Shown here piece by piece: positions 1 through 64,000 of a stretch of 64,000 bases of DNA. This DNA is from Mariniblastus fucicola. Lineage in GTDB: Bacteria > Planctomycetota > Planctomycetia > Pirellulales > Pirellulaceae. The notes beneath the pieces are model-generated. The model was not told where the DNA came from and did no database searches. It worked only from the letters and a program-made list of their open reading frames with translations. Location: positions 6,448,001 to 6,512,000 of the forward strand of contig NZ_CP042912.1 of assembly GCF_008087665.1 (NCBI RefSeq), given 5' to 3'. Position 1 is the stretch's first letter, and every line of letters starts with the position of its first letter. The position numbers and the translations under genes were made by a program.

Positions 1-2
1 TG

Positions 3-1109
3 GGCGAATCCGGACGTCTTGAGAACGCAACGATCGTCGTATCGGGTGGCAAGATCACAGATGTCGGTACCGATGTTGAAATCCCGGACGATGCCAGGCT
101 GGTCAGCATGTCGGGCAAAACGATCATGCCCGGAATCGTTGATCCCTATCACGTTTACAAAAGCACTTCCGCCAACACCACACGCACTGTGGTCTTTCGC
201 GGTCGCACAATCAACGTCGCTGGCGGCGGGCCATTCTCTGCGGGTGCTTTCATTCGAGTGGGAGAGTACTTCGACCCCTACAATCTGAATTTCAATGCCG
301 CAAAACGCACTGGAATCACAACCGCGAACCTGGTCACTGACGGCCGCGGCCTGTCCGCATTCGCAAACCTGACCGAGGAAGCCAACGCTGACATGCTGTT
401 CGAACCGAAGGGGTTGATGTTCGCGAAGGTCACCAATTCAACGTCGGCGTTGGATGTGATTCGAAAACCGCTCGAACCGTCGAAGAAGAAACCGACAAAG
501 AAAGATTCAACGGCCACTGATGACAAAGAAAAAAAGCTGACTCCCGCGGAAGAGGTCAAGAAGCTTTGGGAGGCTGTTCAAAAAGGCGAATCACCGCTGT
601 TCGTCAACGTGAATAACGAAGCCGCCGTCGCTTATGTGCTTCAATTCGTTAAGAAGCAGGAGAAACTGAAACTGGTTCTCGTTGCCACCGGCCCCAACCT
701 TTATCAGTCACTGAAGCAAATCAAGGACAACAAGAACGTGACCGTCGTTTTGCAACCTGGCATTGATCGCGTCCCTTTTTCGGCAGACCTGATGAACGTT
801 TCTCAGATGCTGGCAGAAGAAGAAATTCCGTTCTGCATCTCGATGTCGTTGAGCAAATCTCAACTGTCCGCCAGCCAGGACGATCCCATGTTTCCTGTGG
901 CGATGTTGGTAAAAACCGGCCTTGATCGGGACGTCGCGCTCAAGAGCATTACAATGAAACCTGCAGAACTGTTGGGACTTGAGAAGACTCACGGTTCACT
1001 GGAAAAAAAGAAACACGCCAACTTCCTTGTCTTTGACGGCGATCCGCTGAAAACAGGCAGCCGTCTACAGCAAGTCTTTTTGAATGGAGACAAGATCCAT
1101 GAAAACTAG
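3..1109 (+). CDS. Amidohydrolase-like protein, 5' end outside window
   Basis: The reading frame is open from base 3, so the true start lies upstream. The visible N-terminus has the beta-sandwich/composite domain of metal-dependent amidohydrolases (LENATIVVSGGKITDVG, then GKTIMPGIVDP). The C-terminus carries the classic closing signature (AELLGLEKTHGSLEKKKHAN, then FDGDPL). The usual metal-binding D-x-H-x-H after PGxxD reads D-P-Y-H-V-Y, so both canonical histidines are missing. A Lys-rich low-complexity insert sits near positions 470-545. I infer a non-catalytic or atypical member of the amidohydrolase/imidazolonepropionase-like superfamily, probably exported like its neighbour. The next gene follows closely on the same strand and encodes a paralogue-like partner, suggesting co-expression. 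Substrate unknown. Confidence 0.8.
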   Translation, partial: GESGRLENATIVVSGGKITDVGTDVEIPDDARLVSMSGKTIMPGIVDPYHVYKSTSANTTRTVVFRGRTINVAGGGPFSAGAFIRVGEYFDPYNLNFNAAKRTGITTANLVTDGRGLSAFANLTEEANADMLFEPKGLMFAKVTNSTSALDVIRKPLEPSKKKPTKKDSTATDDKEKKLTPAEEVKKLWEAVQKGESPLFVNVNNEAAVAYVLQFVKKQEKLKLVLVATGPNLYQSLKQIKDNKNVTVVLQPGIDRVPFSADLMNVSQMLAEEEIPFCISMSLSKSQLSASQDDPMFPVAMLVKTGLDRDVALKSITMKPAELLGLEKTHGSLEKKKHANFLVFDGDPLKTGSRLQQVFLNGDKIHEN

Positions 1110-1149
1110 TGCCAATAATTCAAATACCAGCCCGAAACGCAGCTTTGGC

Positions 1150-1206
1150 GGCGTAGGCTTCCTGCCTGCGGGCGTGCAGTTCAAAGGGCAGAGGCCTATG
1201 CTACCG
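1150..1206. repeat. Degenerate family-B inverted repeat overlapping a start codon
   Basis: The left arm (GGCGTAGGCTTCCTGCC) and right arm (ending CCTATGCTACC) match, with several changes, the arms of the family-B repeats at 34739-34888 and 59826-59959. The ATG used by the downstream amidohydrolase gene lies in the right arm. A family-A-like fragment (AATACCAGCCCGAA) sits just upstream near 1127-1141. Confidence 0.55.
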
Positions 1207-2748
1207 CTGTTTCGTTTGGCCCTCACGTTGGCCCTGCTGACTCTTGTTTGCCTGCCGCTTCAGGCCGAAGAAAAGTCGGACGAAAAAGACCAAAAGGAAA
1301 AGCCCGAAGTCGTCGCGATCGTCGGCGGCGATATCCACACCGTGACCGGTCCTGTCGTTCGCAAAGGCACGATCCTGGTCGAAGACGGAAAGATCAAGGA
1401 AATCGGCCAATCAGTCAAAGTTCCGGAAGACGCCAAAGTCATCGATGCCGCCGGCAAGACGGTCACTCCCGGTTTCGTCGCGATCAGCATGAGCCGTGTT
1501 GGCGTTGGGCAAACACCTTCTGGAAAAGAGAAACTTGTCGACGGACTCAACCCGTTTGATCGCAATCTGAAATACGCACTGGGCGTTGGAATTACATCCG
1601 GCTGCATTGAACTTTCCTCCGGCGGAGGACGTCGCGGCCGTCGAGCCGAAGGCGCTCCTGTCGAGATGTATCCTGGCCTGGAGGAACCGATCGAAGAATA
1701 CGTCACCGAAGCCATGATGGACTTTGGCGACCTGAATACTTCGCTGTGTCCCTGCTGTGGCCTCCCCATTTTGCCAACTGAACCGATCACGTCACAGCCA
1801 CCGGCGGCGCCCAAGCCACGAAAAATGGCGGCGTTGAAACTGAGCTTCAGCGATCTCGATTCGATGTTGATGAGCGAAGATGTTTTTTACAGCGTCTCGC
1901 CTGGAGCACTCAACGGGGCTTTGGCCAAGCATAATTTCCGCAAGAATCTGCAACTTGCTCGCGAAGCCATCGAAGCAGAAAAGAAAGCGGGCTCTGAAAA
2001 GAAGGCCACTGATTCCAAATCGAAGTCGGCCTCGGCTGCGAAGTCTACCGACGCCAAAAAACAGTCTTCTGCCGACTCCAAATCCGGGTCAGCGAAGAAA
2101 ACAGACTCAAAAAAGCCAGCCAAGAAAAAACTTAAACCGGATCCGAATCTGATCAAGCTACTTAAAGGCGAAGTCGCGATGTTGGTTCGAGCCAACACTG
2201 TCGACGAGATCAACGATATGGTCGACCTTTCAATGGAGCAAGGTTACGACCTCGTGATTCAAGGCGGAATCGAAGCTTGGGTTTTGGCTGACAAGCTTGG
2301 AGCCGCTGGCGTTGGAGTCATCTACACGCCGCGTTCTCGTCGTCGTGCTCGCAAAGGTCGTGAAGACGAAACTGGTAGCTTTGTCGAATCGCCTGGTATT
2401 TTTCAGGAGAAGGGAATTCCTTTCGCCGTTGCCACTCTCAGCAGCTCGATCAGCATGGGCGGTTTGGGCGGACGCGATCTGACCAGCCTTCCGCTGGAAG
2501 CCGCATTCGCTGTTCGTGGCGGTGCTGATGAAAGTACGGCGCTGAAGGCGATGACGATTACTCCGGCTCGCATGCTGGGGCTCGATGATCGCATTGGTTC
2601 GTTGGAAAAAGGCAAAGACGCGGACATTCTGATCCTCAACGGTTCGCCGCTGGACTACCGCACCTACGTCGAACAGGCCATCGTCGCCGGCAAGGTTGCC
2701 TACGATCGGCATGAAGACAAGGTCTATCCGCTGCACGATCATCAGTAG
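1198..2748 (+). CDS. Exported amidohydrolase-like protein lacking the HxH metal motif
   Basis: Start chosen at 1198 because it gives a clear signal peptide (MLPLFRLALTLALLTLVCLP then LQA-EE). An upstream in-frame ATG at 1084 would add 38 residues translated through a repeat. The domain order is signal peptide, acidic/Lys-rich linker, amidohydrolase composite domain (VVAIVGGDIHTV; VTPGFV), a long Ala/Lys/Ser-rich insert around residues 255-315, then a C-terminal barrel part ending in MLGLDDRIGSLEKGKDADI. The first metal motif is replaced by AISMS, so no HxH is present. A CPCC cluster (SLCPCCGLPI) is unusual. It forms a tandem pair with the upstream gene. The start codon lies inside a degenerate inverted repeat (1150-1206). 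Probably a periplasmic non-canonical amidohydrolase; function unknown. Confidence 0.8.
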   Translation: MLPLFRLALTLALLTLVCLPLQAEEKSDEKDQKEKPEVVAIVGGDIHTVTGPVVRKGTILVEDGKIKEIGQSVKVPEDAKVIDAAGKTVTPGFVAISMSRVGVGQTPSGKEKLVDGLNPFDRNLKYALGVGITSGCIELSSGGGRRGRRAEGAPVEMYPGLEEPIEEYVTEAMMDFGDLNTSLCPCCGLPILPTEPITSQPPAAPKPRKMAALKLSFSDLDSMLMSEDVFYSVSPGALNGALAKHNFRKNLQLAREAIEAEKKAGSEKKATDSKSKSASAAKSTDAKKQSSADSKSGSAKKTDSKKPAKKKLKPDPNLIKLLKGEVAMLVRANTVDEINDMVDLSMEQGYDLVIQGGIEAWVLADKLGAAGVGVIYTPRSRRRARKGREDETGSFVESPGIFQEKGIPFAVATLSSSISMGGLGGRDLTSLPLEAAFAVRGGADESTALKAMTITPARMLGLDDRIGSLEKGKDADILILNGSPLDYRTYVEQAIVAGKVAYDRHEDKVYPLHDHQ

Positions 2749-2759
2749 TTGGCTGGTGC

Positions 2760-3287
2760 ATGAAACAAATTTTATTTGTTGTCTGTGCTGGCGTGCTCAG
2801 CGTTGTACTTTTGATTTATGCGACGTTAGCGAGCTTGTCTGCTAACGGTGAAATCAGAAGGCAGCGTTTTCGCGAGAAGATTGTCGCCGACGTGGATCCT
2901 CTTGGTCAAACATCGGTGTATGACGGCGAGCTATTGTCGATGCTTGCGGACAACGAACGCGGAAGACTGGCATCTTCGCTGGTATTAGTTAGTGCGGACC
3001 TCGCAGATCCTGCCTTTCAACGCATCGTAGAGTTTGAAAACCTCGGCGAACTTGGAATGTACTCATGTGAAAACATGAAAGAGTTTCTGGCAACACTGAA
3101 GAAACTGAATCGTCTTGAATCCATCTTTGTTGAAACCACAAGCCTTCCGGATGGAACGTTCGAATCGTTTGCTTCACTCCCAAATCTGAAGAAGCTTCAT
3201 CTGGAGCAGACCGTGCCCGCGGAATCCATCGAGTCGTTCAATGAGCTGCGACCTGATGTTGAGGTCAAATGCGATTTTGTTAATTGA
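2760..3287 (+). CDS. Hypothetical membrane-anchored LRR-like protein
   Basis: 175 residues. The N-terminal 25 residues form one hydrophobic segment (ILFVVCAGVLSVVLLIYATL), a signal anchor or signal peptide. The rest has weak leucine-rich-repeat periodicity (FENLGELGMYSC; LKKLNRLESIFVET; FASLPNLKKLHLEQT), resembling short planctomycete LRR proteins. It follows the amidohydrolase gene by 11 bases and may be co-transcribed. No catalytic motif is visible. Function unknown. Confidence 0.6.
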   Translation: MKQILFVVCAGVLSVVLLIYATLASLSANGEIRRQRFREKIVADVDPLGQTSVYDGELLSMLADNERGRLASSLVLVSADLADPAFQRIVEFENLGELGMYSCENMKEFLATLKKLNRLESIFVETTSLPDGTFESFASLPNLKKLHLEQTVPAESIESFNELRPDVEVKCDFVN

Positions 3288-3412
3288 AATGATTTGATTC
3301 GAGCAATACTGTCCGAGAAAGCTGCTTCCGCTAGCCAAGCCAATTTCAAGAATCAATTCTATTCGCTTTACAATTTGAATGTCGAATCGAGAAAACTAAA
3401 CAGGGTACATCC

Positions 3413-4741
3413 ATGAGCCAAAAAATGAATCGTCGTCACTTGCTGAAGTCTGCTTTGGCCGCCATGCCCGTCGCAGCGATGCTACCCGGCTTCCATGTGG
3501 GCGGCTCTGTTCGCAATCGGGACACACTGCGATTGGCCGCCGTTGGAATCGGTGGACGCGGGATGGCTGACCTGAATGCGATGAGTTCGCACAAAGGCTT
3601 TGAGCTGAACGCAGTTTGCGACGTCGACAAAACCTTCTTTGCCAACGGCAAGAAATTCAATGAAAACGTCGCGTGCTTTCAGGACTATCGCACGATGTTC
3701 GATGAAAAATCCGACGATTTCGATGCGGTTTTGGTCGCGACTCCGGATCATATGCATTCTCCGATTACGAAAATGGCGATTGAAGCTGGCAAGCATGTGT
3801 ACCTGCAGAAGCCACTGGCCCAGGACATTGGCGAATGCCGTTTGTTGGCCGACACCGCTGAGGCTCACCCGGAGCTGGTGACGCAGATGGGAATCCAGAT
3901 TCACTCGCACCCCGCTTATCGCACCGCTGTGAAATGGATTCAATCTGGATTGATCGGCACCGTCAACGAAGTACATAGCTGGTCCGGCAAGGGCTGGGGC
4001 GGTGAAGTAACAGGAACCGATCCTTCGGACGCGCCCGAGCATCTTGATTGGGATTTGTACTGTGGCGTCTCGGAAAAACTGGCTTACGTCGAGGGCTACT
4101 ACCATCGCAACAATTGGCGAAAGTGGCTGGCGTTCGGGACGGGTACGCAGGGCGATATGGGTTGCCACATTGTTGACCCGGTTTTCACGGCACTGAAATT
4201 GAAGCGTCCGACAAAAGTAAAATCGCTGGGCCCCAAACCGTTTGAGAAAAACTTCGCTCTGATCAGTCATGTCGAGTACGAGTTCAAAGGTACGGACTAC
4301 ACGACCGACGCATTGAAGCTTTCCTGGTACAACGGATCGATGCGGCCAACGAAGCTGGAACACTTGCCGGATGGAGTCGAGTTGCCTCATCAGGGATCAG
4401 TTTTCATCGGCGACAAGGGCAGCCTGATTTTGCCGCACATCGCTGCTCCGATTGTGTTCGATAGCGAGGGCAATGTTGTAGAGAAATTACCTGAATCGGT
4501 AGCTGCTGCAAACCATTTTCACGACTGGATCGATGCGGCATTGGGCGAGAAAGAGAAAGCGACGGCTCATTTTCAATACGCCGGACCGTTGACCGAAGCA
4601 GTGCTGATGGGAACGGTTGTCAATCGTTGGCCAAACCGCGAGTTCAATTGGAACGCTGACGAGTGCCGTTTCTCCGGTGATGGAACCGAAGTCGCAGAAG
4701 CGAATGCTCTGTTGCGACCAGCATATCGAACTGGTTGGTAG
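3413..4741 (+). CDS. Tat-exported Gfo/Idh/MocA family oxidoreductase
   Basis: 442 residues. The N-terminus has a twin-arginine signal (NRRHLLKSALAAMPVAAMLP). A Rossmann NAD(P)-binding domain follows (LAAVGIGGRGMADL; CDVD), then the family signature EAGKHVYLQKPLAQDIGECR with the catalytic-type Lys of the EKP motif (here QKP). The C-terminal half is the alpha/beta substrate domain. Planctomycetes carry many Tat-exported paralogues thought to act on sugars in the periplasm. The Tat signal implies folding with cofactor before export. Substrate cannot be read from the sequence. The gene stands alone, convergent with the long minus-strand gene that follows. Confidence 0.88.
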   Translation: MSQKMNRRHLLKSALAAMPVAAMLPGFHVGGSVRNRDTLRLAAVGIGGRGMADLNAMSSHKGFELNAVCDVDKTFFANGKKFNENVACFQDYRTMFDEKSDDFDAVLVATPDHMHSPITKMAIEAGKHVYLQKPLAQDIGECRLLADTAEAHPELVTQMGIQIHSHPAYRTAVKWIQSGLIGTVNEVHSWSGKGWGGEVTGTDPSDAPEHLDWDLYCGVSEKLAYVEGYYHRNNWRKWLAFGTGTQGDMGCHIVDPVFTALKLKRPTKVKSLGPKPFEKNFALISHVEYEFKGTDYTTDALKLSWYNGSMRPTKLEHLPDGVELPHQGSVFIGDKGSLILPHIAAPIVFDSEGNVVEKLPESVAAANHFHDWIDAALGEKEKATAHFQYAGPLTEAVLMGTVVNRWPNREFNWNADECRFSGDGTEVAEANALLRPAYRTGW

Positions 4742-4954
4742 CGTCCTTTCACGGCGAAGCATTTGAACCATCGACGCCCAGCGATTGGCACCCATTCTCT
4801 CGTCCAATCGAGTGAACGCAATTTCCGCGTCAGTTCACTGGGCGAAGGCAGAGCGATCCACCTTCCACTGGTCAACACCTCACGGACTCATTCCCATTCG
4901 ATTGAGTTGACGTTGCTCGGGCAGCGACCATCCGACAGTAGCCGCGCCGAATCC

Positions 4955-7900
4955 TTACTTCAATTCAAACCAGTAAGTCCAGTCATGCGATAGCGCAAGA
5001 ATGCCTTTGCCGCTTGGCGACACGAAGAAACGAAAGATGTCAGACTTGCGCTCATTGTGAAACGTGCATGAATCCACTCGCGTCCCGTCCGTTCGGAAAA
5101 TTATCAAAGGGTGCTGGTCGTTCTGCGCGTAGATCAGTGGCCTTTTCGGGTGAAAGGTCATTGTGCTGGCCTCTTCACCGCTGTCGACTACAAACTTTGG
5201 CTTTTGAAGATTGTCCATCGCGAAAACGTAGTGTGATTCGTTAATGATTGGCCAGTCACTGTTAAACGGACAACGGTTTCCCCCAGGAGTGGCTACCAAT
5301 TTGCCGCCGAAGACTGGCTGACTGAATTCGCAGAACGCCTGACTGACTTCTTCGAACATCAGGCCATCCCGTGTCACCCGATAGCGGGCGAGACTCCCGG
5401 CAGAAACGAAGAGATGTTTGCCGTCAGGCGACATCGTCATGACTTCGGATAACGGAAAGTTCTCGTTCTCCGGAAACTTCTCCTTTTGTCTTTCGAGGAA
5501 TTCGCGTTGAGTCTCCGAAAAAATGACCTTTCCCCTGTTCACATCAAAAACGCAAATCTCTTTCTTCCGGTTTGGTGTCGTTCCCGTCCCAATCGCGTAT
5601 TTTGACTTTGGTGAACCCGCGAGAACGAGATTGCAAGAAGTAAAAAACCGCTTCTTGATTTTCAAAGACTCGTTGTCAACCAGATAGACGCAGTCGTTGG
5701 CACGACAGCCCACGAGCAAGCCACTTCGGGTCATGGTAAAGGCACGACCGTACCCCTGTCCTGTGTTGAGCGTTTTGAGCTTGCGAAATTCGGGCACAGA
5801 ATACATCGACAGGACTCCATCCCGGTCCAGCAAATAGAGACGATCTCCCTTGGGTGAGAAAATCGGCAGTGCTTCTCCAAATTTGGAGCGATCCAGTTTG
5901 AGCTCGAAGGCTTTGGCCGGGCCGTCGATACCAACTTCGTCGCCCATCATTGGCTCATCCACATCGACGGGGTCAAGCGTACTAAAAGAAATCGTGGGCA
6001 GGCCGTTTGAGTCGCCGACTTTCCAATCCTCGGGCTTGCCAGCGAGACGCACGCCAAGCAGCTGAGCCTGCGACTGGTTGAACACGTCGCCACCAAGGAT
6101 CAACAAACTTCCATCACTCGGATGAGCCACGTAGCTTTTGACTTGATATTTGTAATCCGACGCCTTGAATTTCGCATTCCTGACTCCTTTTGAGTCCAGC
6201 ACGATGAGTGAAAAGTCGTTGGTGCAAAGTAAGATCCGTTTGGAAGCAGGGTCAATATCCAACGTGCGTCCGCGAACGCCTTCTTCGAGCTTCAGTTTGG
6301 GCGTCTGAAGGTTGTCAATCGAAAACAGCAAGGTGCCGCGACTGGCCGATCCGCCCGGCAGCGCGACGTGCTTGTCGTCCGCACACAAACAGAGTGGACG
6401 GTTGCCTCCATGTGGCTGGCTGGTTTCTTCAAACGTCAAATGTTCATCTTCAATGGCGAACCGACCGATCTGACCAGGCTTCGATGAAGTCAGCAGGTAC
6501 TTGCCGTCCGAAGTCGCAGCGACATCCAGAACGGGAAACTCCAACATGCTTACCACGCGTCCAGCCATCGTGTCGATCACCTGAATCCCGTTGTCGCCTC
6601 CAGCATAGGCGTAGCGGCTCGTTGGCGCGGCCGCGAGTTGAGTGGCGCCTTTGGCGACAAGACGATGCTTCACTTTCAGATCCGATGAATCAACGATCAG
6701 AACCTGGCCTTTTTCTGAAAGCGTCAGCGCGCAATTGTTGGCCAGCGCGATAGACACCGGCTTGGTTCCCGTCGGCAAAACATGAGTCTGCTCGAAAGAA
6801 GGATATTCGGTGCGAATCAATTTTCCGCTGGTGTCTGAGTAGTAAAGCTCAGTTCCACCCTTTGACCAAATGGGATCGCAACTTATGGCAGCGTTGATCT
6901 CCTTCGCAGCAAGCCCACCCAGATCGGTATCTTTGGCAATGGCCGACTTCTTTTCTGCGGCGGGTTTGGGTGCTTCTGTTTTAACCCAGGCCTTGTTGGC
7001 TTCCAGTTCAGTGCGCTCGGTATCGGTCAAAGGAACAAGTGACGATTTCTTGATGACCGGAATTCGCGTTGAGCGCCCCCGATTTTTTGGTCGAACCGGT
7101 TTTCTGCCCGTGTTTTTTGCGTCGGTCCCGGCAAGCTTCCGAGGCATTTTGATTGTGACTGGTTTTGAGAAAAACTCCTTGCCGCCGATGGTTCTTTTCG
7201 AGCGAATCACCAGTCGTTTTACGTTGGAACCATTCGTTGGGATCTTGATTTTGCCCACAAATGAAGCCGGATACTTTCCCTTTTTGGTTTCCAGCCGAAG
7301 ACCAGATTGACCCTGCAACAATGACTCTGACACTTCACGTTCGGTGTGGTCATAGCGATAGACCAAAAGTTCTTTTGCTTCGGCTTGCCACGAGTCGTAC
7401 CACAAGCCTTCGATTTCGAATGTCTCAAACGCATCATCCTGCTTGAGGAGTCGTGCTTTGGGTGAACTCACATGCGGTGGAATCAAAGAAGGAATCATAC
7501 TCGCGGGAAATAACTCTCTGGTGGTCGAACCGCGTGGAAGATTTCCGGGAATTCCGACAAAGGCACCGTTGGCATTGATGACCAATGCGAGACGGTCAAT
7601 CTTGAAATCTTTCGAATCCATTTGCACGCGTTCAATTGAATTGTCTCTGCCTCGAAAGATCTTCGTGATTTTGCCCTCGAAAGTCATCGGCGCGACCGAA
7701 TCCGAGTTTTGACCTCGAGCGATTTCCGTCCCAACGATCTGAACGTTCATGCCTTGTTCACATTCGGCAATTGGCAGATCCAACAATGTGTTGGTCACAT
7801 GACGGGAGTCGAATTTGACGGTCACACTCTGAGTCGGTCCTTCGGCCTCCCACATTTCGCCATCGACCCGTTTCTCGTTTCCCGACTCATCGATCAATAC

Positions 7901-8419
7901 GACTTTGCAGCTTCCTGAATATCGCCTGCCACGCTCAGCCTCAAACGAAGCAAAGGCAAACTCTTCGTCCTTGAAGAAAACCATGCCAGCAGACGCGTGA
8001 GACTTTCCTTCAAATTCAGACCAGATGACACATGTCACAGAACGAACCGCTTCAACGCTTGGTGAGTCTTGAAGTTCAAAGGGATCGCCTTGCAGTTTTT
8101 CGATCTCTGTGCGATCAGTGGCGCTGAGCCGATCGATTGCAACCGTGATTCTTTTACCGGTGCGATCCAGCAAAACAACTTTGCCGTTTTCTGCAGCGAG
8201 GAATTTGGCTTCGACACTAAATTTTCCGGTCCGATCGGTCCACGTTTTGAATTCTTGCCCCTGTAAATCGCAGGCAAAAAGGAAATGAATCGCGAGGCAA
8301 AACCCCAATGCCAGCCGCGCGGACTTTGAGAATGAACTTCGCACTTTCAGATTTTCAAAAAAGATCAATTCGAACCAGTCGTTTCGGAGCGCGGCTCCAT
8401 GCTGTTTGTTGAGTTTCAT
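4955..8419 (-). CDS. Large SHD1-domain / beta-propeller exported protein
   Basis: 1154 residues. A hydrophobic export segment lies at about residues 35-52 (LALGFCLAIHFLFA). An SHD1 (SLA1 homology 1) domain covers about 55-112 (FKTWTDRTGKFSVEAKFL; DRLSATDRTEIEKL). Next is a 200-residue region loosely like a degenerate trypsin-type domain, then a basic linker, then a C-terminal WD40/YVTN-like propeller from about residue 500 to the end, with repeated strands such as LLTSSKPGQIGRFAIEDE and HLFVSAGSLARYRVT. SHD1 joined to WD repeats is characteristic of planctomycete secreted or envelope proteins of unknown role. A GTG start at codon 26 would place the hydrophobic segment nearer the N-terminus. 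Monocistronic; function unknown. Confidence 0.8.
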   Translation of the reverse strand: MKLNKQHGAALRNDWFELIFFENLKVRSSFSKSARLALGFCLAIHFLFACDLQGQEFKTWTDRTGKFSVEAKFLAAENGKVVLLDRTGKRITVAIDRLSATDRTEIEKLQGDPFELQDSPSVEAVRSVTCVIWSEFEGKSHASAGMVFFKDEEFAFASFEAERGRRYSGSCKVVLIDESGNEKRVDGEMWEAEGPTQSVTVKFDSRHVTNTLLDLPIAECEQGMNVQIVGTEIARGQNSDSVAPMTFEGKITKIFRGRDNSIERVQMDSKDFKIDRLALVINANGAFVGIPGNLPRGSTTRELFPASMIPSLIPPHVSSPKARLLKQDDAFETFEIEGLWYDSWQAEAKELLVYRYDHTEREVSESLLQGQSGLRLETKKGKYPASFVGKIKIPTNGSNVKRLVIRSKRTIGGKEFFSKPVTIKMPRKLAGTDAKNTGRKPVRPKNRGRSTRIPVIKKSSLVPLTDTERTELEANKAWVKTEAPKPAAEKKSAIAKDTDLGGLAAKEINAAISCDPIWSKGGTELYYSDTSGKLIRTEYPSFEQTHVLPTGTKPVSIALANNCALTLSEKGQVLIVDSSDLKVKHRLVAKGATQLAAAPTSRYAYAGGDNGIQVIDTMAGRVVSMLEFPVLDVAATSDGKYLLTSSKPGQIGRFAIEDEHLTFEETSQPHGGNRPLCLCADDKHVALPGGSASRGTLLFSIDNLQTPKLKLEEGVRGRTLDIDPASKRILLCTNDFSLIVLDSKGVRNAKFKASDYKYQVKSYVAHPSDGSLLILGGDVFNQSQAQLLGVRLAGKPEDWKVGDSNGLPTISFSTLDPVDVDEPMMGDEVGIDGPAKAFELKLDRSKFGEALPIFSPKGDRLYLLDRDGVLSMYSVPEFRKLKTLNTGQGYGRAFTMTRSGLLVGCRANDCVYLVDNESLKIKKRFFTSCNLVLAGSPKSKYAIGTGTTPNRKKEICVFDVNRGKVIFSETQREFLERQKEKFPENENFPLSEVMTMSPDGKHLFVSAGSLARYRVTRDGLMFEEVSQAFCEFSQPVFGGKLVATPGGNRCPFNSDWPIINESHYVFAMDNLQKPKFVVDSGEEASTMTFHPKRPLIYAQNDQHPLIIFRTDGTRVDSCTFHNERKSDIFRFFVSPSGKGILALSHDWTYWFELK

Positions 8420-8568
8420 GCTTTGAGCTGGTAATGAGGATTTATTTCGCTGTTCGAAATTCTAATTGCAGTTGTGGCGTTTTGCACGTTCAGCAAAGAA
8501 ACGGGACAACGAAACGTTCTACGCTACCGTTCCCGGTTCGAGTTTCCAAGGAATGTGTTCCGGGATGA

Positions 8569-8594
8569 ACTTATACTTCGGGCTGGCATTTCAG
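8569..8594 (-). repeat. Partial family-A-like repeat
   Basis: Read on the minus strand it contains AATGCCAGCCCGAAG, the core of the repeats that surround both RAYT genes. It lies just downstream of the first RAYT gene. It is only a fragment, so the assignment is tentative. Confidence 0.4.
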
Positions 8595-8610
8595 CTCTCA
8601 CTCACCAAGG

Positions 8611-9111
8611 TCACTCCACACCATTCCGACCCTGAGCCTCCAACGTGTATTCGATCGCACTCGCTAATCCAGCATCCTCATTGATCCATCGTGTGCTCGC
8701 ACCTTCGGTCCAAAATCGCTTACGATCCGGATGATTCGGCTTTAGTTTTCTCGTACACCATGACTTAAACTGAGCCACCGTCGTTTCCGGTCTGGTTTGG
8801 GGATCAATTACCACGACATGCGCGTGATTTGACCTAACATTAACAGCATGCAACTTCCAACCGCGTATCTCGCAATGCTTCCGAATCGTCGTTTCAACAA
8901 GACTTCGATCGGTGGGAGTGAGTAAGAATGGAGGTTCATTTAAGTCCCCGATGGCTGACTCCTCCCTTGCCATATTCGACGGAAGTGACTCATGTTCACC
9001 TTTGCGATTCCATCCTCTCTCATCGCCGGGAAGCCACGTTCCGTAAGTCGTCCACGACAGGAAATAGGCGAGCGGTTCACCAGTTGAAAACGGGTTTGTC
9101 CATGCCCGCAT
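8611..9111 (-). CDS. REP-associated tyrosine transposase (RAYT), copy 1
   Basis: 166 residues from the ATG at 9111. The frame stays open further upstream, but those residues are a translation of repeats and do not belong to the family. Y1/HUH transposase signatures are present: the start motif SWTTYGTWLPGDERGWNRKG, the metal-binding HUH motif in NHAHVVV, and the late catalytic Tyr in IEYTLEAQ. These single-domain relatives of IS200/IS605 transposases cut and mobilise small palindromic repeats in trans. It is clearly similar along its whole length to copy 2 at 16042-16536. Family-A repeats lie upstream (9204-9467) and a fragment lies downstream. Confidence 0.87.
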   Translation of the reverse strand: MRAWTNPFSTGEPLAYFLSWTTYGTWLPGDERGWNRKGEHESLPSNMAREESAIGDLNEPPFLLTPTDRSLVETTIRKHCEIRGWKLHAVNVRSNHAHVVVIDPQTRPETTVAQFKSWCTRKLKPNHPDRKRFWTEGASTRWINEDAGLASAIEYTLEAQGRNGVE

Positions 9112-9203
9112 CGTAGCCTTTAAGTTGCACCAACGCTGGCGGACAAGCCTCGATTTCTGCTGTATCCAATCCTCTCTTTCTTCCATCATTGGCGGACTCG
9201 GCC

Positions 9204-9467
9204 AATACAAGCCCGAAGCGTTGCCGACCTTTGGTCGCCTGCGAGTGGTTAGCAACCACGAAATACAAGCCCGAAGCGCCAGCGAGTGGTTCGTCCGCGC
9301 CATCAAGTCTGGCTTCAGGTCGTTTTCGCGTTCCATTTTCGGCAACTTGGCCAACAGTGAATCCAGAGCTGTTCTTGCGTCAAAGAATGGGCCGAGTTCG
9401 AGCATGCGTTTTGCGCAGTCAAACCACTCGCAGGCGACCAAAGGTCGGCAACGCTTCGGGCTCGTAT
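9204..9467. repeat. Family-A repeat cluster upstream of RAYT copy 1
   Basis: Copies at 9204-9250 (+), 9262-9291 (+) and 9421-9467 (-). The first and third are 47-base inverted copies differing at one base. The core is AATACAAGCCCGAAGCG followed by GCGAGTGGTT. In the long form the middle holds a small hairpin, CGACC-TTT-GGTCG. These are BIME/REP-like units lying beside a RAYT gene. Confidence 0.8.
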
Positions 9468-9833
9468 TTTCAATCTCTCGTGTTGCTCGATACGGCAGCC
9501 CTTTTTGACAGGACGTTGTGCGGTCGCCAACGCGCGAGCCCACCTTTTAATCCTGTCAGCACAGCCCGTGAAGGGTTACCCACACCGCAAACAAAGTGTG
9601 TCAAGATTTGACCACGAAAGACACCAAAACCACGAAAGTTCAGCGCACGTCTTTTCGAAAGGGTTGAGCCTGGAAAGTTAGCCGCATGAACGCGAATAGA
9701 CGCCAATCCGTGCAACTGCGAATGGATCATGTTTCATCATGTAAATCCTGTCAGAAAATGACTGCGGCGACATGACCGTAATCGAAGGCTCTTGGACCTT
9801 ATTCTTCTTTGGCACCTTTTTCTTCGAATCCGC

Positions 9834-9862
9834 AATACAAGCACGATGCGCAAGCGAGTGAG
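9834..9862 (+). repeat. Degenerate solitary family-A repeat
   Basis: Contains AATACAAGCACGATGCGCAA and GCGAGTGAG, a diverged single copy of the repeat found near both RAYT genes. Confidence 0.5.
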
Positions 9863-9990
9863 TCGACCGCGAATCAATTAAGTAGCCTGCCCCCTTATTC
9901 ATTGCCCCGATATCAGTCGCAAATTGCCGTGTTTTATCGATTCAGAAAGAATTTGCAAAAACGGTGTAACAATCTTCTACGTCTCCCGCT

Positions 9991-10010
9991 GTTTCCTTAG
10001 ACGAGGAAAC
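9991..10010. promoter_or_regulatory. Small perfect inverted repeat in RTX gene 5' region
   Basis: GTTTCCT-TAGACG-AGGAAAC is a perfect 7-base inverted repeat ending about 25 bases before the RTX start codon. It could be an mRNA hairpin or an operator. No regulator is identifiable. Confidence 0.35.
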
Positions 10011-10034
10011 CAACACACGAACCGGAGACGAACG

Positions 10035-11042
10035 ATGAAAACGACTCAAATATTCAGCACTGCACTTTTTCTGATCGCTGCCCTGTTTACGGCAGCTGCC
10101 ACACATGCCCAAAGCATCGATAACGACATCGATCTTGACGATGGCGTGCTGACGATCGAAGGCGATTGGACAGTGGATTTCATTTATGTATGGCTGGATG
10201 ATGACGAGATCGAAGTCGAAATTCTCCAGTGGCGAGACATGGGAGACGTCTACACAGAGAATCCTGCGAAGACACGATCAAGAGATTTTGACATTGAGGA
10301 TGTAGATTCGATAGAAATTTATTCTGAGGGCGGAATCGATCAAATCCAAATTGACAACCTACCCGAGAGTGTCATTTCTTTGTGGATCGAAAGCGGCGAT
10401 GGGAATGACTATCTTTACTGTCTTGCAGAGGGCAGCGTCCAAGCCTTCTGTGGGAGCGGCAATGATACCGCCACGATCTTTGAATCAAATGGCGTTTTTG
10501 TATTCGGAGGTGAAGGTAATGATCGAATTAATACAGGACATGGTGATGACTATGTCGAAGGAGGATCGGGCGATGACCATATCAGCACAAGCTTGGGAAA
10601 TGACAGCATCAATGCTGGTGCCGGACATGACTTCGTCAATGCGGGAATGGGTCATGATCTTGTGGTGGGCGGAAGCGGCGATGACCGGCTGATTGGCGAC
10701 GGGGGCAATGATCATCTCTACGGCGGCCCGGGCGACGATGATTTGCTAGGTGACTACGGAAAAAACGGCAAACTGGCCGGCGGCGGAACGGATTACCTTG
10801 ACGGTCAAGAAGGCGACGACATTGTGCGATGCGACTACGACGGCAACGTCGACACGCTTGTCGGGAGCGCAGGAGCAGACGAATTCATTTACCGTGTCTA
10901 CAGCAGCCACTTGATCACGTCAGGTCGAGGCGGGCCATTTGATATTCACAATTTGCAGCGTCAAACCACCGAATGGGAACGCGATCAGGTAGTGGACTTC
11001 AGTGTCGCCGAAGGTGACAAACTGACCTCACGAAAGAGGTAG
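10035..11042 (+). CDS. Exported RTX-type calcium-binding repeat protein
   Basis: 335 residues. Start at 10035 is supported by GGAGAC just upstream and an immediate signal peptide (MKTTQIFSTALFLIAALF, cleaved near THAQ-S). The centre holds a run of nonapeptide RTX repeats of the GGxGxDxUx type (GGEGNDRIN, GGSGDDHIS, GGSGDDRLI, GGPGDDDLL). In RTX proteins these bind calcium and form a parallel beta-roll outside the cell. The C-terminus is short and ends abruptly in basic residues, without a recognisable type I secretion tail. The N-terminal signal peptide argues for Sec export instead. A strong terminator follows. Role unknown, perhaps surface or adhesive. Confidence 0.85.
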   Translation: MKTTQIFSTALFLIAALFTAAATHAQSIDNDIDLDDGVLTIEGDWTVDFIYVWLDDDEIEVEILQWRDMGDVYTENPAKTRSRDFDIEDVDSIEIYSEGGIDQIQIDNLPESVISLWIESGDGNDYLYCLAEGSVQAFCGSGNDTATIFESNGVFVFGGEGNDRINTGHGDDYVEGGSGDDHISTSLGNDSINAGAGHDFVNAGMGHDLVVGGSGDDRLIGDGGNDHLYGGPGDDDLLGDYGKNGKLAGGGTDYLDGQEGDDIVRCDYDGNVDTLVGSAGADEFIYRVYSSHLITSGRGGPFDIHNLQRQTTEWERDQVVDFSVAEGDKLTSRKR

Positions 11043-11072
11043 TCTGCCGTTACAAAGTTCATCGTCAACGTG

Positions 11073-11115
11073 AAAACCACTGGCATCTGCTAAACAGCGA
11101 TGCCAGTGGTTTTTC
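11073..11115 (+). terminator. Rho-independent terminator after RTX gene
   Basis: A 15-base perfect stem (AAAACCACTGGCATC pairing with GATGCCAGTGGTTTT) encloses a further short GCT/AGC stem, followed by a short T tract. It lies 30 bases after the RTX stop codon. Confidence 0.88.
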
Positions 11116-11325
11116 TATTGCCACGATGTGCCGCATATTCATCGTGGCACCGCCGATTCTAAAAGTTGGCAATGTGGAAACTGCGACGATGCTTTTGACG
11201 GGTGAAGCGGATGATCGAACTCCGAAGTCTGACCGGGCGAGTCAGAACGATATGATCGCGCGCCCAAGTTGCGTAAGATCGGGCCAACATTTATGGACCG
11301 CGGTACCTTATCCTGTCGGCACGGG

Positions 11326-11916
11326 TTAGGAAACGAACGCCAACAGTGGCCCAATATCACCACCGTCTGCAGCGCGAAGAGCTTCAATGTATTGAGTTCG
11401 GCGACTTGACATTCTTTGAATGTCGAACCCACCTGCCCAATCTATCGGCTTTTGCCCAAGTACTTTAGTAAGCACCGTGTCAGCCATTATTCGGGCGTGT
11501 CGGCCATTTCCGTTCGGAAAAGGATGGATGAAGACCAGCTTATGATGAAAACGCGCAGCAAACTCTAGCGGGGAATATGTTTGATGCTCGACCCAATAAC
11601 GGGCATTGTCGAGAAGTTGACGCAACTGAACAGGAATCTGGTATGGAACAATCCCAATGCTCTTTTCAGTCAGTCGAAATGTTCCTGCCCAATCCCAAAC
11701 TTGTCCAAAGAGTTTTTCATGCAATTCACGCGCAAATGAATCGCAAAATAGCTCCACCTTCTTCAGTTGATTGAGCCACTTTAACCCCTCTTGAATATTG
11801 AATTGCTCCAATTCATCAAGTTGCCCCCGCGTCCTTACGTGCTTGTGCTTCAGACCTTTAAGTTCATCTGGATCAAGCGGTGTTGCGCCGTAGGGTTCGC
11901 CGACGATCTTACTCAT
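11326..11916 (-). CDS. Mobile mystery protein B (Fic domain protein)
   Basis: 196 residues from the ATG at 11916, whose ATGA overlaps the stop of the upstream XRE gene; a further in-frame ATG is at 11928. The canonical Fic motif HPFPNGNGRHAR occurs at about residues 131-142, so the AMP-transferase loop looks intact. The N-terminal half has the conserved features of mobile mystery protein B (GATPLDPDELKGL; VWDWAGTFR). Fic enzymes modify target hydroxyls, usually by adenylylation. No inhibitory helix motif is evident here. Paired with the upstream XRE regulator as a two-gene, toxin-antitoxin-like unit known from mobile regions. Confidence 0.9.
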   Translation of the reverse strand: MSKIVGEPYGATPLDPDELKGLKHKHVRTRGQLDELEQFNIQEGLKWLNQLKKVELFCDSFARELHEKLFGQVWDWAGTFRLTEKSIGIVPYQIPVQLRQLLDNARYWVEHQTYSPLEFAARFHHKLVFIHPFPNGNGRHARIMADTVLTKVLGQKPIDWAGGFDIQRMSSRRTQYIEALRAADGGDIGPLLAFVS

Positions 11917-12374
11917 TCTTCGTTCCACAAGCTTGAGGGCCTTGCCAGTAGGTCGTTCACAACTTGTTCGATGTGTTTTTCCATTTGTTGATTCGTGAGG
12001 TTTTGGGCTTCAAGGGCCATGTGAACACCGGCTTGATTGACTAGTTCTGTAGCTTTTTCGCGCGCTCGATGTTCAATAATTTCTTCTACATCTCGGTCTG
12101 GAATTACGGCGTACACAAAACGGCAATTCATATTTGCCGCAATCTGTTTCATTGTGTTGATGGTTATTGCTCCCTCAATTTCTGCCTTTTCACTGCGCGA
12201 AATCGCCCCGCGGGTTATTCCCATTCTTCGTGCAAGCTGAGCACCAGACATTCCAAGCGCTGTGCGCACCGTGCGCAGCCAACCCCCAGATGGGGTTTCC
12301 ACTTGTCCAAATTGCTTTCGAGCTTCGTTCACATTCTCTCGAAGCTGACGAGCTATGACCGCTTTGATGCTCAT
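11913..12374 (-). CDS. Mobile mystery protein A (XRE-family regulator)
   Basis: 153 residues from the ATG at 12374 (an in-frame TTG lies 15 bases upstream). A helix-turn-helix of XRE type is visible (ALGMSGAQLARRMGITRGAI, then SRSEKAE). The C-terminal part (RFVYAVIPDRDVEEIIEHRA) matches mobile mystery protein A. The gene overlaps the Fic gene by four bases (ATGA), so the pair should be translationally coupled. Family knowledge: A/B pairs occur in mobile or accessory DNA. Inference: A represses the pair through the inverted repeat directly upstream and may neutralise B. Confidence 0.87.
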   Translation of the reverse strand: MSIKAVIARQLRENVNEARKQFGQVETPSGGWLRTVRTALGMSGAQLARRMGITRGAISRSEKAEIEGAITINTMKQIAANMNCRFVYAVIPDRDVEEIIEHRAREKATELVNQAGVHMALEAQNLTNQQMEKHIEQVVNDLLARPSSLWNEE

Positions 12375-12389
12375 GCGCCTACCTATCAA

Positions 12390-12445
12390 TTGACAAATGC
12401 CATACTATGCATACATAAACATATACAAAATATTGCAATTGTCAA
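12390..12445 (-). promoter_or_regulatory. Promoter/operator of the mobile mystery A/B pair
   Basis: On the minus strand, TTGACA (12445-12440) and TATGTT (12423-12418) are spaced 16 bases as -35 and -10. Two 15-base inverted half-sites, TTGACAAATGCCATA (12390-12404) and TATTGCAATTGTCAA (12431-12445), match at 13 of 15 positions and bracket the promoter. The upstream half-site covers the -35 box. This fits autorepression by the XRE protein. Confidence 0.5.
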
Positions 12446-12591
12446 CCGTTAAGTGTACGTGTTGAAAATAAAGTTTACTTATAGGTTGACAAAAAGAGCT
12501 CATTTTCCCGAGAACACAGGAAAAGATGGGGCTTTGGGGACAAACGCTTACCTTCGGCCCAGACAACGATCTAGTCGGCCATCGAACTCAA

Positions 12592-15500
12592 CTATTCCTC
12601 AACCCAGATCGCGGGCACTTTGGCTTTGCGGATGGCGGAGTTGAACTTCTTGATGCCTTTGGAGACGACTTCGTTTTGCTGGTCGAGGAGCTCGTCGATC
12701 TCGGTGATTAGCATGTCGCGGACTTCGAAGGATTGAGCCGTCGGAGCGTAGTCGCCGGTGCTGGCGACGCTGACCAAGGCGCTCAAACGATTGTTGAGCT
12801 TGATGGGATAGTTCAGCGGATCCTGTGGGCTGCGGTTCTTCGTTTGGTACAAGGCTTCTTCGACCTCGGTCAACTCCTTGACCAATTCGTCGGCTTGCTC
12901 GCTGAGCGACTCGTACTTCTCGTCGTCGGCGATGCGCTTTTTGAAGGATGTAATTTGTGATTTCAAGTCACGCGTGCGGGCGATCGATTGGTGGACTTCG
13001 GAAAGCTTGTCGCGGATCACGACCAGGAAATCGAACTGGCCCTGCAAGTCTTCTACCGATGATGACGAACGAGGGTCCTTTTGGATTTCGAACTCGGTGG
13101 TGAATTCCTCGTCGCCGATTTTCAGGTTCGCGGTGTAGGTGCCGGGAACGGCTGTTGGGCCTTGCGTGCCGCCGCCCCACAGGACCATGCCGTCGAACGT
13201 TTTGGCTGACGGATATCGCAAGTTCCAACGGACTTCGTTGAGGCCGGTTTCCAGTTCCAGTTTGGTTTGATCATGTTTGTCGGCGTCCTTGTTCTTCTCG
13301 TCGGGCTTGGAGTGCCATTGGTGGACGACAGTGTCGGCGGAGTCGACGATCGTGAGCGAACATTCGACGTCTTCCTCGGGTTTCTCTCTGAGGAAGAATC
13401 GAATCGGTGCTCCGGATCGAACGTTTTGCCCGGAAGTTCGCCCGACGGTTTCCGAACCGCCACCGGACATCCGATAAACGGGTCTTGATTCGAAAAGATG
13501 AACATCGGATTTGGCTGCGGACTCGTTCAACTGGTTGAGCAACGAAAGATCGTCCAGCACCCAAAACGATCGGCCCTGGGTGGCGACGATCAAGTCATCG
13601 TCTTTGATTGCCAGGTCGGTGATCGGAACGACGGGAAGGTTGCACTGAAACGCTGTCCACTGCTGGCCGTCGTCGAACGAAACGTACAGCCCGCTTTCCG
13701 TTCCGGCGAACAACATGCCGGCTCGGGTGGTGCTGGATCGGATCACGCGGGTGAAGTGTTTGGCGTCGATGCCGTTAGTGATTTTGGTCCAAGTCTCGCC
13801 GTAGTCCGTGGTCTTGAACAGATAAGGCGCGAAGTCGTCCAGCTTGTAACGCGTCGCAGCGACGTAGAGGCCTCCGGGTTCGGTCGGATGGGCTTCGATG
13901 GAATTGATCTGCGACCACTCGGGCATATCCGGTGGCGTGACGTCGGTCCAGGATTCGCCACCGTCGCGAGTCACGTGCAGCAGTCCGTCGTCGCTGCCAG
14001 CCCAGATGGTGTCGGCGTCAGTGGCCGATTCGCAGGCCGCGAAGATCGTGCAGTAGTACTCGACGCTGGTGTTGTCTTTCGTGATCGGGCCTCCGGATGA
14101 TCCAAGCTTCGAAGGATCGTTGCGGGTTAGGTCTTCGCTGATTTGCTGCCAGCTTTCACCGCCGTTGGTTGTCTTGAACATAACGTTGCCGGCCGTGTAG
14201 AGGACGGAAGGGTCGTGACGCGAGAAGAAGATCGGAAAGTTCCATTGGAATCGGAACTTGCCATCGCCTGCTCCGTGGCCCATCGGGTTGTCGGGCCAGA
14301 CGTTGATGCTGCGACGCTCTTTGGTGCGGTGGTTGTATCGCGTCAGGTAGCCGCCGTACGATCCGCCGTAAACGATTTCGGGGTCGTTGGGGTCGGGAGC
14401 GATGTGGCCGCTTTCGCCGCCGGCGGTCGATTCCCAATCGCGTTCGCCGATCGATCGACCGCTGGTGCGGCTGTCGATGCGAACGGTTGAGTTGTCTTGT
14501 TGGGCGCCGTAGATGCGGTAGGGAAAGTGGTTGTCGGTGGCGACGCGATAGAACTGAGCGGTGGGCTGGTTCATGTAAGTCGACCAGTTCGCTCCGCCGT
14601 CGTTGGAGACTTGTCCGCCGCCGTCGTCGGCAACGATCATCCGCTTCGCGTTGTCGGGATCGATCCACAAGTCATGATGGTCGCCATGCGGAGTCCGAAT
14701 GCTGCTGAAGGACTTGCCGCCGTCAGCGGATCTCCAGAACCGAACGTTCACGACGTAGACTTCGTCCTTGTTCGTTGGCCCGCAGTAAACCCGCGTGTAG
14801 TACCAGGCTCGTTGGCGAAGTGTGCGCTCGGAGTTGATTCGCGTGAAAGTTTCGCCGCCGTCGTCGGAGCGAAAGAGGCCTCCTTCGGGGGCTTCGATGA
14901 TGACGAAGACTCGGTCCGAATCGACGGGAGACACGGCAACGCCCGAGATGCCGATCGGGCCGGCCGGGAGTCCTTTGTTGGCTGTGATTTCTTTCCAGCT
15001 TTCGCCGCCATCGGTGGATTTCCAGACGCCGGAACCTTCGCCGCCGCTTTCGAGGCTGTAAGGCGTGCGGCGGATTCGCCAGGTGGAAGCGTACATGGTG
15101 TTGGGGTCGTTTGGATCGAAAGTCAGATCAACGGCTCCGGCGTTTTCGTTGGCGAAGAGGACTTTCTTCCAGGAGTTGCCGCCGTCGGTGCTTTTGAAGA
15201 CGCCGCGTTGTTGGTTGGGGCCGTAGAGGTGACCGAGTACGGCTGCGAAGACGGTGTTGGAGTCGGTTGGGTGGATGCGGATGCGAGGGATGTGGTGTGA
15301 GTCGGTCAAGCCAACGGAAGTCCAGGATTTGCCGCCGTTGACGGATTTCCACATGCCGGATCCGTGCGAGACGTTGCCGCGCACGGTGACTTCGCCGCCA
15401 CCGACATAGATCACGTTGGGGTTGGAGGGTGCGACAGCGACCGCTCCGATCGATCCGCCAAAGTATCCGTCGCTGACGTTGGTCCAGGTGGCTCCAGCGT

Positions 15501-15759
15501 CTTCGGTTTTCCAGACTCCGCCGCCGGCAGCGCCCATGTAGTACAGCATCGGGTTGTTGGGGACGCCAGAGACGGCTGCAGAGCGGCCGCCGCGGAAGGG
15601 GCCGATGGAGCGGAACTTGAGGGAGGAGAAGATGGAGTCGCGAGCAACGTCTAGTTTTGATTGGGCGCTGGCGTCGGGAGCATTTGTAGACAGGGCAGTC
15701 GTCGCGACGAGGAGAAAGATTGCCAGAAAACGATTTGCGGAAGTGCCGATGAGTCGCAT
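12592..15759 (-). CDS. Exported sortilin/BNR-repeat propeller protein
   Basis: 1055 residues from the ATG at 15759, chosen because it starts a good signal peptide (NRFLAIFLLVATTALS...ASAQ). The open frame continues another 132 codons upstream, but only through repeats. The mature protein has many BNR/Asp-box and sortilin-type repeats (GGGVWKTEDAGATWTNVSDG; GVFKSTDGGNSWKKV; GLFRSDDGGETFTRI; GLYVSFDDGQQWTAF), forming one or two beta-propellers over about residues 40-770. A C-terminal region of about 280 residues includes a coiled-coil-like stretch. Such proteins are common in Bacteroidetes and planctomycetes and are annotated as glycosyl hydrolase or VPS10-like; no catalytic site is evident. 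It has a distinctly GC-rich, biased composition. Confidence 0.85.
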   Translation of the reverse strand: MRLIGTSANRFLAIFLLVATTALSTNAPDASAQSKLDVARDSIFSSLKFRSIGPFRGGRSAAVSGVPNNPMLYYMGAAGGGVWKTEDAGATWTNVSDGYFGGSIGAVAVAPSNPNVIYVGGGEVTVRGNVSHGSGMWKSVNGGKSWTSVGLTDSHHIPRIRIHPTDSNTVFAAVLGHLYGPNQQRGVFKSTDGGNSWKKVLFANENAGAVDLTFDPNDPNTMYASTWRIRRTPYSLESGGEGSGVWKSTDGGESWKEITANKGLPAGPIGISGVAVSPVDSDRVFVIIEAPEGGLFRSDDGGETFTRINSERTLRQRAWYYTRVYCGPTNKDEVYVVNVRFWRSADGGKSFSSIRTPHGDHHDLWIDPDNAKRMIVADDGGGQVSNDGGANWSTYMNQPTAQFYRVATDNHFPYRIYGAQQDNSTVRIDSRTSGRSIGERDWESTAGGESGHIAPDPNDPEIVYGGSYGGYLTRYNHRTKERRSINVWPDNPMGHGAGDGKFRFQWNFPIFFSRHDPSVLYTAGNVMFKTTNGGESWQQISEDLTRNDPSKLGSSGGPITKDNTSVEYYCTIFAACESATDADTIWAGSDDGLLHVTRDGGESWTDVTPPDMPEWSQINSIEAHPTEPGGLYVAATRYKLDDFAPYLFKTTDYGETWTKITNGIDAKHFTRVIRSSTTRAGMLFAGTESGLYVSFDDGQQWTAFQCNLPVVPITDLAIKDDDLIVATQGRSFWVLDDLSLLNQLNESAAKSDVHLFESRPVYRMSGGGSETVGRTSGQNVRSGAPIRFFLREKPEEDVECSLTIVDSADTVVHQWHSKPDEKNKDADKHDQTKLELETGLNEVRWNLRYPSAKTFDGMVLWGGGTQGPTAVPGTYTANLKIGDEEFTTEFEIQKDPRSSSSVEDLQGQFDFLVVIRDKLSEVHQSIARTRDLKSQITSFKKRIADDEKYESLSEQADELVKELTEVEEALYQTKNRSPQDPLNYPIKLNNRLSALVSVASTGDYAPTAQSFEVRDMLITEIDELLDQQNEVVSKGIKKFNSAIRKAKVPAIWVEE

Positions 15760-15850
15760 GTGGTGGCTCGTGTTGAGTTGCTTTGATGTTGTGTCAACGG
15801 AAGGGTCGATTGTAGTCGGAATTTTGAGGGGAAGGGAAATACGAGCATGC

Positions 15851-15991
15851 AATACGAGCCCGAAGCGCAAGCGAGTGGTTTTGCCGCACCGTGAACAACG
15901 TTTTCGCTTTGGTTTTGTCTTGAGGTTGGCGACTGCGCGGATGAACCACTCGCGGGCGACTCTCCAAGTCGCAACGCTTCGGGCTTGTATT
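15851..15991. repeat. Family-A inverted-repeat element upstream of RAYT copy 2
   Basis: Arms at 15851-15880 (+) and 15944-15991 (-), with an interior that resembles that of the downstream element (16544-16667). The longer right arm contains an inner hairpin GCGACT-CTCCA-AGTCGC. The element ends about 50 bases before the RAYT start codon. Confidence 0.8.
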
Positions 15992-16041
15992 GCGATCGTT
16001 TCGCGAATGCACTCAGCGCAACGAAACTCTACAATACAACC

Positions 16042-16536
16042 ATGACTCAAAGTGACTTCAACACCGGCGAACCACTCGCCTACTTCCTCACGTGGACAAC
16101 GTACGGAACATGGTTGCCGGGTGACGATCGTGGATGGAATCGGAAAGGCGAACATGAATCGCTTCCACGAAATGTGGCAAGGTTTGAGTCGGCCCGTGGC
16201 GAATTAAAAGAGGAGCCATTTCTGTTGTCCGCATCTGATCATGAGGTCGTCAAGAATACGATCCACAAGCATTGCGGAATTCGAAATTGGCAATTGCACG
16301 CGGTTAACGTTAGGTCGAATCATGTCCATGTGGTTGTGGCTGCGTCTGAAACGAAACCGCAAACGGTGGTGTCGCAGCTTAAAGCTTGGGCAACTCGCCA
16401 TCTTGGGGATGCGTATCCGAATCGAAAACGGTTCTGGACGGAGGGAGCCAGCACGCGGTGGATTAACAGGGAAGCTGACCTGGCGAGTGCAATCGAATAC
16501 ACGCTTGAGGCGCAAGATCTCAAAGGCGTCGAGTAG
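16042..16536 (+). CDS. REP-associated tyrosine transposase (RAYT), copy 2
   Basis: 164 residues from the ATG at 16042. The start region TWTTYGTWLPGDDRGWNRKG, the HUH metal motif in NHVHVVV, and the catalytic-type Tyr in IEYTLEAQ are all present. It is highly similar to copy 1 at 8611-9111, so both come from the same RAYT subgroup. The gene is bracketed by inverted-repeat elements at 15851-15991 and 16544-16667, the arrangement expected for RAYTs and their cognate palindromes. Apparently intact. Role: single-strand nicking and dispersal of the repeats. Confidence 0.9.
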   Translation: MTQSDFNTGEPLAYFLTWTTYGTWLPGDDRGWNRKGEHESLPRNVARFESARGELKEEPFLLSASDHEVVKNTIHKHCGIRNWQLHAVNVRSNHVHVVVAASETKPQTVVSQLKAWATRHLGDAYPNRKRFWTEGASTRWINREADLASAIEYTLEAQDLKGVE

Positions 16537-16543
16537 TGCAAAC

Positions 16544-16667
16544 AATACGAGCCCGACGCGCAAGCGAGTGGTTCTGGTGCGACACGAATGGCGCTTCCGA
16601 TTTGGCTTCGTGTCATGGTTGGGCGATTGCGCGGTTGAACCACTCGCTTGCGCTTCGGGCTTGTATT
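16544..16667. repeat. Family-A inverted-repeat element downstream of RAYT copy 2
   Basis: Arms at 16544-16573 (+) and 16638-16667 (-), each 30 bases, starting 8 bases after the RAYT stop codon. The core is AATACGAGCCCGACGCG then GCGAGTGGTT. The interior resembles that of the upstream element. Confidence 0.8.
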
Positions 16668-16681
16668 TCGTGTTTGTATTG

Positions 16682-17725
16682 TTACTCACCGCGGCGTTTC
16701 TTCTTCGCGGCGATGATTGACTTGTACATCTTGCCGGTGGCTTTTTCTCGCTGATGACGTTCAGCGAGTGATTGCGAATTGCGAGCCTGTTCGGCACGGA
16801 GTTTCATGAAACTGGTGAATCGTCGCTGTTCCAGCTCACCTGATTCGACGGCTGCTGCGATTGCACAGCCATCGTCGCCTTCATGGCTGCAGTTTCTGAA
16901 GCGACATTGCTGGGCAACTTCGAGGATGTCCTCGAACAAGTCAGCGATGCCTTCTTCGCAAGCCGGTAGCTGAAGTTCGCGAATGCCAGGATTGTCGATC
17001 AAGACTCCGCCGCTTGGTAGCAGATGAAGCGAACGAGCCGTCGTCGTGTGCCGTCCTTTGGCATCGTGTTCACGAATTCCCGCCGTTGCCAATCCTCCCA
17101 CACCAAGAGCATTGGCCAGCGTTGACTTTCCAACGCCCGACGAACCGAGCAAGGCCACTGTCTTCCCCGGCCCGCACCAATCAACAAGAACTTCCGCTTG
17201 TTCTGGATCGCGAGCATCAAGCGCTTCAACCAGCAGGCCGGGGTGAAGTTGCTCGGCCTCGCGGCGGCATTCGGCGGCTCGATCGTTGAGGTCTGCCTTC
17301 GTCAAAACGACGACGGGGTTAATGTTGGCTTGCAGGGACAACGCGAGATAACGTTCAATTCGCGAAAGATTGAAGTCATCGTTGCACGAACTGACGATAA
17401 AGATCGTGTCGATGTTGGACGCGATCAGTTGTGCTTTCACCTCTTCGCCAGCAGCTTTACGGTGCAGCAACGTTTGTCGATCAAGCCGCCGAATCGCGCG
17501 ATGATCTTGGGCGTTGACAATCAGCCAGTCTCCGACGGCGACTTCTCCCGCGGATTCAGCCAGCTGAACCGGAACGGCAAATTCGCCATCGATTCCAAGC
17601 ATCAAAATCTGGCTGCCATGATGAGCCGAAACACGAACAATCAGACCATTGGAAGATTCTTCCACAGAGACCTGTTGCTCGAAAAATGGATTCCACCCGA
17701 TTCCACGAAGCTGTTCATAGCTCAT
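16682..17725 (-). CDS. rsgA: Ribosome small-subunit GTPase RsgA
   Basis: 347 residues. Domain order fits RsgA: N-terminal OB-fold (about 25-90), circularly permuted GTPase, C-terminal zinc knuckle. The G4 motif TKAD is at 142-145 and precedes the P-loop GSSGVGKST (194-202). G3 is DNPG at 244-247 instead of the usual DTPG. Zinc ligands are CRFRNCSHEGDDGC (C274, C279, H281, C287). The C-terminus is Lys/Arg-rich. RsgA assists late 30S maturation and releases from the subunit on GTP hydrolysis. It stands alone here, next to a RAYT repeat element. The DNPG variant is the only oddity. Confidence 0.95.
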   Translation of the reverse strand: MSYEQLRGIGWNPFFEQQVSVEESSNGLIVRVSAHHGSQILMLGIDGEFAVPVQLAESAGEVAVGDWLIVNAQDHRAIRRLDRQTLLHRKAAGEEVKAQLIASNIDTIFIVSSCNDDFNLSRIERYLALSLQANINPVVVLTKADLNDRAAECRREAEQLHPGLLVEALDARDPEQAEVLVDWCGPGKTVALLGSSGVGKSTLANALGVGGLATAGIREHDAKGRHTTTARSLHLLPSGGVLIDNPGIRELQLPACEEGIADLFEDILEVAQQCRFRNCSHEGDDGCAIAAAVESGELEQRRFTSFMKLRAEQARNSQSLAERHQREKATGKMYKSIIAAKKKRRGE

Positions 17726-17841
17726 AGACTAGTCCTGTTTGAGTTGCCCGATGGACACGCCAGACCTCACCCTGGTTCACTGAACTTCAAACTTTTCCTT
17801 ACAATCTGCGATTATCTGACGCCACATTTTACAGGCCTACC

Positions 17842-18306
17842 ATGAAAGCTGCCTCCATCGCCGAACTGAAAAAGGAGCTTGTCCGTTTGGAGCACGGCGA
17901 GTTGCTGGACGCGTGTTTGCGATTGGCTCGATTTAAAAAAGACAACAAAGAGCTTTTGACGTATTTGCTGTTCTTGCAACAGGACGAAAGTGCATTTGCG
18001 AATTCGTTGTGTGCAGAAATCACGGATCAGTTTTCGCTGACGCCAAACGCGCACCGGAAAACGTTGCGTAAGATTATTCGATGGATGAACAAGTGTTTGC
18101 GCTTTACAAAAGTCAAAGACACCGAAATACAGGTGCGACTTCATTTCTGTCGGTCACTTCGTTCGAGCAAGACTCCGATCCGAAAATCCAGAGTCGTTAT
18201 CAATATGTATAACGGGCAACTGAAAAAGGTCCGCAAGGTCATAGAAAAACTTCACAACGACATCAAGAACGAAGTCGAACGTGAAATACAAAGCCTCGAA
18301 CTGTAA
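17842..18306 (+). CDS. Hypothetical small basic protein (DUF6155-like)
   Basis: 154 residues, mostly alpha-helical and basic. The N-terminus (SIAELKKELVRLEHGELLDA) resembles the helical opening of DUF6155-type proteins; that assignment is from memory and weak. There is no signal peptide or catalytic motif. It lies between divergent rsgA and the downstream recQ, with a gap of about 130 bases to recQ on the same strand. Function unknown. Confidence 0.6.
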   Translation: MKAASIAELKKELVRLEHGELLDACLRLARFKKDNKELLTYLLFLQQDESAFANSLCAEITDQFSLTPNAHRKTLRKIIRWMNKCLRFTKVKDTEIQVRLHFCRSLRSSKTPIRKSRVVINMYNGQLKKVRKVIEKLHNDIKNEVEREIQSLEL

Positions 18307-18440
18307 ACATCTCCAGTTGACGTAAAGCCTTTCGACGGAAACTGACAGAATTCCGGCCGTACCCGAACCCGATGCCAGATACTCAGGCCTTGAACTACGG
18401 TTCGAAGCTCTCGCTTTATCCAATCCATGGACCAACCCAC

Positions 18441-20381
18441 ATGCCGAACTCGCAAACAAACCCTACCGACGTGCTTGAGGAGTATTTCGGGTTTTCGGAA
18501 TTCAAGTTCGGCCAACAGGATGTCATCTCTCGACTGCTCGATGGCAAATCGACGCTGGCTGTTTTTCCGACCGGCGGTGGAAAGTCGCTTTGCTACCAAT
18601 TGCCGGCTCTGATGCTCGACCACCTGACGATTGTCGTGTCGCCACTGATCGCGTTGATGAAGGATCAAATCGACCAGTTGCATTCCAAAGGTATCTGCGC
18701 CATTCGGCTGGACTCAAGTTTGACGCTTGAAGAGTATCGTGACAGCATCGCGAAAATTCGCAGCGGCGAGGCAAAGATTCTGTACGTTGCTCCGGAACGT
18801 TTTTTCAATGAGCGATTTCGCGGTTCGCTCGGAGGGACCAAAGTCTCTCTGTTCGCGATTGATGAAGCGCATTGCATCAGTCAGTGGGGACATAACTTCC
18901 GCCCGGACTACCTGAAAATGAAGGGCATCGCGGAAAAACTGTCGGCTGAGCGTGTGCTCTGCCTGACGGCTACCGCGGCGCCGCCCGTACAGGACGACAT
19001 TCGCAACACGTTTAATATCGCCGAAGAAGACGCGGTCTGCACGCCATTCTTCCGACCGAATCTGCACATACGATCGCAAGTGGTAACCGCGGAACAGAGA
19101 GATTCGTTGCTGATCGAAAAGCTGCAGAACTCAGAACCGGGCGCGACAATCATCTATGTTACGTTGCAGAAAACTGCCGAGTCGGTTGCGAATCTCTGTC
19201 AGTCGGCCGGCCTCAACGCCAGAGCCTATCATGCCGGAATGGATGCGGAGACGCGCAGCGAAATTCAGGAATGGTTCATGCAAGGCGAGAGCCACATCGT
19301 GGTCGCGACGATCGCGTTCGGGATGGGAATCGACAAAGCGAACATTCGCTATGTCTACCACTACAATCCGCCAAAATCGATCGAGAGTTACGCCCAGGAA
19401 ATCGGACGCGCCGGCCGTGACGGAAACGTGTCTCGCTGCGAAACAATTTTGGTTCCAGAAGACAGAATTACGCTGGAGAATTTTGTTTACGGTGACACGC
19501 CAACGCTGCCATCGATCCAGACGTTCGTCGACGAAATCGCAAAACAGCCCGATGAGTTTTTCATCAGCCCAACCAAGCTGAGCAATTACTGCGACATCCG
19601 ATCGATAGTGACTCAAACGTTGATGACCTATCTGGAGCTGGACGGTTATCTGGCATCGACGTCCCCGCGGTATGACAGCTACAAGTTCAAGCCGAACGTT
19701 TCAGGTGCAGAGCTGATTGGAAAATTCCAGGGCGAACGTCAGGAGTTCGTGCGAGGGCTGTTGTCTTGCAGCAAGAAACAGAGGATCTGGTTCACGATCG
19801 ATATTGGCGAAGCGATGAAAAGACTGAATTGCGATCGCCAACGCGTCATCAAAGCTCTCGATTTCTTTGCAGAAAACGATTGGATCGAACTGAAAGCCAG
19901 CGGGCTGGTTCGCGGATATCGAACGCTAAGAAGTTTCGATTCGAACCAGTCGATTGCCGAATCGTTCTACGAAAAGGTGACCTCGCGCGAAACCAACGAA
20001 ATCGATCGGACTCAGAAATGGTTTGATCTTGCGGCCGCGAAAGCATGTCAGCCCGGGATTCTTTCAGTTCATTTTGGCCAACCGCTGAGCGAGCCCTGTG
20101 GTGAGTGTTCATTCTGTATCGGGGACGGGCCGTTCGAAATTCCTGAGCCATCCGCGGCGAAGATTGACGAATCGACTTTGCAGACGGTGCGAAACTTGGC
20201 CTTGGAACATCCTGATGCACTGAACACACCGCGTGCGATCGCCCGATTCCTGTGTGGCATCAGATCGCCCGCACTGACGCGCGCAAAACTATCCCGACAC
20301 CAGTCTTTCGGCTGCTGCGAAGAAATCCCTTTCGGCTTGATCATCCAACAAGTCGACTCTCATTTTGCGGCAAAACAGTGA
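18441..20381 (+). CDS. recQ: RecQ-family ATP-dependent DNA helicase
   Basis: 646 residues from the ATG at 18441; an in-frame ATG at 18372 would add 23 residues unlike the family. Motif 0 (FGFSEFKFGQQ), Walker A (FPTGGGKS, about 42-49), DEAH box with the RecQ loop (DEAHCISQWGHNFRPDY, from 141), motif V/VI region (AFGMGIDKANIR; QEIGRAGRDG) are visible. The zinc-binding region ends in CGECSFC. The C-terminus is short and I see no HRDC domain. Role: 3'-5' unwinding in recombination and fork repair. The stop codon overlaps the GTG start of the next gene (GTGA). Confidence 0.94.
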   Translation: MPNSQTNPTDVLEEYFGFSEFKFGQQDVISRLLDGKSTLAVFPTGGGKSLCYQLPALMLDHLTIVVSPLIALMKDQIDQLHSKGICAIRLDSSLTLEEYRDSIAKIRSGEAKILYVAPERFFNERFRGSLGGTKVSLFAIDEAHCISQWGHNFRPDYLKMKGIAEKLSAERVLCLTATAAPPVQDDIRNTFNIAEEDAVCTPFFRPNLHIRSQVVTAEQRDSLLIEKLQNSEPGATIIYVTLQKTAESVANLCQSAGLNARAYHAGMDAETRSEIQEWFMQGESHIVVATIAFGMGIDKANIRYVYHYNPPKSIESYAQEIGRAGRDGNVSRCETILVPEDRITLENFVYGDTPTLPSIQTFVDEIAKQPDEFFISPTKLSNYCDIRSIVTQTLMTYLELDGYLASTSPRYDSYKFKPNVSGAELIGKFQGERQEFVRGLLSCSKKQRIWFTIDIGEAMKRLNCDRQRVIKALDFFAENDWIELKASGLVRGYRTLRSFDSNQSIAESFYEKVTSRETNEIDRTQKWFDLAAAKACQPGILSVHFGQPLSEPCGECSFCIGDGPFEIPEPSAAKIDESTLQTVRNLALEHPDALNTPRAIARFLCGIRSPALTRAKLSRHQSFGCCEEIPFGLIIQQVDSHFAAKQ

Positions 20382-21073
20382 GCGGCAAACTTGACGATCG
20401 ATTAGTTGCTGTTGCTGATCGAATTCGATCTGGCACGCATGCCGATATCGGCTCCGATCACGCCAGCCTGCTTGTCGAACTGCTCGTCAGCGGAAGAATC
20501 CAGCATGGAATCGCGATCGAGAACAAGCAGCTGCCGTTTGAGAATTCGCTTCGAGCACTGAGAGGTTTGGCTGCCGACGTACGGCTGGGCGACGGGTTGC
20601 ACGCGCTGCAACGCGGCGAAGCCTACAGCCTCAGCATCTGTGGACTTGGTGCCGAGAGCATCCGTGACATTCTGTTGGCCTGTCCCGACCGGATTCCGGA
20701 TCTGGTGGTGCTGCAAATATTTCATCGACCGGAAATCATTCGTCGTTGGGCCGTGGAAAACGGCTTTCATCTGACCCAAGAAACCACGACGGCCGGAAAA
20801 CGCCACTACACAATTCTGTCATTTCGCCGTAGTCATGGTCCTGAGAACAGCGACCCGGCCTATGACAATGTTGATCGTGAAACGGCGTTGCTGTTTGGCC
20901 CTTTCGTTTTGAAGCGCGAAGACCGACAATTTGATTTGCACTTGCAGTGCGAAGAAGCCTGGTGGCGAAAGTTCGATCAGCTTTCGGCCGAAACCGCTCA
21001 ACGTCTGAAGTTGCTTCGTAGCGTCATGGCGGATCGCCAGGTCGCTCCCCTACCCGATCGGAATCAGTCGTGA
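20378..21073 (+). CDS. TrmK-like tRNA (adenine-N1) methyltransferase
   Basis: 231 residues from the GTG at 20378, which overlaps the recQ stop by four bases. The N-terminus (KLDDRLVAVADRIRSGTHAD, then IGSDHASL) matches the TrmK/YqfN family, whose SAM site reads DIGsDHa. Later features are AIENKQLPFENS, RLGDGL and ICGLGAESI. Members methylate N1 of adenine 22 in tRNA. At 231 residues it is normal family length. It is embedded between recQ and another methyltransferase with GTGA overlaps on both sides, so expression is coupled. The substrate position is inferred from the family only. Confidence 0.85.
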   Translation: MSGKLDDRLVAVADRIRSGTHADIGSDHASLLVELLVSGRIQHGIAIENKQLPFENSLRALRGLAADVRLGDGLHALQRGEAYSLSICGLGAESIRDILLACPDRIPDLVVLQIFHRPEIIRRWAVENGFHLTQETTTAGKRHYTILSFRRSHGPENSDPAYDNVDRETALLFGPFVLKREDRQFDLHLQCEEAWWRKFDQLSAETAQRLKLLRSVMADRQVAPLPDRNQS

Positions 21074-21801
21074 ACTCAGTCGCCAATTGTCGCTTCAAAT
21101 TCTTTCCTCAGCTAAACGATCTGGAACAAACCCAATGGCTTGGCTCGCGACAAAAGTTTCACGCCGTGCTGGCCGAAGAATATTTCGGCACGGACAGCCT
21201 GCAAGACAAGTTTCTGCAAGCCATCGCAGCCGAACGGCTGTTGCCGATCAAGGAAGTGCTGGAGTCGTTCGAGTTCTTCACCCGAATCCGAAAGTCGACT
21301 CGCCAGAGCACGGTTGCCGATCTGTGTTGCGGTCATGGATTGCTGGGGATTCTGTTTGCGATGTTCGAACGCGATGTCGAAAGGGTAATCCTGATCGATC
21401 AGAACGAACCAGAAAGCCGACAGAAACTGATTGCGGCCGCGAGCCGTGTTGCACCGTGGATCGAAGCCAAACTTCAAAATCACAGCGCAAAAATTGGCAT
21501 CGACGGCAGCTGGATCGAGACTGGAATGGCGGTTGTGAGTGCTCACGCTTGCGGCGTGCTTTCGGATCTGTGCATCGACATCGCGATCAAATCGGGAGGA
21601 CCGATTGCGATTCTTCCTTGCTGCTATCCCAAGTCCGCCTGTTCAGCGCCGCTGTCGTTGCAAACGCAGTTCGGAATGGAAACGGCCTTCGACATCGATC
21701 GCACCTATCGCCTGGAAGCCGCTGGTTATCGAATTCGCTGGGGATCGATTCCTGAAGAGATCACGCCGATGAACCGAATTATCTATGGGCGCACTCCATG
21801 A
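21070..21801 (+). CDS. SAM-dependent methyltransferase (Methyltransf_32-like)
   Basis: 243 residues with a GTG start overlapping the preceding stop (GTGA). The SAM motif ADLCCGHGLLGILFA is followed by the acidic VILIDQNE and the paired motifs AHACGVLSD and LPCCY. The HACG and PCC combination is typical of the Methyltransf_32 group (METTL25/RRNAD-like). The target is unknown; association with a tRNA methylase suggests RNA. It is the last gene of the recQ operon and converges on the CHAT gene. Confidence 0.78.
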   Translation: MNSVANCRFKFFPQLNDLEQTQWLGSRQKFHAVLAEEYFGTDSLQDKFLQAIAAERLLPIKEVLESFEFFTRIRKSTRQSTVADLCCGHGLLGILFAMFERDVERVILIDQNEPESRQKLIAAASRVAPWIEAKLQNHSAKIGIDGSWIETGMAVVSAHACGVLSDLCIDIAIKSGGPIAILPCCYPKSACSAPLSLQTQFGMETAFDIDRTYRLEAAGYRIRWGSIPEEITPMNRIIYGRTP

Positions 21802-21822
21802 TCCGCATCGCGTAGCAGATGC

Positions 21823-24420
21823 CTATTGGGCGACGCCGCTAAGCGAAAACGGTGCCCATAGCCGGGGTGCAGGGAACTTCTCACGCGTCTTCAACATCGC
21901 CAGTCGTAGCGCGGTCGCTTTGTCGGCACCTTTAAGCATCGCCTGGTAAAAATACGACATCAGCACCGCCGTCGCCTGATCGCTGACCGGCCACAGCGAA
22001 ACGACGATCGTCGGGACCCCGGCAGAAACGTAACCTTGCGACAATCCGATGACGCCATCGCCAGTAATGACTCCGCGTCCCGTATCGCAAGCACTCAGCA
22101 CAACCAGCTCTGCTTTCAAATCCATCCGCATCGTTTCGCGGACAGTGAGAAAGCCATCTTCGCCTTCCGACGGACCAAGTGCGACAGCGGAAAGGTAACC
22201 TTGCGTAAATCCGTTTTCCGATTCGAGCAAACCGTGTGTGGCAAGGTGAATAAAACGAGCCGACTTCATCTTTTCGGCCACGGCGACTTCGGTCGCATCT
22301 TCGCCAATCATCGGCTTCACGCCCAACAAATCGCCAAGATATTTGGCTTCGGCCTCGGCACCCTTGAGCGGCGTCAATGCTTTCGGTGGCTTGTCCGGAC
22401 GCGATTGATACGACGGCATGTTGGGGTTGCCGACGATCAGAATTTCTTTCGATCCCGCAGACGCGACTTCCCGCTGTTGTTGTTTTGCCAAGCGCATCAT
22501 CTCGATTGACGGTGCGTAAGAAATCGTATGTTTCACCAGCAACGGTTCGCCATCTTTGTCCGGCAGAGCTGCGAACGGAACCAGATATAGCGAGCCCTGT
22601 GGCATGAACGTCACGCGAGCACCTGGATCTTTCGGAAGCCACTTTTCAATCGGATCGATCAGTAGAGTGGTCAGGATTTGCGTGGCTTTGAATTTGTTCC
22701 CGACAGGCTGATCCGATTTAGCCACGGATTCTTCGTCCGACGCATCACGAGCTTTCTGTTTCGTTTCATCTGACTTTTCCTCAGCTTTCTTCGGTTCAGC
22801 AGGCTTTTTCGGACGGGCAAGAATTTCGCTGCGAGAAAGAGCGACCAGTTTGTCCAATGATCCACGCAGCGGAACGGAGACGAAATTGGCATCGCCGTTG
22901 GGTTGGATCACCCATGCGAAAATCGCGTGGGGTCGCGAAGCAGAATGATTCTTTGGCAGCCATGCTCGTGTCTGCCGATCGAAAAGGTGAGCAATCGAGT
23001 ACATCACCAGAGTCGTCTTTTGCTCCTTCGCGATCGCAGCCATATCGTCGAACGACAAGGCTTTCGTTTCGTCCTCTGCGGCGACGCCAAGTTTCTCACG
23101 AAGCATTTCAACCTGTGATCGGCCGCGCGTGTTCTCCGCGAGCACCAACGCTTCACGATAGCGTTTTTGCTTGATCAAAATCTGCTGACGGTACTCTCCC
23201 GATTCGGAAATTTGATCACTGAGCAAACGCTGACTCATTTCGCCGGTGATGATTCCGGTTCGGGCCAGATCTTTGTATTGAGCCTGTTGGCTGACGATAG
23301 CCCGATCGATTTCGTCCAGGACTTTGTTGGCTTCATCAAGCTGGTTCAACGTGACGAGAAAACTGGCTAGTGTCAGCCGGTCATTGATCAGAATTCCCGA
23401 AACGGTTTTCTTGTCCATTCCGTTGGTCAACAACGTCTTCTCTTTTTCTGCAACCAGTTCCGTCTGGCTATCGATGATCGCTTTAAGCGCGGCAGCCCGC
23501 TCGGATTTGTCGCCGGCATCAGCCTGCAACATCGAAACGGGAACCCGAAGCTGATCAAGATTCAGTTTGACCATCGAGTCGACGTTCTCGCCCGTTGCTT
23601 TATCGATCGTTCGTGTCGCTTCCTTCCATTTCCCCTGTTTAATTTGCGATTGAGCCAACGAATGAGCAACCATCGGACGGAGCATCTCCGTGCCTTCGCC
23701 TTGAAGTTCAATGGTCTTCGAAAGTAGCGTCTCTGCTGCTTCGTTGCTATCGATTCCCAATAGCGACATGCCCAAAATCGCGTCCGCTCGCATCAACAGG
23801 TCGTTTCGTTCAAGCTTCGAAGCAATGCCTTTCGCCTCGCGAATTGCCTCTCCCCCAAGGTCGAAGATTTTGTTTTGAACAGCCGCACTGCCGAACGACA
23901 TCAAGGCTTCGTACTCTTCTTCGGAACCCGGATTGTCTTTGTGAACAATCTGCAACATCTCAAAATCGCTGATCGCCTTGAGCGGCACGTTGCCGGTTTT
24001 CATCAGGTGGATCTTGATCGCCTTGAGCACCTGTTTCTTGAACTCGATTTTGTCTCCCGAAGCACGCAGTTGGCTGGTAAGGAAACGATACGCCGATTCA
24101 TCATCTTTCCTGGCGAGGATTCTGGCAGCGATGTCCATCGAAGTCATGAATTCCGCGTGTCGGTTTTCTTTGCGAGCCAGCGCAATTGCTTCGTCGATCC
24201 TGGCGATGGCTTTGTCGAGATCGCCGGACGTGAAATACCCTTGAGCTCCCGCGTTGAGCATCGCGATGATCGCTTCGGGCTGGTTATTGCCGGCGTCACG
24301 CATCATCTTGATGGCAGCATCCATTCGCTGCCCAAGTCCGGCTTGCCAGGCAAAGGCTTGCGATTGACTGCAGCAAATGAACATGGCCACGGCAACGATG
24401 ATCAGCTTGAATTTTTTCAT
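21823..24420 (-). CDS. CHAT-domain (caspase-like) protein with TPR region
   Basis: 865 residues from the ATG at 24420, which opens a signal peptide (MKKFKLIIVAVAMFICC...FAWQ). Residues about 30-450 are helical TPR-type repeats. A C-terminal CHAT domain includes IHLATHGLLES (catalytic His near 729) and LSACDTGRG (catalytic Cys near 778), followed by GVPTIVVSLWPVSD. Both catalytic residues are present, so peptidase activity is plausible. An acidic/Lys-rich linker (about 575-605) separates the halves. CHAT proteases can act as activated effectors, but the signal peptide implies a periplasmic location, and no obvious substrate or partner lies adjacent. Confidence 0.88.
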   Translation of the reverse strand: MKKFKLIIVAVAMFICCSQSQAFAWQAGLGQRMDAAIKMMRDAGNNQPEAIIAMLNAGAQGYFTSGDLDKAIARIDEAIALARKENRHAEFMTSMDIAARILARKDDESAYRFLTSQLRASGDKIEFKKQVLKAIKIHLMKTGNVPLKAISDFEMLQIVHKDNPGSEEEYEALMSFGSAAVQNKIFDLGGEAIREAKGIASKLERNDLLMRADAILGMSLLGIDSNEAAETLLSKTIELQGEGTEMLRPMVAHSLAQSQIKQGKWKEATRTIDKATGENVDSMVKLNLDQLRVPVSMLQADAGDKSERAAALKAIIDSQTELVAEKEKTLLTNGMDKKTVSGILINDRLTLASFLVTLNQLDEANKVLDEIDRAIVSQQAQYKDLARTGIITGEMSQRLLSDQISESGEYRQQILIKQKRYREALVLAENTRGRSQVEMLREKLGVAAEDETKALSFDDMAAIAKEQKTTLVMYSIAHLFDRQTRAWLPKNHSASRPHAIFAWVIQPNGDANFVSVPLRGSLDKLVALSRSEILARPKKPAEPKKAEEKSDETKQKARDASDEESVAKSDQPVGNKFKATQILTTLLIDPIEKWLPKDPGARVTFMPQGSLYLVPFAALPDKDGEPLLVKHTISYAPSIEMMRLAKQQQREVASAGSKEILIVGNPNMPSYQSRPDKPPKALTPLKGAEAEAKYLGDLLGVKPMIGEDATEVAVAEKMKSARFIHLATHGLLESENGFTQGYLSAVALGPSEGEDGFLTVRETMRMDLKAELVVLSACDTGRGVITGDGVIGLSQGYVSAGVPTIVVSLWPVSDQATAVLMSYFYQAMLKGADKATALRLAMLKTREKFPAPRLWAPFSLSGVAQ

Positions 24421-24633
24421 GGATACAAACAATGGTGAAAAACTGGAACTTGGACAAACAGCAACAGAGCGGTGATTTTGAACAGCCAACGTTCTGACCC
24501 AATTGGAAAGCGAAATCCGACGAATCGGTCGCAAAAACCATCGCCGAAAACTTCAGAGCCATTCTGTCAGACACGCCCACAACAATCCAGCTTGGATAGC
24601 ATTCGTCGTTGGCAGGTTTCGGGCAGAAGGACG

Positions 24634-25392
24634 TTAATCCTGTGCTGCATATCTCAGATGGAAGTCTTTCGCCAGCGCGGCGAATTCGTCGGAGTGCTGA
24701 TGACGCGTCGTTTCAAGCACAAGCTCCGACTTCGCGATCGCCTGCGGACTCCGTTGCCTGCCGAACTCCAGCAGCACGCGTTTGGGCGGCGAGTCCGGTG
24801 TTGGCCGCACGTCAACCTGGCTCCACAAGCTCAGTCCCGCCGCAAGCGACAATTCGACTGTCGGACCGGATTGCTCAAATGGCAACACCAGGCACAACCT
24901 TCCCGAATCCGACAGCAACGAACGCGTTTCGCGAACAAGCGACTCCACTGAAAGCGATCCCTTTTGCCTGGCGACACGACGGGCGTTTGCTGGCGATGGC
25001 CATGACGGGTCGAAAAACGGCGGATTGCAAACCACGATGTCAAAGCCCGAAAAATTGGTGTCGATCGCGTCTGTAAGTTGCTGCAAGGAACAGTGGACTT
25101 CCGGGAGATCTCGCGGCAATCGTTCCGGCCACGGACAATCGCGAAAGTTCTCCAACGCTTCTTCAGCAGCCGGCAAATCGATTTCGATAGCAGATATATT
25201 GGCTCGCGTTGCCAACGTTCGCTGAGCCAGCATCATCGCGACGATGCCACATCCGGTTCCCACGTCAAGAATCCGCGCCGCCCCACGCAACGGAGTCCAC
25301 GCTCCCAGCAAAACGGCGTCGGTACCAACTTTCATCGCCGCACGTTCGTGGCGAATGGAAAACTGTTGAAAACGAAAGGGAGTCTTGGACAA
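24634..25392 (-). CDS. tRNA1(Val) (adenine37-N6)-methyltransferase-like
   Basis: Start placed at the TTG at 25392 (252 residues): GAGG lies five bases upstream and the resulting N-terminus (SKTPFRFQQFSIRHERAAMK) aligns with TrmN6/YfiC openings. A TTG at 25428 would overlap the previous gene. Motif I is ILDVGTGCGIVAMMLAQR, the acidic residue is in AIEIDLPAA, and the amino-methylase motif is NPPF in VVCNPPFFD. The family methylates N6 of A37 in tRNA-Val. It is the third gene of an apparent icd-hypothetical-methyltransferase operon. Confidence 0.87.
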   Translation of the reverse strand: MSKTPFRFQQFSIRHERAAMKVGTDAVLLGAWTPLRGAARILDVGTGCGIVAMMLAQRTLATRANISAIEIDLPAAEEALENFRDCPWPERLPRDLPEVHCSLQQLTDAIDTNFSGFDIVVCNPPFFDPSWPSPANARRVARQKGSLSVESLVRETRSLLSDSGRLCLVLPFEQSGPTVELSLAAGLSLWSQVDVRPTPDSPPKRVLLEFGRQRSPQAIAKSELVLETTRHQHSDEFAALAKDFHLRYAAQD

Positions 25393-25402
25393 AGCTGCCT
25401 CG

Positions 25403-26140
25403 TTACGCGTCGGGCAGTTGGTCCACAAAGTCGGCTGAATGTCGAACGGCCGACATCAGTTCGACATACTGATGCCCAAAAGATTCTTCATCGAAATGGC
25501 CATTGTCTGTCGCGATGGATCGTGCCTCGAACAACGTTTCCAGTTCCAGTTCGAACTTCCTGGCGACAAACTCCAACGGCTCGACGGCCTGAGCATCGGC
25601 GTCCCCGCCAAGCTCAATCGCTACCTTGAGCAACGGCATAAACGAGTCGTAGTCGCGAACCAGCGAAGCCCGCAATCGATGCGGAGAAGCAAAATGCATC
25701 AGACAGATACTCTGCATGCGTAGCTGCAGACTGCGCAATTCCTGCTCGCATCGCAAACGAAGATGCGAGCGTTGAACTTCAATCCCGTCCACAAAGTCAT
25801 CGCCATAAATCGTGCGATGATTTCGTTTCATTTCCCGCAGCATGATCGGAAACACGTCGGCAGACGATTTGAGTTCGTGTTCCGTCAGCAGCAAGGGAAA
25901 CACCGACGCACGACCGCGAAGCCGATCGAAGGCCTGCGACAATCGCGTCCAATCCGCCTCGACGAGATCCTTGACAACGATCAACACCTGTATTTCGGCC
26001 TCAACGGTTGGCAATGACTCTAAATCTTTGCCAACCAGTGGACCGTAGTGCACGACCGAAACCAGTTTGTCATCGAAAGAATTCTGCAGCGATTGCAGCA
26101 GCGATTCAAGTGTTTCGGCGACGACAGGTTTCTGAATCAT
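25403..26140 (-). CDS. Hypothetical protein, nucleotidyltransferase-like fold possible
   Basis: 245 residues. The N-terminal part has the strand-loop pattern of minimal nucleotidyltransferases (DDKLVSVVHYGPLVGKD; AEIQVLIVVKDL), but the GSxxxGxxxxxSDxD catalytic residues are not preserved. The remainder is helical with no recognised motif. It sits nine bases after icd and ten bases before the methyltransferase start, so it is very probably co-transcribed. Function unknown. Confidence 0.65.
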   Translation of the reverse strand: MIQKPVVAETLESLLQSLQNSFDDKLVSVVHYGPLVGKDLESLPTVEAEIQVLIVVKDLVEADWTRLSQAFDRLRGRASVFPLLLTEHELKSSADVFPIMLREMKRNHRTIYGDDFVDGIEVQRSHLRLRCEQELRSLQLRMQSICLMHFASPHRLRASLVRDYDSFMPLLKVAIELGGDADAQAVEPLEFVARKFELELETLFEARSIATDNGHFDEESFGHQYVELMSAVRHSADFVDQLPDA

Positions 26141-26149
26141 GGAACTACT

Positions 26150-28459
<2,310 letters not shown>

Positions 28460-28553
28460 TCAGCCGCAATTTAAATCTCTGTTCGCCTGAGATCATCGCT
28501 GAAAAAACGGCAGGACCGGACCGGGCAAATCCTGCGAGCAATTTAGCGATGCT

Positions 28554-29045
28554 TTAGTCCTGGAATCCGCCAAAGCGAGCAGGACTGACCAGTTGATTCG
28601 CGGGACGAGCCGACGCGAACGAATTCTTGCTGACAAGGAAATCGCGAAGCTGCACCATTCTCAGCACCAGCCCAACTCGCGCATTCACGTGGAGCTTTTT
28701 ATGAAGCGACTCGAGGTGGTATCGGACCGTGCGCGGCGATATTCCCAGCGTCTCTGCGATCTGGTCTCGCTTGTTGCCTTCAAAAAGCAAACGGCAAACC
28801 TGGCCTTCACGGGTCGAGAGCCGGGAATACTGTTTGACAGCGGTCCATTCGGTGTCGCTAATCAGTTTTTCGCCCGGACGTTCGGTCCATTCGAAAGGTT
28901 CGCTGGTTTTATAATTGGCGGATGTGGCAAAATTGCTGCGTGGAACATTCATGTAGAACTCGATAAAGCCAAGGTAACCCGATAACGCTTTCCCTTGGGC
29001 GTCTTGGCAGAGTTTGAGCGGCGATGTAACGCTAAAAAAATTCAT
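28554..29045 (-). CDS. LuxR-type HTH transcriptional regulator, paralogue 1
   Basis: 163 residues from the ATG at 29045; a TTG at 29075 is an alternative. The C-terminal two-thirds holds a LuxR/GerE helix-turn-helix: LSTREGQVCRLLFEGNKRDQ, IAETLGISPRTVRYHLESLH, KKLHVNARVGLVLRM. No receiver or sensory domain is seen. The segment before the HTH (W-x-E-x-PGEKLISDTEW) is shared with the regulator at 56067-56462. It is divergent from the dioxygenase gene, which it could regulate. Confidence 0.82.
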   Translation of the reverse strand: MNFFSVTSPLKLCQDAQGKALSGYLGFIEFYMNVPRSNFATSANYKTSEPFEWTERPGEKLISDTEWTAVKQYSRLSTREGQVCRLLFEGNKRDQIAETLGISPRTVRYHLESLHKKLHVNARVGLVLRMVQLRDFLVSKNSFASARPANQLVSPARFGGFQD

Positions 29046-29101
29046 TTGTTGATTTTCTGGGGAAACCGCATTCAAACTCCTGATTTATTGATTGGACTAA
29101 C

Positions 29102-29872
29102 ATGGCTAATTCCGGACCGACTCAAGATTTTGAACTGTATTTGCCGCGTCGCAAGTTTTTGACATTGGCCGCGATCGGAGTCGGCGCTGGCGTCGGAGGC
29201 GCAGTGTGGGCTTCGAACTTTGCCAACGCCATGACCACGCCCGGTCGCTTTGCGGAAGAACTGTTGAAAACGCCGCAGATGACCGAAGGCCCGTTCTATC
29301 CGGATAAACTCCCGCTCGATACGGACAATGATTTGTTGGTGATCAACGACGCGATCACACCAGCGGTTGGAAAGATTACTCATCTCAGCGGACGAGTCCT
29401 GACGACGGCGGGCAGTCCAATCAGCAACGCGTTTGTGGAAATCTGGCAAGTCGACAACACAGGTGCCTATTTGCACAAAGACTCCAACGGGGCCAAAGAT
29501 CGCGACACGAACTTCCAGGGCTACGGGCGATTCCTGACCAATCGAAAAGGAGAATATTACTTCCGGACGATTAAGCCGGTGCCGTATCCGGGCCGTGTGC
29601 CGCACATCCATTTTGCGGTTTCGATCAACGGCCATCGTGTGCTGACGACTCAAATGCTGACTCGCGGCCATGACAAAAACGAGCAGGACGGTTTGTTCCG
29701 ACGGATCCGTGATGAAAAGAGTCGGCTGGCGATTACCGCTGAATACAAACCGGTTGCAGAATCAAAATTTGGTGAGCTTTCAGCCGAGTTCGATTTGGTG
29801 CTTGGCGTCACTCCGGATGAGAACGCTCAGTTTCCGATTCAAGGCGGCGTTTCGAAACCATCTCGTCGCTGA
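29102..29872 (+). CDS. Tat-exported intradiol ring-cleavage dioxygenase family protein
   Basis: 256 residues. A twin-arginine-type signal occupies about 15-42 (RRKFLTLAAIGVGAGVGGAV). The catalytic domain keeps the intradiol iron ligands: Tyr123 (in WQVDNTGAYLHK), Tyr162 and His168/His170 (in PYPGRVPHIHFAV). Family enzymes split catechol-type rings between the hydroxyls using Fe(III). Export and a short length suggest it acts on external aromatics or protein-bound groups, as for the protocatechuate-dioxygenase-like proteins of this phylum. Substrate unknown. The divergent LuxR-type gene is 56 bases away. Confidence 0.88.
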   Translation: MANSGPTQDFELYLPRRKFLTLAAIGVGAGVGGAVWASNFANAMTTPGRFAEELLKTPQMTEGPFYPDKLPLDTDNDLLVINDAITPAVGKITHLSGRVLTTAGSPISNAFVEIWQVDNTGAYLHKDSNGAKDRDTNFQGYGRFLTNRKGEYYFRTIKPVPYPGRVPHIHFAVSINGHRVLTTQMLTRGHDKNEQDGLFRRIRDEKSRLAITAEYKPVAESKFGELSAEFDLVLGVTPDENAQFPIQGGVSKPSRR

Positions 29873-30168
29873 GCCAGTTTTTGAGCCAACCGTGGCTTCC
29901 GTGGCTGTGGCTTCCAGCCGCAGTATTTTGGCCCGATCCGGCAATCAATTTCGTCCACGAATCACACGAAGCTCCACGAATAGAATGCGGCCCACGAAGA
30001 GCCCGCTTTAGAACGTCCTGAAACATCCTACCTATCGAAAAAAAATCCGTCCGGTTTGCAATTCTTTGACCATCACTGTTCTCACACAGAATTTTTGATG
30101 TTCAAACCCTGAATCGGTACATAATGATCCGGCTGTTTTCATCCGCAAATTCGCGTCAGGATCAGAAA
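29873..30168. other. Intergenic stretch with degenerate repeats
   Basis: About 295 bases. Contains a degenerate GTGGCTTCC/GGCTTCCAGCC palindrome near 29890-29925 and CCACGAA-type dispersed sequence near 29956-29999, also seen near 9610. No gene visible. Confidence 0.5.
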
Positions 30169-30828
30169 ATGTCAGATCAGCATACCGATCCAGACAATCT
30201 CGATCACGCCGATCATTCCAATGAAGATGCCAGGTCGTTCCAGCGACTGATCGCCCGGGCCAAACACGGCGATGACCAAGCCCTTTCCGACCTTTGGAAT
30301 CAGTGTCGTGGCTATCTTCTGTCCATCGCCAATCGGGATCTTCAGCCGCCTGAATTGCAAAAGTTCGGTGCCTCCGATGTCGTCCAGCAATCGATGCTGA
30401 TCGCCAACGAAAAACTGCCCCAGTTCAGTGGCTCGACTCAGGGCCAATTCTTTGCGTGGATGAAACAGGTGGTGCTCAACGAATGTCGCACCCGTCGAAA
30501 ATCGCTGCGAACTCGAAAGCGCGAAGTCAACCGTGAGCGATCAACGACTGCCGGCTCGAAAGAGGTCCCAGGTTTTCGACAGATCACCGATCCGTACCTC
30601 ACACCGGGAACTCGCGCCGTCAGCGACGAACAGACTCAATTGATTCGCGTCGCGATGAGCCGCCTCGACACGATCGACCAAACGGTCATCAGGCTTCGCA
30701 ACTGGGAAGACCAGTCCTTCGAATCCATTGGCAAGCAAATTGGAAAAAGCGCCGAAGCGTCACGGAAAGTTTGGGCGCGAGCGATCGTAAAACTCGAGCG
30801 GGCACTCAAGGAGATGAACGCGATCTGA
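30169..30828 (+). CDS. ECF-type RNA polymerase sigma factor
   Basis: 219 residues from the ATG at 30169 (AGGAT upstream; an in-frame ATG at 30124 is possible). Region 2 is visible (GASDVVQQSMLIANEKLPQF; FFAWMKQVVLNECRTRRK) and region 4 near the end (IRVAMSRLDTIDQTVIRLRN; FESIGKQIGKSAEASRKVWA). This form, with DVVQ and the RKSLRTRKR linker, is typical of the expanded planctomycete ECF groups next to kinases. The stop overlaps the start of the kinase gene by one base (TGATG), implying coupled translation. Likely controlled by the kinase rather than an anti-sigma factor. Confidence 0.9.
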   Translation: MSDQHTDPDNLDHADHSNEDARSFQRLIARAKHGDDQALSDLWNQCRGYLLSIANRDLQPPELQKFGASDVVQQSMLIANEKLPQFSGSTQGQFFAWMKQVVLNECRTRRKSLRTRKREVNRERSTTAGSKEVPGFRQITDPYLTPGTRAVSDEQTQLIRVAMSRLDTIDQTVIRLRNWEDQSFESIGKQIGKSAEASRKVWARAIVKLERALKEMNAI

Positions 30829-33692
30829 TGAACGAAGACCTCGGCAACAACCCAAATCGTTTTCAGGATGCAAACGAACTGTCGCTGGAAGACGATTCAT
30901 ACCTCGACGATCAGCGCGTTGACGAACTGGTTCGACTGCACGAACAGGTCGCCGATGGCAACGTGGATTCAGGAGAGCAATCCGGATCCGCGCGGAGGCT
31001 GATCGAGATGCTGGCCACGATGAAACCGGTGACTCAGGGCGACACCACGCGGTTCATCAAAAGCCTGCTCGACACGCCAGTGATCGGAACTGAAACTGAG
31101 TCCGAAGACGAACAGCTTCCCCGCAAGATCGGTCGCTTCGAAATCAAATCGGTCTTGGGCCATGGAGGATTTGGGATCGTGTTTTTGGTCAACGACCCGA
31201 AACTCAATCGAGCAGTTGCCTTAAAGACGCCTCGACTCGCCGCAATTCTCGACGACCAGGGCCGCGAACGGTTTGCCCGCGAAGGACGTTCACTGGCGGC
31301 ACTCAATCACCCCAACATCGTGCCAGTTTTCGAAGTCGGAAATGACGGACCGGTTGCCTGGATCGCTTCCGAGTTCATTCGCGGCACCAACCTTTCGCTA
31401 CAGGTTTCCAACGCAGGCGTTTACGTACCGCTGGCCGCAGCAGAAACCGTTTCGACGCTCGCCGCCGCCGTCCAGCACGCACATGGCCGCGGGATAATTC
31501 ACCGTGACATCAAACCGTCAAACGTTCTGATCGATGAAGACAATAATTCGGTCCTGCTAACCGATTTCGGTCTGGCTCGCGACATCGTCAACGAAGACCA
31601 ATCGATAACCCAATCTGGCAGCGTGATCGGAACGCCCGCATTCGCTGCTCCGGAACAATTGCGAGGCGAAGAAGTCACCGTTGCTTCCGACATCTATTCG
31701 CTCGGCGCGGTGCTCTATTTCCTGTTGACCGGAGAAGCACCATTTTCTTCCGACAGTATCGCTAAAACTATTTTGGAGGTTCAGAATCAACAACCCGTTG
31801 CGCCGGAGAAAACGACTCCTGCAGTTCCGCGTGATCTTTCCGCGATCTGTCTGAAGTGTCTTGAAAAACGGCCCGCCGATCGATATGCAACCGCGCATGA
31901 CTTGCAGAAAGACCTCGAACGATTCTGCAACGGTGCGCCGGTTCGCGCCCGATCACTTCCGGCATGGAGTCGGTTCTTTCGCTGGTGCCTTCGCAACAAA
32001 CTGGTGGCATCGCTGGCATTGATTGCAACTGCGGCTTTGTTGACGACGCTTGTCTCAACGAGCATCAACCTGAACCGCTCGGAGCGTTTGCGCAAGGAGG
32101 CCGTCGATGCGCGGGCTCGTGCGGAATCGAAGGCAAAGCAACTGACCGGCGCGATCGAACGACTGTTCACGGCGATCGTGGAAAGCCCAACTGCGCTTTC
32201 GAACTCGGCGCCGCTGCGAGAAAAATTGCTGCAGGAAACCGACGCGCTCTACCAGCAAGTTCTGGCCGACGATCCCGGTGACGATCACTCCCAGGTTGAG
32301 CAAACTCGGGCCATCTTCCGGCTGGCGTTGCTCAAGCAAGCGATCGGCGATACGAAAAAGGCTTTGGAACTGGCCACGTTTTGCCGGGAAAAAGCCGACC
32401 AATTTCGCCCTGCCGGATTAATCGAGGACAGTGAGTTTCTCGAATGGAGGGTCTTTGAAGCCGAACGCTTGCGAGAGCTTGGACGTCTGGACGAAGCCGA
32501 TGAAAAGTTCGTCGAATCGCTGTTGGCGGTGGGAGTTGCGATCGATGAAGGAGATTTCGATCAAGCCGTGGCGATGTGTGAAGCCAATCCAACGCTTCGC
32601 CAGTACATCGCCGTCGCGATCTCCAAACGTGCCAGCGCGATGACGGAATCGGGCAGCCTGGAAACTGCTGACCAGCTATCCCAAGCTGCTCTTTCGATCT
32701 GGAGCGACCTGGACGCCGAAATCGAATCATCCAACTTGCCAGACGATGCTGATCACGAAAACGTTCTCTCACCGGCGGTGAACCATGCGTACTACAAAGC
32801 CACTTGTCTGGCGATTCGCAGCAACGTGCTTCGCCAAAAAGGTCAGTTCAAAGACGCCGAAATGTTCTCTACCAAGGCGGTTGGATTATGGCGCGGTCTA
32901 GCCGCCAATGCGTTGACCAATCAGTTGGAACCGAAGCGAATGCTGGTGGAAAGTCTGAGCCAACTCGGAATCATCGTTGCCGAACAGCAGCGACTCGACG
33001 AAGCCCGCGACCATTATCACGATGCAATGTCGATCGCGGAAGAGTTGGTCATGGAAGAACCGGATGTCCCACGCCATGGTCAGTTGCTGACGAGCGTTAG
33101 GTATTCGCTGGGCGTGACGGAAATGCTTTTGGAAAATTTTGAGGTGGCCGAGAAACTGATTCTCGACAACATCGAACGAATGGAGCAGTTGAAAGAGCAG
33201 TCGACCGAATTTCAACCGCATCTAAATCGCAGCATGGCCAACCATTTCAATTTGCTGTGCGTCATCCGTCAGCGATCCGAGGAATCGCCTGAGTTGGTTC
33301 GGGAAGCCATCGAGTCGGCGGTTGATCTGCATCGGCAGACGATCGAGAAACGTCCTGACCTGGTAGGTGCCCATCTCGATCTCTCCCAGGCACTGAACAA
33401 TCTGGCCGAATCGTTTGCTGATTCGGAAGAATTGGGATCGGCGATTGAGTCGACGTTGGACTCGATCGAGCACTGCGAAGCCATTCGAAAAGTTCGACCG
33501 GAGTGGCCGATCAACTTGCATCATCTCGGCGCAACGCAGCATGCTTTGGCGACACTCTACTTTGAAAATGAACAGCACGAACTTGCGCTGAAGCATTGCG
33601 ATTTGGCCGAAGAGTTGCTGCCGCTGGAACAGGTTTCCGAAGTTGAACAGCTGCGAGCAAAGATCAAAAAAGCCCGCGAAATGCAGGACTAA
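30828..33692 (+). CDS. Transmembrane Ser/Thr protein kinase with TPR region
   Basis: 954 residues; ATG at 30828 shares a base with the sigma-factor stop, with AAGGAG upstream. An acidic N-terminal 100 residues precede the kinase domain. Gly loop LGHGGFGIVF, Lys133 (VALKTP), catalytic loop HRDIKPSN (Asp227), DFG (246-248) and APEQ are all intact, so it should be active. One membrane helix spans about 391-413 (LVASLALIATAALLTTLVST). The following 540 residues are TPR-like helices facing outside the cytoplasm. Inferred role: sense an envelope signal and control the partner sigma factor. Confidence 0.93.
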   Translation: MNEDLGNNPNRFQDANELSLEDDSYLDDQRVDELVRLHEQVADGNVDSGEQSGSARRLIEMLATMKPVTQGDTTRFIKSLLDTPVIGTETESEDEQLPRKIGRFEIKSVLGHGGFGIVFLVNDPKLNRAVALKTPRLAAILDDQGRERFAREGRSLAALNHPNIVPVFEVGNDGPVAWIASEFIRGTNLSLQVSNAGVYVPLAAAETVSTLAAAVQHAHGRGIIHRDIKPSNVLIDEDNNSVLLTDFGLARDIVNEDQSITQSGSVIGTPAFAAPEQLRGEEVTVASDIYSLGAVLYFLLTGEAPFSSDSIAKTILEVQNQQPVAPEKTTPAVPRDLSAICLKCLEKRPADRYATAHDLQKDLERFCNGAPVRARSLPAWSRFFRWCLRNKLVASLALIATAALLTTLVSTSINLNRSERLRKEAVDARARAESKAKQLTGAIERLFTAIVESPTALSNSAPLREKLLQETDALYQQVLADDPGDDHSQVEQTRAIFRLALLKQAIGDTKKALELATFCREKADQFRPAGLIEDSEFLEWRVFEAERLRELGRLDEADEKFVESLLAVGVAIDEGDFDQAVAMCEANPTLRQYIAVAISKRASAMTESGSLETADQLSQAALSIWSDLDAEIESSNLPDDADHENVLSPAVNHAYYKATCLAIRSNVLRQKGQFKDAEMFSTKAVGLWRGLAANALTNQLEPKRMLVESLSQLGIIVAEQQRLDEARDHYHDAMSIAEELVMEEPDVPRHGQLLTSVRYSLGVTEMLLENFEVAEKLILDNIERMEQLKEQSTEFQPHLNRSMANHFNLLCVIRQRSEESPELVREAIESAVDLHRQTIEKRPDLVGAHLDLSQALNNLAESFADSEELGSAIESTLDSIEHCEAIRKVRPEWPINLHHLGATQHALATLYFENEQHELALKHCDLAEELLPLEQVSEVEQLRAKIKKAREMQD

Positions 33693-33776
33693 ATCGAATT
33701 CGTCGGAATTGTCGTCCGCTTTCGATCGAAATCGACACTGCTGCCTGAGCACTTTTCTTTAACGCCAGGAGCAACC

Positions 33777-34748
33777 ATGTTTCAGACTCAACGACTGACC
33801 GTTTTATCCATCGCTTTCTGCCTTGGCGTTTGTTTGGCTCTTTTTCCGACACCTGCTTTCGCCGACGTCGTTCATAGCATCGGCGTTCAGGGAACCGGAT
33901 CGGGAAACGGCACTCTGCCCTATTCGGAATCGATTGACGTGTTGGCAGGAGGTACGCTTACCGGCAACGGTTCAGGCGATGGGAATGGAGTGACGACCGG
34001 TTCTTCTTTCGGTCAAATCTTTGCTCCAAACTCAGGCGGCCAATTGGCCTCATTGTCGAATTCCGTGTTCAGCGATCGAGCCGGAAGTTTTGTACCAAAC
34101 GCAGTTGCGGGATCGGCAGTCGTGTATGGCGATGACATTTTTCTGACCGGTAGCGGAACTCTGCCTTCTTCGATTCGAGTCCACTTTGCGGCCAGTGGAA
34201 GCCTGAACACTTCTTCCATAAGCACATCTAGTCCATTTTCGACCAGCCGTGCATTGTTCTATGCGCGAGGGACAAGTTTTGCAGGATTTTTCTCGAATAT
34301 GGAGACCGATAATCTTGCGGGACAAGAAAACCCGGACCTCGACGCGCAGCTCGCATTTCTGGATTACAGGCAAAGCTTCGACGACTTCCCGGACGAGCAA
34401 TCGTTAAAGACTGTTTCCGAATCGTGGTCCAGCCTGTCTGACGACGGTAGCACTTTCAATGGTACTTTCTCTCACGATGTAAGTTACGACAATGCGATCG
34501 GCGGCTATGACTTCGAGGTGGTGTTCGCTGCAATTTCACGTGCTGGTGACAGCATCGCAAGTACGTCTGTTGCGATTGATCTGGTGGGAGTTACCGACAC
34601 ATCGAACAACGTGATTTCTGATTTCGACGTTTCGTTTGCATCGGGAAGACTGTCTGCCGTTCCAGAGCCGAGTACCGGTTTGCTGTGCGTCGTTTTGTTG
34701 GGCGCGGCGTTGTGCCGGCGGAAACGAAGCGTGCTAAAGGTGGCATAG
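33777..34748 (+). CDS. Exported PEP-CTERM sorting-domain protein
   Basis: 323 residues. An N-terminal signal peptide (FLSIAFCLG-like segment ending FAD-V) is followed by a Gly/Ser/Thr-rich, low-Cys mature region of predicted beta structure. The C-terminus is a typical PEP-CTERM tail: VPEPST, hydrophobic helix GLLCVVLLGAALC, then basic RRKR. Such tails target proteins to exosortase systems. The family of the main domain is unrecognised. The last codons and TAG stop (GTG GCA TAG) are supplied by the family-B repeat that begins at 34739. Confidence 0.85.
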   Translation: MFQTQRLTVLSIAFCLGVCLALFPTPAFADVVHSIGVQGTGSGNGTLPYSESIDVLAGGTLTGNGSGDGNGVTTGSSFGQIFAPNSGGQLASLSNSVFSDRAGSFVPNAVAGSAVVYGDDIFLTGSGTLPSSIRVHFAASGSLNTSSISTSSPFSTSRALFYARGTSFAGFFSNMETDNLAGQENPDLDAQLAFLDYRQSFDDFPDEQSLKTVSESWSSLSDDGSTFNGTFSHDVSYDNAIGGYDFEVVFAAISRAGDSIASTSVAIDLVGVTDTSNNVISDFDVSFASGRLSAVPEPSTGLLCVVLLGAALCRRKRSVLKVA

Positions 34749-34888
34749 GCTTCCAGCCTGTGAATTGTATGGATAGGGTTGGGAAGCGTGCCGAATAGAA
34801 AACGTGCCGGGATTGTGAAGTGTTATAGAAATAGAGTTCGTCTGGTCGATGCAATCATGATGCTCACAGGCTGGAAGCCTATGCCACC
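34739..34888. repeat. Family-B inverted-repeat element
   Basis: Arms GGTGGCATAGGCTTCCAGCC at 34739 onward and its inverse ending at 34888 enclose about 100 bases. The same arms occur at 59826-59959. The left arm contains the stop codon of the PEP-CTERM gene. Confidence 0.85.
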
Positions 34889-34918
34889 GTGTTGAACCAG
34901 TTGCTCAGATGTCAGGTT

Positions 34919-34995
34919 CGTTTAACGGCAAGCCGCAGGCGACGACTTCGTTTCGAAGCGCCAAATCGCATTCGCCTACGGCTTGCCGTTAAACG
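34919..34995. repeat. Family-C inverted repeat at TatD 3' end
   Basis: 24-base arms (CGTTTAACGGCAAGCCG at 34919; its inverse ends at 34995) with one mismatch and a 29-base spacer. The right arm supplies the TAA stop codon of the minus-strand TatD gene (34991-34989). It could also act as a terminator hairpin, though no T tract is present. Confidence 0.8.
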
Positions 34996-35789
34996 ATTGC
35001 CTCTCTGGTTTTCCCAAACCACCATCGATTCGTATTGGCAACCAGCTGTTCCGGCTCGATGTCCAGCAACTCGGCCAGACGCTCACTGATCCGTGCGAGG
35101 TTTGCTGGATGATTCGCGGTATCATCACCAAACGGTCTGAACTTCTCCGGCGGCAGCATATCCGGCGCATCAGTTTCCACCAGAATTCGATCCTGGGGGA
35201 TCGAACGAAACACCTCGACTACTTTCTCTTTCTTCTCATGCAGAAAGTAGCCCGAGAAAGAAAACCACGCTCCAAGTTCGACGAACTTCTTTGCCGTCTC
35301 CTCCGAACCACCGAAGGAGTGCATTAAAAATCGCGGCAGGACGTCGTGCGAAGTCAGCTCTTTCAACAGCGGTCCCCACGCCCTCAAGCAATGAATCGTG
35401 CACGGCCGATCAAGTTCCACCGCAAGATCCAGCTGGTTTCGAAATACGATCAGCTGGTCCTCGATATCGTGACCTTCGATCCAGCGGTCGAGTCCAATCT
35501 CACCAACGCCAGCGTCAGGAAAGCGATCAAGAAAACCGCGAAGTGATTCCAGCCAGCTCTCCGCCCTGCCCTGCACTTTCCAGGGATGCACTCCGAAAGA
35601 AGGACGTACAAATTCCGGCCACGTTTCGGCCAGCTTTGCCACGGCCGACCAGTCGGATTCTTCGGTGCCGTTGACCACGCACGAGCTGACTCCAACGTCA
35701 CGCATTACGGAAACAATTTCGCGGCGATGTCCGTCAAAACGCGCGTCCTGCAAATGATTATGCGAGTCAATCACGATAGAATCGTCCAA
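34989..35789 (-). CDS. TatD-family metal-dependent hydrolase
   Basis: 266 residues with a TTG start; a GTG at 35774 would give the compact start V-I-D-S-H-N-H-L common in the family. Metal ligands follow the TatD pattern: HNH near the N-terminus, Glu in GVGEIGLD, His in IHCLRAW and LMHSFGG, Asp in ETDAPD. TatD enzymes are cytoplasmic Mg2+-dependent DNases. The gene is 16 bases downstream of the DUF1080 gene on the same strand. Its stop codon lies in a family-C repeat. Confidence 0.87.
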   Translation of the reverse strand: MDDSIVIDSHNHLQDARFDGHRREIVSVMRDVGVSSCVVNGTEESDWSAVAKLAETWPEFVRPSFGVHPWKVQGRAESWLESLRGFLDRFPDAGVGEIGLDRWIEGHDIEDQLIVFRNQLDLAVELDRPCTIHCLRAWGPLLKELTSHDVLPRFLMHSFGGSEETAKKFVELGAWFSFSGYFLHEKKEKVVEVFRSIPQDRILVETDAPDMLPPEKFRPFGDDTANHPANLARISERLAELLDIEPEQLVANTNRWWFGKTREAIV

Positions 35790-35805
35790 CGATACGTGCC
35801 ACGAT

Positions 35806-36546
35806 CTATTTCAAGTCCAGCGGCTTGACTCGTACCTTGCGAAATGCCACTGGACCATGGTCGAGCTGCAGGAAAATCGGTGCCTTGGCAACCTCCGGTT
35901 TGGGACTGGAAGCGTTACCCGTTGGCGATTCCAAATCGACGTCGGCCTGAATCGTTTCGCCATTGAGAGATACATAGACGAACTTCGCGTTCTCTGTTTT
36001 CTCGCCTGCTTTGTCAAAGCGAGGAGCCTTGAAAACGATTTTCAACGTCTGCCATTGCCCAGCTGGCTTCGCAGCGTTGGTCATTGGCGGCACTCCCTCA
36101 TCAATGTATTTCAATCCGCCACCGTTTTTGAAAACCCAGTGTGGATAGACCCCGCCACATTCTTTGGCGTTCGGTTTTTCCTTGTGGCTGCTGTCGTAGA
36201 GCTGAATCTCGTATCTCTGTTGAAGCTTGACACCTGAATTGCTTCCTTTGCCGATCAGAAACTCAAGCTGCAACTCACAGTCGCCGAACTCCTGCGTGCT
36301 GTTGAGATTGCTGCGACCGAAAGCCATCTTCGAAGTCACGGCAATGACGCCTTTTCCTTCAACAGGCGTCAGGCCTTTCGAATCTTCAGCCAGTTTCACA
36401 TCGCCACAGAGAGCCAGTTTTTCGTTTACGTCAGCAAAACCGACCGGGCCACTTGCATCAACCAAATCGACCCATTGAGTCGCGGCGTGTAGATGGCCTT
36501 GTGTGAGAAACAGCAAGCAGAGGAAAACCAGCGATCGAATGGTCAT
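35806..36546 (-). CDS. Exported DUF1080 (3-keto-disaccharide hydrolase-like) protein
   Basis: 246 residues from the ATG at 36546, giving a clean signal peptide (TIRSLVFLCLLFLTQGHLHA). The mature part is a concanavalin-like beta sandwich of the DUF1080 family: FGDCELQLEFLIGKGSNSGV, LQQRYEIQLYDS, AKECGGVYPHWV, GQWQTLKIVFKAPRF. Some members cleave 3-keto-glycosides made by Gfo/Idh/MocA oxidoreductases. This fits the planctomycete setting, though the window's oxidoreductase gene is 31 kb away. Probably co-transcribed with tatD. Confidence 0.88.
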   Translation of the reverse strand: MTIRSLVFLCLLFLTQGHLHAATQWVDLVDASGPVGFADVNEKLALCGDVKLAEDSKGLTPVEGKGVIAVTSKMAFGRSNLNSTQEFGDCELQLEFLIGKGSNSGVKLQQRYEIQLYDSSHKEKPNAKECGGVYPHWVFKNGGGLKYIDEGVPPMTNAAKPAGQWQTLKIVFKAPRFDKAGEKTENAKFVYVSLNGETIQADVDLESPTGNASSPKPEVAKAPIFLQLDHGPVAFRKVRVKPLDLK

Positions 36547-36686
36547 AGTGAAAGTCACTTGTTGTACGTCAGACAAAAAATATGATTCGTCGACGCCTTA
36601 ACTTCGCAGAACGCCAATTCACGTGACCATTGTAGTTTCCACCGCGCGGCCCAAACAAGTAGCAACCGTTAGCACGCCGATGTTGG

Positions 36687-37787
36687 CTACGACTCCTTCA
36701 TAATCTTTCTCAGGTGTGGCTGGATCACCTTTGCAACGGCTTTCACAACCGGCACCGCCACGCTGTTTCCAAATTGCCGATAGGCCTGCGTGTCGGAAAC
36801 AGGAATCTGCCAATCGTCCGGGAAACCCATCAATCGGGCACACTCGCGCGGCGTGAGACGGCGAGGATTGCTGCGCGGTCCGCGGCTGACCAGAATTTCG
36901 CTGCCGTCTTTGTAGTAACGAGCCGAAAGTGTGCGAGCCGTATCGTTCGGTGTCACCAATCCAAAACCAAATCCGTTTCCTTTGGCTTTGTGCTTCGCGG
37001 CGTAGGCCTGCAGGTAGTCCCAAAGTTTGTCGGAAAGCGTGTACTTTGGGTTCACCTTGGCTTTGGCTCCAATCGTGTAGGGTTCTTCTGCGATCTCCGT
37101 TCCGTTTTGAGGATGCAGGATGGAACTCAGTTTATGATTCGGTTCCGGGAGTTTCATTTTGCTCCAAGAGAACTTCGTTGGCTCACGAAAGCCGACGATG
37201 AAGATCCGTTCGCGATGCTGCGGCAGGAAATGTTTTGCGTCGATGACTTTGTAGTGGACCTCATAGCCCAATTCGTCTTGCAAGGTCTCGCGGATGACTT
37301 TGAAAGTTTCGCCCTGTCGATGGCTGAGCAGGTTTTTGACATTCTCGAGAACAAACGCCGCCGGACGATGATGAGCAATCACACGAGCGACATCAAAAAA
37401 CAGCGTGCCTTGAGTCTTGCACTGGAAACCATGCGGCTTGCCCAAGGAGTTCTTTTTGGAGACGCCAGCGATCGAAAACGGCTGGCAGGGAAAGCCTCCG
37501 ACGAGCAAGTCAAACGGCGGGATTTCTTTCTCGTGAGCCTCGCGGAGGTCGCCGTGGATCGGATGCTCACCCGGAAAATTGGTGCCGTAGGTTTGCTGGC
37601 TAAAGCGATCCCACTCGCTGGTCCAAACGCAATGGCCGCCGATCGACTCCAGCCCCAAACGCGTCCCGCCGATGCCGGCAAACAGGTCGATCATGCGAAA
37701 GGCCTGTTTGCGGGATCGCGTCTTGCCCGGTCGCCGAGTTTGACGCGTTTGGCGAGTTCGATTTTGCTTTGCCGTTTCGGTTGCCAT
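36687..37787 (-). CDS. DNA (cytosine-5) methyltransferase, Dcm-like, orphan
   Basis: 366 residues. All C5-methylase motifs are present: I ([15 protein letters not shown], from 33), IV with the catalytic Cys101 (GGFPCQPFS), VI (LENV, 148-151), VIII (QHRERIF, 190-196), and the C-terminal GNSVAVPVV. The target-recognition region lies between about 210 and 300. An Arg/Lys-rich N-terminal tail ([17 protein letters not shown]) is unusual. No restriction endonuclease or Vsr gene is adjacent, so it looks like an orphan, regulatory or anti-restriction methylase. The recognition sequence cannot be read reliably. Confidence 0.93.
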
Positions 37788-37882
37788 GTTCCCGTCCGTG
37801 AATGATCAAGTACGGGAATCGTACCAGAGTTTAAACGCTCTGCCAGGGTTTGCCTGATCGCTATCGACAACGCAAACGATGA

Positions 37883-39100
37883 CTACCGACTTTTCATCTG
37901 ATACGTTAAATCGATGATGAAGTCCTGTACCTCGTCAGCAACTCGTTCGTTGGCACGCAGGACCAGGACACCGCCGATGCATGTCAATTGACAGTTGCCT
38001 CCACCATTTGCTTCCCATGCGTCACTGCTGACAACGTTAGTGATCGTCGACGTCAGCAACTTCTCCGCCGTCAGGACCGGGACGGGCACTTGCTGAACGA
38101 CAACCTGGTTTTTGGATTTGTCAGATTCTTTTGTTGTTGCTGGTGCTTGAGGAGCCAGGCAAAAGACACCTCCTCCGCCGCCGCCAAAGCCGCCGCCTCC
38201 AACGACAGGAACATTGACAGAGCTGGATATCGGTTTGCCGATCCGATTTGCGTCGGCGACACTGATCAATTGCAGAATTTCCCGCACATCAATCATATGC
38301 CTCGACAAGTAGTCTGGCTCATGCTCATCGTCAGTTGAGATGATTAACAGCACTCCATCCCGAATCGAGTAGGTCGCGTCCACTGGTCTAAGCATCATGC
38401 GAAGTCCATCGGATGTCCGAACCCCCGCCAGGTTGGCAGAAACTTCCGTGTCGGAATCGAGAATCCCTTCGAGATTCTGATCAACGACAATGTTCACACC
38501 AAGGTCTCCTGAAAGTTGAGCGACCACGTCGCCAAACGGTTCGGACTCGTAAATCATATCACTCGGCGTCTTCAGCTTTTCACGAATTCGATTGTTCGAC
38601 ATCGTCCGTTCTGAAGGCTTGACGGCTGGTCTTCGGGGCAAGGCTCTTTTCGATGCGGTCGCCGTCGCCGAATCATCAAAAGGATTTGTTTCCGCACTCG
38701 CAACATCGCCCTGGTTTCCAAATGGATCCGCCTCACCATCTTCCTGCGCGACTGAATTGGACGGTGATCCAAAGCGTGCGTTTTCAGGCCACATGGCCAT
38801 CGTCAAAACGGCAACCAGAAACAAACACGCCGTGGCTAAAGTCATAAATCTCATCATCCACCTCTTTCGATTTGCCAAAGAAACTGATTGGAGATTTTTC
38901 GCCAACACGGCGGCATCTCCGAACTCTTCAACGGCCTTCATCACAGCCGTCTGTCGCTGCATCCCGTTCTGCATCAAGTCCGCAACGCGATTTTCCAAAT
39001 GATCGCGAAGCTCTTCACTGATTTGTGTTCGCTGACGTTCGCTCAGTCCAAGCAACCGACCGACCAGCGAAAGCCATGTATCAAATTCATCGTTCGACAT
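37883..39100 (-). CDS. Permease-prefix-domain membrane protein with secretin-like region
   Basis: 405 residues. Residues 1-75 match the permease prefix (HAAS-type) domain that accompanies PadR regulators (WLSLVGRLLGLSERQRTQIS; EELRDHLENRV; AVEEFGDAAVLAK). One membrane helix follows at about 86-103. The outside part has a Pro/Ser-rich linker, an STN/secretin-N-like fold (VVAQLSGDLGVNIVVDQNLE; DGLRMMLRPVDATYSIRDGV) and a Gly-rich loop. Nine bases separate it from padR upstream. I infer a membrane sensor or envelope protein controlled by PadR; function unknown. Confidence 0.75.
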   Translation of the reverse strand: MSNDEFDTWLSLVGRLLGLSERQRTQISEELRDHLENRVADLMQNGMQRQTAVMKAVEEFGDAAVLAKNLQSVSLANRKRWMMRFMTLATACLFLVAVLTMAMWPENARFGSPSNSVAQEDGEADPFGNQGDVASAETNPFDDSATATASKRALPRRPAVKPSERTMSNNRIREKLKTPSDMIYESEPFGDVVAQLSGDLGVNIVVDQNLEGILDSDTEVSANLAGVRTSDGLRMMLRPVDATYSIRDGVLLIISTDDEHEPDYLSRHMIDVREILQLISVADANRIGKPISSSVNVPVVGGGGFGGGGGGVFCLAPQAPATTKESDKSKNQVVVQQVPVPVLTAEKLLTSTITNVVSSDAWEANGGGNCQLTCIGGVLVLRANERVADEVQDFIIDLTYQMKSR

Positions 39101-39109
39101 GCCGCTTTC

Positions 39110-39493
39110 CTACCCCGGATTCGGTAACGGTTGAATGTATCCCTGCATCAGCTCAGCCATGCACTGCACGTACTGGTTCCATTGATTCGCCTGTTTCGTC
39201 AAACGCTTTCGACCCGCCGCGGTCAGCGAATACCACTTGCGGCGCCGACCCGTCGATTCATCCCAGCGGCTGCGAATAAGTTTCTCACCCTCCAGGCGAT
39301 GCAACAGCGGATACATCGTCCCGGCGGACATGGAGACCTTTTCGCCCGAGGCCTCGCGGATCTGTTTCTGGATCAGATAGCCATATTGATCGCCCTGATC
39401 AAGCACAGCCAGCACCATCAGATCCAAGCTGCCTCGCAGCAGGTCGCTTTCGAATTTGTCGACTTTTTTGGCCATTTCGCTCGTATTTCCCAT
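39110..39493 (-). CDS. PadR-family transcriptional regulator
   Basis: 127 residues. The winged-helix PadR core is clear: LLRGSLDLMVLAVLDQGDQY, GYLIQKQIRE, MSAGTMYPLLHRLEGEKLI, GRRRKWYSLTAAGRKRL. It is the first gene of a two-gene operon with the permease-prefix protein, a standard PadR pairing. A consensus promoter and a perfect 14-base palindrome lie directly upstream, suggesting autorepression relieved by an unknown ligand. The start at 39493 lacks a strong Shine-Dalgarno; ATG at 39475 is an alternative. Confidence 0.92.
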   Translation of the reverse strand: MGNTSEMAKKVDKFESDLLRGSLDLMVLAVLDQGDQYGYLIQKQIREASGEKVSMSAGTMYPLLHRLEGEKLIRSRWDESTGRRRKWYSLTAAGRKRLTKQANQWNQYVQCMAELMQGYIQPLPNPG

Positions 39494-39540
39494 TCGTCGA
39501 CGAGGATTACCTTAAGCACTCGCACGCCAATAGATTGTCA

Positions 39541-39590
39541 TGCGATATATCGCACGACGACACATTAGCAGTTTACCAATCCAGTGTCAA
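39541..39590 (-). promoter_or_regulatory. padR promoter with palindromic operator
   Basis: On the minus strand, -35 TTGACA (39590-39585) and -10 TAATGT (39567-39562) are separated by exactly 17 bases. Directly downstream, over the predicted transcription start, lies the perfect palindrome TGCGATATATCGCA (39541-39554). Its position would block initiation when bound, as expected for a PadR operator. Confidence 0.7.
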
Positions 39591-39765
39591 CAATTTTTGC
39601 GCAGAGGTCGGACGCACCAGTTGCGGAATCGTTCCCGAAGAATTCACTTCAGCTGCAATCGCTGTGTCACCGTGCGATTTGCAGTTCGATCGTCAGCAGT
39701 GCCGCGACGGGGCGTGTATAATTTGGCTCTCCCTCGAATTCCGCAATTGGCTCGCAGGAAACCGC

Positions 39766-40701
39766 ATGACCAATCCCAAAAAACTGGCTCACACTTTGGC
39801 TACGGTCGTTTTGCTCAGCGTGCTCTGGAGCACGGAATCATCTCCCTGCAACGCCTGTCAAACCGATAGAGGGTTGGGGCTTTCGAAGATAAAGCGAACG
39901 ATCCCGAAGCTTCGCACGTTGCATACGCGGCTTGAGAAACCCAAAGCCGGCGACTGGTTGGAGACGCATCGCGAGAAAGGTCAGACGTTTTCGCAGTATC
40001 GAAAATCCAAACCAAATGTGCTGTCCGGACGACGCAGAAAACTGTACGTACAACCGATTGGTGATTTCACTGAAACCGACAACGGACTGATTTCGACCAG
40101 TGCTGAATTCCTGTCGATCTATTTTCAATGTGAAGTCATCGTCAACGAAACGCTTCCTGAGTCCGTGATCCCTGACTCGGCACAGCGGACTCATCCTTCA
40201 TGGGGCGTGCATCAGTTGCTTACGAGTCACATTCTGGAACAAGTTCTGGCGCCGGAACTTCCTGCGGACGCGTTTGCCACGATCGCGTTCACGAAGTCCG
40301 ATTTGTGGCCTGGTGAAGGTTGGAGTTTCGTCTTTGGCTATGCTTCGTTTCGAGAGCGAGTCGGCGTTTGGTCTCTGGCCCGTTTCGGTGATCCGGAAGA
40401 CAGCGACGAGGTTCGAAAGCAATGTTTGCTGCGCACGATCAAAGTCGCCACGCATGAAACCGGACACATGTTTTCCATCGAACACTGCACAAAATATCGA
40501 TGTAACATGCAGGGCAGTAATTCGCTTGAAGAGTCAGACTCGCAACCGATCTACCTGTGTCCGGAGTGCCATGCAAAAATTCTCTTCGCAGCGAACTGCC
40601 TGCCGACGGATCGCTACAAAAAACTGATCGAGTTTTGCGAGCAACATGATCTCGCTGACGAGAAAGAGTACTTTCAGCGAGCGTTGTCACGAGTCGATTA
40701 G
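39766..40701 (+). CDS. Exported archaemetzincin-like zinc protease (M54)
   Basis: 311 residues from the ATG at 39766 (AGGAA upstream). An N-terminal hydrophobic segment (LATVVLLSVLWSTESSPCNA) suggests export or a lipoprotein-like anchor. The archaemetzincin signature is complete: HETGHMFSIEHC (about 230-241), then CNMQGSNSLEE and LCPECHAK, supplying the catalytic zinc site and the structural Cys4 site. Family members are aminopeptidases of the metzincin clan, found in archaea, vertebrates (AMZ1/2) and scattered bacteria. An N-terminal extension of about 90 residues is present. Divergent from padR. Confidence 0.9.
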   Translation: MTNPKKLAHTLATVVLLSVLWSTESSPCNACQTDRGLGLSKIKRTIPKLRTLHTRLEKPKAGDWLETHREKGQTFSQYRKSKPNVLSGRRRKLYVQPIGDFTETDNGLISTSAEFLSIYFQCEVIVNETLPESVIPDSAQRTHPSWGVHQLLTSHILEQVLAPELPADAFATIAFTKSDLWPGEGWSFVFGYASFRERVGVWSLARFGDPEDSDEVRKQCLLRTIKVATHETGHMFSIEHCTKYRCNMQGSNSLEESDSQPIYLCPECHAKILFAANCLPTDRYKKLIEFCEQHDLADEKEYFQRALSRVD

Positions 40702-40940
40702 GCCCGCCGGTTGCGACACCGATTTGCTCCAACCGACATCATTTCGATCTTCCGTGAATCGATTTGATGACAGTTTCTGTTCAGACCGCGTGCGAGCCTG
40801 TAACAAAAAAACACCGTAAAACGCGGGATTTTTCGCCGTTTGAGCGGATTTCGGCACTTTGGCATGTGGGGTGCATTTTCTGGTGCTGTTGGCAGTCGCA
40901 ACGATGTGACTGCAACACGATTCTCAAAGGAGACCCACGT

Positions 40941-41630
40941 ATGACAGGCACATCAATCAAATCAATTCTGGCGTTTGCCCTATTGGTTGGCGTTGCCTCA
41001 CAGGCCAACGCTGACATCTGGGACCACATCGATCAGCAGGCTGTCGACATCGAACGAACTGCCAAAAGGCTTCGCGGCGAAGTCGATCACTATCGCCACA
41101 CTCGCTACTACGGACAACTGATCGGAGCGACCGCTCGTCTCAAGGGACAAGCCATCCACGTGCACAACATTGCTCATCATTCACACAACGCGATTGCTCT
41201 CAAGCATGCGGTGAAGGAACTGGATCGTGCGTTTCACGATACGGAAGAACTGTTCGACCGTGTCGAGCACAACGCGGCCTATGGAGACGGTCACATTCGG
41301 GGAAACACTTCGCATGTCAAGCAAATGCTCAATGGTGTTGAAAGTTGCATCCATCACTTGCAGGACGATGTCCGTCGACTGGCTCGAATCCAAACTACCC
41401 GAACCCATCAAACGTATCGACCAGCGCCGCATGTCTACTCCCATCGCGAAGTTTACAATCGCCCTGTTCAGACTCGTCCCGTTTATAGCGGAGGATATGG
41501 ATACGATCATGGCCGACACGATCGGGGACATCGAGTTGGTCACGATCGAGGCCACAGCAGACATCGTAACGACGGCGGAGTTGCATTCTCGATCGGCGGC
41601 GGAAGCTCAAGGATCACGTTCCGATTCTAA
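40941..41630 (+). CDS. Exported His-rich helical protein, function unknown
   Basis: 229 residues from the ATG at 40941 with AAAGGAG about nine bases upstream. Signal peptide TSIKSILAFALLVGVASQAN-A. The mature N-terminal 150 residues are helical and rich in His (HVHNIAHHSHNAIALKH), followed by a Tyr/Arg/His/Gly-rich tail (GYGYDHGRHDRGHRVGHDRG). The His density suggests metal binding, but no family is recognised. Monocistronic, with a terminator directly after it. Confidence 0.78.
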   Translation: MTGTSIKSILAFALLVGVASQANADIWDHIDQQAVDIERTAKRLRGEVDHYRHTRYYGQLIGATARLKGQAIHVHNIAHHSHNAIALKHAVKELDRAFHDTEELFDRVEHNAAYGDGHIRGNTSHVKQMLNGVESCIHHLQDDVRRLARIQTTRTHQTYRPAPHVYSHREVYNRPVQTRPVYSGGYGYDHGRHDRGHRVGHDRGHSRHRNDGGVAFSIGGGSSRITFRF

Positions 41631-41652
41631 TTTGATACGATAACCAAAAAAG

Positions 41653-41682
41653 AATGCCATCTGATTTCAGGTGGCATTTTTT
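41653..41682 (+). terminator. Rho-independent terminator after His-rich gene
   Basis: An 11-base-pair stem (AATGCCATCTG with CAGGTGGCATT, one G-T pair) with a 4-base loop, followed by a T run and preceded by an A run, so it may work in both directions. Confidence 0.85.
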
Positions 41683-41719
41683 ATTGCTCTGCCGTGATGA
41701 ACATCACTACACTTTTGAG

Positions 41720-42352
41720 ATGCCCAAGCTTCCCTTCAAATTTTGGAACCGACATCCCTCCATCGTCGCCGCAGAACTGATCGGGCACACGTTGACGCGA
41801 TTGCTCGAAGACGGATCAAGGCTTAGCGGACGAATCATCGAAACCGAAGCTTATCACCACAGCGAAGCGGCCTGCCACGCATATCGGTTTGAGAACCGCG
41901 AACGGTCCGACCGCGTGGCTCATTTTTTTGGCCCCGCCGGCGTGACCTATGTTTATCTCAACTACGGGATCCACCATTTACTGAACGTCATCACCGGACC
42001 GGATGAAGACGGTAGCGCGGTGCTGATTCGCGCGATCGAACCGAAGTCCGGGATCGATAGAATGCGACTCAATCGGGGCAACGTTCGCGACAAAAATCTC
42101 TGCAATGGACCCGGGAAACTGACGTCTGCTCTGTCGATCGACTTGAGCCACAACAAGGTCAAGCTTCATCGCGGTGAAGACCAAATCGCATTCTCTCGCC
42201 CGAACTTAGACGCGATAGTCGAGCTTTCGGCGGGACCGCGAGTTGGGATTTCGAAAGCAACCGATCTTCCCTGGCGGTTTGCCGAACGGGACAACCCGAA
42301 CATCAGCAAAGCCAAGGAAAACAGGCTGTTGGTGCCGATTTCAAGCCCGTAG
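41720..42352 (+). CDS. 3-methyladenine DNA glycosylase (AAG/MPG family)
   Basis: 210 residues from the ATG at 41720; an upstream ATG at 41654 lies inside the preceding terminator and is unlikely. Family motifs are clear: GRIIETEAYHHSEAACHAYR (with the active-site Glu), FGPAGVTYVYLNYGIHHLLN, VLIRAIEP, NLCNGPGKLTSAL and the C-terminal GPRVGISKATDLPWRF. It removes alkylated purines in base-excision repair. Length and layout are normal. Stands alone. Confidence 0.93.
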   Translation: MPKLPFKFWNRHPSIVAAELIGHTLTRLLEDGSRLSGRIIETEAYHHSEAACHAYRFENRERSDRVAHFFGPAGVTYVYLNYGIHHLLNVITGPDEDGSAVLIRAIEPKSGIDRMRLNRGNVRDKNLCNGPGKLTSALSIDLSHNKVKLHRGEDQIAFSRPNLDAIVELSAGPRVGISKATDLPWRFAERDNPNISKAKENRLLVPISSP

Positions 42353-42486
42353 CCGCAACGGCCAAGCGGCCAACACGAGCCTGGTGCGCGCTGTCGGCCT
42401 GGTTTCAAGATTCAAGCTTTCAAGCAAGGCAGTCGCTTTCGAGCCACCGTCGAACAACGGCAGCGACGAAAGCTTGCGAGCGACGA

Positions 42487-43572
42487 CTACTTTTCAGACT
42501 TGAGGTATTTAGCCAGGAAGGCTTTGAATTCGTCGCCTTCAGGGTCCGTCCGTGAACTGAACCGCCCGACGAGATTTCCCTCGCGATCGATCACGAACTT
42601 TTCAAAGTTCCACTTCACCGCACCGGCACCTTTTGGGTTCGTCTTTTGAGCCGTAAGGTATTTGTAAAGCGGATCCGCTTCGTCGCCGTTCACGTTCAAC
42701 TTCGAAAACATGTCGAATTCAACGCCATAGTTTTCCTGGCAGAACGATTTGATCTCTTCTTCAGTTCCCGGTTCCTGTTTGCCAAACTGGTTGCACGGAA
42801 AACCGAGGATCATCAAACCGTCGTCTTTGTGGGCGTCGTAAAGACCTTGCAATTTTTCATACTGGGGCGTCAAACCGCACTTGCTGGCCACGTTGACCAT
42901 CACGACGACTTTCCCTTTGTACTTTGACAGTTCGACTGGTTCGCCGTCGATGTTGTCGACTTTGAATTGCAACGCCGATTTTGGAGCTTCCGATTCAGTT
43001 TCTGATTCAGTCGACGACTTGTTGGCCGCCTTCCATGCTTCGACAAACTCCTGAACTCCGGGTCGTTGCCGAACGGTTGTAGGAACAACCGAAACGACTT
43101 TGCTATCCTGACCGATCAGAATGGTCATCGGATGAGCAACATTGAACTTGCGAGAGCCTTCTTTGGGTTCGCTGTTGACGGCGCCAATCTTGCGAATGAT
43201 CTTGCTGCCAGGATCAGACAAGAGCGGATACTGGATTCCTTCTGCTGCTGCGTACTTGGCCAACACGTCGACTTTGTCGTAGCTAATACCGACCAGTTTC
43301 AGTCCTGATTCTTCGATGGCTTTCAAATCGCTTTGCAGCTGAGCCAGTTGCTTGCGACAGAACGGACACCAGTCCGCGGAACGGAAAACGACCAGAGCAA
43401 CCGGTCCGTCCGCCAACAGTTCGCTCAGCTTATGGCTTGTGCCGTGCTGGTCCTGCAGAGAGAACTCGTCGATTTGCGAGCCGACTTCGGGCCCGTTGGC
43501 TTGTTGTGCGCCGGCAATCGCGGGCATCAACATGAGAGCCAAAAAAGAAGACAACAATACTCGACAAATCAT
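42487..43572 (-). CDS. Exported peroxiredoxin-glutathione peroxidase fusion
   Basis: 361 residues. A signal peptide (ICRVLLSSFLALMLMPAIAG-A) is followed by two thioredoxin-fold domains. The first, about 28-190, is an AhpC/TSA-redoxin-like peroxiredoxin with VVFRSADWCPFCRKQ. After an acidic Ser/Glu linker, the second, about 203-361, is a glutathione/thioredoxin peroxidase: VNVASKCGLTPQY (Cys in place of selenocysteine), FPCNQFGKQEPG and VKWNFEKF, giving the Cys-Gln-Trp site. Two peroxide-reducing domains in one exported chain suggests a periplasmic peroxide defence. The electron donor is unknown. Confidence 0.9.
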   Translation of the reverse strand: MICRVLLSSFLALMLMPAIAGAQQANGPEVGSQIDEFSLQDQHGTSHKLSELLADGPVALVVFRSADWCPFCRKQLAQLQSDLKAIEESGLKLVGISYDKVDVLAKYAAAEGIQYPLLSDPGSKIIRKIGAVNSEPKEGSRKFNVAHPMTILIGQDSKVVSVVPTTVRQRPGVQEFVEAWKAANKSSTESETESEAPKSALQFKVDNIDGEPVELSKYKGKVVVMVNVASKCGLTPQYEKLQGLYDAHKDDGLMILGFPCNQFGKQEPGTEEEIKSFCQENYGVEFDMFSKLNVNGDEADPLYKYLTAQKTNPKGAGAVKWNFEKFVIDREGNLVGRFSSRTDPEGDEFKAFLAKYLKSEK

Positions 43573-43969
43573 CTGGGTTTCCTCGAAAGATAGTGGCGTT
43601 TAAACCGGATCGTATGCGATTAAACAACCTTCTGGCAAGCATGTTCCGTGAATGTTGATTTCCTAACTGTCGGTCCCGTCCGGCATTCGCCTCGCAATTT
43701 CGGCCAACCGGGTCTTGCGGAGTCTTTGCCGCATGTCTTCCAGCCGGAAAATCATTGCGCTTCGTGATAACGCTGCCAGTATCGGGCGTCCCTTGCCAGC
43801 TTGAGCCGATAGCGAAACTGTTTTGCAGAGTATGAAGATCTACACACATCCTGCTTCGTCGACGATTGAGCAGCCGATCCACCGGCCATTGGCGGCGGCT
43901 TATGTTTGGCGGGTCTGCGAGAGAGGGCAGCCGGCTATGTAGCGGATCGAGCACGACCCCACGATGCAC
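43573..43969. other. Gene-free stretch, nothing recognised
   Basis: About 400 bases between two minus-strand genes. No family-like reading frame, repeat family or terminator was recognised. It may contain the promoter of the peroxidase fusion. Confidence 0.5.
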
Positions 43970-44779
43970 TTAGTTGAACATCGTATTCACATTGATTAGT
44001 TCGGTGATCGAAGTGCGCGGATCAGAAAATCCGGTTTGTGATTGGACCGGGTCCAATCCAGATTTCTCATCCTTCTTGATCGGAAACATCGCAGCCAGGA
44101 AACTACAGTACGCCAGCTGAGTTTTTTGATCGGCTGTGACACGAAGAATTGTCGTATCAACGCGGCCCGAGTCTCGTTCGGTAATTTCGACCAGCACGTC
44201 CGGTTCGAGCTGCATCAGGATCTCTGCAGCTTCTTTGGGAACCTCGTACTCGGCTCGCACCAGCGACTGAACATTCAGGGCTATATCGCCCAGTACGAAT
44301 TCTGGCGTTTGCTGAGGTTCGGGCGTCGTAACAAATTGACCAGATTTATTCGGCTGGCTCAAAAGCTGGTTACCGACAGGACGATTTGCTCGCACCGCCT
44401 GTTGAATATCCTGGTAAGCAGTCTGTGGCACAACTGGCGGACGGGCCCCGTTCGAAAATTCGGACGATGAGCTAACGGGACGAAAACGGTTCAAGCGATT
44501 TGCATTGGACTTGAATGCGTCGCCTGCCGGTGAAGCTTCTGGTGGAACCTGTGAGACACCCACCGGTTCATCAAAGCCAACTCGTGCAATTTCGGGAGTG
44601 AACGAAGGCGACGTGGCGGCCCCAACAGCCGAAGACCCGGCTTCGGCTATCGCTTCGTCACCAATAACTGGCTTGGTCACCGAGTGATCGATCGTCACTT
44701 TCTGATTTACCCCAACGGAGTACCACCGACTTATGAGGATCAGTGAGACGATGCATCCGAGAAAAATGGCCAACCGCAT
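43970..44779 (-). CDS. Hypothetical membrane-anchored protein
   Basis: 269 residues from the ATG at 44779, which has AAGGAA upstream. One N-terminal hydrophobic segment (LAIFLGCIVSLILISRWYSV) anchors or exports it. A long Pro/Ser/Ala-rich disordered region (about 30-165) leads to a compact C-terminal domain of about 100 residues (EVPKEAAEILMQLEPDVLVE; ILRVTADQKTQLAYCSFLAA). No family recognised. It lies divergent from the sucrose operon. Confidence 0.6.
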   Translation of the reverse strand: MRLAIFLGCIVSLILISRWYSVGVNQKVTIDHSVTKPVIGDEAIAEAGSSAVGAATSPSFTPEIARVGFDEPVGVSQVPPEASPAGDAFKSNANRLNRFRPVSSSSEFSNGARPPVVPQTAYQDIQQAVRANRPVGNQLLSQPNKSGQFVTTPEPQQTPEFVLGDIALNVQSLVRAEYEVPKEAAEILMQLEPDVLVEITERDSGRVDTTILRVTADQKTQLAYCSFLAAMFPIKKDEKSGLDPVQSQTGFSDPRTSITELINVNTMFN

Positions 44780-45001
44780 GTTCGATTCCTTTTGAACAAT
44801 CTTCGACATGTCCCAGCTTCGCCGCCGCCCTTTAAGTTTGGCACGCAGTCACGATCTGAAACCATTCGAGGACATTGATTATGGAAGAGTCTGAGATTGC
44901 AAACAATAGGATGTTGATATCGCTGTCATTCGCCACGCGCGAAATCGCACAACCGGTTTAACATCGCATTGCATTTTATCCAAAATAACCGCTCGACACC
45001 G

Positions 45002-45017
45002 GTTTCAAGACTGAAAC
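45002..45017. promoter_or_regulatory. Candidate activator-binding palindrome
   Basis: GTTTCA-AGAC-TGAAAC is a perfect 6-base inverted repeat about 105 bases upstream of the sigma-54-type -24 element, the distance at which enhancer-binding activators usually sit. Assignment is inferred from position and symmetry only. Confidence 0.4.
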
Positions 45018-45120
45018 TATGTCACCCAAACTGGTCAAATGTTACGCACCTCAGTGGTGCCAACCCAACCAACTATTGGTATAAAGCACCGCAAGCCACC
45101 GCAAACCCCTCATTGGGGCG

Positions 45121-45136
45121 TGGCACAGGAGTTGCT
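45121..45136 (+). promoter_or_regulatory. Sigma-54 (RpoN)-type promoter of the sucrose operon
   Basis: TGGCACAGGAGTTGCT matches the -24/-12 consensus TGGCAC-N5-TTGCW with correct spacing. Transcription would begin near 45147, leaving a leader of about 40 bases before the fructokinase start at 45186. Confidence 0.6.
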
Positions 45137-45185
45137 CTCAATAACGGCGTCAAAGTTGACACCGCGTAAGCCCGTGTGGGAAAGA

Positions 45186-46121
45186 ATGAGCTCTAACTTA
45201 AATCCAGGCCCTGTTGCTGTCATCGGTGAAGTTCTATTTGATCACTTCTCTGACGGTAATAGAATTGTTGGTGGTGCTCCGTTTAACGTTGCCTGGAACA
45301 TCGCCGCACTTGGATTGAGACCTGTTTTTATTTCAGGGATTGGGGACGACGCGGAAGCCTCCGAGGTCATTAAGGCCATGCAGCGATGGGATCTTGCAAC
45401 GCATGGAGTTCAGATACATCCGGCGTTGCCAACGGGGCGTGTTGACGTTTCGTTTGCCGATGATGGCGAGCCTTCTTATGAAATCGCCAGTGATCAAGCC
45501 TGGGACGTTCTGAATTTCGACCGTTTCAAAGCGGCTTACGATCAGCCGCCAGGTTCGATCGACATTGTCTATCACGGTTCGCTGGCGTTCCGCAGTCCGG
45601 TTAACAGGACGTTTCTGAAAGAGTTCGACCAGACGGTTAACGGTTCGCGATTTGTAGATCTTAACGTTCGCGACCCGTGGTTTGATGAGTCACTCATGCC
45701 TGAGATCGTTGGCGGCGCGAAATGGTTGAAGCTCAGCAAAGCGGAGCTCGAACGAATCAGCGGTCAGTCAATTGACGCGAATTCTTTGCAGAGCGTTCGC
45801 GACGCCGTCGACCACTTCATTGCCGCAGCAGACTACGACGCACCGCTGGTGTATCTGGTTACGTTTGGCAAGGCAGGCGCGTGCTGGATCGGGGAGGAGG
45901 GTGACTTCTTCCAAACGGTGACTCCAACGGATGACTTCGTGGATTCTGTTGGTGCGGGCGACGCGTTCACATCGGCTGCCATCGATGGCGTGGCCAGAAA
46001 TCTTTCGCCACAACAAATCCTTGCTCACGCAGTCGAGTTCGCTTCCCGGGCGTGCACGATACGAGGCGCGACGACGTTCGACCGGGATCACTACAAGGCT
46101 TTTAGCAGCACCAGTCTCTAA
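45186..46121 (+). CDS. PfkB-family carbohydrate kinase, probable fructokinase
   Basis: 311 residues from the ATG at 45186 (GGGAAAG upstream). PfkB signatures: NRIVGGAPFNVAWNIAALG near the N-terminus and the C-terminal DSVGAGDAFTSAAIDG with the catalytic Asp. Sits at the head of a sucrose operon, 14 bases before sucrose-phosphate synthase, so fructose is the likely substrate. It would phosphorylate fructose released by amylosucrase to fructose-6-phosphate. Similar kinase-synthase-amylosucrase clusters are known from methanotrophs. Confidence 0.9.
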   Translation: MSSNLNPGPVAVIGEVLFDHFSDGNRIVGGAPFNVAWNIAALGLRPVFISGIGDDAEASEVIKAMQRWDLATHGVQIHPALPTGRVDVSFADDGEPSYEIASDQAWDVLNFDRFKAAYDQPPGSIDIVYHGSLAFRSPVNRTFLKEFDQTVNGSRFVDLNVRDPWFDESLMPEIVGGAKWLKLSKAELERISGQSIDANSLQSVRDAVDHFIAAADYDAPLVYLVTFGKAGACWIGEEGDFFQTVTPTDDFVDSVGAGDAFTSAAIDGVARNLSPQQILAHAVEFASRACTIRGATTFDRDHYKAFSSTSL

Positions 46122-46135
46122 AGCGATCGGGTGAC

Positions 46136-48397
46136 ATGCCCATGACTAACAAAACCGACGACCACCATACAGGACAAAAAATGATTTCCGAATTGATCAA
46201 TACGCATTCGCCGCTTGATACAGAACAGGCTGCAGCACCGAAACCAAAAAACGATGGCCTCAAGATCATGATGATCAGTCTTCATGGACTGGTCCGCGGC
46301 GATGAAATGGAACTCGGACGCGATGCCGACACTGGCGGACAGGTCAAGTACGTCGTGGAACTGGCTCGCGAACTGGCCGAGAGTCCTGGTGTCCGCGAAG
46401 TCGAATTGTTGACGCGTCAAATTCGTGATCCGAACATCGACGAAAGCTACGCGCAGATTGAAGAAGCGCTGGCGGAAAACGCAAAGATCATCCGTATCCC
46501 TTTCGGCCCCAAGCGATACCTGAAAAAAGAATCACTGTGGCCCTATCTGGAAATGTTTGTCGACCAAACGCTGCAGCACGTTCGGCGCAACGGCGTTCCG
46601 GACATCATCCATGGCCACTACGCCGACGCGGGCTACGCGGGTTCACAATTGGCCAGACTGTTGCACGTACCGTTTATCTTTACGGGCCATTCACTGGGAC
46701 GGGTCAAGAAACAGCGGCTGTTGGTGAACAAGTCTGGCGAGGAGCAGGAAAAGTCGCTGGAGAAAAAATACAAGCTGAAGACGCGCACCGAAGCCGAAGA
46801 AGTTGCACTCGAAACAGCTTCCATGGTCGTCACCAGCACCAATCAGGAAGTCACCGATCAGTACGAGTTGTACGATCACTACGAACCGTCGCGAATGGAA
46901 GTCATTCCGCCAGGTGTCGACCTCAAACAGTTCAATCCTGACGGCGACCCAACGCGAATCGGCGAAGTCGCCCAGTCGCTCGATCGTTTTCTGCGGGAAC
47001 CGGAAAAGCCCATGATCCTGGTCATGGCTCGGCCCGATGAGCGAAAGAACCTTGAGTCGGCTGTCCGTGTCTACGGCGAGAACAAAGACCTTCAGGAGAT
47101 CGCGAACCTCGTGATGGTGATGGGCACACGAGAGGACATCGAGAAACTGCCTTCGGCTCAACAGTCAATTCTTCGCCGCGTTCTGTTTCTGATCGACAAG
47201 TACGATCTGTACGGAAAGGTCGCCTATCCGAAATCGCACAATCCGTCGGACGTCGCAAACTTCTATCGCCTGGCAAAGCAACGCAAAGGCGTATTCGTCA
47301 ATCCGGCGTTCACCGAACCGTTTGGTTTGACGTTGCTCGAAGCCGGTGCTGTCGGCGTCCCGATCGTTGCGACCAACGACGGCGGGCCGAGAGACATCAT
47401 TGCGAACTGCCGCAACGGCATGTTGATCGATGTGATGGACGACCAGAGCATCTATCGGGCGCTGAAACTTTCCCTCACCGATCAGGAGCAGTGGCAGGAG
47501 TGGTCCGAAAATGGCATCAACAACACGCGGGATTACTACAGTTGGGGCAGTCATGCGAGCAAGTATCTTCGCGACGTCGAAGAGATCTTCAAGTCCGCCC
47601 GCTCGCCTCACATTGTTAATCGTCCTGCCCGACGCCTTCCGGAGTTCGATCGTTTGATCATCGCGGACCTCGACAACACAATCACTGGCGACGCAGAATC
47701 GTTCGCAGCTTTCAAGCAACTGATTGAAGAAAATGATCACATCGGCTTCGGCGTTACGACGGGCCGGCGTTTGGAAAAAGCAGTAGAGATGATTGACGAT
47801 TTGGGTTTGCCAAAACCGGATTTATTGGACACCGATTCGGGAACGCAATTGCACTACGGCGAGAGTCTCAATGCCGACCTGAGTTGGAGAAAGTCCATCG
47901 GTTTCGCCTGGGATCCAGCTAAAGTTCGTGAGACGCTCGAACCGCTCGAAGGTGTGGATTTGCAAGACAATGTGGAACAGTCGGAATTCAAGATCGGCTA
48001 CAAGCTTGACCCGAACTGCAAAACGTCTCCCGCCAAGATTCGCAAGCTGCTTCGCGCGGCCGGAGTTCGTGCCAAAGTCATCACATCTTTGGGCACGTTT
48101 GTCGATATTATTCCCGTCCGGGGCGGCAGCGATCTGTCGTTGCGTCACGTGCTGTGGAAGTGGAGTTTCACGCCAGAAAACGTTTTGGTGGCCGGAGACT
48201 CGGGAAATGACGCTGGCATGCTATTGGGTCGAACCCTCGGCGTGGTCGTCGCCAATCACGGTCCAGAGCTGAATCGGTTGAGAAATCGTCCCAGAATTTA
48301 TTTCGCCAGCAAGCCTAATGCAGGAGGTATTCTTGAGGGAATCGAGTACTACAACTTCCTCGGAAATATCACCATCCCCAATGATCGTATCGAATAA
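46136..48397 (+). CDS. Sucrose-phosphate synthase with C-terminal HAD phosphatase-like domain
   Basis: 753 residues. An N-terminal GT4 glycosyltransferase of the sucrose-phosphate-synthase type ([66 protein letters not shown]) spans about 40-480. A HAD-IIB domain homologous to sucrose-phosphate phosphatase covers about 505-750 ([43 protein letters not shown]). The HAD nucleophile region reads DLDNT rather than DLDGT. Makes sucrose-6-phosphate from a nucleotide-glucose and fructose-6-phosphate. Start codons at 46136, 46142 and 46181 are all possible. Confidence 0.92.
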
Positions 48398-50474
48398 AGA
48401 TATCGCATCCGGTACTGTCCCACCTGACGCTGTCGAGCCCGTTAAAAATAATTCGACAGTGGAACTGATCCAACATGATTTCGTCGCAGAGCTTTCGGAA
48501 ACAGCTTCCGAGATGGAGTTCCGCGCGGCACTCACGTTGAATCGGGTTTGGCCGCGACTGGAAAAAAGCTGGCGGTCATCGTCGCAGGACGTTACCGCTC
48601 TACAGCGAGTGTTTTTGGAACGCTTGCAGCGGCATTGGTACGCGCTTTTCGAACGACTGTATTCTCTCTACGGCCAGCGTTTCGATTTTCACTTTCATGT
48701 GGAAACGATGTTGGAATCAATCGTGGTGGCGATGTTGCAACGCGACAGTGAGCTGGTCGCGATGGACCAACGACGCGAAGTCGAAGCGGACTGGTTCCAA
48801 AGCGAGTCCGTTGTCGGCGCGGCACTTTATGTTGACCTGTTCAGCGGCAATCTTGGGCGGCTGCGTGAGAACATTTCGTACTTCAAACAGCTTGGCGTCA
48901 CTTACCTTCACCTGATGCCATTGTTCGCATCGCCGGACGGCAAGAGCGACGGTGGTTACGCGATCAGCGACTATCGAGCCGTTGATCCTCGGCTGGGAAC
49001 CGTTCGTGAGCTTCAGCAGCTTGCCAGCGATCTTCGCAAGGAAGGTATTCTGCTGGTCCTCGATTTTGTTTTCAACCACACCAGCGATGAGCACGTTTGG
49101 GCGAAACAGGCTCAGTCGGGAAACCGCGAGTACAAAGAGTTTTACTTTATCTTTCCGGACCGGACCGAGCCCGACCAGTACGAACAACATTTGCGAGAGA
49201 TCTTTCCGACCGTGCGACGAGGCAACTTTACGTGGCACGACGGAATGGGACGCTGGGTTTGGACGACGTTCAACAGCTTTCAATGGGACCTGAACTATCA
49301 CAACCCGTCCGTCTTTCGCAGCATGATGCAAGAGATGCTGTTCATCGCCAACCTTGGTGTCGATGCACTGCGGCTTGATGCGGTTGCATTCATCTGGAAA
49401 GAGAAGGGAACCAATTGTGAGAACTTGCCGAAGGCGCACACCGTTATTCAGGCGTTCAACCTGTTCCTCAAAATCGCTGCACCGGGATTGGCGTTCAAGT
49501 CGGAAGCGATCGTGCATCCGGATGAAGTCGTCAAATACATCGGCAGCGACGAGTGCCAAATTTCGTACAACCCACAGTTGATGGCTTTGCTGTGGGAGTC
49601 GTTGGCGACCCAGAAAGTGGCTCTTTTGAATCAGGCGTTGTCGCACCGATCGCGTTTGCCACCGCAGACTTCGTGGGTCAACTATTTACGATGCCATGAC
49701 GACATTGGTTGGACTTTCGATGATGATGACGCCGCGAAACTGGGCATCAATGCCTACGATCATCGCCAGTTTCTGAATCAGTTTTACACGGGACGTTTTA
49801 AAGGCTCGTTCGCGCGCGGCGTGCCGTTTCAGGAGAATCTGGAAACGGGAGACATGCGGATTTCGGGAACTCTGGCTTCGCTGGCCGGACTCGAGGAGGC
49901 GCTTGAACTCAAAAAACCGGACCTGGTTCAACTTGCTGAGGGCCGCATTGAATTGCTGCAGGGAATTTCGATGAGCATCGGTGGCATCCCACTGATTTAT
50001 CTTGGCGAAGAGTGGGGAATGCTCAACGATTATGACTTCGTGACGAACCCTGCCAAAGCCGACGACTCGCGTTGGATCCATCGTCCAAAGATGGACTGGA
50101 GTTATGTCAACGGACTTTGCGAAGTCGAAGGTGCCTCGTTTCGGAGCGGCAAAGAAGAAGTCCACTATCGGATTTTCCATCGCACACAGCGGCTGATCGA
50201 GTTACGAAAGTCGCAACCCGCGCTCGCAGGTCAGGAAATGGAACTGTTCGAAACGCTCAATCCGCATGTGTTGGGTTTCGTGCGTATTCGACAAGGCCAT
50301 CGATTGGTTGTGTTGGGCAATTTTTCCGATCAACCGCAGCGGGTCGACGGCAATTGTATTCGATCGACCGGTTTCGGCCGTTTCTTTCAGGACGCGATTG
50401 CTGACGAAGAAGTTAACGCGTCGGATGTCGTGGAGATGGCTCCGTATCAACTGCGTTGGCTCATTCGACAGTAA
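48381..50474 (+). CDS. Amylosucrase-like GH13 enzyme
   Basis: 697 residues if started at the ATG at 48381. An in-frame TTG at 48333 has AGGAGG five bases upstream and may be the real start; either overlaps the synthase gene. GH13 sites: [10 protein letters not shown], nucleophile Asp in [15 protein letters not shown], acid/base Glu in [13 protein letters not shown] and the transition-state Asp in [12 protein letters not shown]. The helical N-terminal domain and overall length fit GH13 subfamily 4. Uses sucrose to build alpha-glucan, releasing fructose. In this operon it could store or turn over sucrose. Confidence 0.9.
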
Positions 50475-51328
50475 GCATTGTCAAATCGTCTGCTTTGCTT
50501 CCACGGTTCAAACTGAGGAGAGATGTCATTACTTCCGAAAGCAAGTTTAGTCGTTGGTTGTTCACCGATCTCGACGGGACGTTGATTCCGTTGGAGGGTG
50601 ATCGTGAGAACGTGGAAGATCTACAGCGCCTTAAAGTGTTGCTGGATGAAAACCAGTTCGGCGTCGCCTTCGTGACCGGTCGTCATCGTGAATCGGCGCT
50701 AAGTGCGCTGGCAGAGTTTGACTTGCCCGTGCCGCAATGGATCATCAGCGACGTCGGAACGCGCGTCTCGCAGTTTGTCGACAACAAGGCAAGTTGCAGC
50801 GATGATTTTCGCGGGCGATTGCGAATGATGACGGCTGGTTGGGATGCGGACCGATTGCTGGAAGGGCTCAGTTCGTTCCCCGACTTCAAATCTTTAACGC
50901 TTCAGGAAGAAGAGAAACTGGGCGAATTCAAAGTCAGCTTTTATGCGCAAGCCAAAGGCGTACACGAGCTTGCGGACCGCCTTCGTCAAATTCTGTCGAA
51001 GCTGGACGCACCATTTGGAATCGTCAGCAGCGTCGACCCATTTACAGGCGACGGACTGATTGACTTTCTGCCAGTCGGCGTCGACAAAGCGTTCGCCTGT
51101 CGTTGGTTGGCCGAGCACTTGCAACTGCAATACGATCGCGATCTCGTTTACGCTGGCGACTCGGGCAACGATCTGGCGGCACTCATCTCCGGATGCCCCG
51201 GCATCGTGGTCGGCAATGCCAGCGATAGCCTGAAGCATCAGGTCGCGGCGACCAAAAACGTTTTCGTCAGCTCCAAACGAGCCACGTCCGCCATCGTTGA
51301 CGCGCTCGCTCGCGGCTATTCGAGTTAA
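50456..51328 (+). CDS. HAD-IIB sucrose-6-phosphate phosphatase-like protein
   Basis: 290 residues from a TTG overlapping the amylosucrase stop by 19 bases; the true start is uncertain, and family similarity begins near residue 33. HAD motifs are intact: nucleophile [28 protein letters not shown], and [13 protein letters not shown]. The cap region ([14 protein letters not shown]) is of sucrose-phosphate phosphatase type. It would dephosphorylate sucrose-6-phosphate from the upstream synthase, whose own HAD domain has an altered nucleophile loop. Last gene of the operon. Confidence 0.88.
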
Positions 51329-51373
51329 AACGATTCCTGATTCAGCTTCGCCGACCGAAAGGCTGTCGCGACG

Positions 51374-53716
51374 CTAGTAGTCTGTTCGCGAGAATGTCAG
51401 GCATGAAATTGTCAGCATCACTGCCATGAAAACGAGCCCGCTGATCAAAGGCGACCAAGGGTTCGGTCGAACTTCCTGAAACGTCAAATCTATATCCGGG
51501 TTGTGCTGAGCGTCCGACGAACTCGATAGATGAGTCACGACTTTGTAAAACTCGCCCGGCTTCGGAAACGCAAAGTACAGCGGCTTGATCCCGTAACGCC
51601 ACGTTCTTTGCATCCACGTGCCCGTCGGTGACTTTGTTTCTTTCCGCGTCATGTCTTTGAGATCGTATCCCGTTACGCGGTCCGTACGATCTGCGACAAA
51701 CATCTCGCCAGCGCCAAAATGGACCGCCGAGATACTGCCCTGTCCGCGAACGGATGGTTTTTCAACTCGATCCTTTTCTGTGTCGACCAGTCGCAGCGTC
51801 TCGTCCTTGTAAAGCAGCGAATACCAGCGACCGTCTGGAGATCCAGAAACTGATTCGATCGCGACGCGAGATTCTGGCAAGTACTCATTCTTCTTTTCAA
51901 GCGTCGCAGCATCGATCAGGATCACCTGCCCGTTGCCCAACGCCAACAAGATTGTCGAGCCCTGGAAAGCAACGTGACACGTCATGCCCTCACGCGTTCC
52001 GGTTTCGATCTGTGCTGACTTGCGGAGTTTGTACTTTTTCTCCTCGTCGTCCGAATCGACCTCGAAGACATCCAGCTTTCCAGCCTGGTAAATGGCGATC
52101 TCCTCTGACTCATGATTGACCGCAACCAGAGACTGATCCTGCACTTCGACCCTTTCCTCGGGAGCGATTGAAACGAACCATGTCTCTCCGCTGGTTTCCC
52201 CGTTTTCGAACGTCATATCGGGATCGTATCGATAGAATCGGCCGCGGCGATTGATGCAAATAATGTTCTCTTTCGTGGCGAACATCGCAATGATTCCGCT
52301 TGGCAGATTTCCTTTGCGAATGAACTCGCCGTCATCGCCTGATACGAAGAACTGTTGCTTTCGATGAGTCTTCGGATCGCCAACAAGCACGCGACTGAAG
52401 GCCGTTTGATTCGTGCCTTCGACGAACACCGGACCGAGTGGATCAGGAAACGGTACCGAGTCGCCCATGTACCGAAACACCATTCGCTGGATCTTTTCTT
52501 CCTCATCCAGTTCCGGAGCTTTCGTTTCCACCCAATCACCTGTTTCATCGTCCCAGGTCTTTGGTTCGAATCCCGGATCCGTTTGCAGGACGCCCTGATC
52601 CGTGCTGACAATTTTTGTGATTTCGAAAGCCTCTGTTTGGGCAGAGAAGAACAGATACAACATGCCAACCGACCAGCAGACTGCCCAGAATAGGCCCGTT
52701 GCGACAATGGCAAGGATCGTGCTACGCGTCACCAACCCGGTAAACGCAGACACGGAATAGTAGATCGCAAACACGACAATGTAGAGCGGAATGCTAATTA
52801 GCACCGCGCGCTCCCAGATCCCCAAACCGAGTCCCATCCACAGCCACAGCCCGGCAAACAATAGCATCGCGCAAAGCGCGATGAACATGCAACCGCCGAC
52901 AAACTTCGCGAGGAACAATCCCATCCGCGAAACCGGCTTGCTGAGCAGCAAGTTAAGCGTACCGGGCTCAAAGGTTTGAGGTACGACATTGGCTGTTACC
53001 AGAATCGCAATCAACAGCCCGATCGACAGGACGACTTTGTCCAGAAACCGGGTGATCGTCGATGAAATCTGGGAAGCAAACTGGTCCTGAGACAAATTGG
53101 TCATAAACAGATTGGACAACGCACCCGACCAATCAAACGGTCCGTAGTAAAAATCGAGCGAAGACTTTGCCCCTTTTCGAACCATACCACCGAACGATTC
53201 GCTGATCAGAACGCGATTCAAACGCTGTTTCTGCTTTTCAGTCAGAGACGCAACATCCTTTTCCAAATAGCCTCTGGCTTCCGAGCCCAGCTTTTTCGAA
53301 TCCCAATCCTGGTCACGGAAGAACTCCGGGTCTTCAATCAGATCGTTCAACTCTCCAACAACCGATTGGGCCGCGAAAATGCGGTCGACGTCAGTAACTT
53401 TTCTGTCACTGTCAGCGTTTTCGTCCGGCGTCGCATTGTCGACTTTGTTTTTGACCTCCTGGGAAAGCATCTCCCAGATTCGCTGCATCCCTTTGTTATC
53501 GTTTTCAACGCCTTCCTTGATCTGGTAGACCAATTGGGCCTGATTTGACGCTCGCACATCGCGATCAAGGTTAATGTGCGTATCCAGTGACTCGCGAACG
53601 TGGAGCGGCGCCACGAGCAGCAGAAACAGAACGATCAGTCCCAGCAACACATAGAGTACTTTTGAAGCCAGTGCTGCCCGGAACGAGTCTTTAATGATTG
53701 CCAGATAAGGTCGCAT
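51374..53716 (-). CDS. ABC-2 type permease with periplasmic beta-propeller insertion
   Basis: 780 residues. An N-terminal membrane helix (KVLYVLLGLIVLFLLLVAPL) is followed by an extracytoplasmic helical region and a cluster of membrane helices at about 225-365 (VLSIGLLIAILVTANVVPQT; LISIPLYIVVFAIYYSVSAF). A large soluble domain of about 380 residues then has propeller-like repeats (ISAVHFGAGEMFVADRTDRV). One last helix (SGLVFMAVMLTISCLTFSRT) closes the chain. Such a soluble insertion is unusual for ABC-2 permeases. Fifty bases downstream of its ATPase. Substrate unknown. Confidence 0.83.
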   Translation of the reverse strand: MRPYLAIIKDSFRAALASKVLYVLLGLIVLFLLLVAPLHVRESLDTHINLDRDVRASNQAQLVYQIKEGVENDNKGMQRIWEMLSQEVKNKVDNATPDENADSDRKVTDVDRIFAAQSVVGELNDLIEDPEFFRDQDWDSKKLGSEARGYLEKDVASLTEKQKQRLNRVLISESFGGMVRKGAKSSLDFYYGPFDWSGALSNLFMTNLSQDQFASQISSTITRFLDKVVLSIGLLIAILVTANVVPQTFEPGTLNLLLSKPVSRMGLFLAKFVGGCMFIALCAMLLFAGLWLWMGLGLGIWERAVLISIPLYIVVFAIYYSVSAFTGLVTRSTILAIVATGLFWAVCWSVGMLYLFFSAQTEAFEITKIVSTDQGVLQTDPGFEPKTWDDETGDWVETKAPELDEEEKIQRMVFRYMGDSVPFPDPLGPVFVEGTNQTAFSRVLVGDPKTHRKQQFFVSGDDGEFIRKGNLPSGIIAMFATKENIICINRRGRFYRYDPDMTFENGETSGETWFVSIAPEERVEVQDQSLVAVNHESEEIAIYQAGKLDVFEVDSDDEEKKYKLRKSAQIETGTREGMTCHVAFQGSTILLALGNGQVILIDAATLEKKNEYLPESRVAIESVSGSPDGRWYSLLYKDETLRLVDTEKDRVEKPSVRGQGSISAVHFGAGEMFVADRTDRVTGYDLKDMTRKETKSPTGTWMQRTWRYGIKPLYFAFPKPGEFYKVVTHLSSSSDAQHNPDIDLTFQEVRPNPWSPLISGLVFMAVMLTISCLTFSRTDY

Positions 53717-53766
53717 GTTTTGTCGTGGGTTTGAGTTTGTAGAGTGCGGAAAAGAAACCGGACAGA

Positions 53767-54792
53767 TCAGTCAATCAGCTGGAGGAAGGCGTCTTCGAGA
53801 GATACTCGTTGCAGTTCCATGCCAGCGATAGAAACGCCACTGCTGCGTAGCTTGTCAACAATTCGATCCACGTCGGATTGATCCTGAAACGCGACCTTGA
53901 CCGCTGCCATCCCTTCCACGTTCGAGACAATCGTGAACTCGCATCCTTCCAAACCGCTTTGAAGCGTCTGCGGAGTGCCGATCAGATTGAAAAGATAGCT
54001 CTTGATCGTCGCAACCGGTTTGCCATCGGCGCCGACTGAACCGGCACCGAGAAACTCTCCGATGTTCGCGACCGGTCCGCAGTAACGAAGATTGCCCTTG
54101 TCGAGAATCGCGACCCGATTGCAAATCATCTCGACTTCCTGCAGCAAATGGCTGTTGAGAAAGATCGTCACGCCGCGATTGGCAAGGTTTTTGATGATGG
54201 CTCGCATTTCTGCACGAGCACGCGGGTCAAGACCATCGGTAGGCTCGTCGAGGATCACCATCTTTGGATCGTGCAACAACGCCTGAGCCAGACCAAGTCG
54301 CTGCACCATCCCTTTGCTGAACTTTTTGACCAGATCCGTTTCGCGTCCCTTGAGCCCAACCAGTTCCAGGTACTCGTCACGTTTGGCTTTCACCACACTG
54401 GTCGGAACATTACTGAGGTTGCCAAAATATTCCAGCGCATTGTAGGCCGTCAGGTGTGGCGGGATACGAAGTCGCTCTGGCAGATAGCCGACCATTTCCC
54501 GACAGTTTTTGCTGCCCGCGGGATAGCCCATCATCGACGCGCTGCCACCGGACTTGCGAATGATGCCCAGCAGTACTTTGATGAAGGTCGTCTTGCCGGC
54601 CCCGTTCGGCCCCAGCAACCCAAATATCTCGCCCTGATTTACCTGAAAGCTAACGCCTTTGAGCGCCTGAAACTTCTTGCGAGAGAAAATGCCTTCGCTA
54701 TAAGTTTTGAAAAGCTTGTCTGAAACGATTGCCGGAGGGCCGCTGTCTGCCGTGTTCGCCGTCACCAATTCCGCTTCCGCCGTCGCTGTCAT
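53767..54792 (-). CDS. ABC transporter ATP-binding protein
   Basis: 341 residues from the ATG at 54792. Walker A (LLGPNGAGKTTF), signature-like FSKGMVQRLGLAQALLHDP (in place of LSGGQ), Walker B MVILDEPTDGLDP and the H-loop LNSHLLQEVE are present. The C-terminal 100 residues form a regulatory tail typical of ABC-2 exporter ATPases such as those for drugs or gliding-type systems. Partner of the permease just downstream. Likely drives export or membrane-protein handling; substrate unknown. Confidence 0.92.
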   Translation of the reverse strand: MTATAEAELVTANTADSGPPAIVSDKLFKTYSEGIFSRKKFQALKGVSFQVNQGEIFGLLGPNGAGKTTFIKVLLGIIRKSGGSASMMGYPAGSKNCREMVGYLPERLRIPPHLTAYNALEYFGNLSNVPTSVVKAKRDEYLELVGLKGRETDLVKKFSKGMVQRLGLAQALLHDPKMVILDEPTDGLDPRARAEMRAIIKNLANRGVTIFLNSHLLQEVEMICNRVAILDKGNLRYCGPVANIGEFLGAGSVGADGKPVATIKSYLFNLIGTPQTLQSGLEGCEFTIVSNVEGMAAVKVAFQDQSDVDRIVDKLRSSGVSIAGMELQRVSLEDAFLQLID

Positions 54793-55028
54793 ATTCGGTC
54801 CGTATTTCTGTGTTCTCTGTTTTCCGCCGTAGAGTGGCAAAAGTATAACGCGCTTCGATCCTCGCAAGCCGCACTTTATCTCTCTGTCGAGCCCAGCGGA
54901 GACACTACACTGTTGGCGACCGCACTGGCCGTGCTATGTTGCTGATTCGCAAATTCCAGTGTACCTGTTTCCCAACGTACTCAGACATTCCAGCCCAGGT
55001 TTCATTCCGTCGTTTTCGCTCTGTTCCG

Positions 55029-56042
55029 ATGTCCGCCGACCCAACCCAAAACATCCTTTTTGAGACCTCGCCGTTTGGCACGCTTGACGGAATCGTCGAA
55101 CATGACGGCCGCGTCGTCTATTTTTACCTCAACGAACGGCCCGACCCTGCCGGTAATCAGCCCGGGAAATTCGGGACCCGAGCCTGTTGGGTTCGCAATC
55201 TCGCCCGCGGACCGATGGTGCTTAATAAAGCAGAGATGGCTGAGGGAAAGATCCCGATGATGCCACGAAATGACTGCGTTGATGCCGAACTTCATCAGGT
55301 TCCTCAATCTGAGTCACTGGAGATCGTCTGGTTCGAGGAAGGGAACGGCGCTGCACTCATCGAGGTCGACCGCGAATCGAATACGCGGACGACTCTCGCG
55401 ATCATTCCTCCCTGGAGCGGAGTCGAAGACTTTCATGGATACGCTGCGAATTGCGCTCATGAAACGGCTCTCGCCTGGCCGCTCCCGGAAAACAAGGCGA
55501 TGCAACTGCGGATCGATCGAGCAGCCGAATTCTGGAATTCTTTCACCAGCGAAGGTTCGCCATTCGCCAGTCTCCAGCAACAACTGGTTGACGCCTACAA
55601 CAAACAGTTTGGCGAACAGAACCAGAAACAGTATTACGCGATTGACGGCGGCAAGTTTCCGCCTCGCGGACTGTTGCGCTATGAAACAGAATCGGCAACG
55701 ATCTTGGTCACTGTCGGCATGTCACTGTGCTCTCAACCAGCAGTCGAACTGTACGTTGACCAACCTTCGGATCTGCGGCGTGTTGAACTTGGGGTGAAAA
55801 TCTCTCGCCAGGCTTCTGACGCGAATGCCGAACTGATCGATACCGCAATGCAGTCGATCAGCACCTTTGCCGCTTACCCTTGGCGAAACCATAACTGGCT
55901 TGGGCCGGGACACACGATCGACTGGTCACCGTCGGGATCCAAAGCAACACTCGTTCGAGACAACGAGCTTCAGCTTTCGTCGTTTCGAAACGACCCGATC
56001 GGTCTGTTGTGGATCGATGCCGAAAACGATGCTCGTCGCTAA
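55029..56042 (+). CDS. Hypothetical protein with SUFU-like region
   Basis: 337 residues from the ATG at 55029. No signal peptide. The N-terminal half is unrecognised (FETSPFGTLDGIVEHDGRVV). The C-terminal half contains ILVTVGMSLCSQPAVELYVD, which resembles the core strand pattern of bacterial suppressor-of-fused (SUFU) domains, often found in immunity-type proteins. No toxin gene is adjacent. Assignment by pattern only. Confidence 0.6.
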   Translation: MSADPTQNILFETSPFGTLDGIVEHDGRVVYFYLNERPDPAGNQPGKFGTRACWVRNLARGPMVLNKAEMAEGKIPMMPRNDCVDAELHQVPQSESLEIVWFEEGNGAALIEVDRESNTRTTLAIIPPWSGVEDFHGYAANCAHETALAWPLPENKAMQLRIDRAAEFWNSFTSEGSPFASLQQQLVDAYNKQFGEQNQKQYYAIDGGKFPPRGLLRYETESATILVTVGMSLCSQPAVELYVDQPSDLRRVELGVKISRQASDANAELIDTAMQSISTFAAYPWRNHNWLGPGHTIDWSPSGSKATLVRDNELQLSSFRNDPIGLLWIDAENDARR

Positions 56043-56066
56043 AGTTCGCTCAACGCGATATCGGCA

Positions 56067-56462
56067 CTAGCCGGTCGGAGGCTCGCCCGGTGCAGGTGGA
56101 TTTCCTGACGGTGGTTCTCCAGTCGGCGGACCGTCGTTCAAACCAAGTTTGTCTGGAAAGTCTGAATCGGGGAGATCTTTCAACGCGTCGCGTACCTGAA
56201 TGATACGCAACACTAACGCGACTCGATTGTTGACGCGCAGTTTCGTATGAAGCCGCTCAAGGTAGTGTCTTACCGTGCGGACTTTGATGTTCATCTTCTC
56301 CGCGATTTCTTCGCGCGTGATGCCTTCGAAAAGCAAACGGCACACCTCCTGTTCTCGATCAGAAATCGCAAGGAGGTATGATATTTTTTTCCATTGAGTG
56401 TCGGTGATTAGATGGGTACCCGGCTCTTCCGACCATTGCCAGGCATCGTCTTGCAGATTCAA
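56067..56462 (-). CDS. LuxR-type HTH transcriptional regulator, paralogue 2
   Basis: 131 residues with a TTG start supported by AGGAA about seven bases upstream. The HTH is clear: AISDREQEVCRLLFEGITRE, EIAEKMNIKVRTVRHYLERL, KLRVNNRVALVLRI. N-terminal W-x-E-EPGTHLITDTQW is shared with the regulator at 28554-29045, so they are paralogues. The C-terminus is a Pro/Gly/Glu-rich tail (GPPTGEPPSGNPPAPGEPPT). No sensor domain. Confidence 0.82.
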   Translation of the reverse strand: MNLQDDAWQWSEEPGTHLITDTQWKKISYLLAISDREQEVCRLLFEGITREEIAEKMNIKVRTVRHYLERLHTKLRVNNRVALVLRIIQVRDALKDLPDSDFPDKLGLNDGPPTGEPPSGNPPAPGEPPTG

Positions 56463-56990
56463 AAGTTATTCCTCAGCCCGCCTACGCGGCAATTCCCAGT
56501 GTTGTCCATTGCCCATCCGTTATTAAAAGTATCCGTGGAACTAATTGCGTTCTACATCGGACATTCAGGCGCCAGTGCACTTCTGTACACAGTGCGTCAG
56601 ACAGTTAGCTAAATTCCCAGACTGCCTCTGTTGGCTCATTGGGTCGAAAATTATCAGTGTTGAAGGGCATATGCATTTGCGATATTGAGCTTCTGTAGAT
56701 GCCGAATCAGTCACAATGTTCACGGTCTAACAATCCATGTTTAAGTTCATGATTTTTCATTTTTCTACTTTTCGAGTGCCAGTTGACTTGGACTGGGCCA
56801 ATTGCCCCCGCCAATTGGCTGGCTTTGGATCGTCAGAATCGCCATTAAGAAAATGCTGAACGGTCGCAACGGATAGCCGATTCGGATTTCGGTTTCGCAT
56901 TCTTGGGGCTCGATTACGTTTCGACTCACCGACTCAATTCAGCCAAAACTCTGACTTGACATTCGGAGCAGACGGACTTAATCTCGGACT
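56463..56990. other. Gene-free stretch between LuxR-type gene and his leader
   Basis: About 530 bases. Contains an inverted repeat GCCAATTG-N7-CAATTGGC at 56797-56819 and the his promoter at its right end. No convincing gene. Confidence 0.5.
56956..56984 (+). promoter_or_regulatory. Probable his operon promoter
   Basis: TTGACA at 56956-56961 and TAATCT at 56979-56984 are spaced 17 bases. The predicted start site, six to seven bases beyond, falls at the ATG of the leader ORF (56991), so the leader message would be nearly leaderless; no Shine-Dalgarno precedes that ATG. Confidence 0.55.
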
Positions 56991-57044
56991 ATGAAATCCA
57001 CAGCAGCAAAATTCCACCACCATCATGCCCACCAATTGCGGTGA
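56991..57044 (+). CDS. hisL: his operon leader peptide (attenuation ORF)
   Basis: A 17-residue ORF reading MKSTAAKFHHHHAHQLR, with four consecutive His codons (CAC CAC CAT CAT) and one more two codons later. It lies directly upstream of an attenuator hairpin and hisG. By analogy with enterobacterial HisL, slow His-tRNA charging would stall ribosomes on the His run and change downstream RNA folding. It has no homologous domain, being recognised by composition and position. Confidence 0.85.
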   Translation: MKSTAAKFHHHHAHQLR

Positions 57045-57108
57045 CGGTTGTGGTTTTTCTCTTTAGCGAATCAAACGAAACGCTGACCACTCCGGTCGGC
57101 GTTTTTTT
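57029..57108 (+). terminator. his transcription attenuator
   Basis: Three overlapping structures. Stem 1:2 pairs 57029-57038 (CCACCAATTG) with 57045-57053 (CGGTTGTGG), one bulged C. The possible antiterminator 2:3 pairs GTGGTT (57050-57055) with GACCAC (57085-57090). The terminator 3:4 pairs ACGCTGACC (57080-57088) with GGTCGGCGT (57094-57102), with seven Ts from 57102. Stem 1 overlaps the His codons and the stop, so a stalled ribosome would free strand 2 to block the terminator. Confidence 0.78.
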
Positions 57109-57173
57109 GTGCCTTCGTGGTAACATGACGCCGGCCTTCACCAGGCTTTAAATCCAAACCACAAAGGAACGTC

Positions 57174-58049
57174 ATGTCTCCATCACGAGACCCCAATCTT
57201 GTAAGAATCGCTCTGCCCAAAGGTCGCATGTACGACGAGATCGTCGCGCTGCTTAAAGGGGCCGGTATCTCCATTCGCAATTCGATCCGTGGCTATCGCC
57301 CTACGATCTCACTTGCCAATTACGACGCAAAAATTCTCAAACCGCGCAATGTTATTAGCATGCTTGTCGCCGGAGCACGTGATGTTGGCTTCGCAGGTGC
57401 CGATTGGCTTGATGAGATGGGCGTTGAGCTACCGGAAATTATCGACACGGGACTCAACCCGGTTCGCCTGGTCGTCGCGGCTCCGCATCAGCTTCTCGAT
57501 AACGGTAAACTGCCGAATCGGCACCTCGTGATTGCGTCGGAGTACCCGAACATGGCCGAGCGTTGGATTAAAGACCAGGGCATCGACGCCGAGGTTCTAA
57601 CGACTTACGGTGCGACCGAAGTTTTTCCTCCCGAAGACGCGGATTTGATCATTGATAACACTGCGACCGGTTCGACGCTGCGTGCCAACGGTTTGCAAAT
57701 CATCGATGAAATTATGACCTCTTCGACGCGGCTCTATGCGTCCAAGGAAGCGATGGCGAATCCGGAAATCAAAGCTCAACTGGATGACCTGGGATTGCTC
57801 CTCGAAGCCGTCCTTCGCGCTCGCGGTCGAGTCATGATGGACCTGAACGTTGCGGCCGCTGACCTTGATGCGGTTTTGAAAGTCCTGCCAACGATGCGAC
57901 AGCCTACGATTTCTTCAATCAGCACTGATGGCTGGCACTCGGTTCGATCGGCGGTGCCGCGTAAGGAATTGGCCGAAGTCATTCCGAAACTGAAGGTCGC
58001 CGGCGCTTGCGATATCGTAACGACTTCAGCAGAACAGCTGATTCCGTAA
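57174..58049 (+). CDS. hisG: ATP phosphoribosyltransferase, long form
   Basis: 291 residues; AAAGGA precedes the ATG. First step of histidine synthesis, joining ATP and PRPP. Motifs: VRIALPKGRMYDEIVALLKG, ARDVGFAGADWLDEMGV, and the PRPP loop ADLIIDNTATGSTLRANGL. The C-terminal domain (about 215-291) is the ACT-like regulatory domain of the long form, so no HisZ partner is needed and His feedback is expected. Sits 65 bases after the attenuator T tract, so its expression should depend on readthrough. Confidence 0.96.
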   Translation: MSPSRDPNLVRIALPKGRMYDEIVALLKGAGISIRNSIRGYRPTISLANYDAKILKPRNVISMLVAGARDVGFAGADWLDEMGVELPEIIDTGLNPVRLVVAAPHQLLDNGKLPNRHLVIASEYPNMAERWIKDQGIDAEVLTTYGATEVFPPEDADLIIDNTATGSTLRANGLQIIDEIMTSSTRLYASKEAMANPEIKAQLDDLGLLLEAVLRARGRVMMDLNVAAADLDAVLKVLPTMRQPTISSISTDGWHSVRSAVPRKELAEVIPKLKVAGACDIVTTSAEQLIP

Positions 58050-58059
58050 GTTTGCTTTC

Positions 58060-58116
58060 CGTAGCGACGGCTTCTAGCCGTCGTTCTGTTTTCGACGGCT
58101 AGAAGCCATCGTTACG
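58060..58116. repeat. Family-D hairpin between hisG and hisCB
   Basis: 24-base arms CGTAGCGACGGCTTCTAGCC (58060 onward) and its inverse ending at 58116, with two mismatches and a 9-base loop, ten bases after the hisG stop. No T tract, so more likely an mRNA-stabilising or processing hairpin or a dispersed repeat than a terminator. Confidence 0.8.
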
Positions 58117-58136
58117 TTCCAAATATTGACATCTCC

Positions 58137-59825
58137 ATGGCCTACAATCCACCCAAGTTCAAGAACGAAATCGACTTGCACCTGTCGAGCAACGAAAGCC
58201 GTTGTCCGATCGAAGACCTTGCAGCCGAATTGGCTGACCAGGCGGAAATCGTTTCCCGTTACCCGAACCACTTACCGCTCCAAAACGCAATCGGCTCATT
58301 CGTCGGCGTTGATCCGGGACGCATTGTGGTGACCGCGGGAGGCGACGATGCGATCGATCGTGTGATTCAACATTCGATCACGCCGGAGCGAAAGAAGATT
58401 GTTTGCCATCAGCCCTCGTTCGAGATGATTTCGATCTATGCCGGCATGTACGGAGCAACGATCGACGCGCCGGCCTGGCTGGGCGGCGATTTCCCGCTGG
58501 ACGATTTTCTGTCGCGGATCGATTCCGAAACAGCAATCGTGATCGTGGTGACTCCGAATAATCCGACCGGTGGACTGATTCTGGCTGACGAAATTCGAAA
58601 AATCGCCGACGCTGCGAAAGCCGCCGGGGCTCGACTGTTGGTCGATAATGCCTATGTCGAGTTCGCGGACTCGGATCCGACAGCTGAAATTGCCAGCCAC
58701 GACAACGTTTCGATCGTGCGAACGTTTTCCAAAGCGATCGGCCTGGCTGGAATGCGAGTCGGCTACTTGATTGCCAGCGACAAAGATTACGCGACGACGA
58801 TTCGCGATGCTTCCGGGCCGTATCCAGTTAGCTGCGTTTCGTTGGAGACATCTCGCCGCGCGATCGAGAATTTTCCTGATCGCATGCGTGCAAACGTTTC
58901 GCAAATCAAACAGATTCGCAGGCTGCTGGATGAAGTCATCACGAAATGCGGCGGCAAAACCATTCCCTCCCAAGGCAACTTTATCCTGGCCGAATTCGCT
59001 GACGCAGAGAAGGTTTGGGAGCAGCTTGCTGAGCAAGGAATCGCTGTGCGAATCTTTCCCAACAGCGATTTATTAAAAGGCAAATTGCGAATCACTTGCC
59101 CAACCAGCCAGGGCGACTTGGTTCGACTTGGTCGGTCGCTCGCCAAAGCATGCGATGCGGATGTCGATGTGATTCAGGACGTGGTCATGCCGGATCACTA
59201 CGCGGCCGAAGCAGGCTCTACCGACGCAACGCAATCGCCTGAGGAGAAATTCACTTCCTCCACCAACCGCGAAACCAAAGAAACCAACATCCAGATCGAG
59301 CTCGATCTCTACGGCACGGGCCAAACCGAAATTTCAACCGGCATTGGGTTCCTGGACCACATGCTGACCGCCCTCGCCTTCCACAGCAGCATGGATCTGA
59401 AGCTAATCTGCGACGGTGATTTGCACATCGACGACCACCACACCGCCGAAGACTGTGCACTCGCACTCGGCACCGCGATCGATGAAGCACTCGGACCGCG
59501 CCGTGGTATCAAACGTTTTGGTTTTGCCTACGCTCCGCTCGATGAGTCACTGGCTCGCACGGTGATCGACCTCAGCGGAAGACCGTGGCCAGAGATCCAC
59601 CTGGATCTGGAACGTGAAATGGTCGGAACGTGGGCCTGCGAGAACATCGTGCATTTTTTCCAGTCGTTTGCGATGACGTTAAAATGTTCGCTTCACGTCG
59701 ATGTTATTCGCGGCACCAACGATCACCACAAAGCCGAAGCCGCTTTCAAATCGCTGGCCAAAGCACTCCAGCAGGCGTTGACGCGAACCGAAGGCGCCGT
59801 GCCCAGCACCAAAGGCGTGCTGTAA
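58137..59825 (+). CDS. HisC-HisB fusion: histidinol-phosphate aminotransferase / imidazoleglycerol-phosphate dehydratase
   Basis: 562 residues. Residues 1-345 are a class I/II aminotransferase of HisC type: [20 protein letters not shown], and [15 protein letters not shown] with the PLP Lys199. A linker (about 346-375, [20 protein letters not shown]) leads to a complete HisB dehydratase at 376-562: [43 protein letters not shown] and [12 protein letters not shown] with its manganese-binding His residues. Catalyses steps 7 (dehydration) and 8 (transamination), which are consecutive, so channelling is possible. hisC-hisB adjacency is common, but a single chain is unusual. Confidence 0.93.
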
Positions 59826-59959
59826 GGTGGCATAGGCTTCCAGCCTGTGAACGCGATGGCTGCACTGGCTTAAGTCAATCTTCCATCAAGACCTCCCCGA
59901 TCCTAAAAACACAATCAACTACCCTTAACACAGATCACAGGCTGGAAGCCTATGCCACC
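59826..59959. repeat. Family-B inverted-repeat element between hisCB and hisH
   Basis: Left arm GGTGGCATAGGCTTCCAGCC begins one base after the hisCB stop; right arm (TCACAGGCTGGAAGCC then TATGCCACC) ends at 59959. The arms are nearly identical to those at 34739-34888. The right arm contains the hisH start codon (59952) with GGAAG five bases ahead. Confidence 0.87.
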
Positions 59960-60560
59960 GAAAATTCAAATCATCAACACCGGCGTCGCGAACATCCACT
60001 CGCTCCAGGCGTCCTTCGATCGCATCGAAGCACCGTGGGCTCTGACCGAAAGCGCCTCCGACATCGAATCCGCATCGCACGTCGTCCTTCCCGGAGTCGG
60101 CGCGTTCGGCGCTGCCGCGGCTGCACTGGACAAGCTCAACTTGCGCGACGCGATCCGTTCCCGGCTGGAACAACCCGACAAAACAACGCTCTGCATTTGC
60201 CTGGGATTACAACTTCTATGCAACGAAAGCGAAGAAAGCCCCGGGGCAAAAGGGCTGGGGGTCCTTGACGCCAAAATTGAGCGATTCTCGCAGGACGTCG
60301 CCGTCCCGCAGCTTGGCTGGAACGCGGTCGTGCCCCATGAAAGCTGTGAGACTCAAAAATTTCCGACCGGTGAAGCCTACTTCGCGAACTCCTTTCGACT
60401 CGGTTCGTCACCCGCCGGCTGGGACTACGCTACGACCGACTACGACGGCGGTTTCATCAGCAGCGTGTGGCGTGGCAAAACATTGGCCTGTCAGTTTCAC
60501 CCCGAACTATCGGGAAAATGGGGTCAGACCCTTTTAAAAGGCTGGTACGAAAATGCTTAA
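59952..60560 (+). CDS. hisH: Imidazole glycerol phosphate synthase, glutaminase subunit
   Basis: 202 residues. The class I glutaminase is complete: VLPGVGAFG, catalytic Cys in CICLGLQLL, and the His/Glu pair in CQFHPELSGKWG. It supplies ammonia from glutamine to HisF for ring closure. The start ATG lies within a family-B repeat arm; no later in-frame start would keep the first strand (KIQIINTGVANIHS). Overlaps hisF by eight bases, so the two subunits are translationally coupled. Confidence 0.95.
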   Translation: MPPKIQIINTGVANIHSLQASFDRIEAPWALTESASDIESASHVVLPGVGAFGAAAAALDKLNLRDAIRSRLEQPDKTTLCICLGLQLLCNESEESPGAKGLGVLDAKIERFSQDVAVPQLGWNAVVPHESCETQKFPTGEAYFANSFRLGSSPAGWDYATTDYDGGFISSVWRGKTLACQFHPELSGKWGQTLLKGWYENA

Positions 60561-61314
60561 GTCACGAATCATTCCATGCCTCGATGTTAACGATGGCCGC
60601 GTCGTCAAAGGCGTGAAATTTCAGAACCTGCGCGACGCCGGAAGTCCTGTCGAGCTGGCGGCTCACTACGAAGCCCAGGGCGCCGACGAACTGGTCGTGC
60701 TTGACGTTTCGGCGACTCGACAAGCCCGCCTGGCGATGCTTGAAACGATCGAAGAAGTTCGCAAACAGCTCTCGATTCCGCTGACCGTTGGCGGTGGAGT
60801 TGGATCGGTTGAAGACGCCGGCCGTTTGCTTGGTGCCGGCGCCGACAAGGTCAGTATCAACTCGGCGGCCGTTCGCAATCCGGACCTGATCAACGAAATG
60901 GCTGATCGATTCGGAGCCCAGTGCACGGTCGTGGCAGTCGATGCAAAACGCGACACCAGCCAGGAAAACTTTTGGCAAGTCATGACGCGGAGCGGGACTC
61001 AGGGTGAACCGCTTGATGCCGCGAAGTGGGCGGGCGAAGCACAACAACGCGGCGCCGGTGAGATTTTGCTGACCAGCTTCGATCGAGACGGAACTCGCAG
61101 CGGCTACGATCTGGAATTGATGGACGCCGTCGTCGCGGCTTGCAGTTTGCCCGTGATCGCATCCGGTGGAGCCGATTCGGTGCAACATATGGTGGAAGCT
61201 TTCGAGCACGGAGCCCACGCGGTCCTGGCGGCTTCCATTTTTCACGACAAGAACATGACCGTCGCGGACGTCAAACGCGATCTGGCGAAGATGGGCATCG
61301 AGGTCCGACAATGA
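60553..61314 (+). CDS. hisF: Imidazole glycerol phosphate synthase, cyclase subunit
   Basis: 253 residues, the usual length. TIM-barrel signatures: RIIPCLDVNDGRVVKGVKF (catalytic Asp11), TVGGGVGSVEDAGRLLGAGA, KVSINSAAV, and LLTSFDRDGTRSGYD carrying the second catalytic Asp; Phe replaces the usual Met in that motif. Forms the synthase with HisH, releasing IGP and AICAR. Its stop overlaps the next start (ATGA). Confidence 0.96.
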   Translation: MLKSRIIPCLDVNDGRVVKGVKFQNLRDAGSPVELAAHYEAQGADELVVLDVSATRQARLAMLETIEEVRKQLSIPLTVGGGVGSVEDAGRLLGAGADKVSINSAAVRNPDLINEMADRFGAQCTVVAVDAKRDTSQENFWQVMTRSGTQGEPLDAAKWAGEAQQRGAGEILLTSFDRDGTRSGYDLELMDAVVAACSLPVIASGGADSVQHMVEAFEHGAHAVLAASIFHDKNMTVADVKRDLAKMGIEVRQ

Positions 61315-62300
61315 TCATCCCAAAAGTTTCAATTTTCGCCGAATCAATGTTGGTCGAACAACAGGAAAGCCTGGTCGCCAAACTGAAACACTGGGGCTTT
61401 CTCGGCAGCGCGTTTCTGGTCGTCGAAGGTTCGGGCAACGAAGCGTTTGCGGGTTCGTTGCTCAAAGTCATCAAGAAAGTCAGTGGCTTTTGCGATCTGC
61501 TGATCCGATTCGATACCGCTTCGGACGACCTCGCGATTGAAATGCTCAACGTCGGAGCCAGTTCGCTGGTCGTCGGATCGGCTTCGCAAACCGAGCAGTG
61601 GCCGACGGTTCCAGACGATCGCATGCGGATCGATGCGGACTTGTCGGACGTCTATTGCACCGAGAATCTGGAATCCAACCCGAATATCATCGCCGATTTT
61701 TTGATCGAGCGACTCAAGAGCGATCGGCCTGACGGAATGTGGCCGACCGTGATTTGTGATCAGTTGGGAATCGCCCTTGGGCTGGCGTATTCGAATGAAG
61801 CGAGCCTGCGACATGCGATCGCAACACGTAACGGCACCTATTGGTCGCGTTCGAGAAATGAGCTTTGGGTTAAAGGTGCGACCAGCGGAGCGACGCAGCA
61901 ATTGCTGGGCATTCGACTGGATTGCGATTCGGATTGCCTGCGTTTTACGGTGACTCAGGGTCCGCCCGGCTTCTGCCATAAAAAGACTCACACCTGTTTC
62001 GGTGAAGAGCGTTCGATCGCAACGGTTTTGCATCGGTTGGCCGAACGAATTGAATCGTCGAACGAGAAATCGTTCACTCGCCGCTTGGCGACGGACGCCG
62101 GTTTGCTGGAAAAGAAATTGCTTGAAGAAGCCAAAGAACTTTCCGACGCCAGCCAGGAAGACGATCGCTACGAAGTCGCCTGGGAAACCGCGGACGTGTT
62201 TTACTTTTCGTTGGTCGCGATGCTCAAGAACGGCGTCGGCCTCGACGAAGTTTATGCTGAACTCGCGCGGCGCATGAACCGGGTGATTCGAAGGGATTAG
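61311..62300 (+). CDS. hisI: HisI-HisE bifunctional protein with fungal HIS4-like N-terminal domain
   Basis: 329 residues, ATG overlapping the hisF stop (ATGA). Residues 140-235 are phosphoribosyl-AMP cyclohydrolase (SRSRNELWVKGATSG; DCDSDCLRF; GFCHKKTHTCFGE) and about 235-329 the phosphoribosyl-ATP pyrophosphatase (SFTRRLATD; LEEAKELSDA; WETADVFYF). Catalyses steps 2 and 3. Residues 1-138 are absent from ordinary bacterial HisIE and resemble the N-terminal region of yeast His4 (LNxGxSSL, then SDRPDG before the HisI part), as recalled without a search. hisD follows three bases later. Confidence 0.92.
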   Translation: MIIPKVSIFAESMLVEQQESLVAKLKHWGFLGSAFLVVEGSGNEAFAGSLLKVIKKVSGFCDLLIRFDTASDDLAIEMLNVGASSLVVGSASQTEQWPTVPDDRMRIDADLSDVYCTENLESNPNIIADFLIERLKSDRPDGMWPTVICDQLGIALGLAYSNEASLRHAIATRNGTYWSRSRNELWVKGATSGATQQLLGIRLDCDSDCLRFTVTQGPPGFCHKKTHTCFGEERSIATVLHRLAERIESSNEKSFTRRLATDAGLLEKKLLEEAKELSDASQEDDRYEVAWETADVFYFSLVAMLKNGVGLDEVYAELARRMNRVIRRD

Positions 62301-62303
62301 ACT

Positions 62304-63560
62304 ATGCTAAAAATCATACAAGCATCCGAATTCAACGCTCAATCATTTCCGCACTCGATCGATGGGGAGACTCTGGGTGTTGCCCAATCGATCGTCGATG
62401 ACGTCCGCGAAAATGGTGAAACAGCCATTCGAAAGTACGCTGAAAAATTCGGCGAACGAACTTCCGATCAACCACTCCTGATTCCGCGAGAAGAACTCGA
62501 CGCCGCGTTGGCTCGGATCTCAGCCAAAGATTCCGACCTGCTCCACCGAGTCAGTGCACGGATCCAAAAGTTCGCCGCCGCTCAATTGAACTGCCTCAGC
62601 GAGCTAACGACCGAAGTTCCTGGCGGCAAAGCGGGCCACACGATCGAACCCATCGAACACGCGGGCTGTTACGCTCCGGCGGGTCGCTATGCCCTGCCCT
62701 CGACCGTCATGATGACCGCCGTTACAGCTCGCGTCGCGGGTTGCAAACGAGTCACCGTGGCCTCGCCCAACCCGTCCGACATGATCCTTGCAACTGCAGC
62801 GGTTTCTGGCGCTGACAATGTATTGGCGGTCGGTGGAGCACACGCGATTTCTGCGATGGCTTACGGATTCGACGGGCTTGATCGATGCGACATGATCGCT
62901 GGCCCGGGTAACCGATTCGTCACCGCGGCGAAGAAGATTGTGCACGGCGACTGCGGCATCGACATGATTGCCGGGCCCTCAGAACTGGTTTTGGTCGCCG
63001 ACGAATCTGCCGATCCAGCGACCGTTGCCGCGGACTTACTCGGACAAGCCGAACATGACGATGACGCGAGGCCGTTTCTGATCACGACCAGCGCCGCCAT
63101 CGCCGACATGGTTTCTCTGGAAGTCGAAAAACAGGTGAAGGAGCTTCCTTCCTGCGAGACAGCTACGACATCGATCACCAACAACGGTGCTGCCATCGTT
63201 TGCGATTCGATTGATCAAGCCATCGACATTTGCAATCGCATCGCGCCGGAGCATCTTGAGCTTCACGTCGAAAACGCCGATTCGGTCGCGGCGCAAATCC
63301 GCAACGCCGGCTGCATTTTCATCGGCCACAATTCCGCGGAAGTCTTCGGCGACTACGGCGTTGGACCGAACCACACGCTGCCGACTTCCGGCACCGCTAG
63401 GTTTACTGCGGGACTGAACGTGTTCACTTTCCTTCGCGTGCGGACTTGGCTAAAGCTCGACGCAGCACCTCCTGAATTGGTTGCCGACACCGCGCGACTG
63501 GCGGAAATCGAAGGACTAATCGGACACCAACAATCGGCATTGCGACGGTCGACGGAATAG
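62304..63560 (+). CDS. hisD: Histidinol dehydrogenase
   Basis: 418 residues. Zinc- and NAD-dependent, last two steps of histidine synthesis. Visible: AGCYAPAGRYALPSTVMMTA, IAGPGNRFVTAAKKIVHGDC, GIDMIAGPSELVLVAD, DLLGQAEHDDDARP (Gln/His zinc ligands), APEHLEL and VGPNHTLPTSGTARF. Three-base gap after hisI. Last gene of the operon before the CRISPR array. hisA is not encoded in the window. Confidence 0.96.
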   Translation: MLKIIQASEFNAQSFPHSIDGETLGVAQSIVDDVRENGETAIRKYAEKFGERTSDQPLLIPREELDAALARISAKDSDLLHRVSARIQKFAAAQLNCLSELTTEVPGGKAGHTIEPIEHAGCYAPAGRYALPSTVMMTAVTARVAGCKRVTVASPNPSDMILATAAVSGADNVLAVGGAHAISAMAYGFDGLDRCDMIAGPGNRFVTAAKKIVHGDCGIDMIAGPSELVLVADESADPATVAADLLGQAEHDDDARPFLITTSAAIADMVSLEVEKQVKELPSCETATTSITNNGAAIVCDSIDQAIDICNRIAPEHLELHVENADSVAAQIRNAGCIFIGHNSAEVFGDYGVGPNHTLPTSGTARFTAGLNVFTFLRVRTWLKLDAAPPELVADTARLAEIEGLIGHQQSALRRSTE

Positions 63561-63615
63561 GTATTCGTGACGACAGTAAAAAACCTGATTCATTATCGTA
63601 TAGCTGGAAGCAGCA

Positions 63616-64000
63616 GTTTCAATCCACGCGTCCGTGAGGACGCGACAGGGGGAAAGAAAGTACGTCAGCGGCGGACGGGTGTTTCAATCCACGCGTCCGT
63701 GAGGACGCGACCGGCTCGAATGCATCGAACCGATAATCAGACGGCTGTTTCAATCCACGCGTCCGTGAGGACGCGACAGCCTGCGGAGCCACAAAGCTAC
63801 AATGAATGGCTTGTTTCAATCCACGCGTCCGTGAGGACGCGACTAGTGGCTATGACCGTGGGTTCTTCCCGGACGAGGTTTCAATCCACGCGTCCGTGAG
63901 GACGCGACGCAATGAGTAGGTTTGGTTACGCGATCGAACATGTTTCAATCCACGCGTCCGTGAGGACGCGACTTTGTTGATATCACCAGCAACAAAAGAG
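63616..64000 (-). CRISPR. Type I-C-like CRISPR array, truncated by window edge
   Basis: Six identical 31-base repeats start at 63616, 63681, 63747, 63813, 63878 and 63942, separated by spacers of 34, 35, 35, 34 and 33 bases; a sixth spacer is cut by the window end. In minus-strand orientation the repeat begins GTCGCGTCCTCACGGACGCG and ends GGATTGAAAC, the 3' tag typical of type I-C crRNA. Transcription should therefore run leftward, with leader and any cas genes beyond 64000. Spacer targets are unknown. Confidence 0.95.

Follow-up and report, generated by a model that had tools for sequence, protein, structure and literature searches.

A putative histidine-responsive, ribosome-mediated attenuator of the his operon in Mariniblastus fucicola and related leaders in several classes of Planctomycetota

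A short, histidine-rich open reading frame (ORF) and a terminator hairpin lie directly ahead of hisG in the planctomycete Mariniblastus fucicola, raising the question of whether its histidine operon is controlled by ribosome-mediated transcription attenuation, as are those of Escherichia coli and Salmonella. The locus was analysed within a window of 64,000 nucleotides (nucleotides 6448001–6512000 of the 6.57-Mb single-contig genome, RefSeq assembly GCF_008087665.1), whose own numbering is used throughout. An initial annotation, made from the sequence alone, had proposed such an attenuator in a ‘planctomycete-like’ genome; the lineage was correctly recognised, the organism belonging to the Pirellulaceae (Planctomycetota). 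We consider below the leader and its operon, the distribution of the leader among relatives, the RNA pairings on which attenuation would depend and the explanations that compete with it.

The leader and its operon

All elements listed by the initial annotation for the leader could be located (Table 1): four consecutive His codons plus a fifth within a 17-codon ORF, a 3:4 hairpin ending in seven Ts, and a position ahead of hisG, which starts 65 nt past the terminator. His-dense short ORFs occur seven times on the two strands of the window, and a terminator follows this leader alone. The his genes after the leader all run in one direction, in the order hisG, hisC-hisB fusion, hisH, hisF, hisIE and hisD. 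HisG is 29% identical to that of E. coli, and its best solved match by sequence is 2vd3.

Table 1. Features of the leader region and his operon, in window coordinates
Feature	Position	Strand	Basis or details
-35 box TTGACA	56956..56961	+	sequence
-10 box TAATCT	56979..56984	+	17 nt past the -35 box, 6 nt ahead of the leader ATG
Leader ORF	56991..57044	+	17 sense codons, MKSTAAKFHHHHAHQLR; ATG at 56991, stop TGA 57042-57044
Putative regulatory His codons 9-12 and 14	57015..57032	+	CAC CAC CAT CAT GCC CAC
1:2 pairing	57014..57053	+	57014-57028 with 57038-57053, approximate; minimum-energy fold
Predicted antiterminator 2:3	57046..57093	+	57046-57047/57092-57093, 57050-57055/57085-57090, 57065-57068/57081-57084
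Intrinsic terminator 3:4 (predicted)	57077..57108	+	12-pair stem, 5-nt loop, seven T; arms 57077-57088 / 57094-57105, loop 57089-57093, T run 57102-57108
Shine-Dalgarno-like AAAGGA of hisG	57163..57168	+	sequence
hisG, ATP phosphoribosyltransferase, long form with C-terminal domain	57174..58049	+	TIGR00070 and TIGR03455 over cut-off
hisC-hisB fusion (histidinol-phosphate transaminase and imidazoleglycerol-phosphate dehydratase)	58137..59825	+	
hisH	59952..60560	+	TIGR01855
hisF	60553..61314	+	TIGR00735
hisIE, ~130 additional N-terminal residues	61308..62300	+	
hisD	62304..63560	+	TIGR00069

Several features of the surroundings deserve mention in their own right. Fusion of hisC and hisB into one ORF was also seen in another member of the genus (G024). 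No hisA was seen within the operon, and the ~130 N-terminal residues of HisIE, which are without a Pfam or NCBIfam match, occupy the operon slot expected for it. Directly past hisD lies a CRISPR-like array (63613–64000) of six copies of ~31 nt (GTTTCAATCCACGCGTCCGTGAGGACGCGAC) at a spacing of 64–66 nt, which continues beyond the end of the window. Upstream of the attenuator, a LuxR-type helix-turn-helix protein with a GerE domain is encoded on the reverse strand (56067–56462), facing away.

A built-in scanner listed neither a promoter nor a forward-strand terminator at the leader; its promoter rule demands four of six matches per hexamer, of which TAATCT has three. The script applied to relatives favoured an overlapping CTTAAT as the -10 box at this locus, and the complete promoter was recognised by a pattern search. 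A search of the M. fucicola genome for the pattern TTGAC-N17-19-TANNNT-N5-8-ATG returned 12 places against 28 in a reversed control, so that leaderless promoters of this type are not enriched; the only His-rich short ORF among the 12 was the known leader, and a second attenuator was not found.

Distribution of the leader among relatives

Within the genus, 28 genomes were searched: HisG was 68–100% identical in 19, only 29–31% identical in five (G024, G027, G005, G011 and G026), and had no match in four. All 19 loci with the HisG type of the window carry a His-rich leader and a terminator. These leaders comprise 15–19 codons, 3–7 of them His, and a stop, with the terminator 59–91 nt further along; every hairpin has a run of 5–9 T behind it, with 29–239 nt between its end and hisG. 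In two of the five members with a distant HisG (G024 and G027), a similar His leader sits ahead of the hisC-hisB fusion rather than hisG, and counting G422, three genomes have a His leader before hisC-hisB or before hisC, hisB. In those two members, then, the leader has remained with the operon despite a change of hisG.

Beyond the genus, of 392 genomes sampled from the phylum, 31 were of other classes and had a HisG 37–59% identical to that of the window, and the upstream DNA of all 31 was examined. A His-rich leader was found in 25, of which 23 were recovered by script (ORFs of up to 30 codons) and two by eye (L107 and L109, with 41-codon ORFs). No leader was seen in the other six (L094, L096, L098, L108, L110 and L112), where the contigs of L098 and L110 offered 719 and 336 upstream bases, respectively; none was found upstream of three weaker HisG matches (L113–L115), nor did a His-rich short ORF occur in the final 1 kb ahead of hisG in another bacterium with a 34% identical HisG (L039). 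At locus L108 (G244), AAGGAG precedes a short ORF, MSKRGLHHWKRNEPLG, that includes two His codons and was not counted as a leader; a strong terminator follows this ORF, ahead of a 42% identical hisG. Within the class of the window, a search of 397 genomes with model R1 (E up to 1e-4) matched seven, including M. fucicola and a partial match in G068, and added two genomes with a His leader ahead of hisG: G985, of another family (HisG 48% identical to the window), and G097, of another genus in the same family (47%). Among the matches of this class search, L259, L260 and L261 proved on inspection to be unrelated. Fifteen further R1 places were inspected, of which six were attenuators and nine were not.

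In the 19 genus leaders, His accounted for 94 of 317 codons; in 23 leaders of other classes the figure was 133 of 502. Both CAC and CAT are present in every one of these 42 leaders, indicating that what has been kept is the encoded amino acid rather than a repeat in the DNA.

Promoter placement is also shared. The -35 hexamer reads TTGACA in 15 and TTGACC in four of the 19 genus loci, and its end lies 28–30 nt from the leader ATG in all of them, a spacing that predicts a transcription start at the ATG or a few bases off. None of AGGA, GGAG or GAGG occurs at -16 to -4 of the leader ATG in any genus locus, and a Shine-Dalgarno-like 4-mer is likewise absent ahead of the ATG in 22 of 23 other-class loci (the exception being L111, with GGAG); 16 of these 23 have TTGAC at the matching place, as judged by eye. 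The leader ORF is therefore probably translated from a leaderless RNA. This crude 4-mer test was positive for just four of the 19 genus hisG starts, and for that reason we draw no contrast between leader and hisG in their Shine-Dalgarno sequences.

None of 46 loci with another HisG type had a leader and terminator upstream (326 kb, both strands). The 46 loci contained 15 His-dense short ORFs, one with a terminator, and that one lay inside hisG (L030). A chance coincidence of ORF and terminator was rejected on these counts (one of seven His-dense ORFs in the window; none of the 46 control loci upstream). Presence with the HisG type of the window and absence from the other type imply that the leader is associated with a single HisG lineage. 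In a tree of 44 HisGs, which included 10 of the 31 other-class sequences and from which L077 was dropped because the coordinates used for it gave stops, the window type and the leader-bearing HisGs of other classes share a branch (support 99/97), apart from other types. Horizontal transfer of leader and operon from gammaproteobacteria was rejected on the 29% identity to E. coli HisG and on this grouping with planctomycetes of other classes. The distribution may stem from transfer among classes or from ancient inheritance followed by loss.

Competing pairings and alternative explanations

At the window locus itself, the 1:2 stem spans the end of the ORF in the minimum-energy fold, as the initial annotation had it, and adopts another register (56998–57004 with 57047–57053) when the fold begins at the ATG. 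The 2:3 alternative that it had proposed (57046–57068 with 57081–57093) also forms, with the ORF hidden up to the stalled ribosome and strand 4 absent. Only two of 200 shuffles folded as well as the leader region (z −2.52). The window antiterminator taken singly was not stronger than in dinucleotide shuffles (z +0.27, p 0.565), so that it is the relatives that lend it support.

MAFFT misaligned several genus leaders, and covariation was consequently counted on two subset alignments: A2, with 28 of the 42 leaders (8 of 19 from the genus and 20 of 23 from other classes), and A3, with 12 of the 19 genus leaders. Across the 28 leaders of A2, 97.6% of terminator cells were paired and both sides had changed in six of nine pairs, values that none of 500 shuffles reached. 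Conservation of His codons and compensatory changes in relatives, which the initial annotation had set in advance as one test on which its reading could fail, were both found. Among the 12 genus leaders of A3, the 2:3 pairs were nearly invariant and 92.3% formed, compared with 18–47% when slid. When strand 2 was paired with its own strand 3 or with that of other species, none of 5000 permutations did as well over all 42 leaders; by group, 1 of 5000 did so for the genus and 30 of 5000 for other classes, in permutations that ignore relatedness. The 1:2 stem is the weakest part: 73.1% of its cells were paired in the 12 genus leaders, with no covariation, and 263 of 5000 own-partner permutations did as well in the genus and none of 5000 in other classes (relatedness again ignored).

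When the leaders were folded around a ribosome halted at the middle His codon, the 5′ arm and loop of the terminator paired with upstream sequence in all 42, over 8–17 nt and at −11.6 to −43.0 kcal/mol. Placing the ribosome at the stop codon left this stretch with just −0.1 to −12.7 kcal/mol against −15.2 to −28.0 kcal/mol for the terminator, and the 5′ arm still paired upstream (at least 4 nt), weakly, in 14 of 19 genus and 16 of 23 other-class leaders. Relative to shuffled spacers, the antiterminator averaged a z of −1.37 for the genus and −2.43 for other classes, reaching p < 0.05 in only 6 of 19 and 15 of 23 leaders, respectively; E. coli hisL, put through the same stalled-ribosome test, gave a z of −2.85. 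Once strand 4 was present, 18 of 19 genus leaders kept the terminator as their minimum-energy fold behind the stalled ribosome, and antitermination would thus have to be kinetic.

Taken together, the leader, the terminator with its compensatory changes, the competing pairings and the position kept across genus, families and classes support the proposal of the initial annotation, and we infer that ribosome-mediated attenuation of the his operon explains them far better than any other reading. The locus very probably controls the his operon by transcription attenuation that a ribosome mediates in response to histidine. RNA polymerase would start at the leader ATG or a few bases away, as the promoter spacing suggests, and a ribosome would load at the 5′ end of the leaderless RNA and trail the polymerase. 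With charged His-tRNA plentiful, the ribosome would reach the stop codon at 57042 and cover strand 2 just behind it, whereupon the terminator at 57077–57108 would form and transcription would end. With charged His-tRNA scarce, the ribosome would stall at His codons 9–12 and leave strand 2 free; strand 2 would pair with the terminator's 5′ arm ahead of the synthesis of strand 4, and the polymerase would continue into hisG–hisD. The start site, translation, stalling, termination and histidine response in this scheme are all predictions from sequence.

Among the alternatives, we consider it improbable, if less so than the others, that a stalled ribosome senses His-tRNA but that attenuation acts at translation or through Rho and not at an intrinsic terminator. 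The T run is broken after the hairpin in six of the 23 other-class leaders (L093, L097, L099, L100, L104 and L105, which failed the terminator filter), as this explanation would allow; against it, the window and all 19 genus hairpins have their 5 to 9 T, and hairpins that end 29–239 nt ahead of hisG do not bury its ribosome-binding site. Still harder to credit is a functional His-rich micropeptide, for example one that binds metal, followed by an ordinary terminator. The steady length of the ORF (15–19 codons in the genus) and the recurrence of some C-terminal residues within groups would fit a functional peptide, but those residues coincide with RNA strand 2, non-His residues vary freely between groups, and the leaders precede his genes just as similarly built Thr-rich leaders precede thrS. 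Least plausible of all is a constitutive leader whose terminator sets basal expression and whose His run and pairings are coincidental, since, for all that the window antiterminator alone is non-significant, the leader is conserved (19 of 19 genus loci and 25 of 31 in other classes) and is absent from 46 control loci.

Relation to known attenuators and to transcription–translation coupling

A T-box (RF00230) or known riboswitch was rejected, Rfam giving no match in the window at gathering score. The His_leader family (RF00514) matched neither the window nor, at E up to 10, the segment 56600–57300, and it matched none of 20 other-class loci at E up to 0.5. The best sub-threshold Rfam match of the window was Thr_leader (RF00506), which scored 28.5 bits with an E value of 0.0034 over 701 nt, against a gathering score of 55; the corresponding match in L103 scored 31.8 bits. 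Thr_leader governs thr genes in enterobacteria, whereas the in-frame codons of the window leader encode His. We infer that the leader belongs to classical his attenuation by mechanism and not to the Rfam His_leader family. Like hisL of E. coli and Salmonella (RF00514), it combines a short ORF with a His run, competing pairings and an intrinsic terminator directly before hisG; unlike hisL, it has no RF00514 match and a probably leaderless ORF, and it differs from E. coli also in operon order, in the hisC-hisB fusion and in a HisG of only 29% identity.

In the accessible portions of the literature, leader-peptide attenuation is described for Proteobacteria, Actinobacteria and, later, some Firmicutes (PMC2965389, PMC9413887), and published his attenuators come from Proteobacteria and some Firmicutes (PMC9413887, PMC2965389, PMC3766115, PMC4833913). 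The Firmicutes cases, reported from the B. cereus group, Peptostreptococcaceae and Erysipelotrichales (PMC9413887, PMC2965389), resemble ours in having 3–5 consecutive His codons and attenuator and terminator hairpins before his genes, a likeness drawn from published descriptions and spanning a phylum boundary. In Actinobacteria, accessible excerpts describe a leaderless leader-peptide attenuator at ilvB of C. diphtheriae (PMC5784534), and mycobacterial poly-Cys leader ORFs appear in a reference title in PMC9031893; these share with our leader an amino-acid-specific attenuation and an ORF at the 5′ end of the RNA (both predicted here), and differ in amino acid and phylum. The excerpt of PMC4833913 counts Planctomycetes leader genes close to structural genes, in terms of reinitiation. 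Literature searches on planctomycetes with attenuation or leader peptides returned no described case, consistent with the initial annotation, which was aware of none there, although such searches, in which subscription journals are thinly covered, cannot prove absence.

The model built on 28 leaders also matches poly-Thr leaders before thrS, the gene for threonyl-tRNA synthetase, in three genomes: G313 (L158), G331 (L161) and G270 (L165). A search of 101 genomes of the class to which these belong, a class other than that of the window, supplied a further 70 thrS loci. A short ORF with at least five Thr in eight codons precedes thrS in 11 of them (L195, L209, L217, L219, L221, L222, L230, L233, L240, L241 and L242), or in 14 of 73 loci counting the first three, with MPRPTTTTTTTTETRPRG as an example; Thr codons are mixed, several of the ORFs are followed by a GC hairpin with a T run, and in five of the 70 loci a Thr-rich ORF is accompanied by a terminator that passed the filter. 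These Thr-rich ORFs and hairpins are likely to be threonine attenuators of threonyl-tRNA synthetase. The thrS of M. fucicola itself has no Thr-rich leader. What is new in these observations is the phylum, the probable leaderless start, the tie to one HisG lineage and the thrS cases. Comparative evidence supports leader-peptide attenuation in several classes of Planctomycetota, with thrS as a likely second target.

A ribosome-mediated attenuator works only with a ribosome close behind the polymerase, and its operation in this phylum would therefore require transcription–translation coupling. Gottshall et al. (2014) reportedly found transcription and translation to be spatially separated in the planctomycete Gemmata obscuriglobus. 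PMC6212462 cites that study, and PMC6554331 disputes it. The broader proposition, that Planctomycetota possess undescribed leaderless, ribosome-coupled attenuators (with poly-His ahead of hisG or hisC-hisB and poly-Thr ahead of thrS) and hence that transcription and translation are directly coupled in the phylum, we regard as evenly balanced between true and false. At least for the lineages that carry it, the conserved attenuator would offer a simple genetic test of the dispute over coupling; were the proposition true, ribosomes at these loci would trail the polymerase from the very start of the transcript, contrary to spatial separation.
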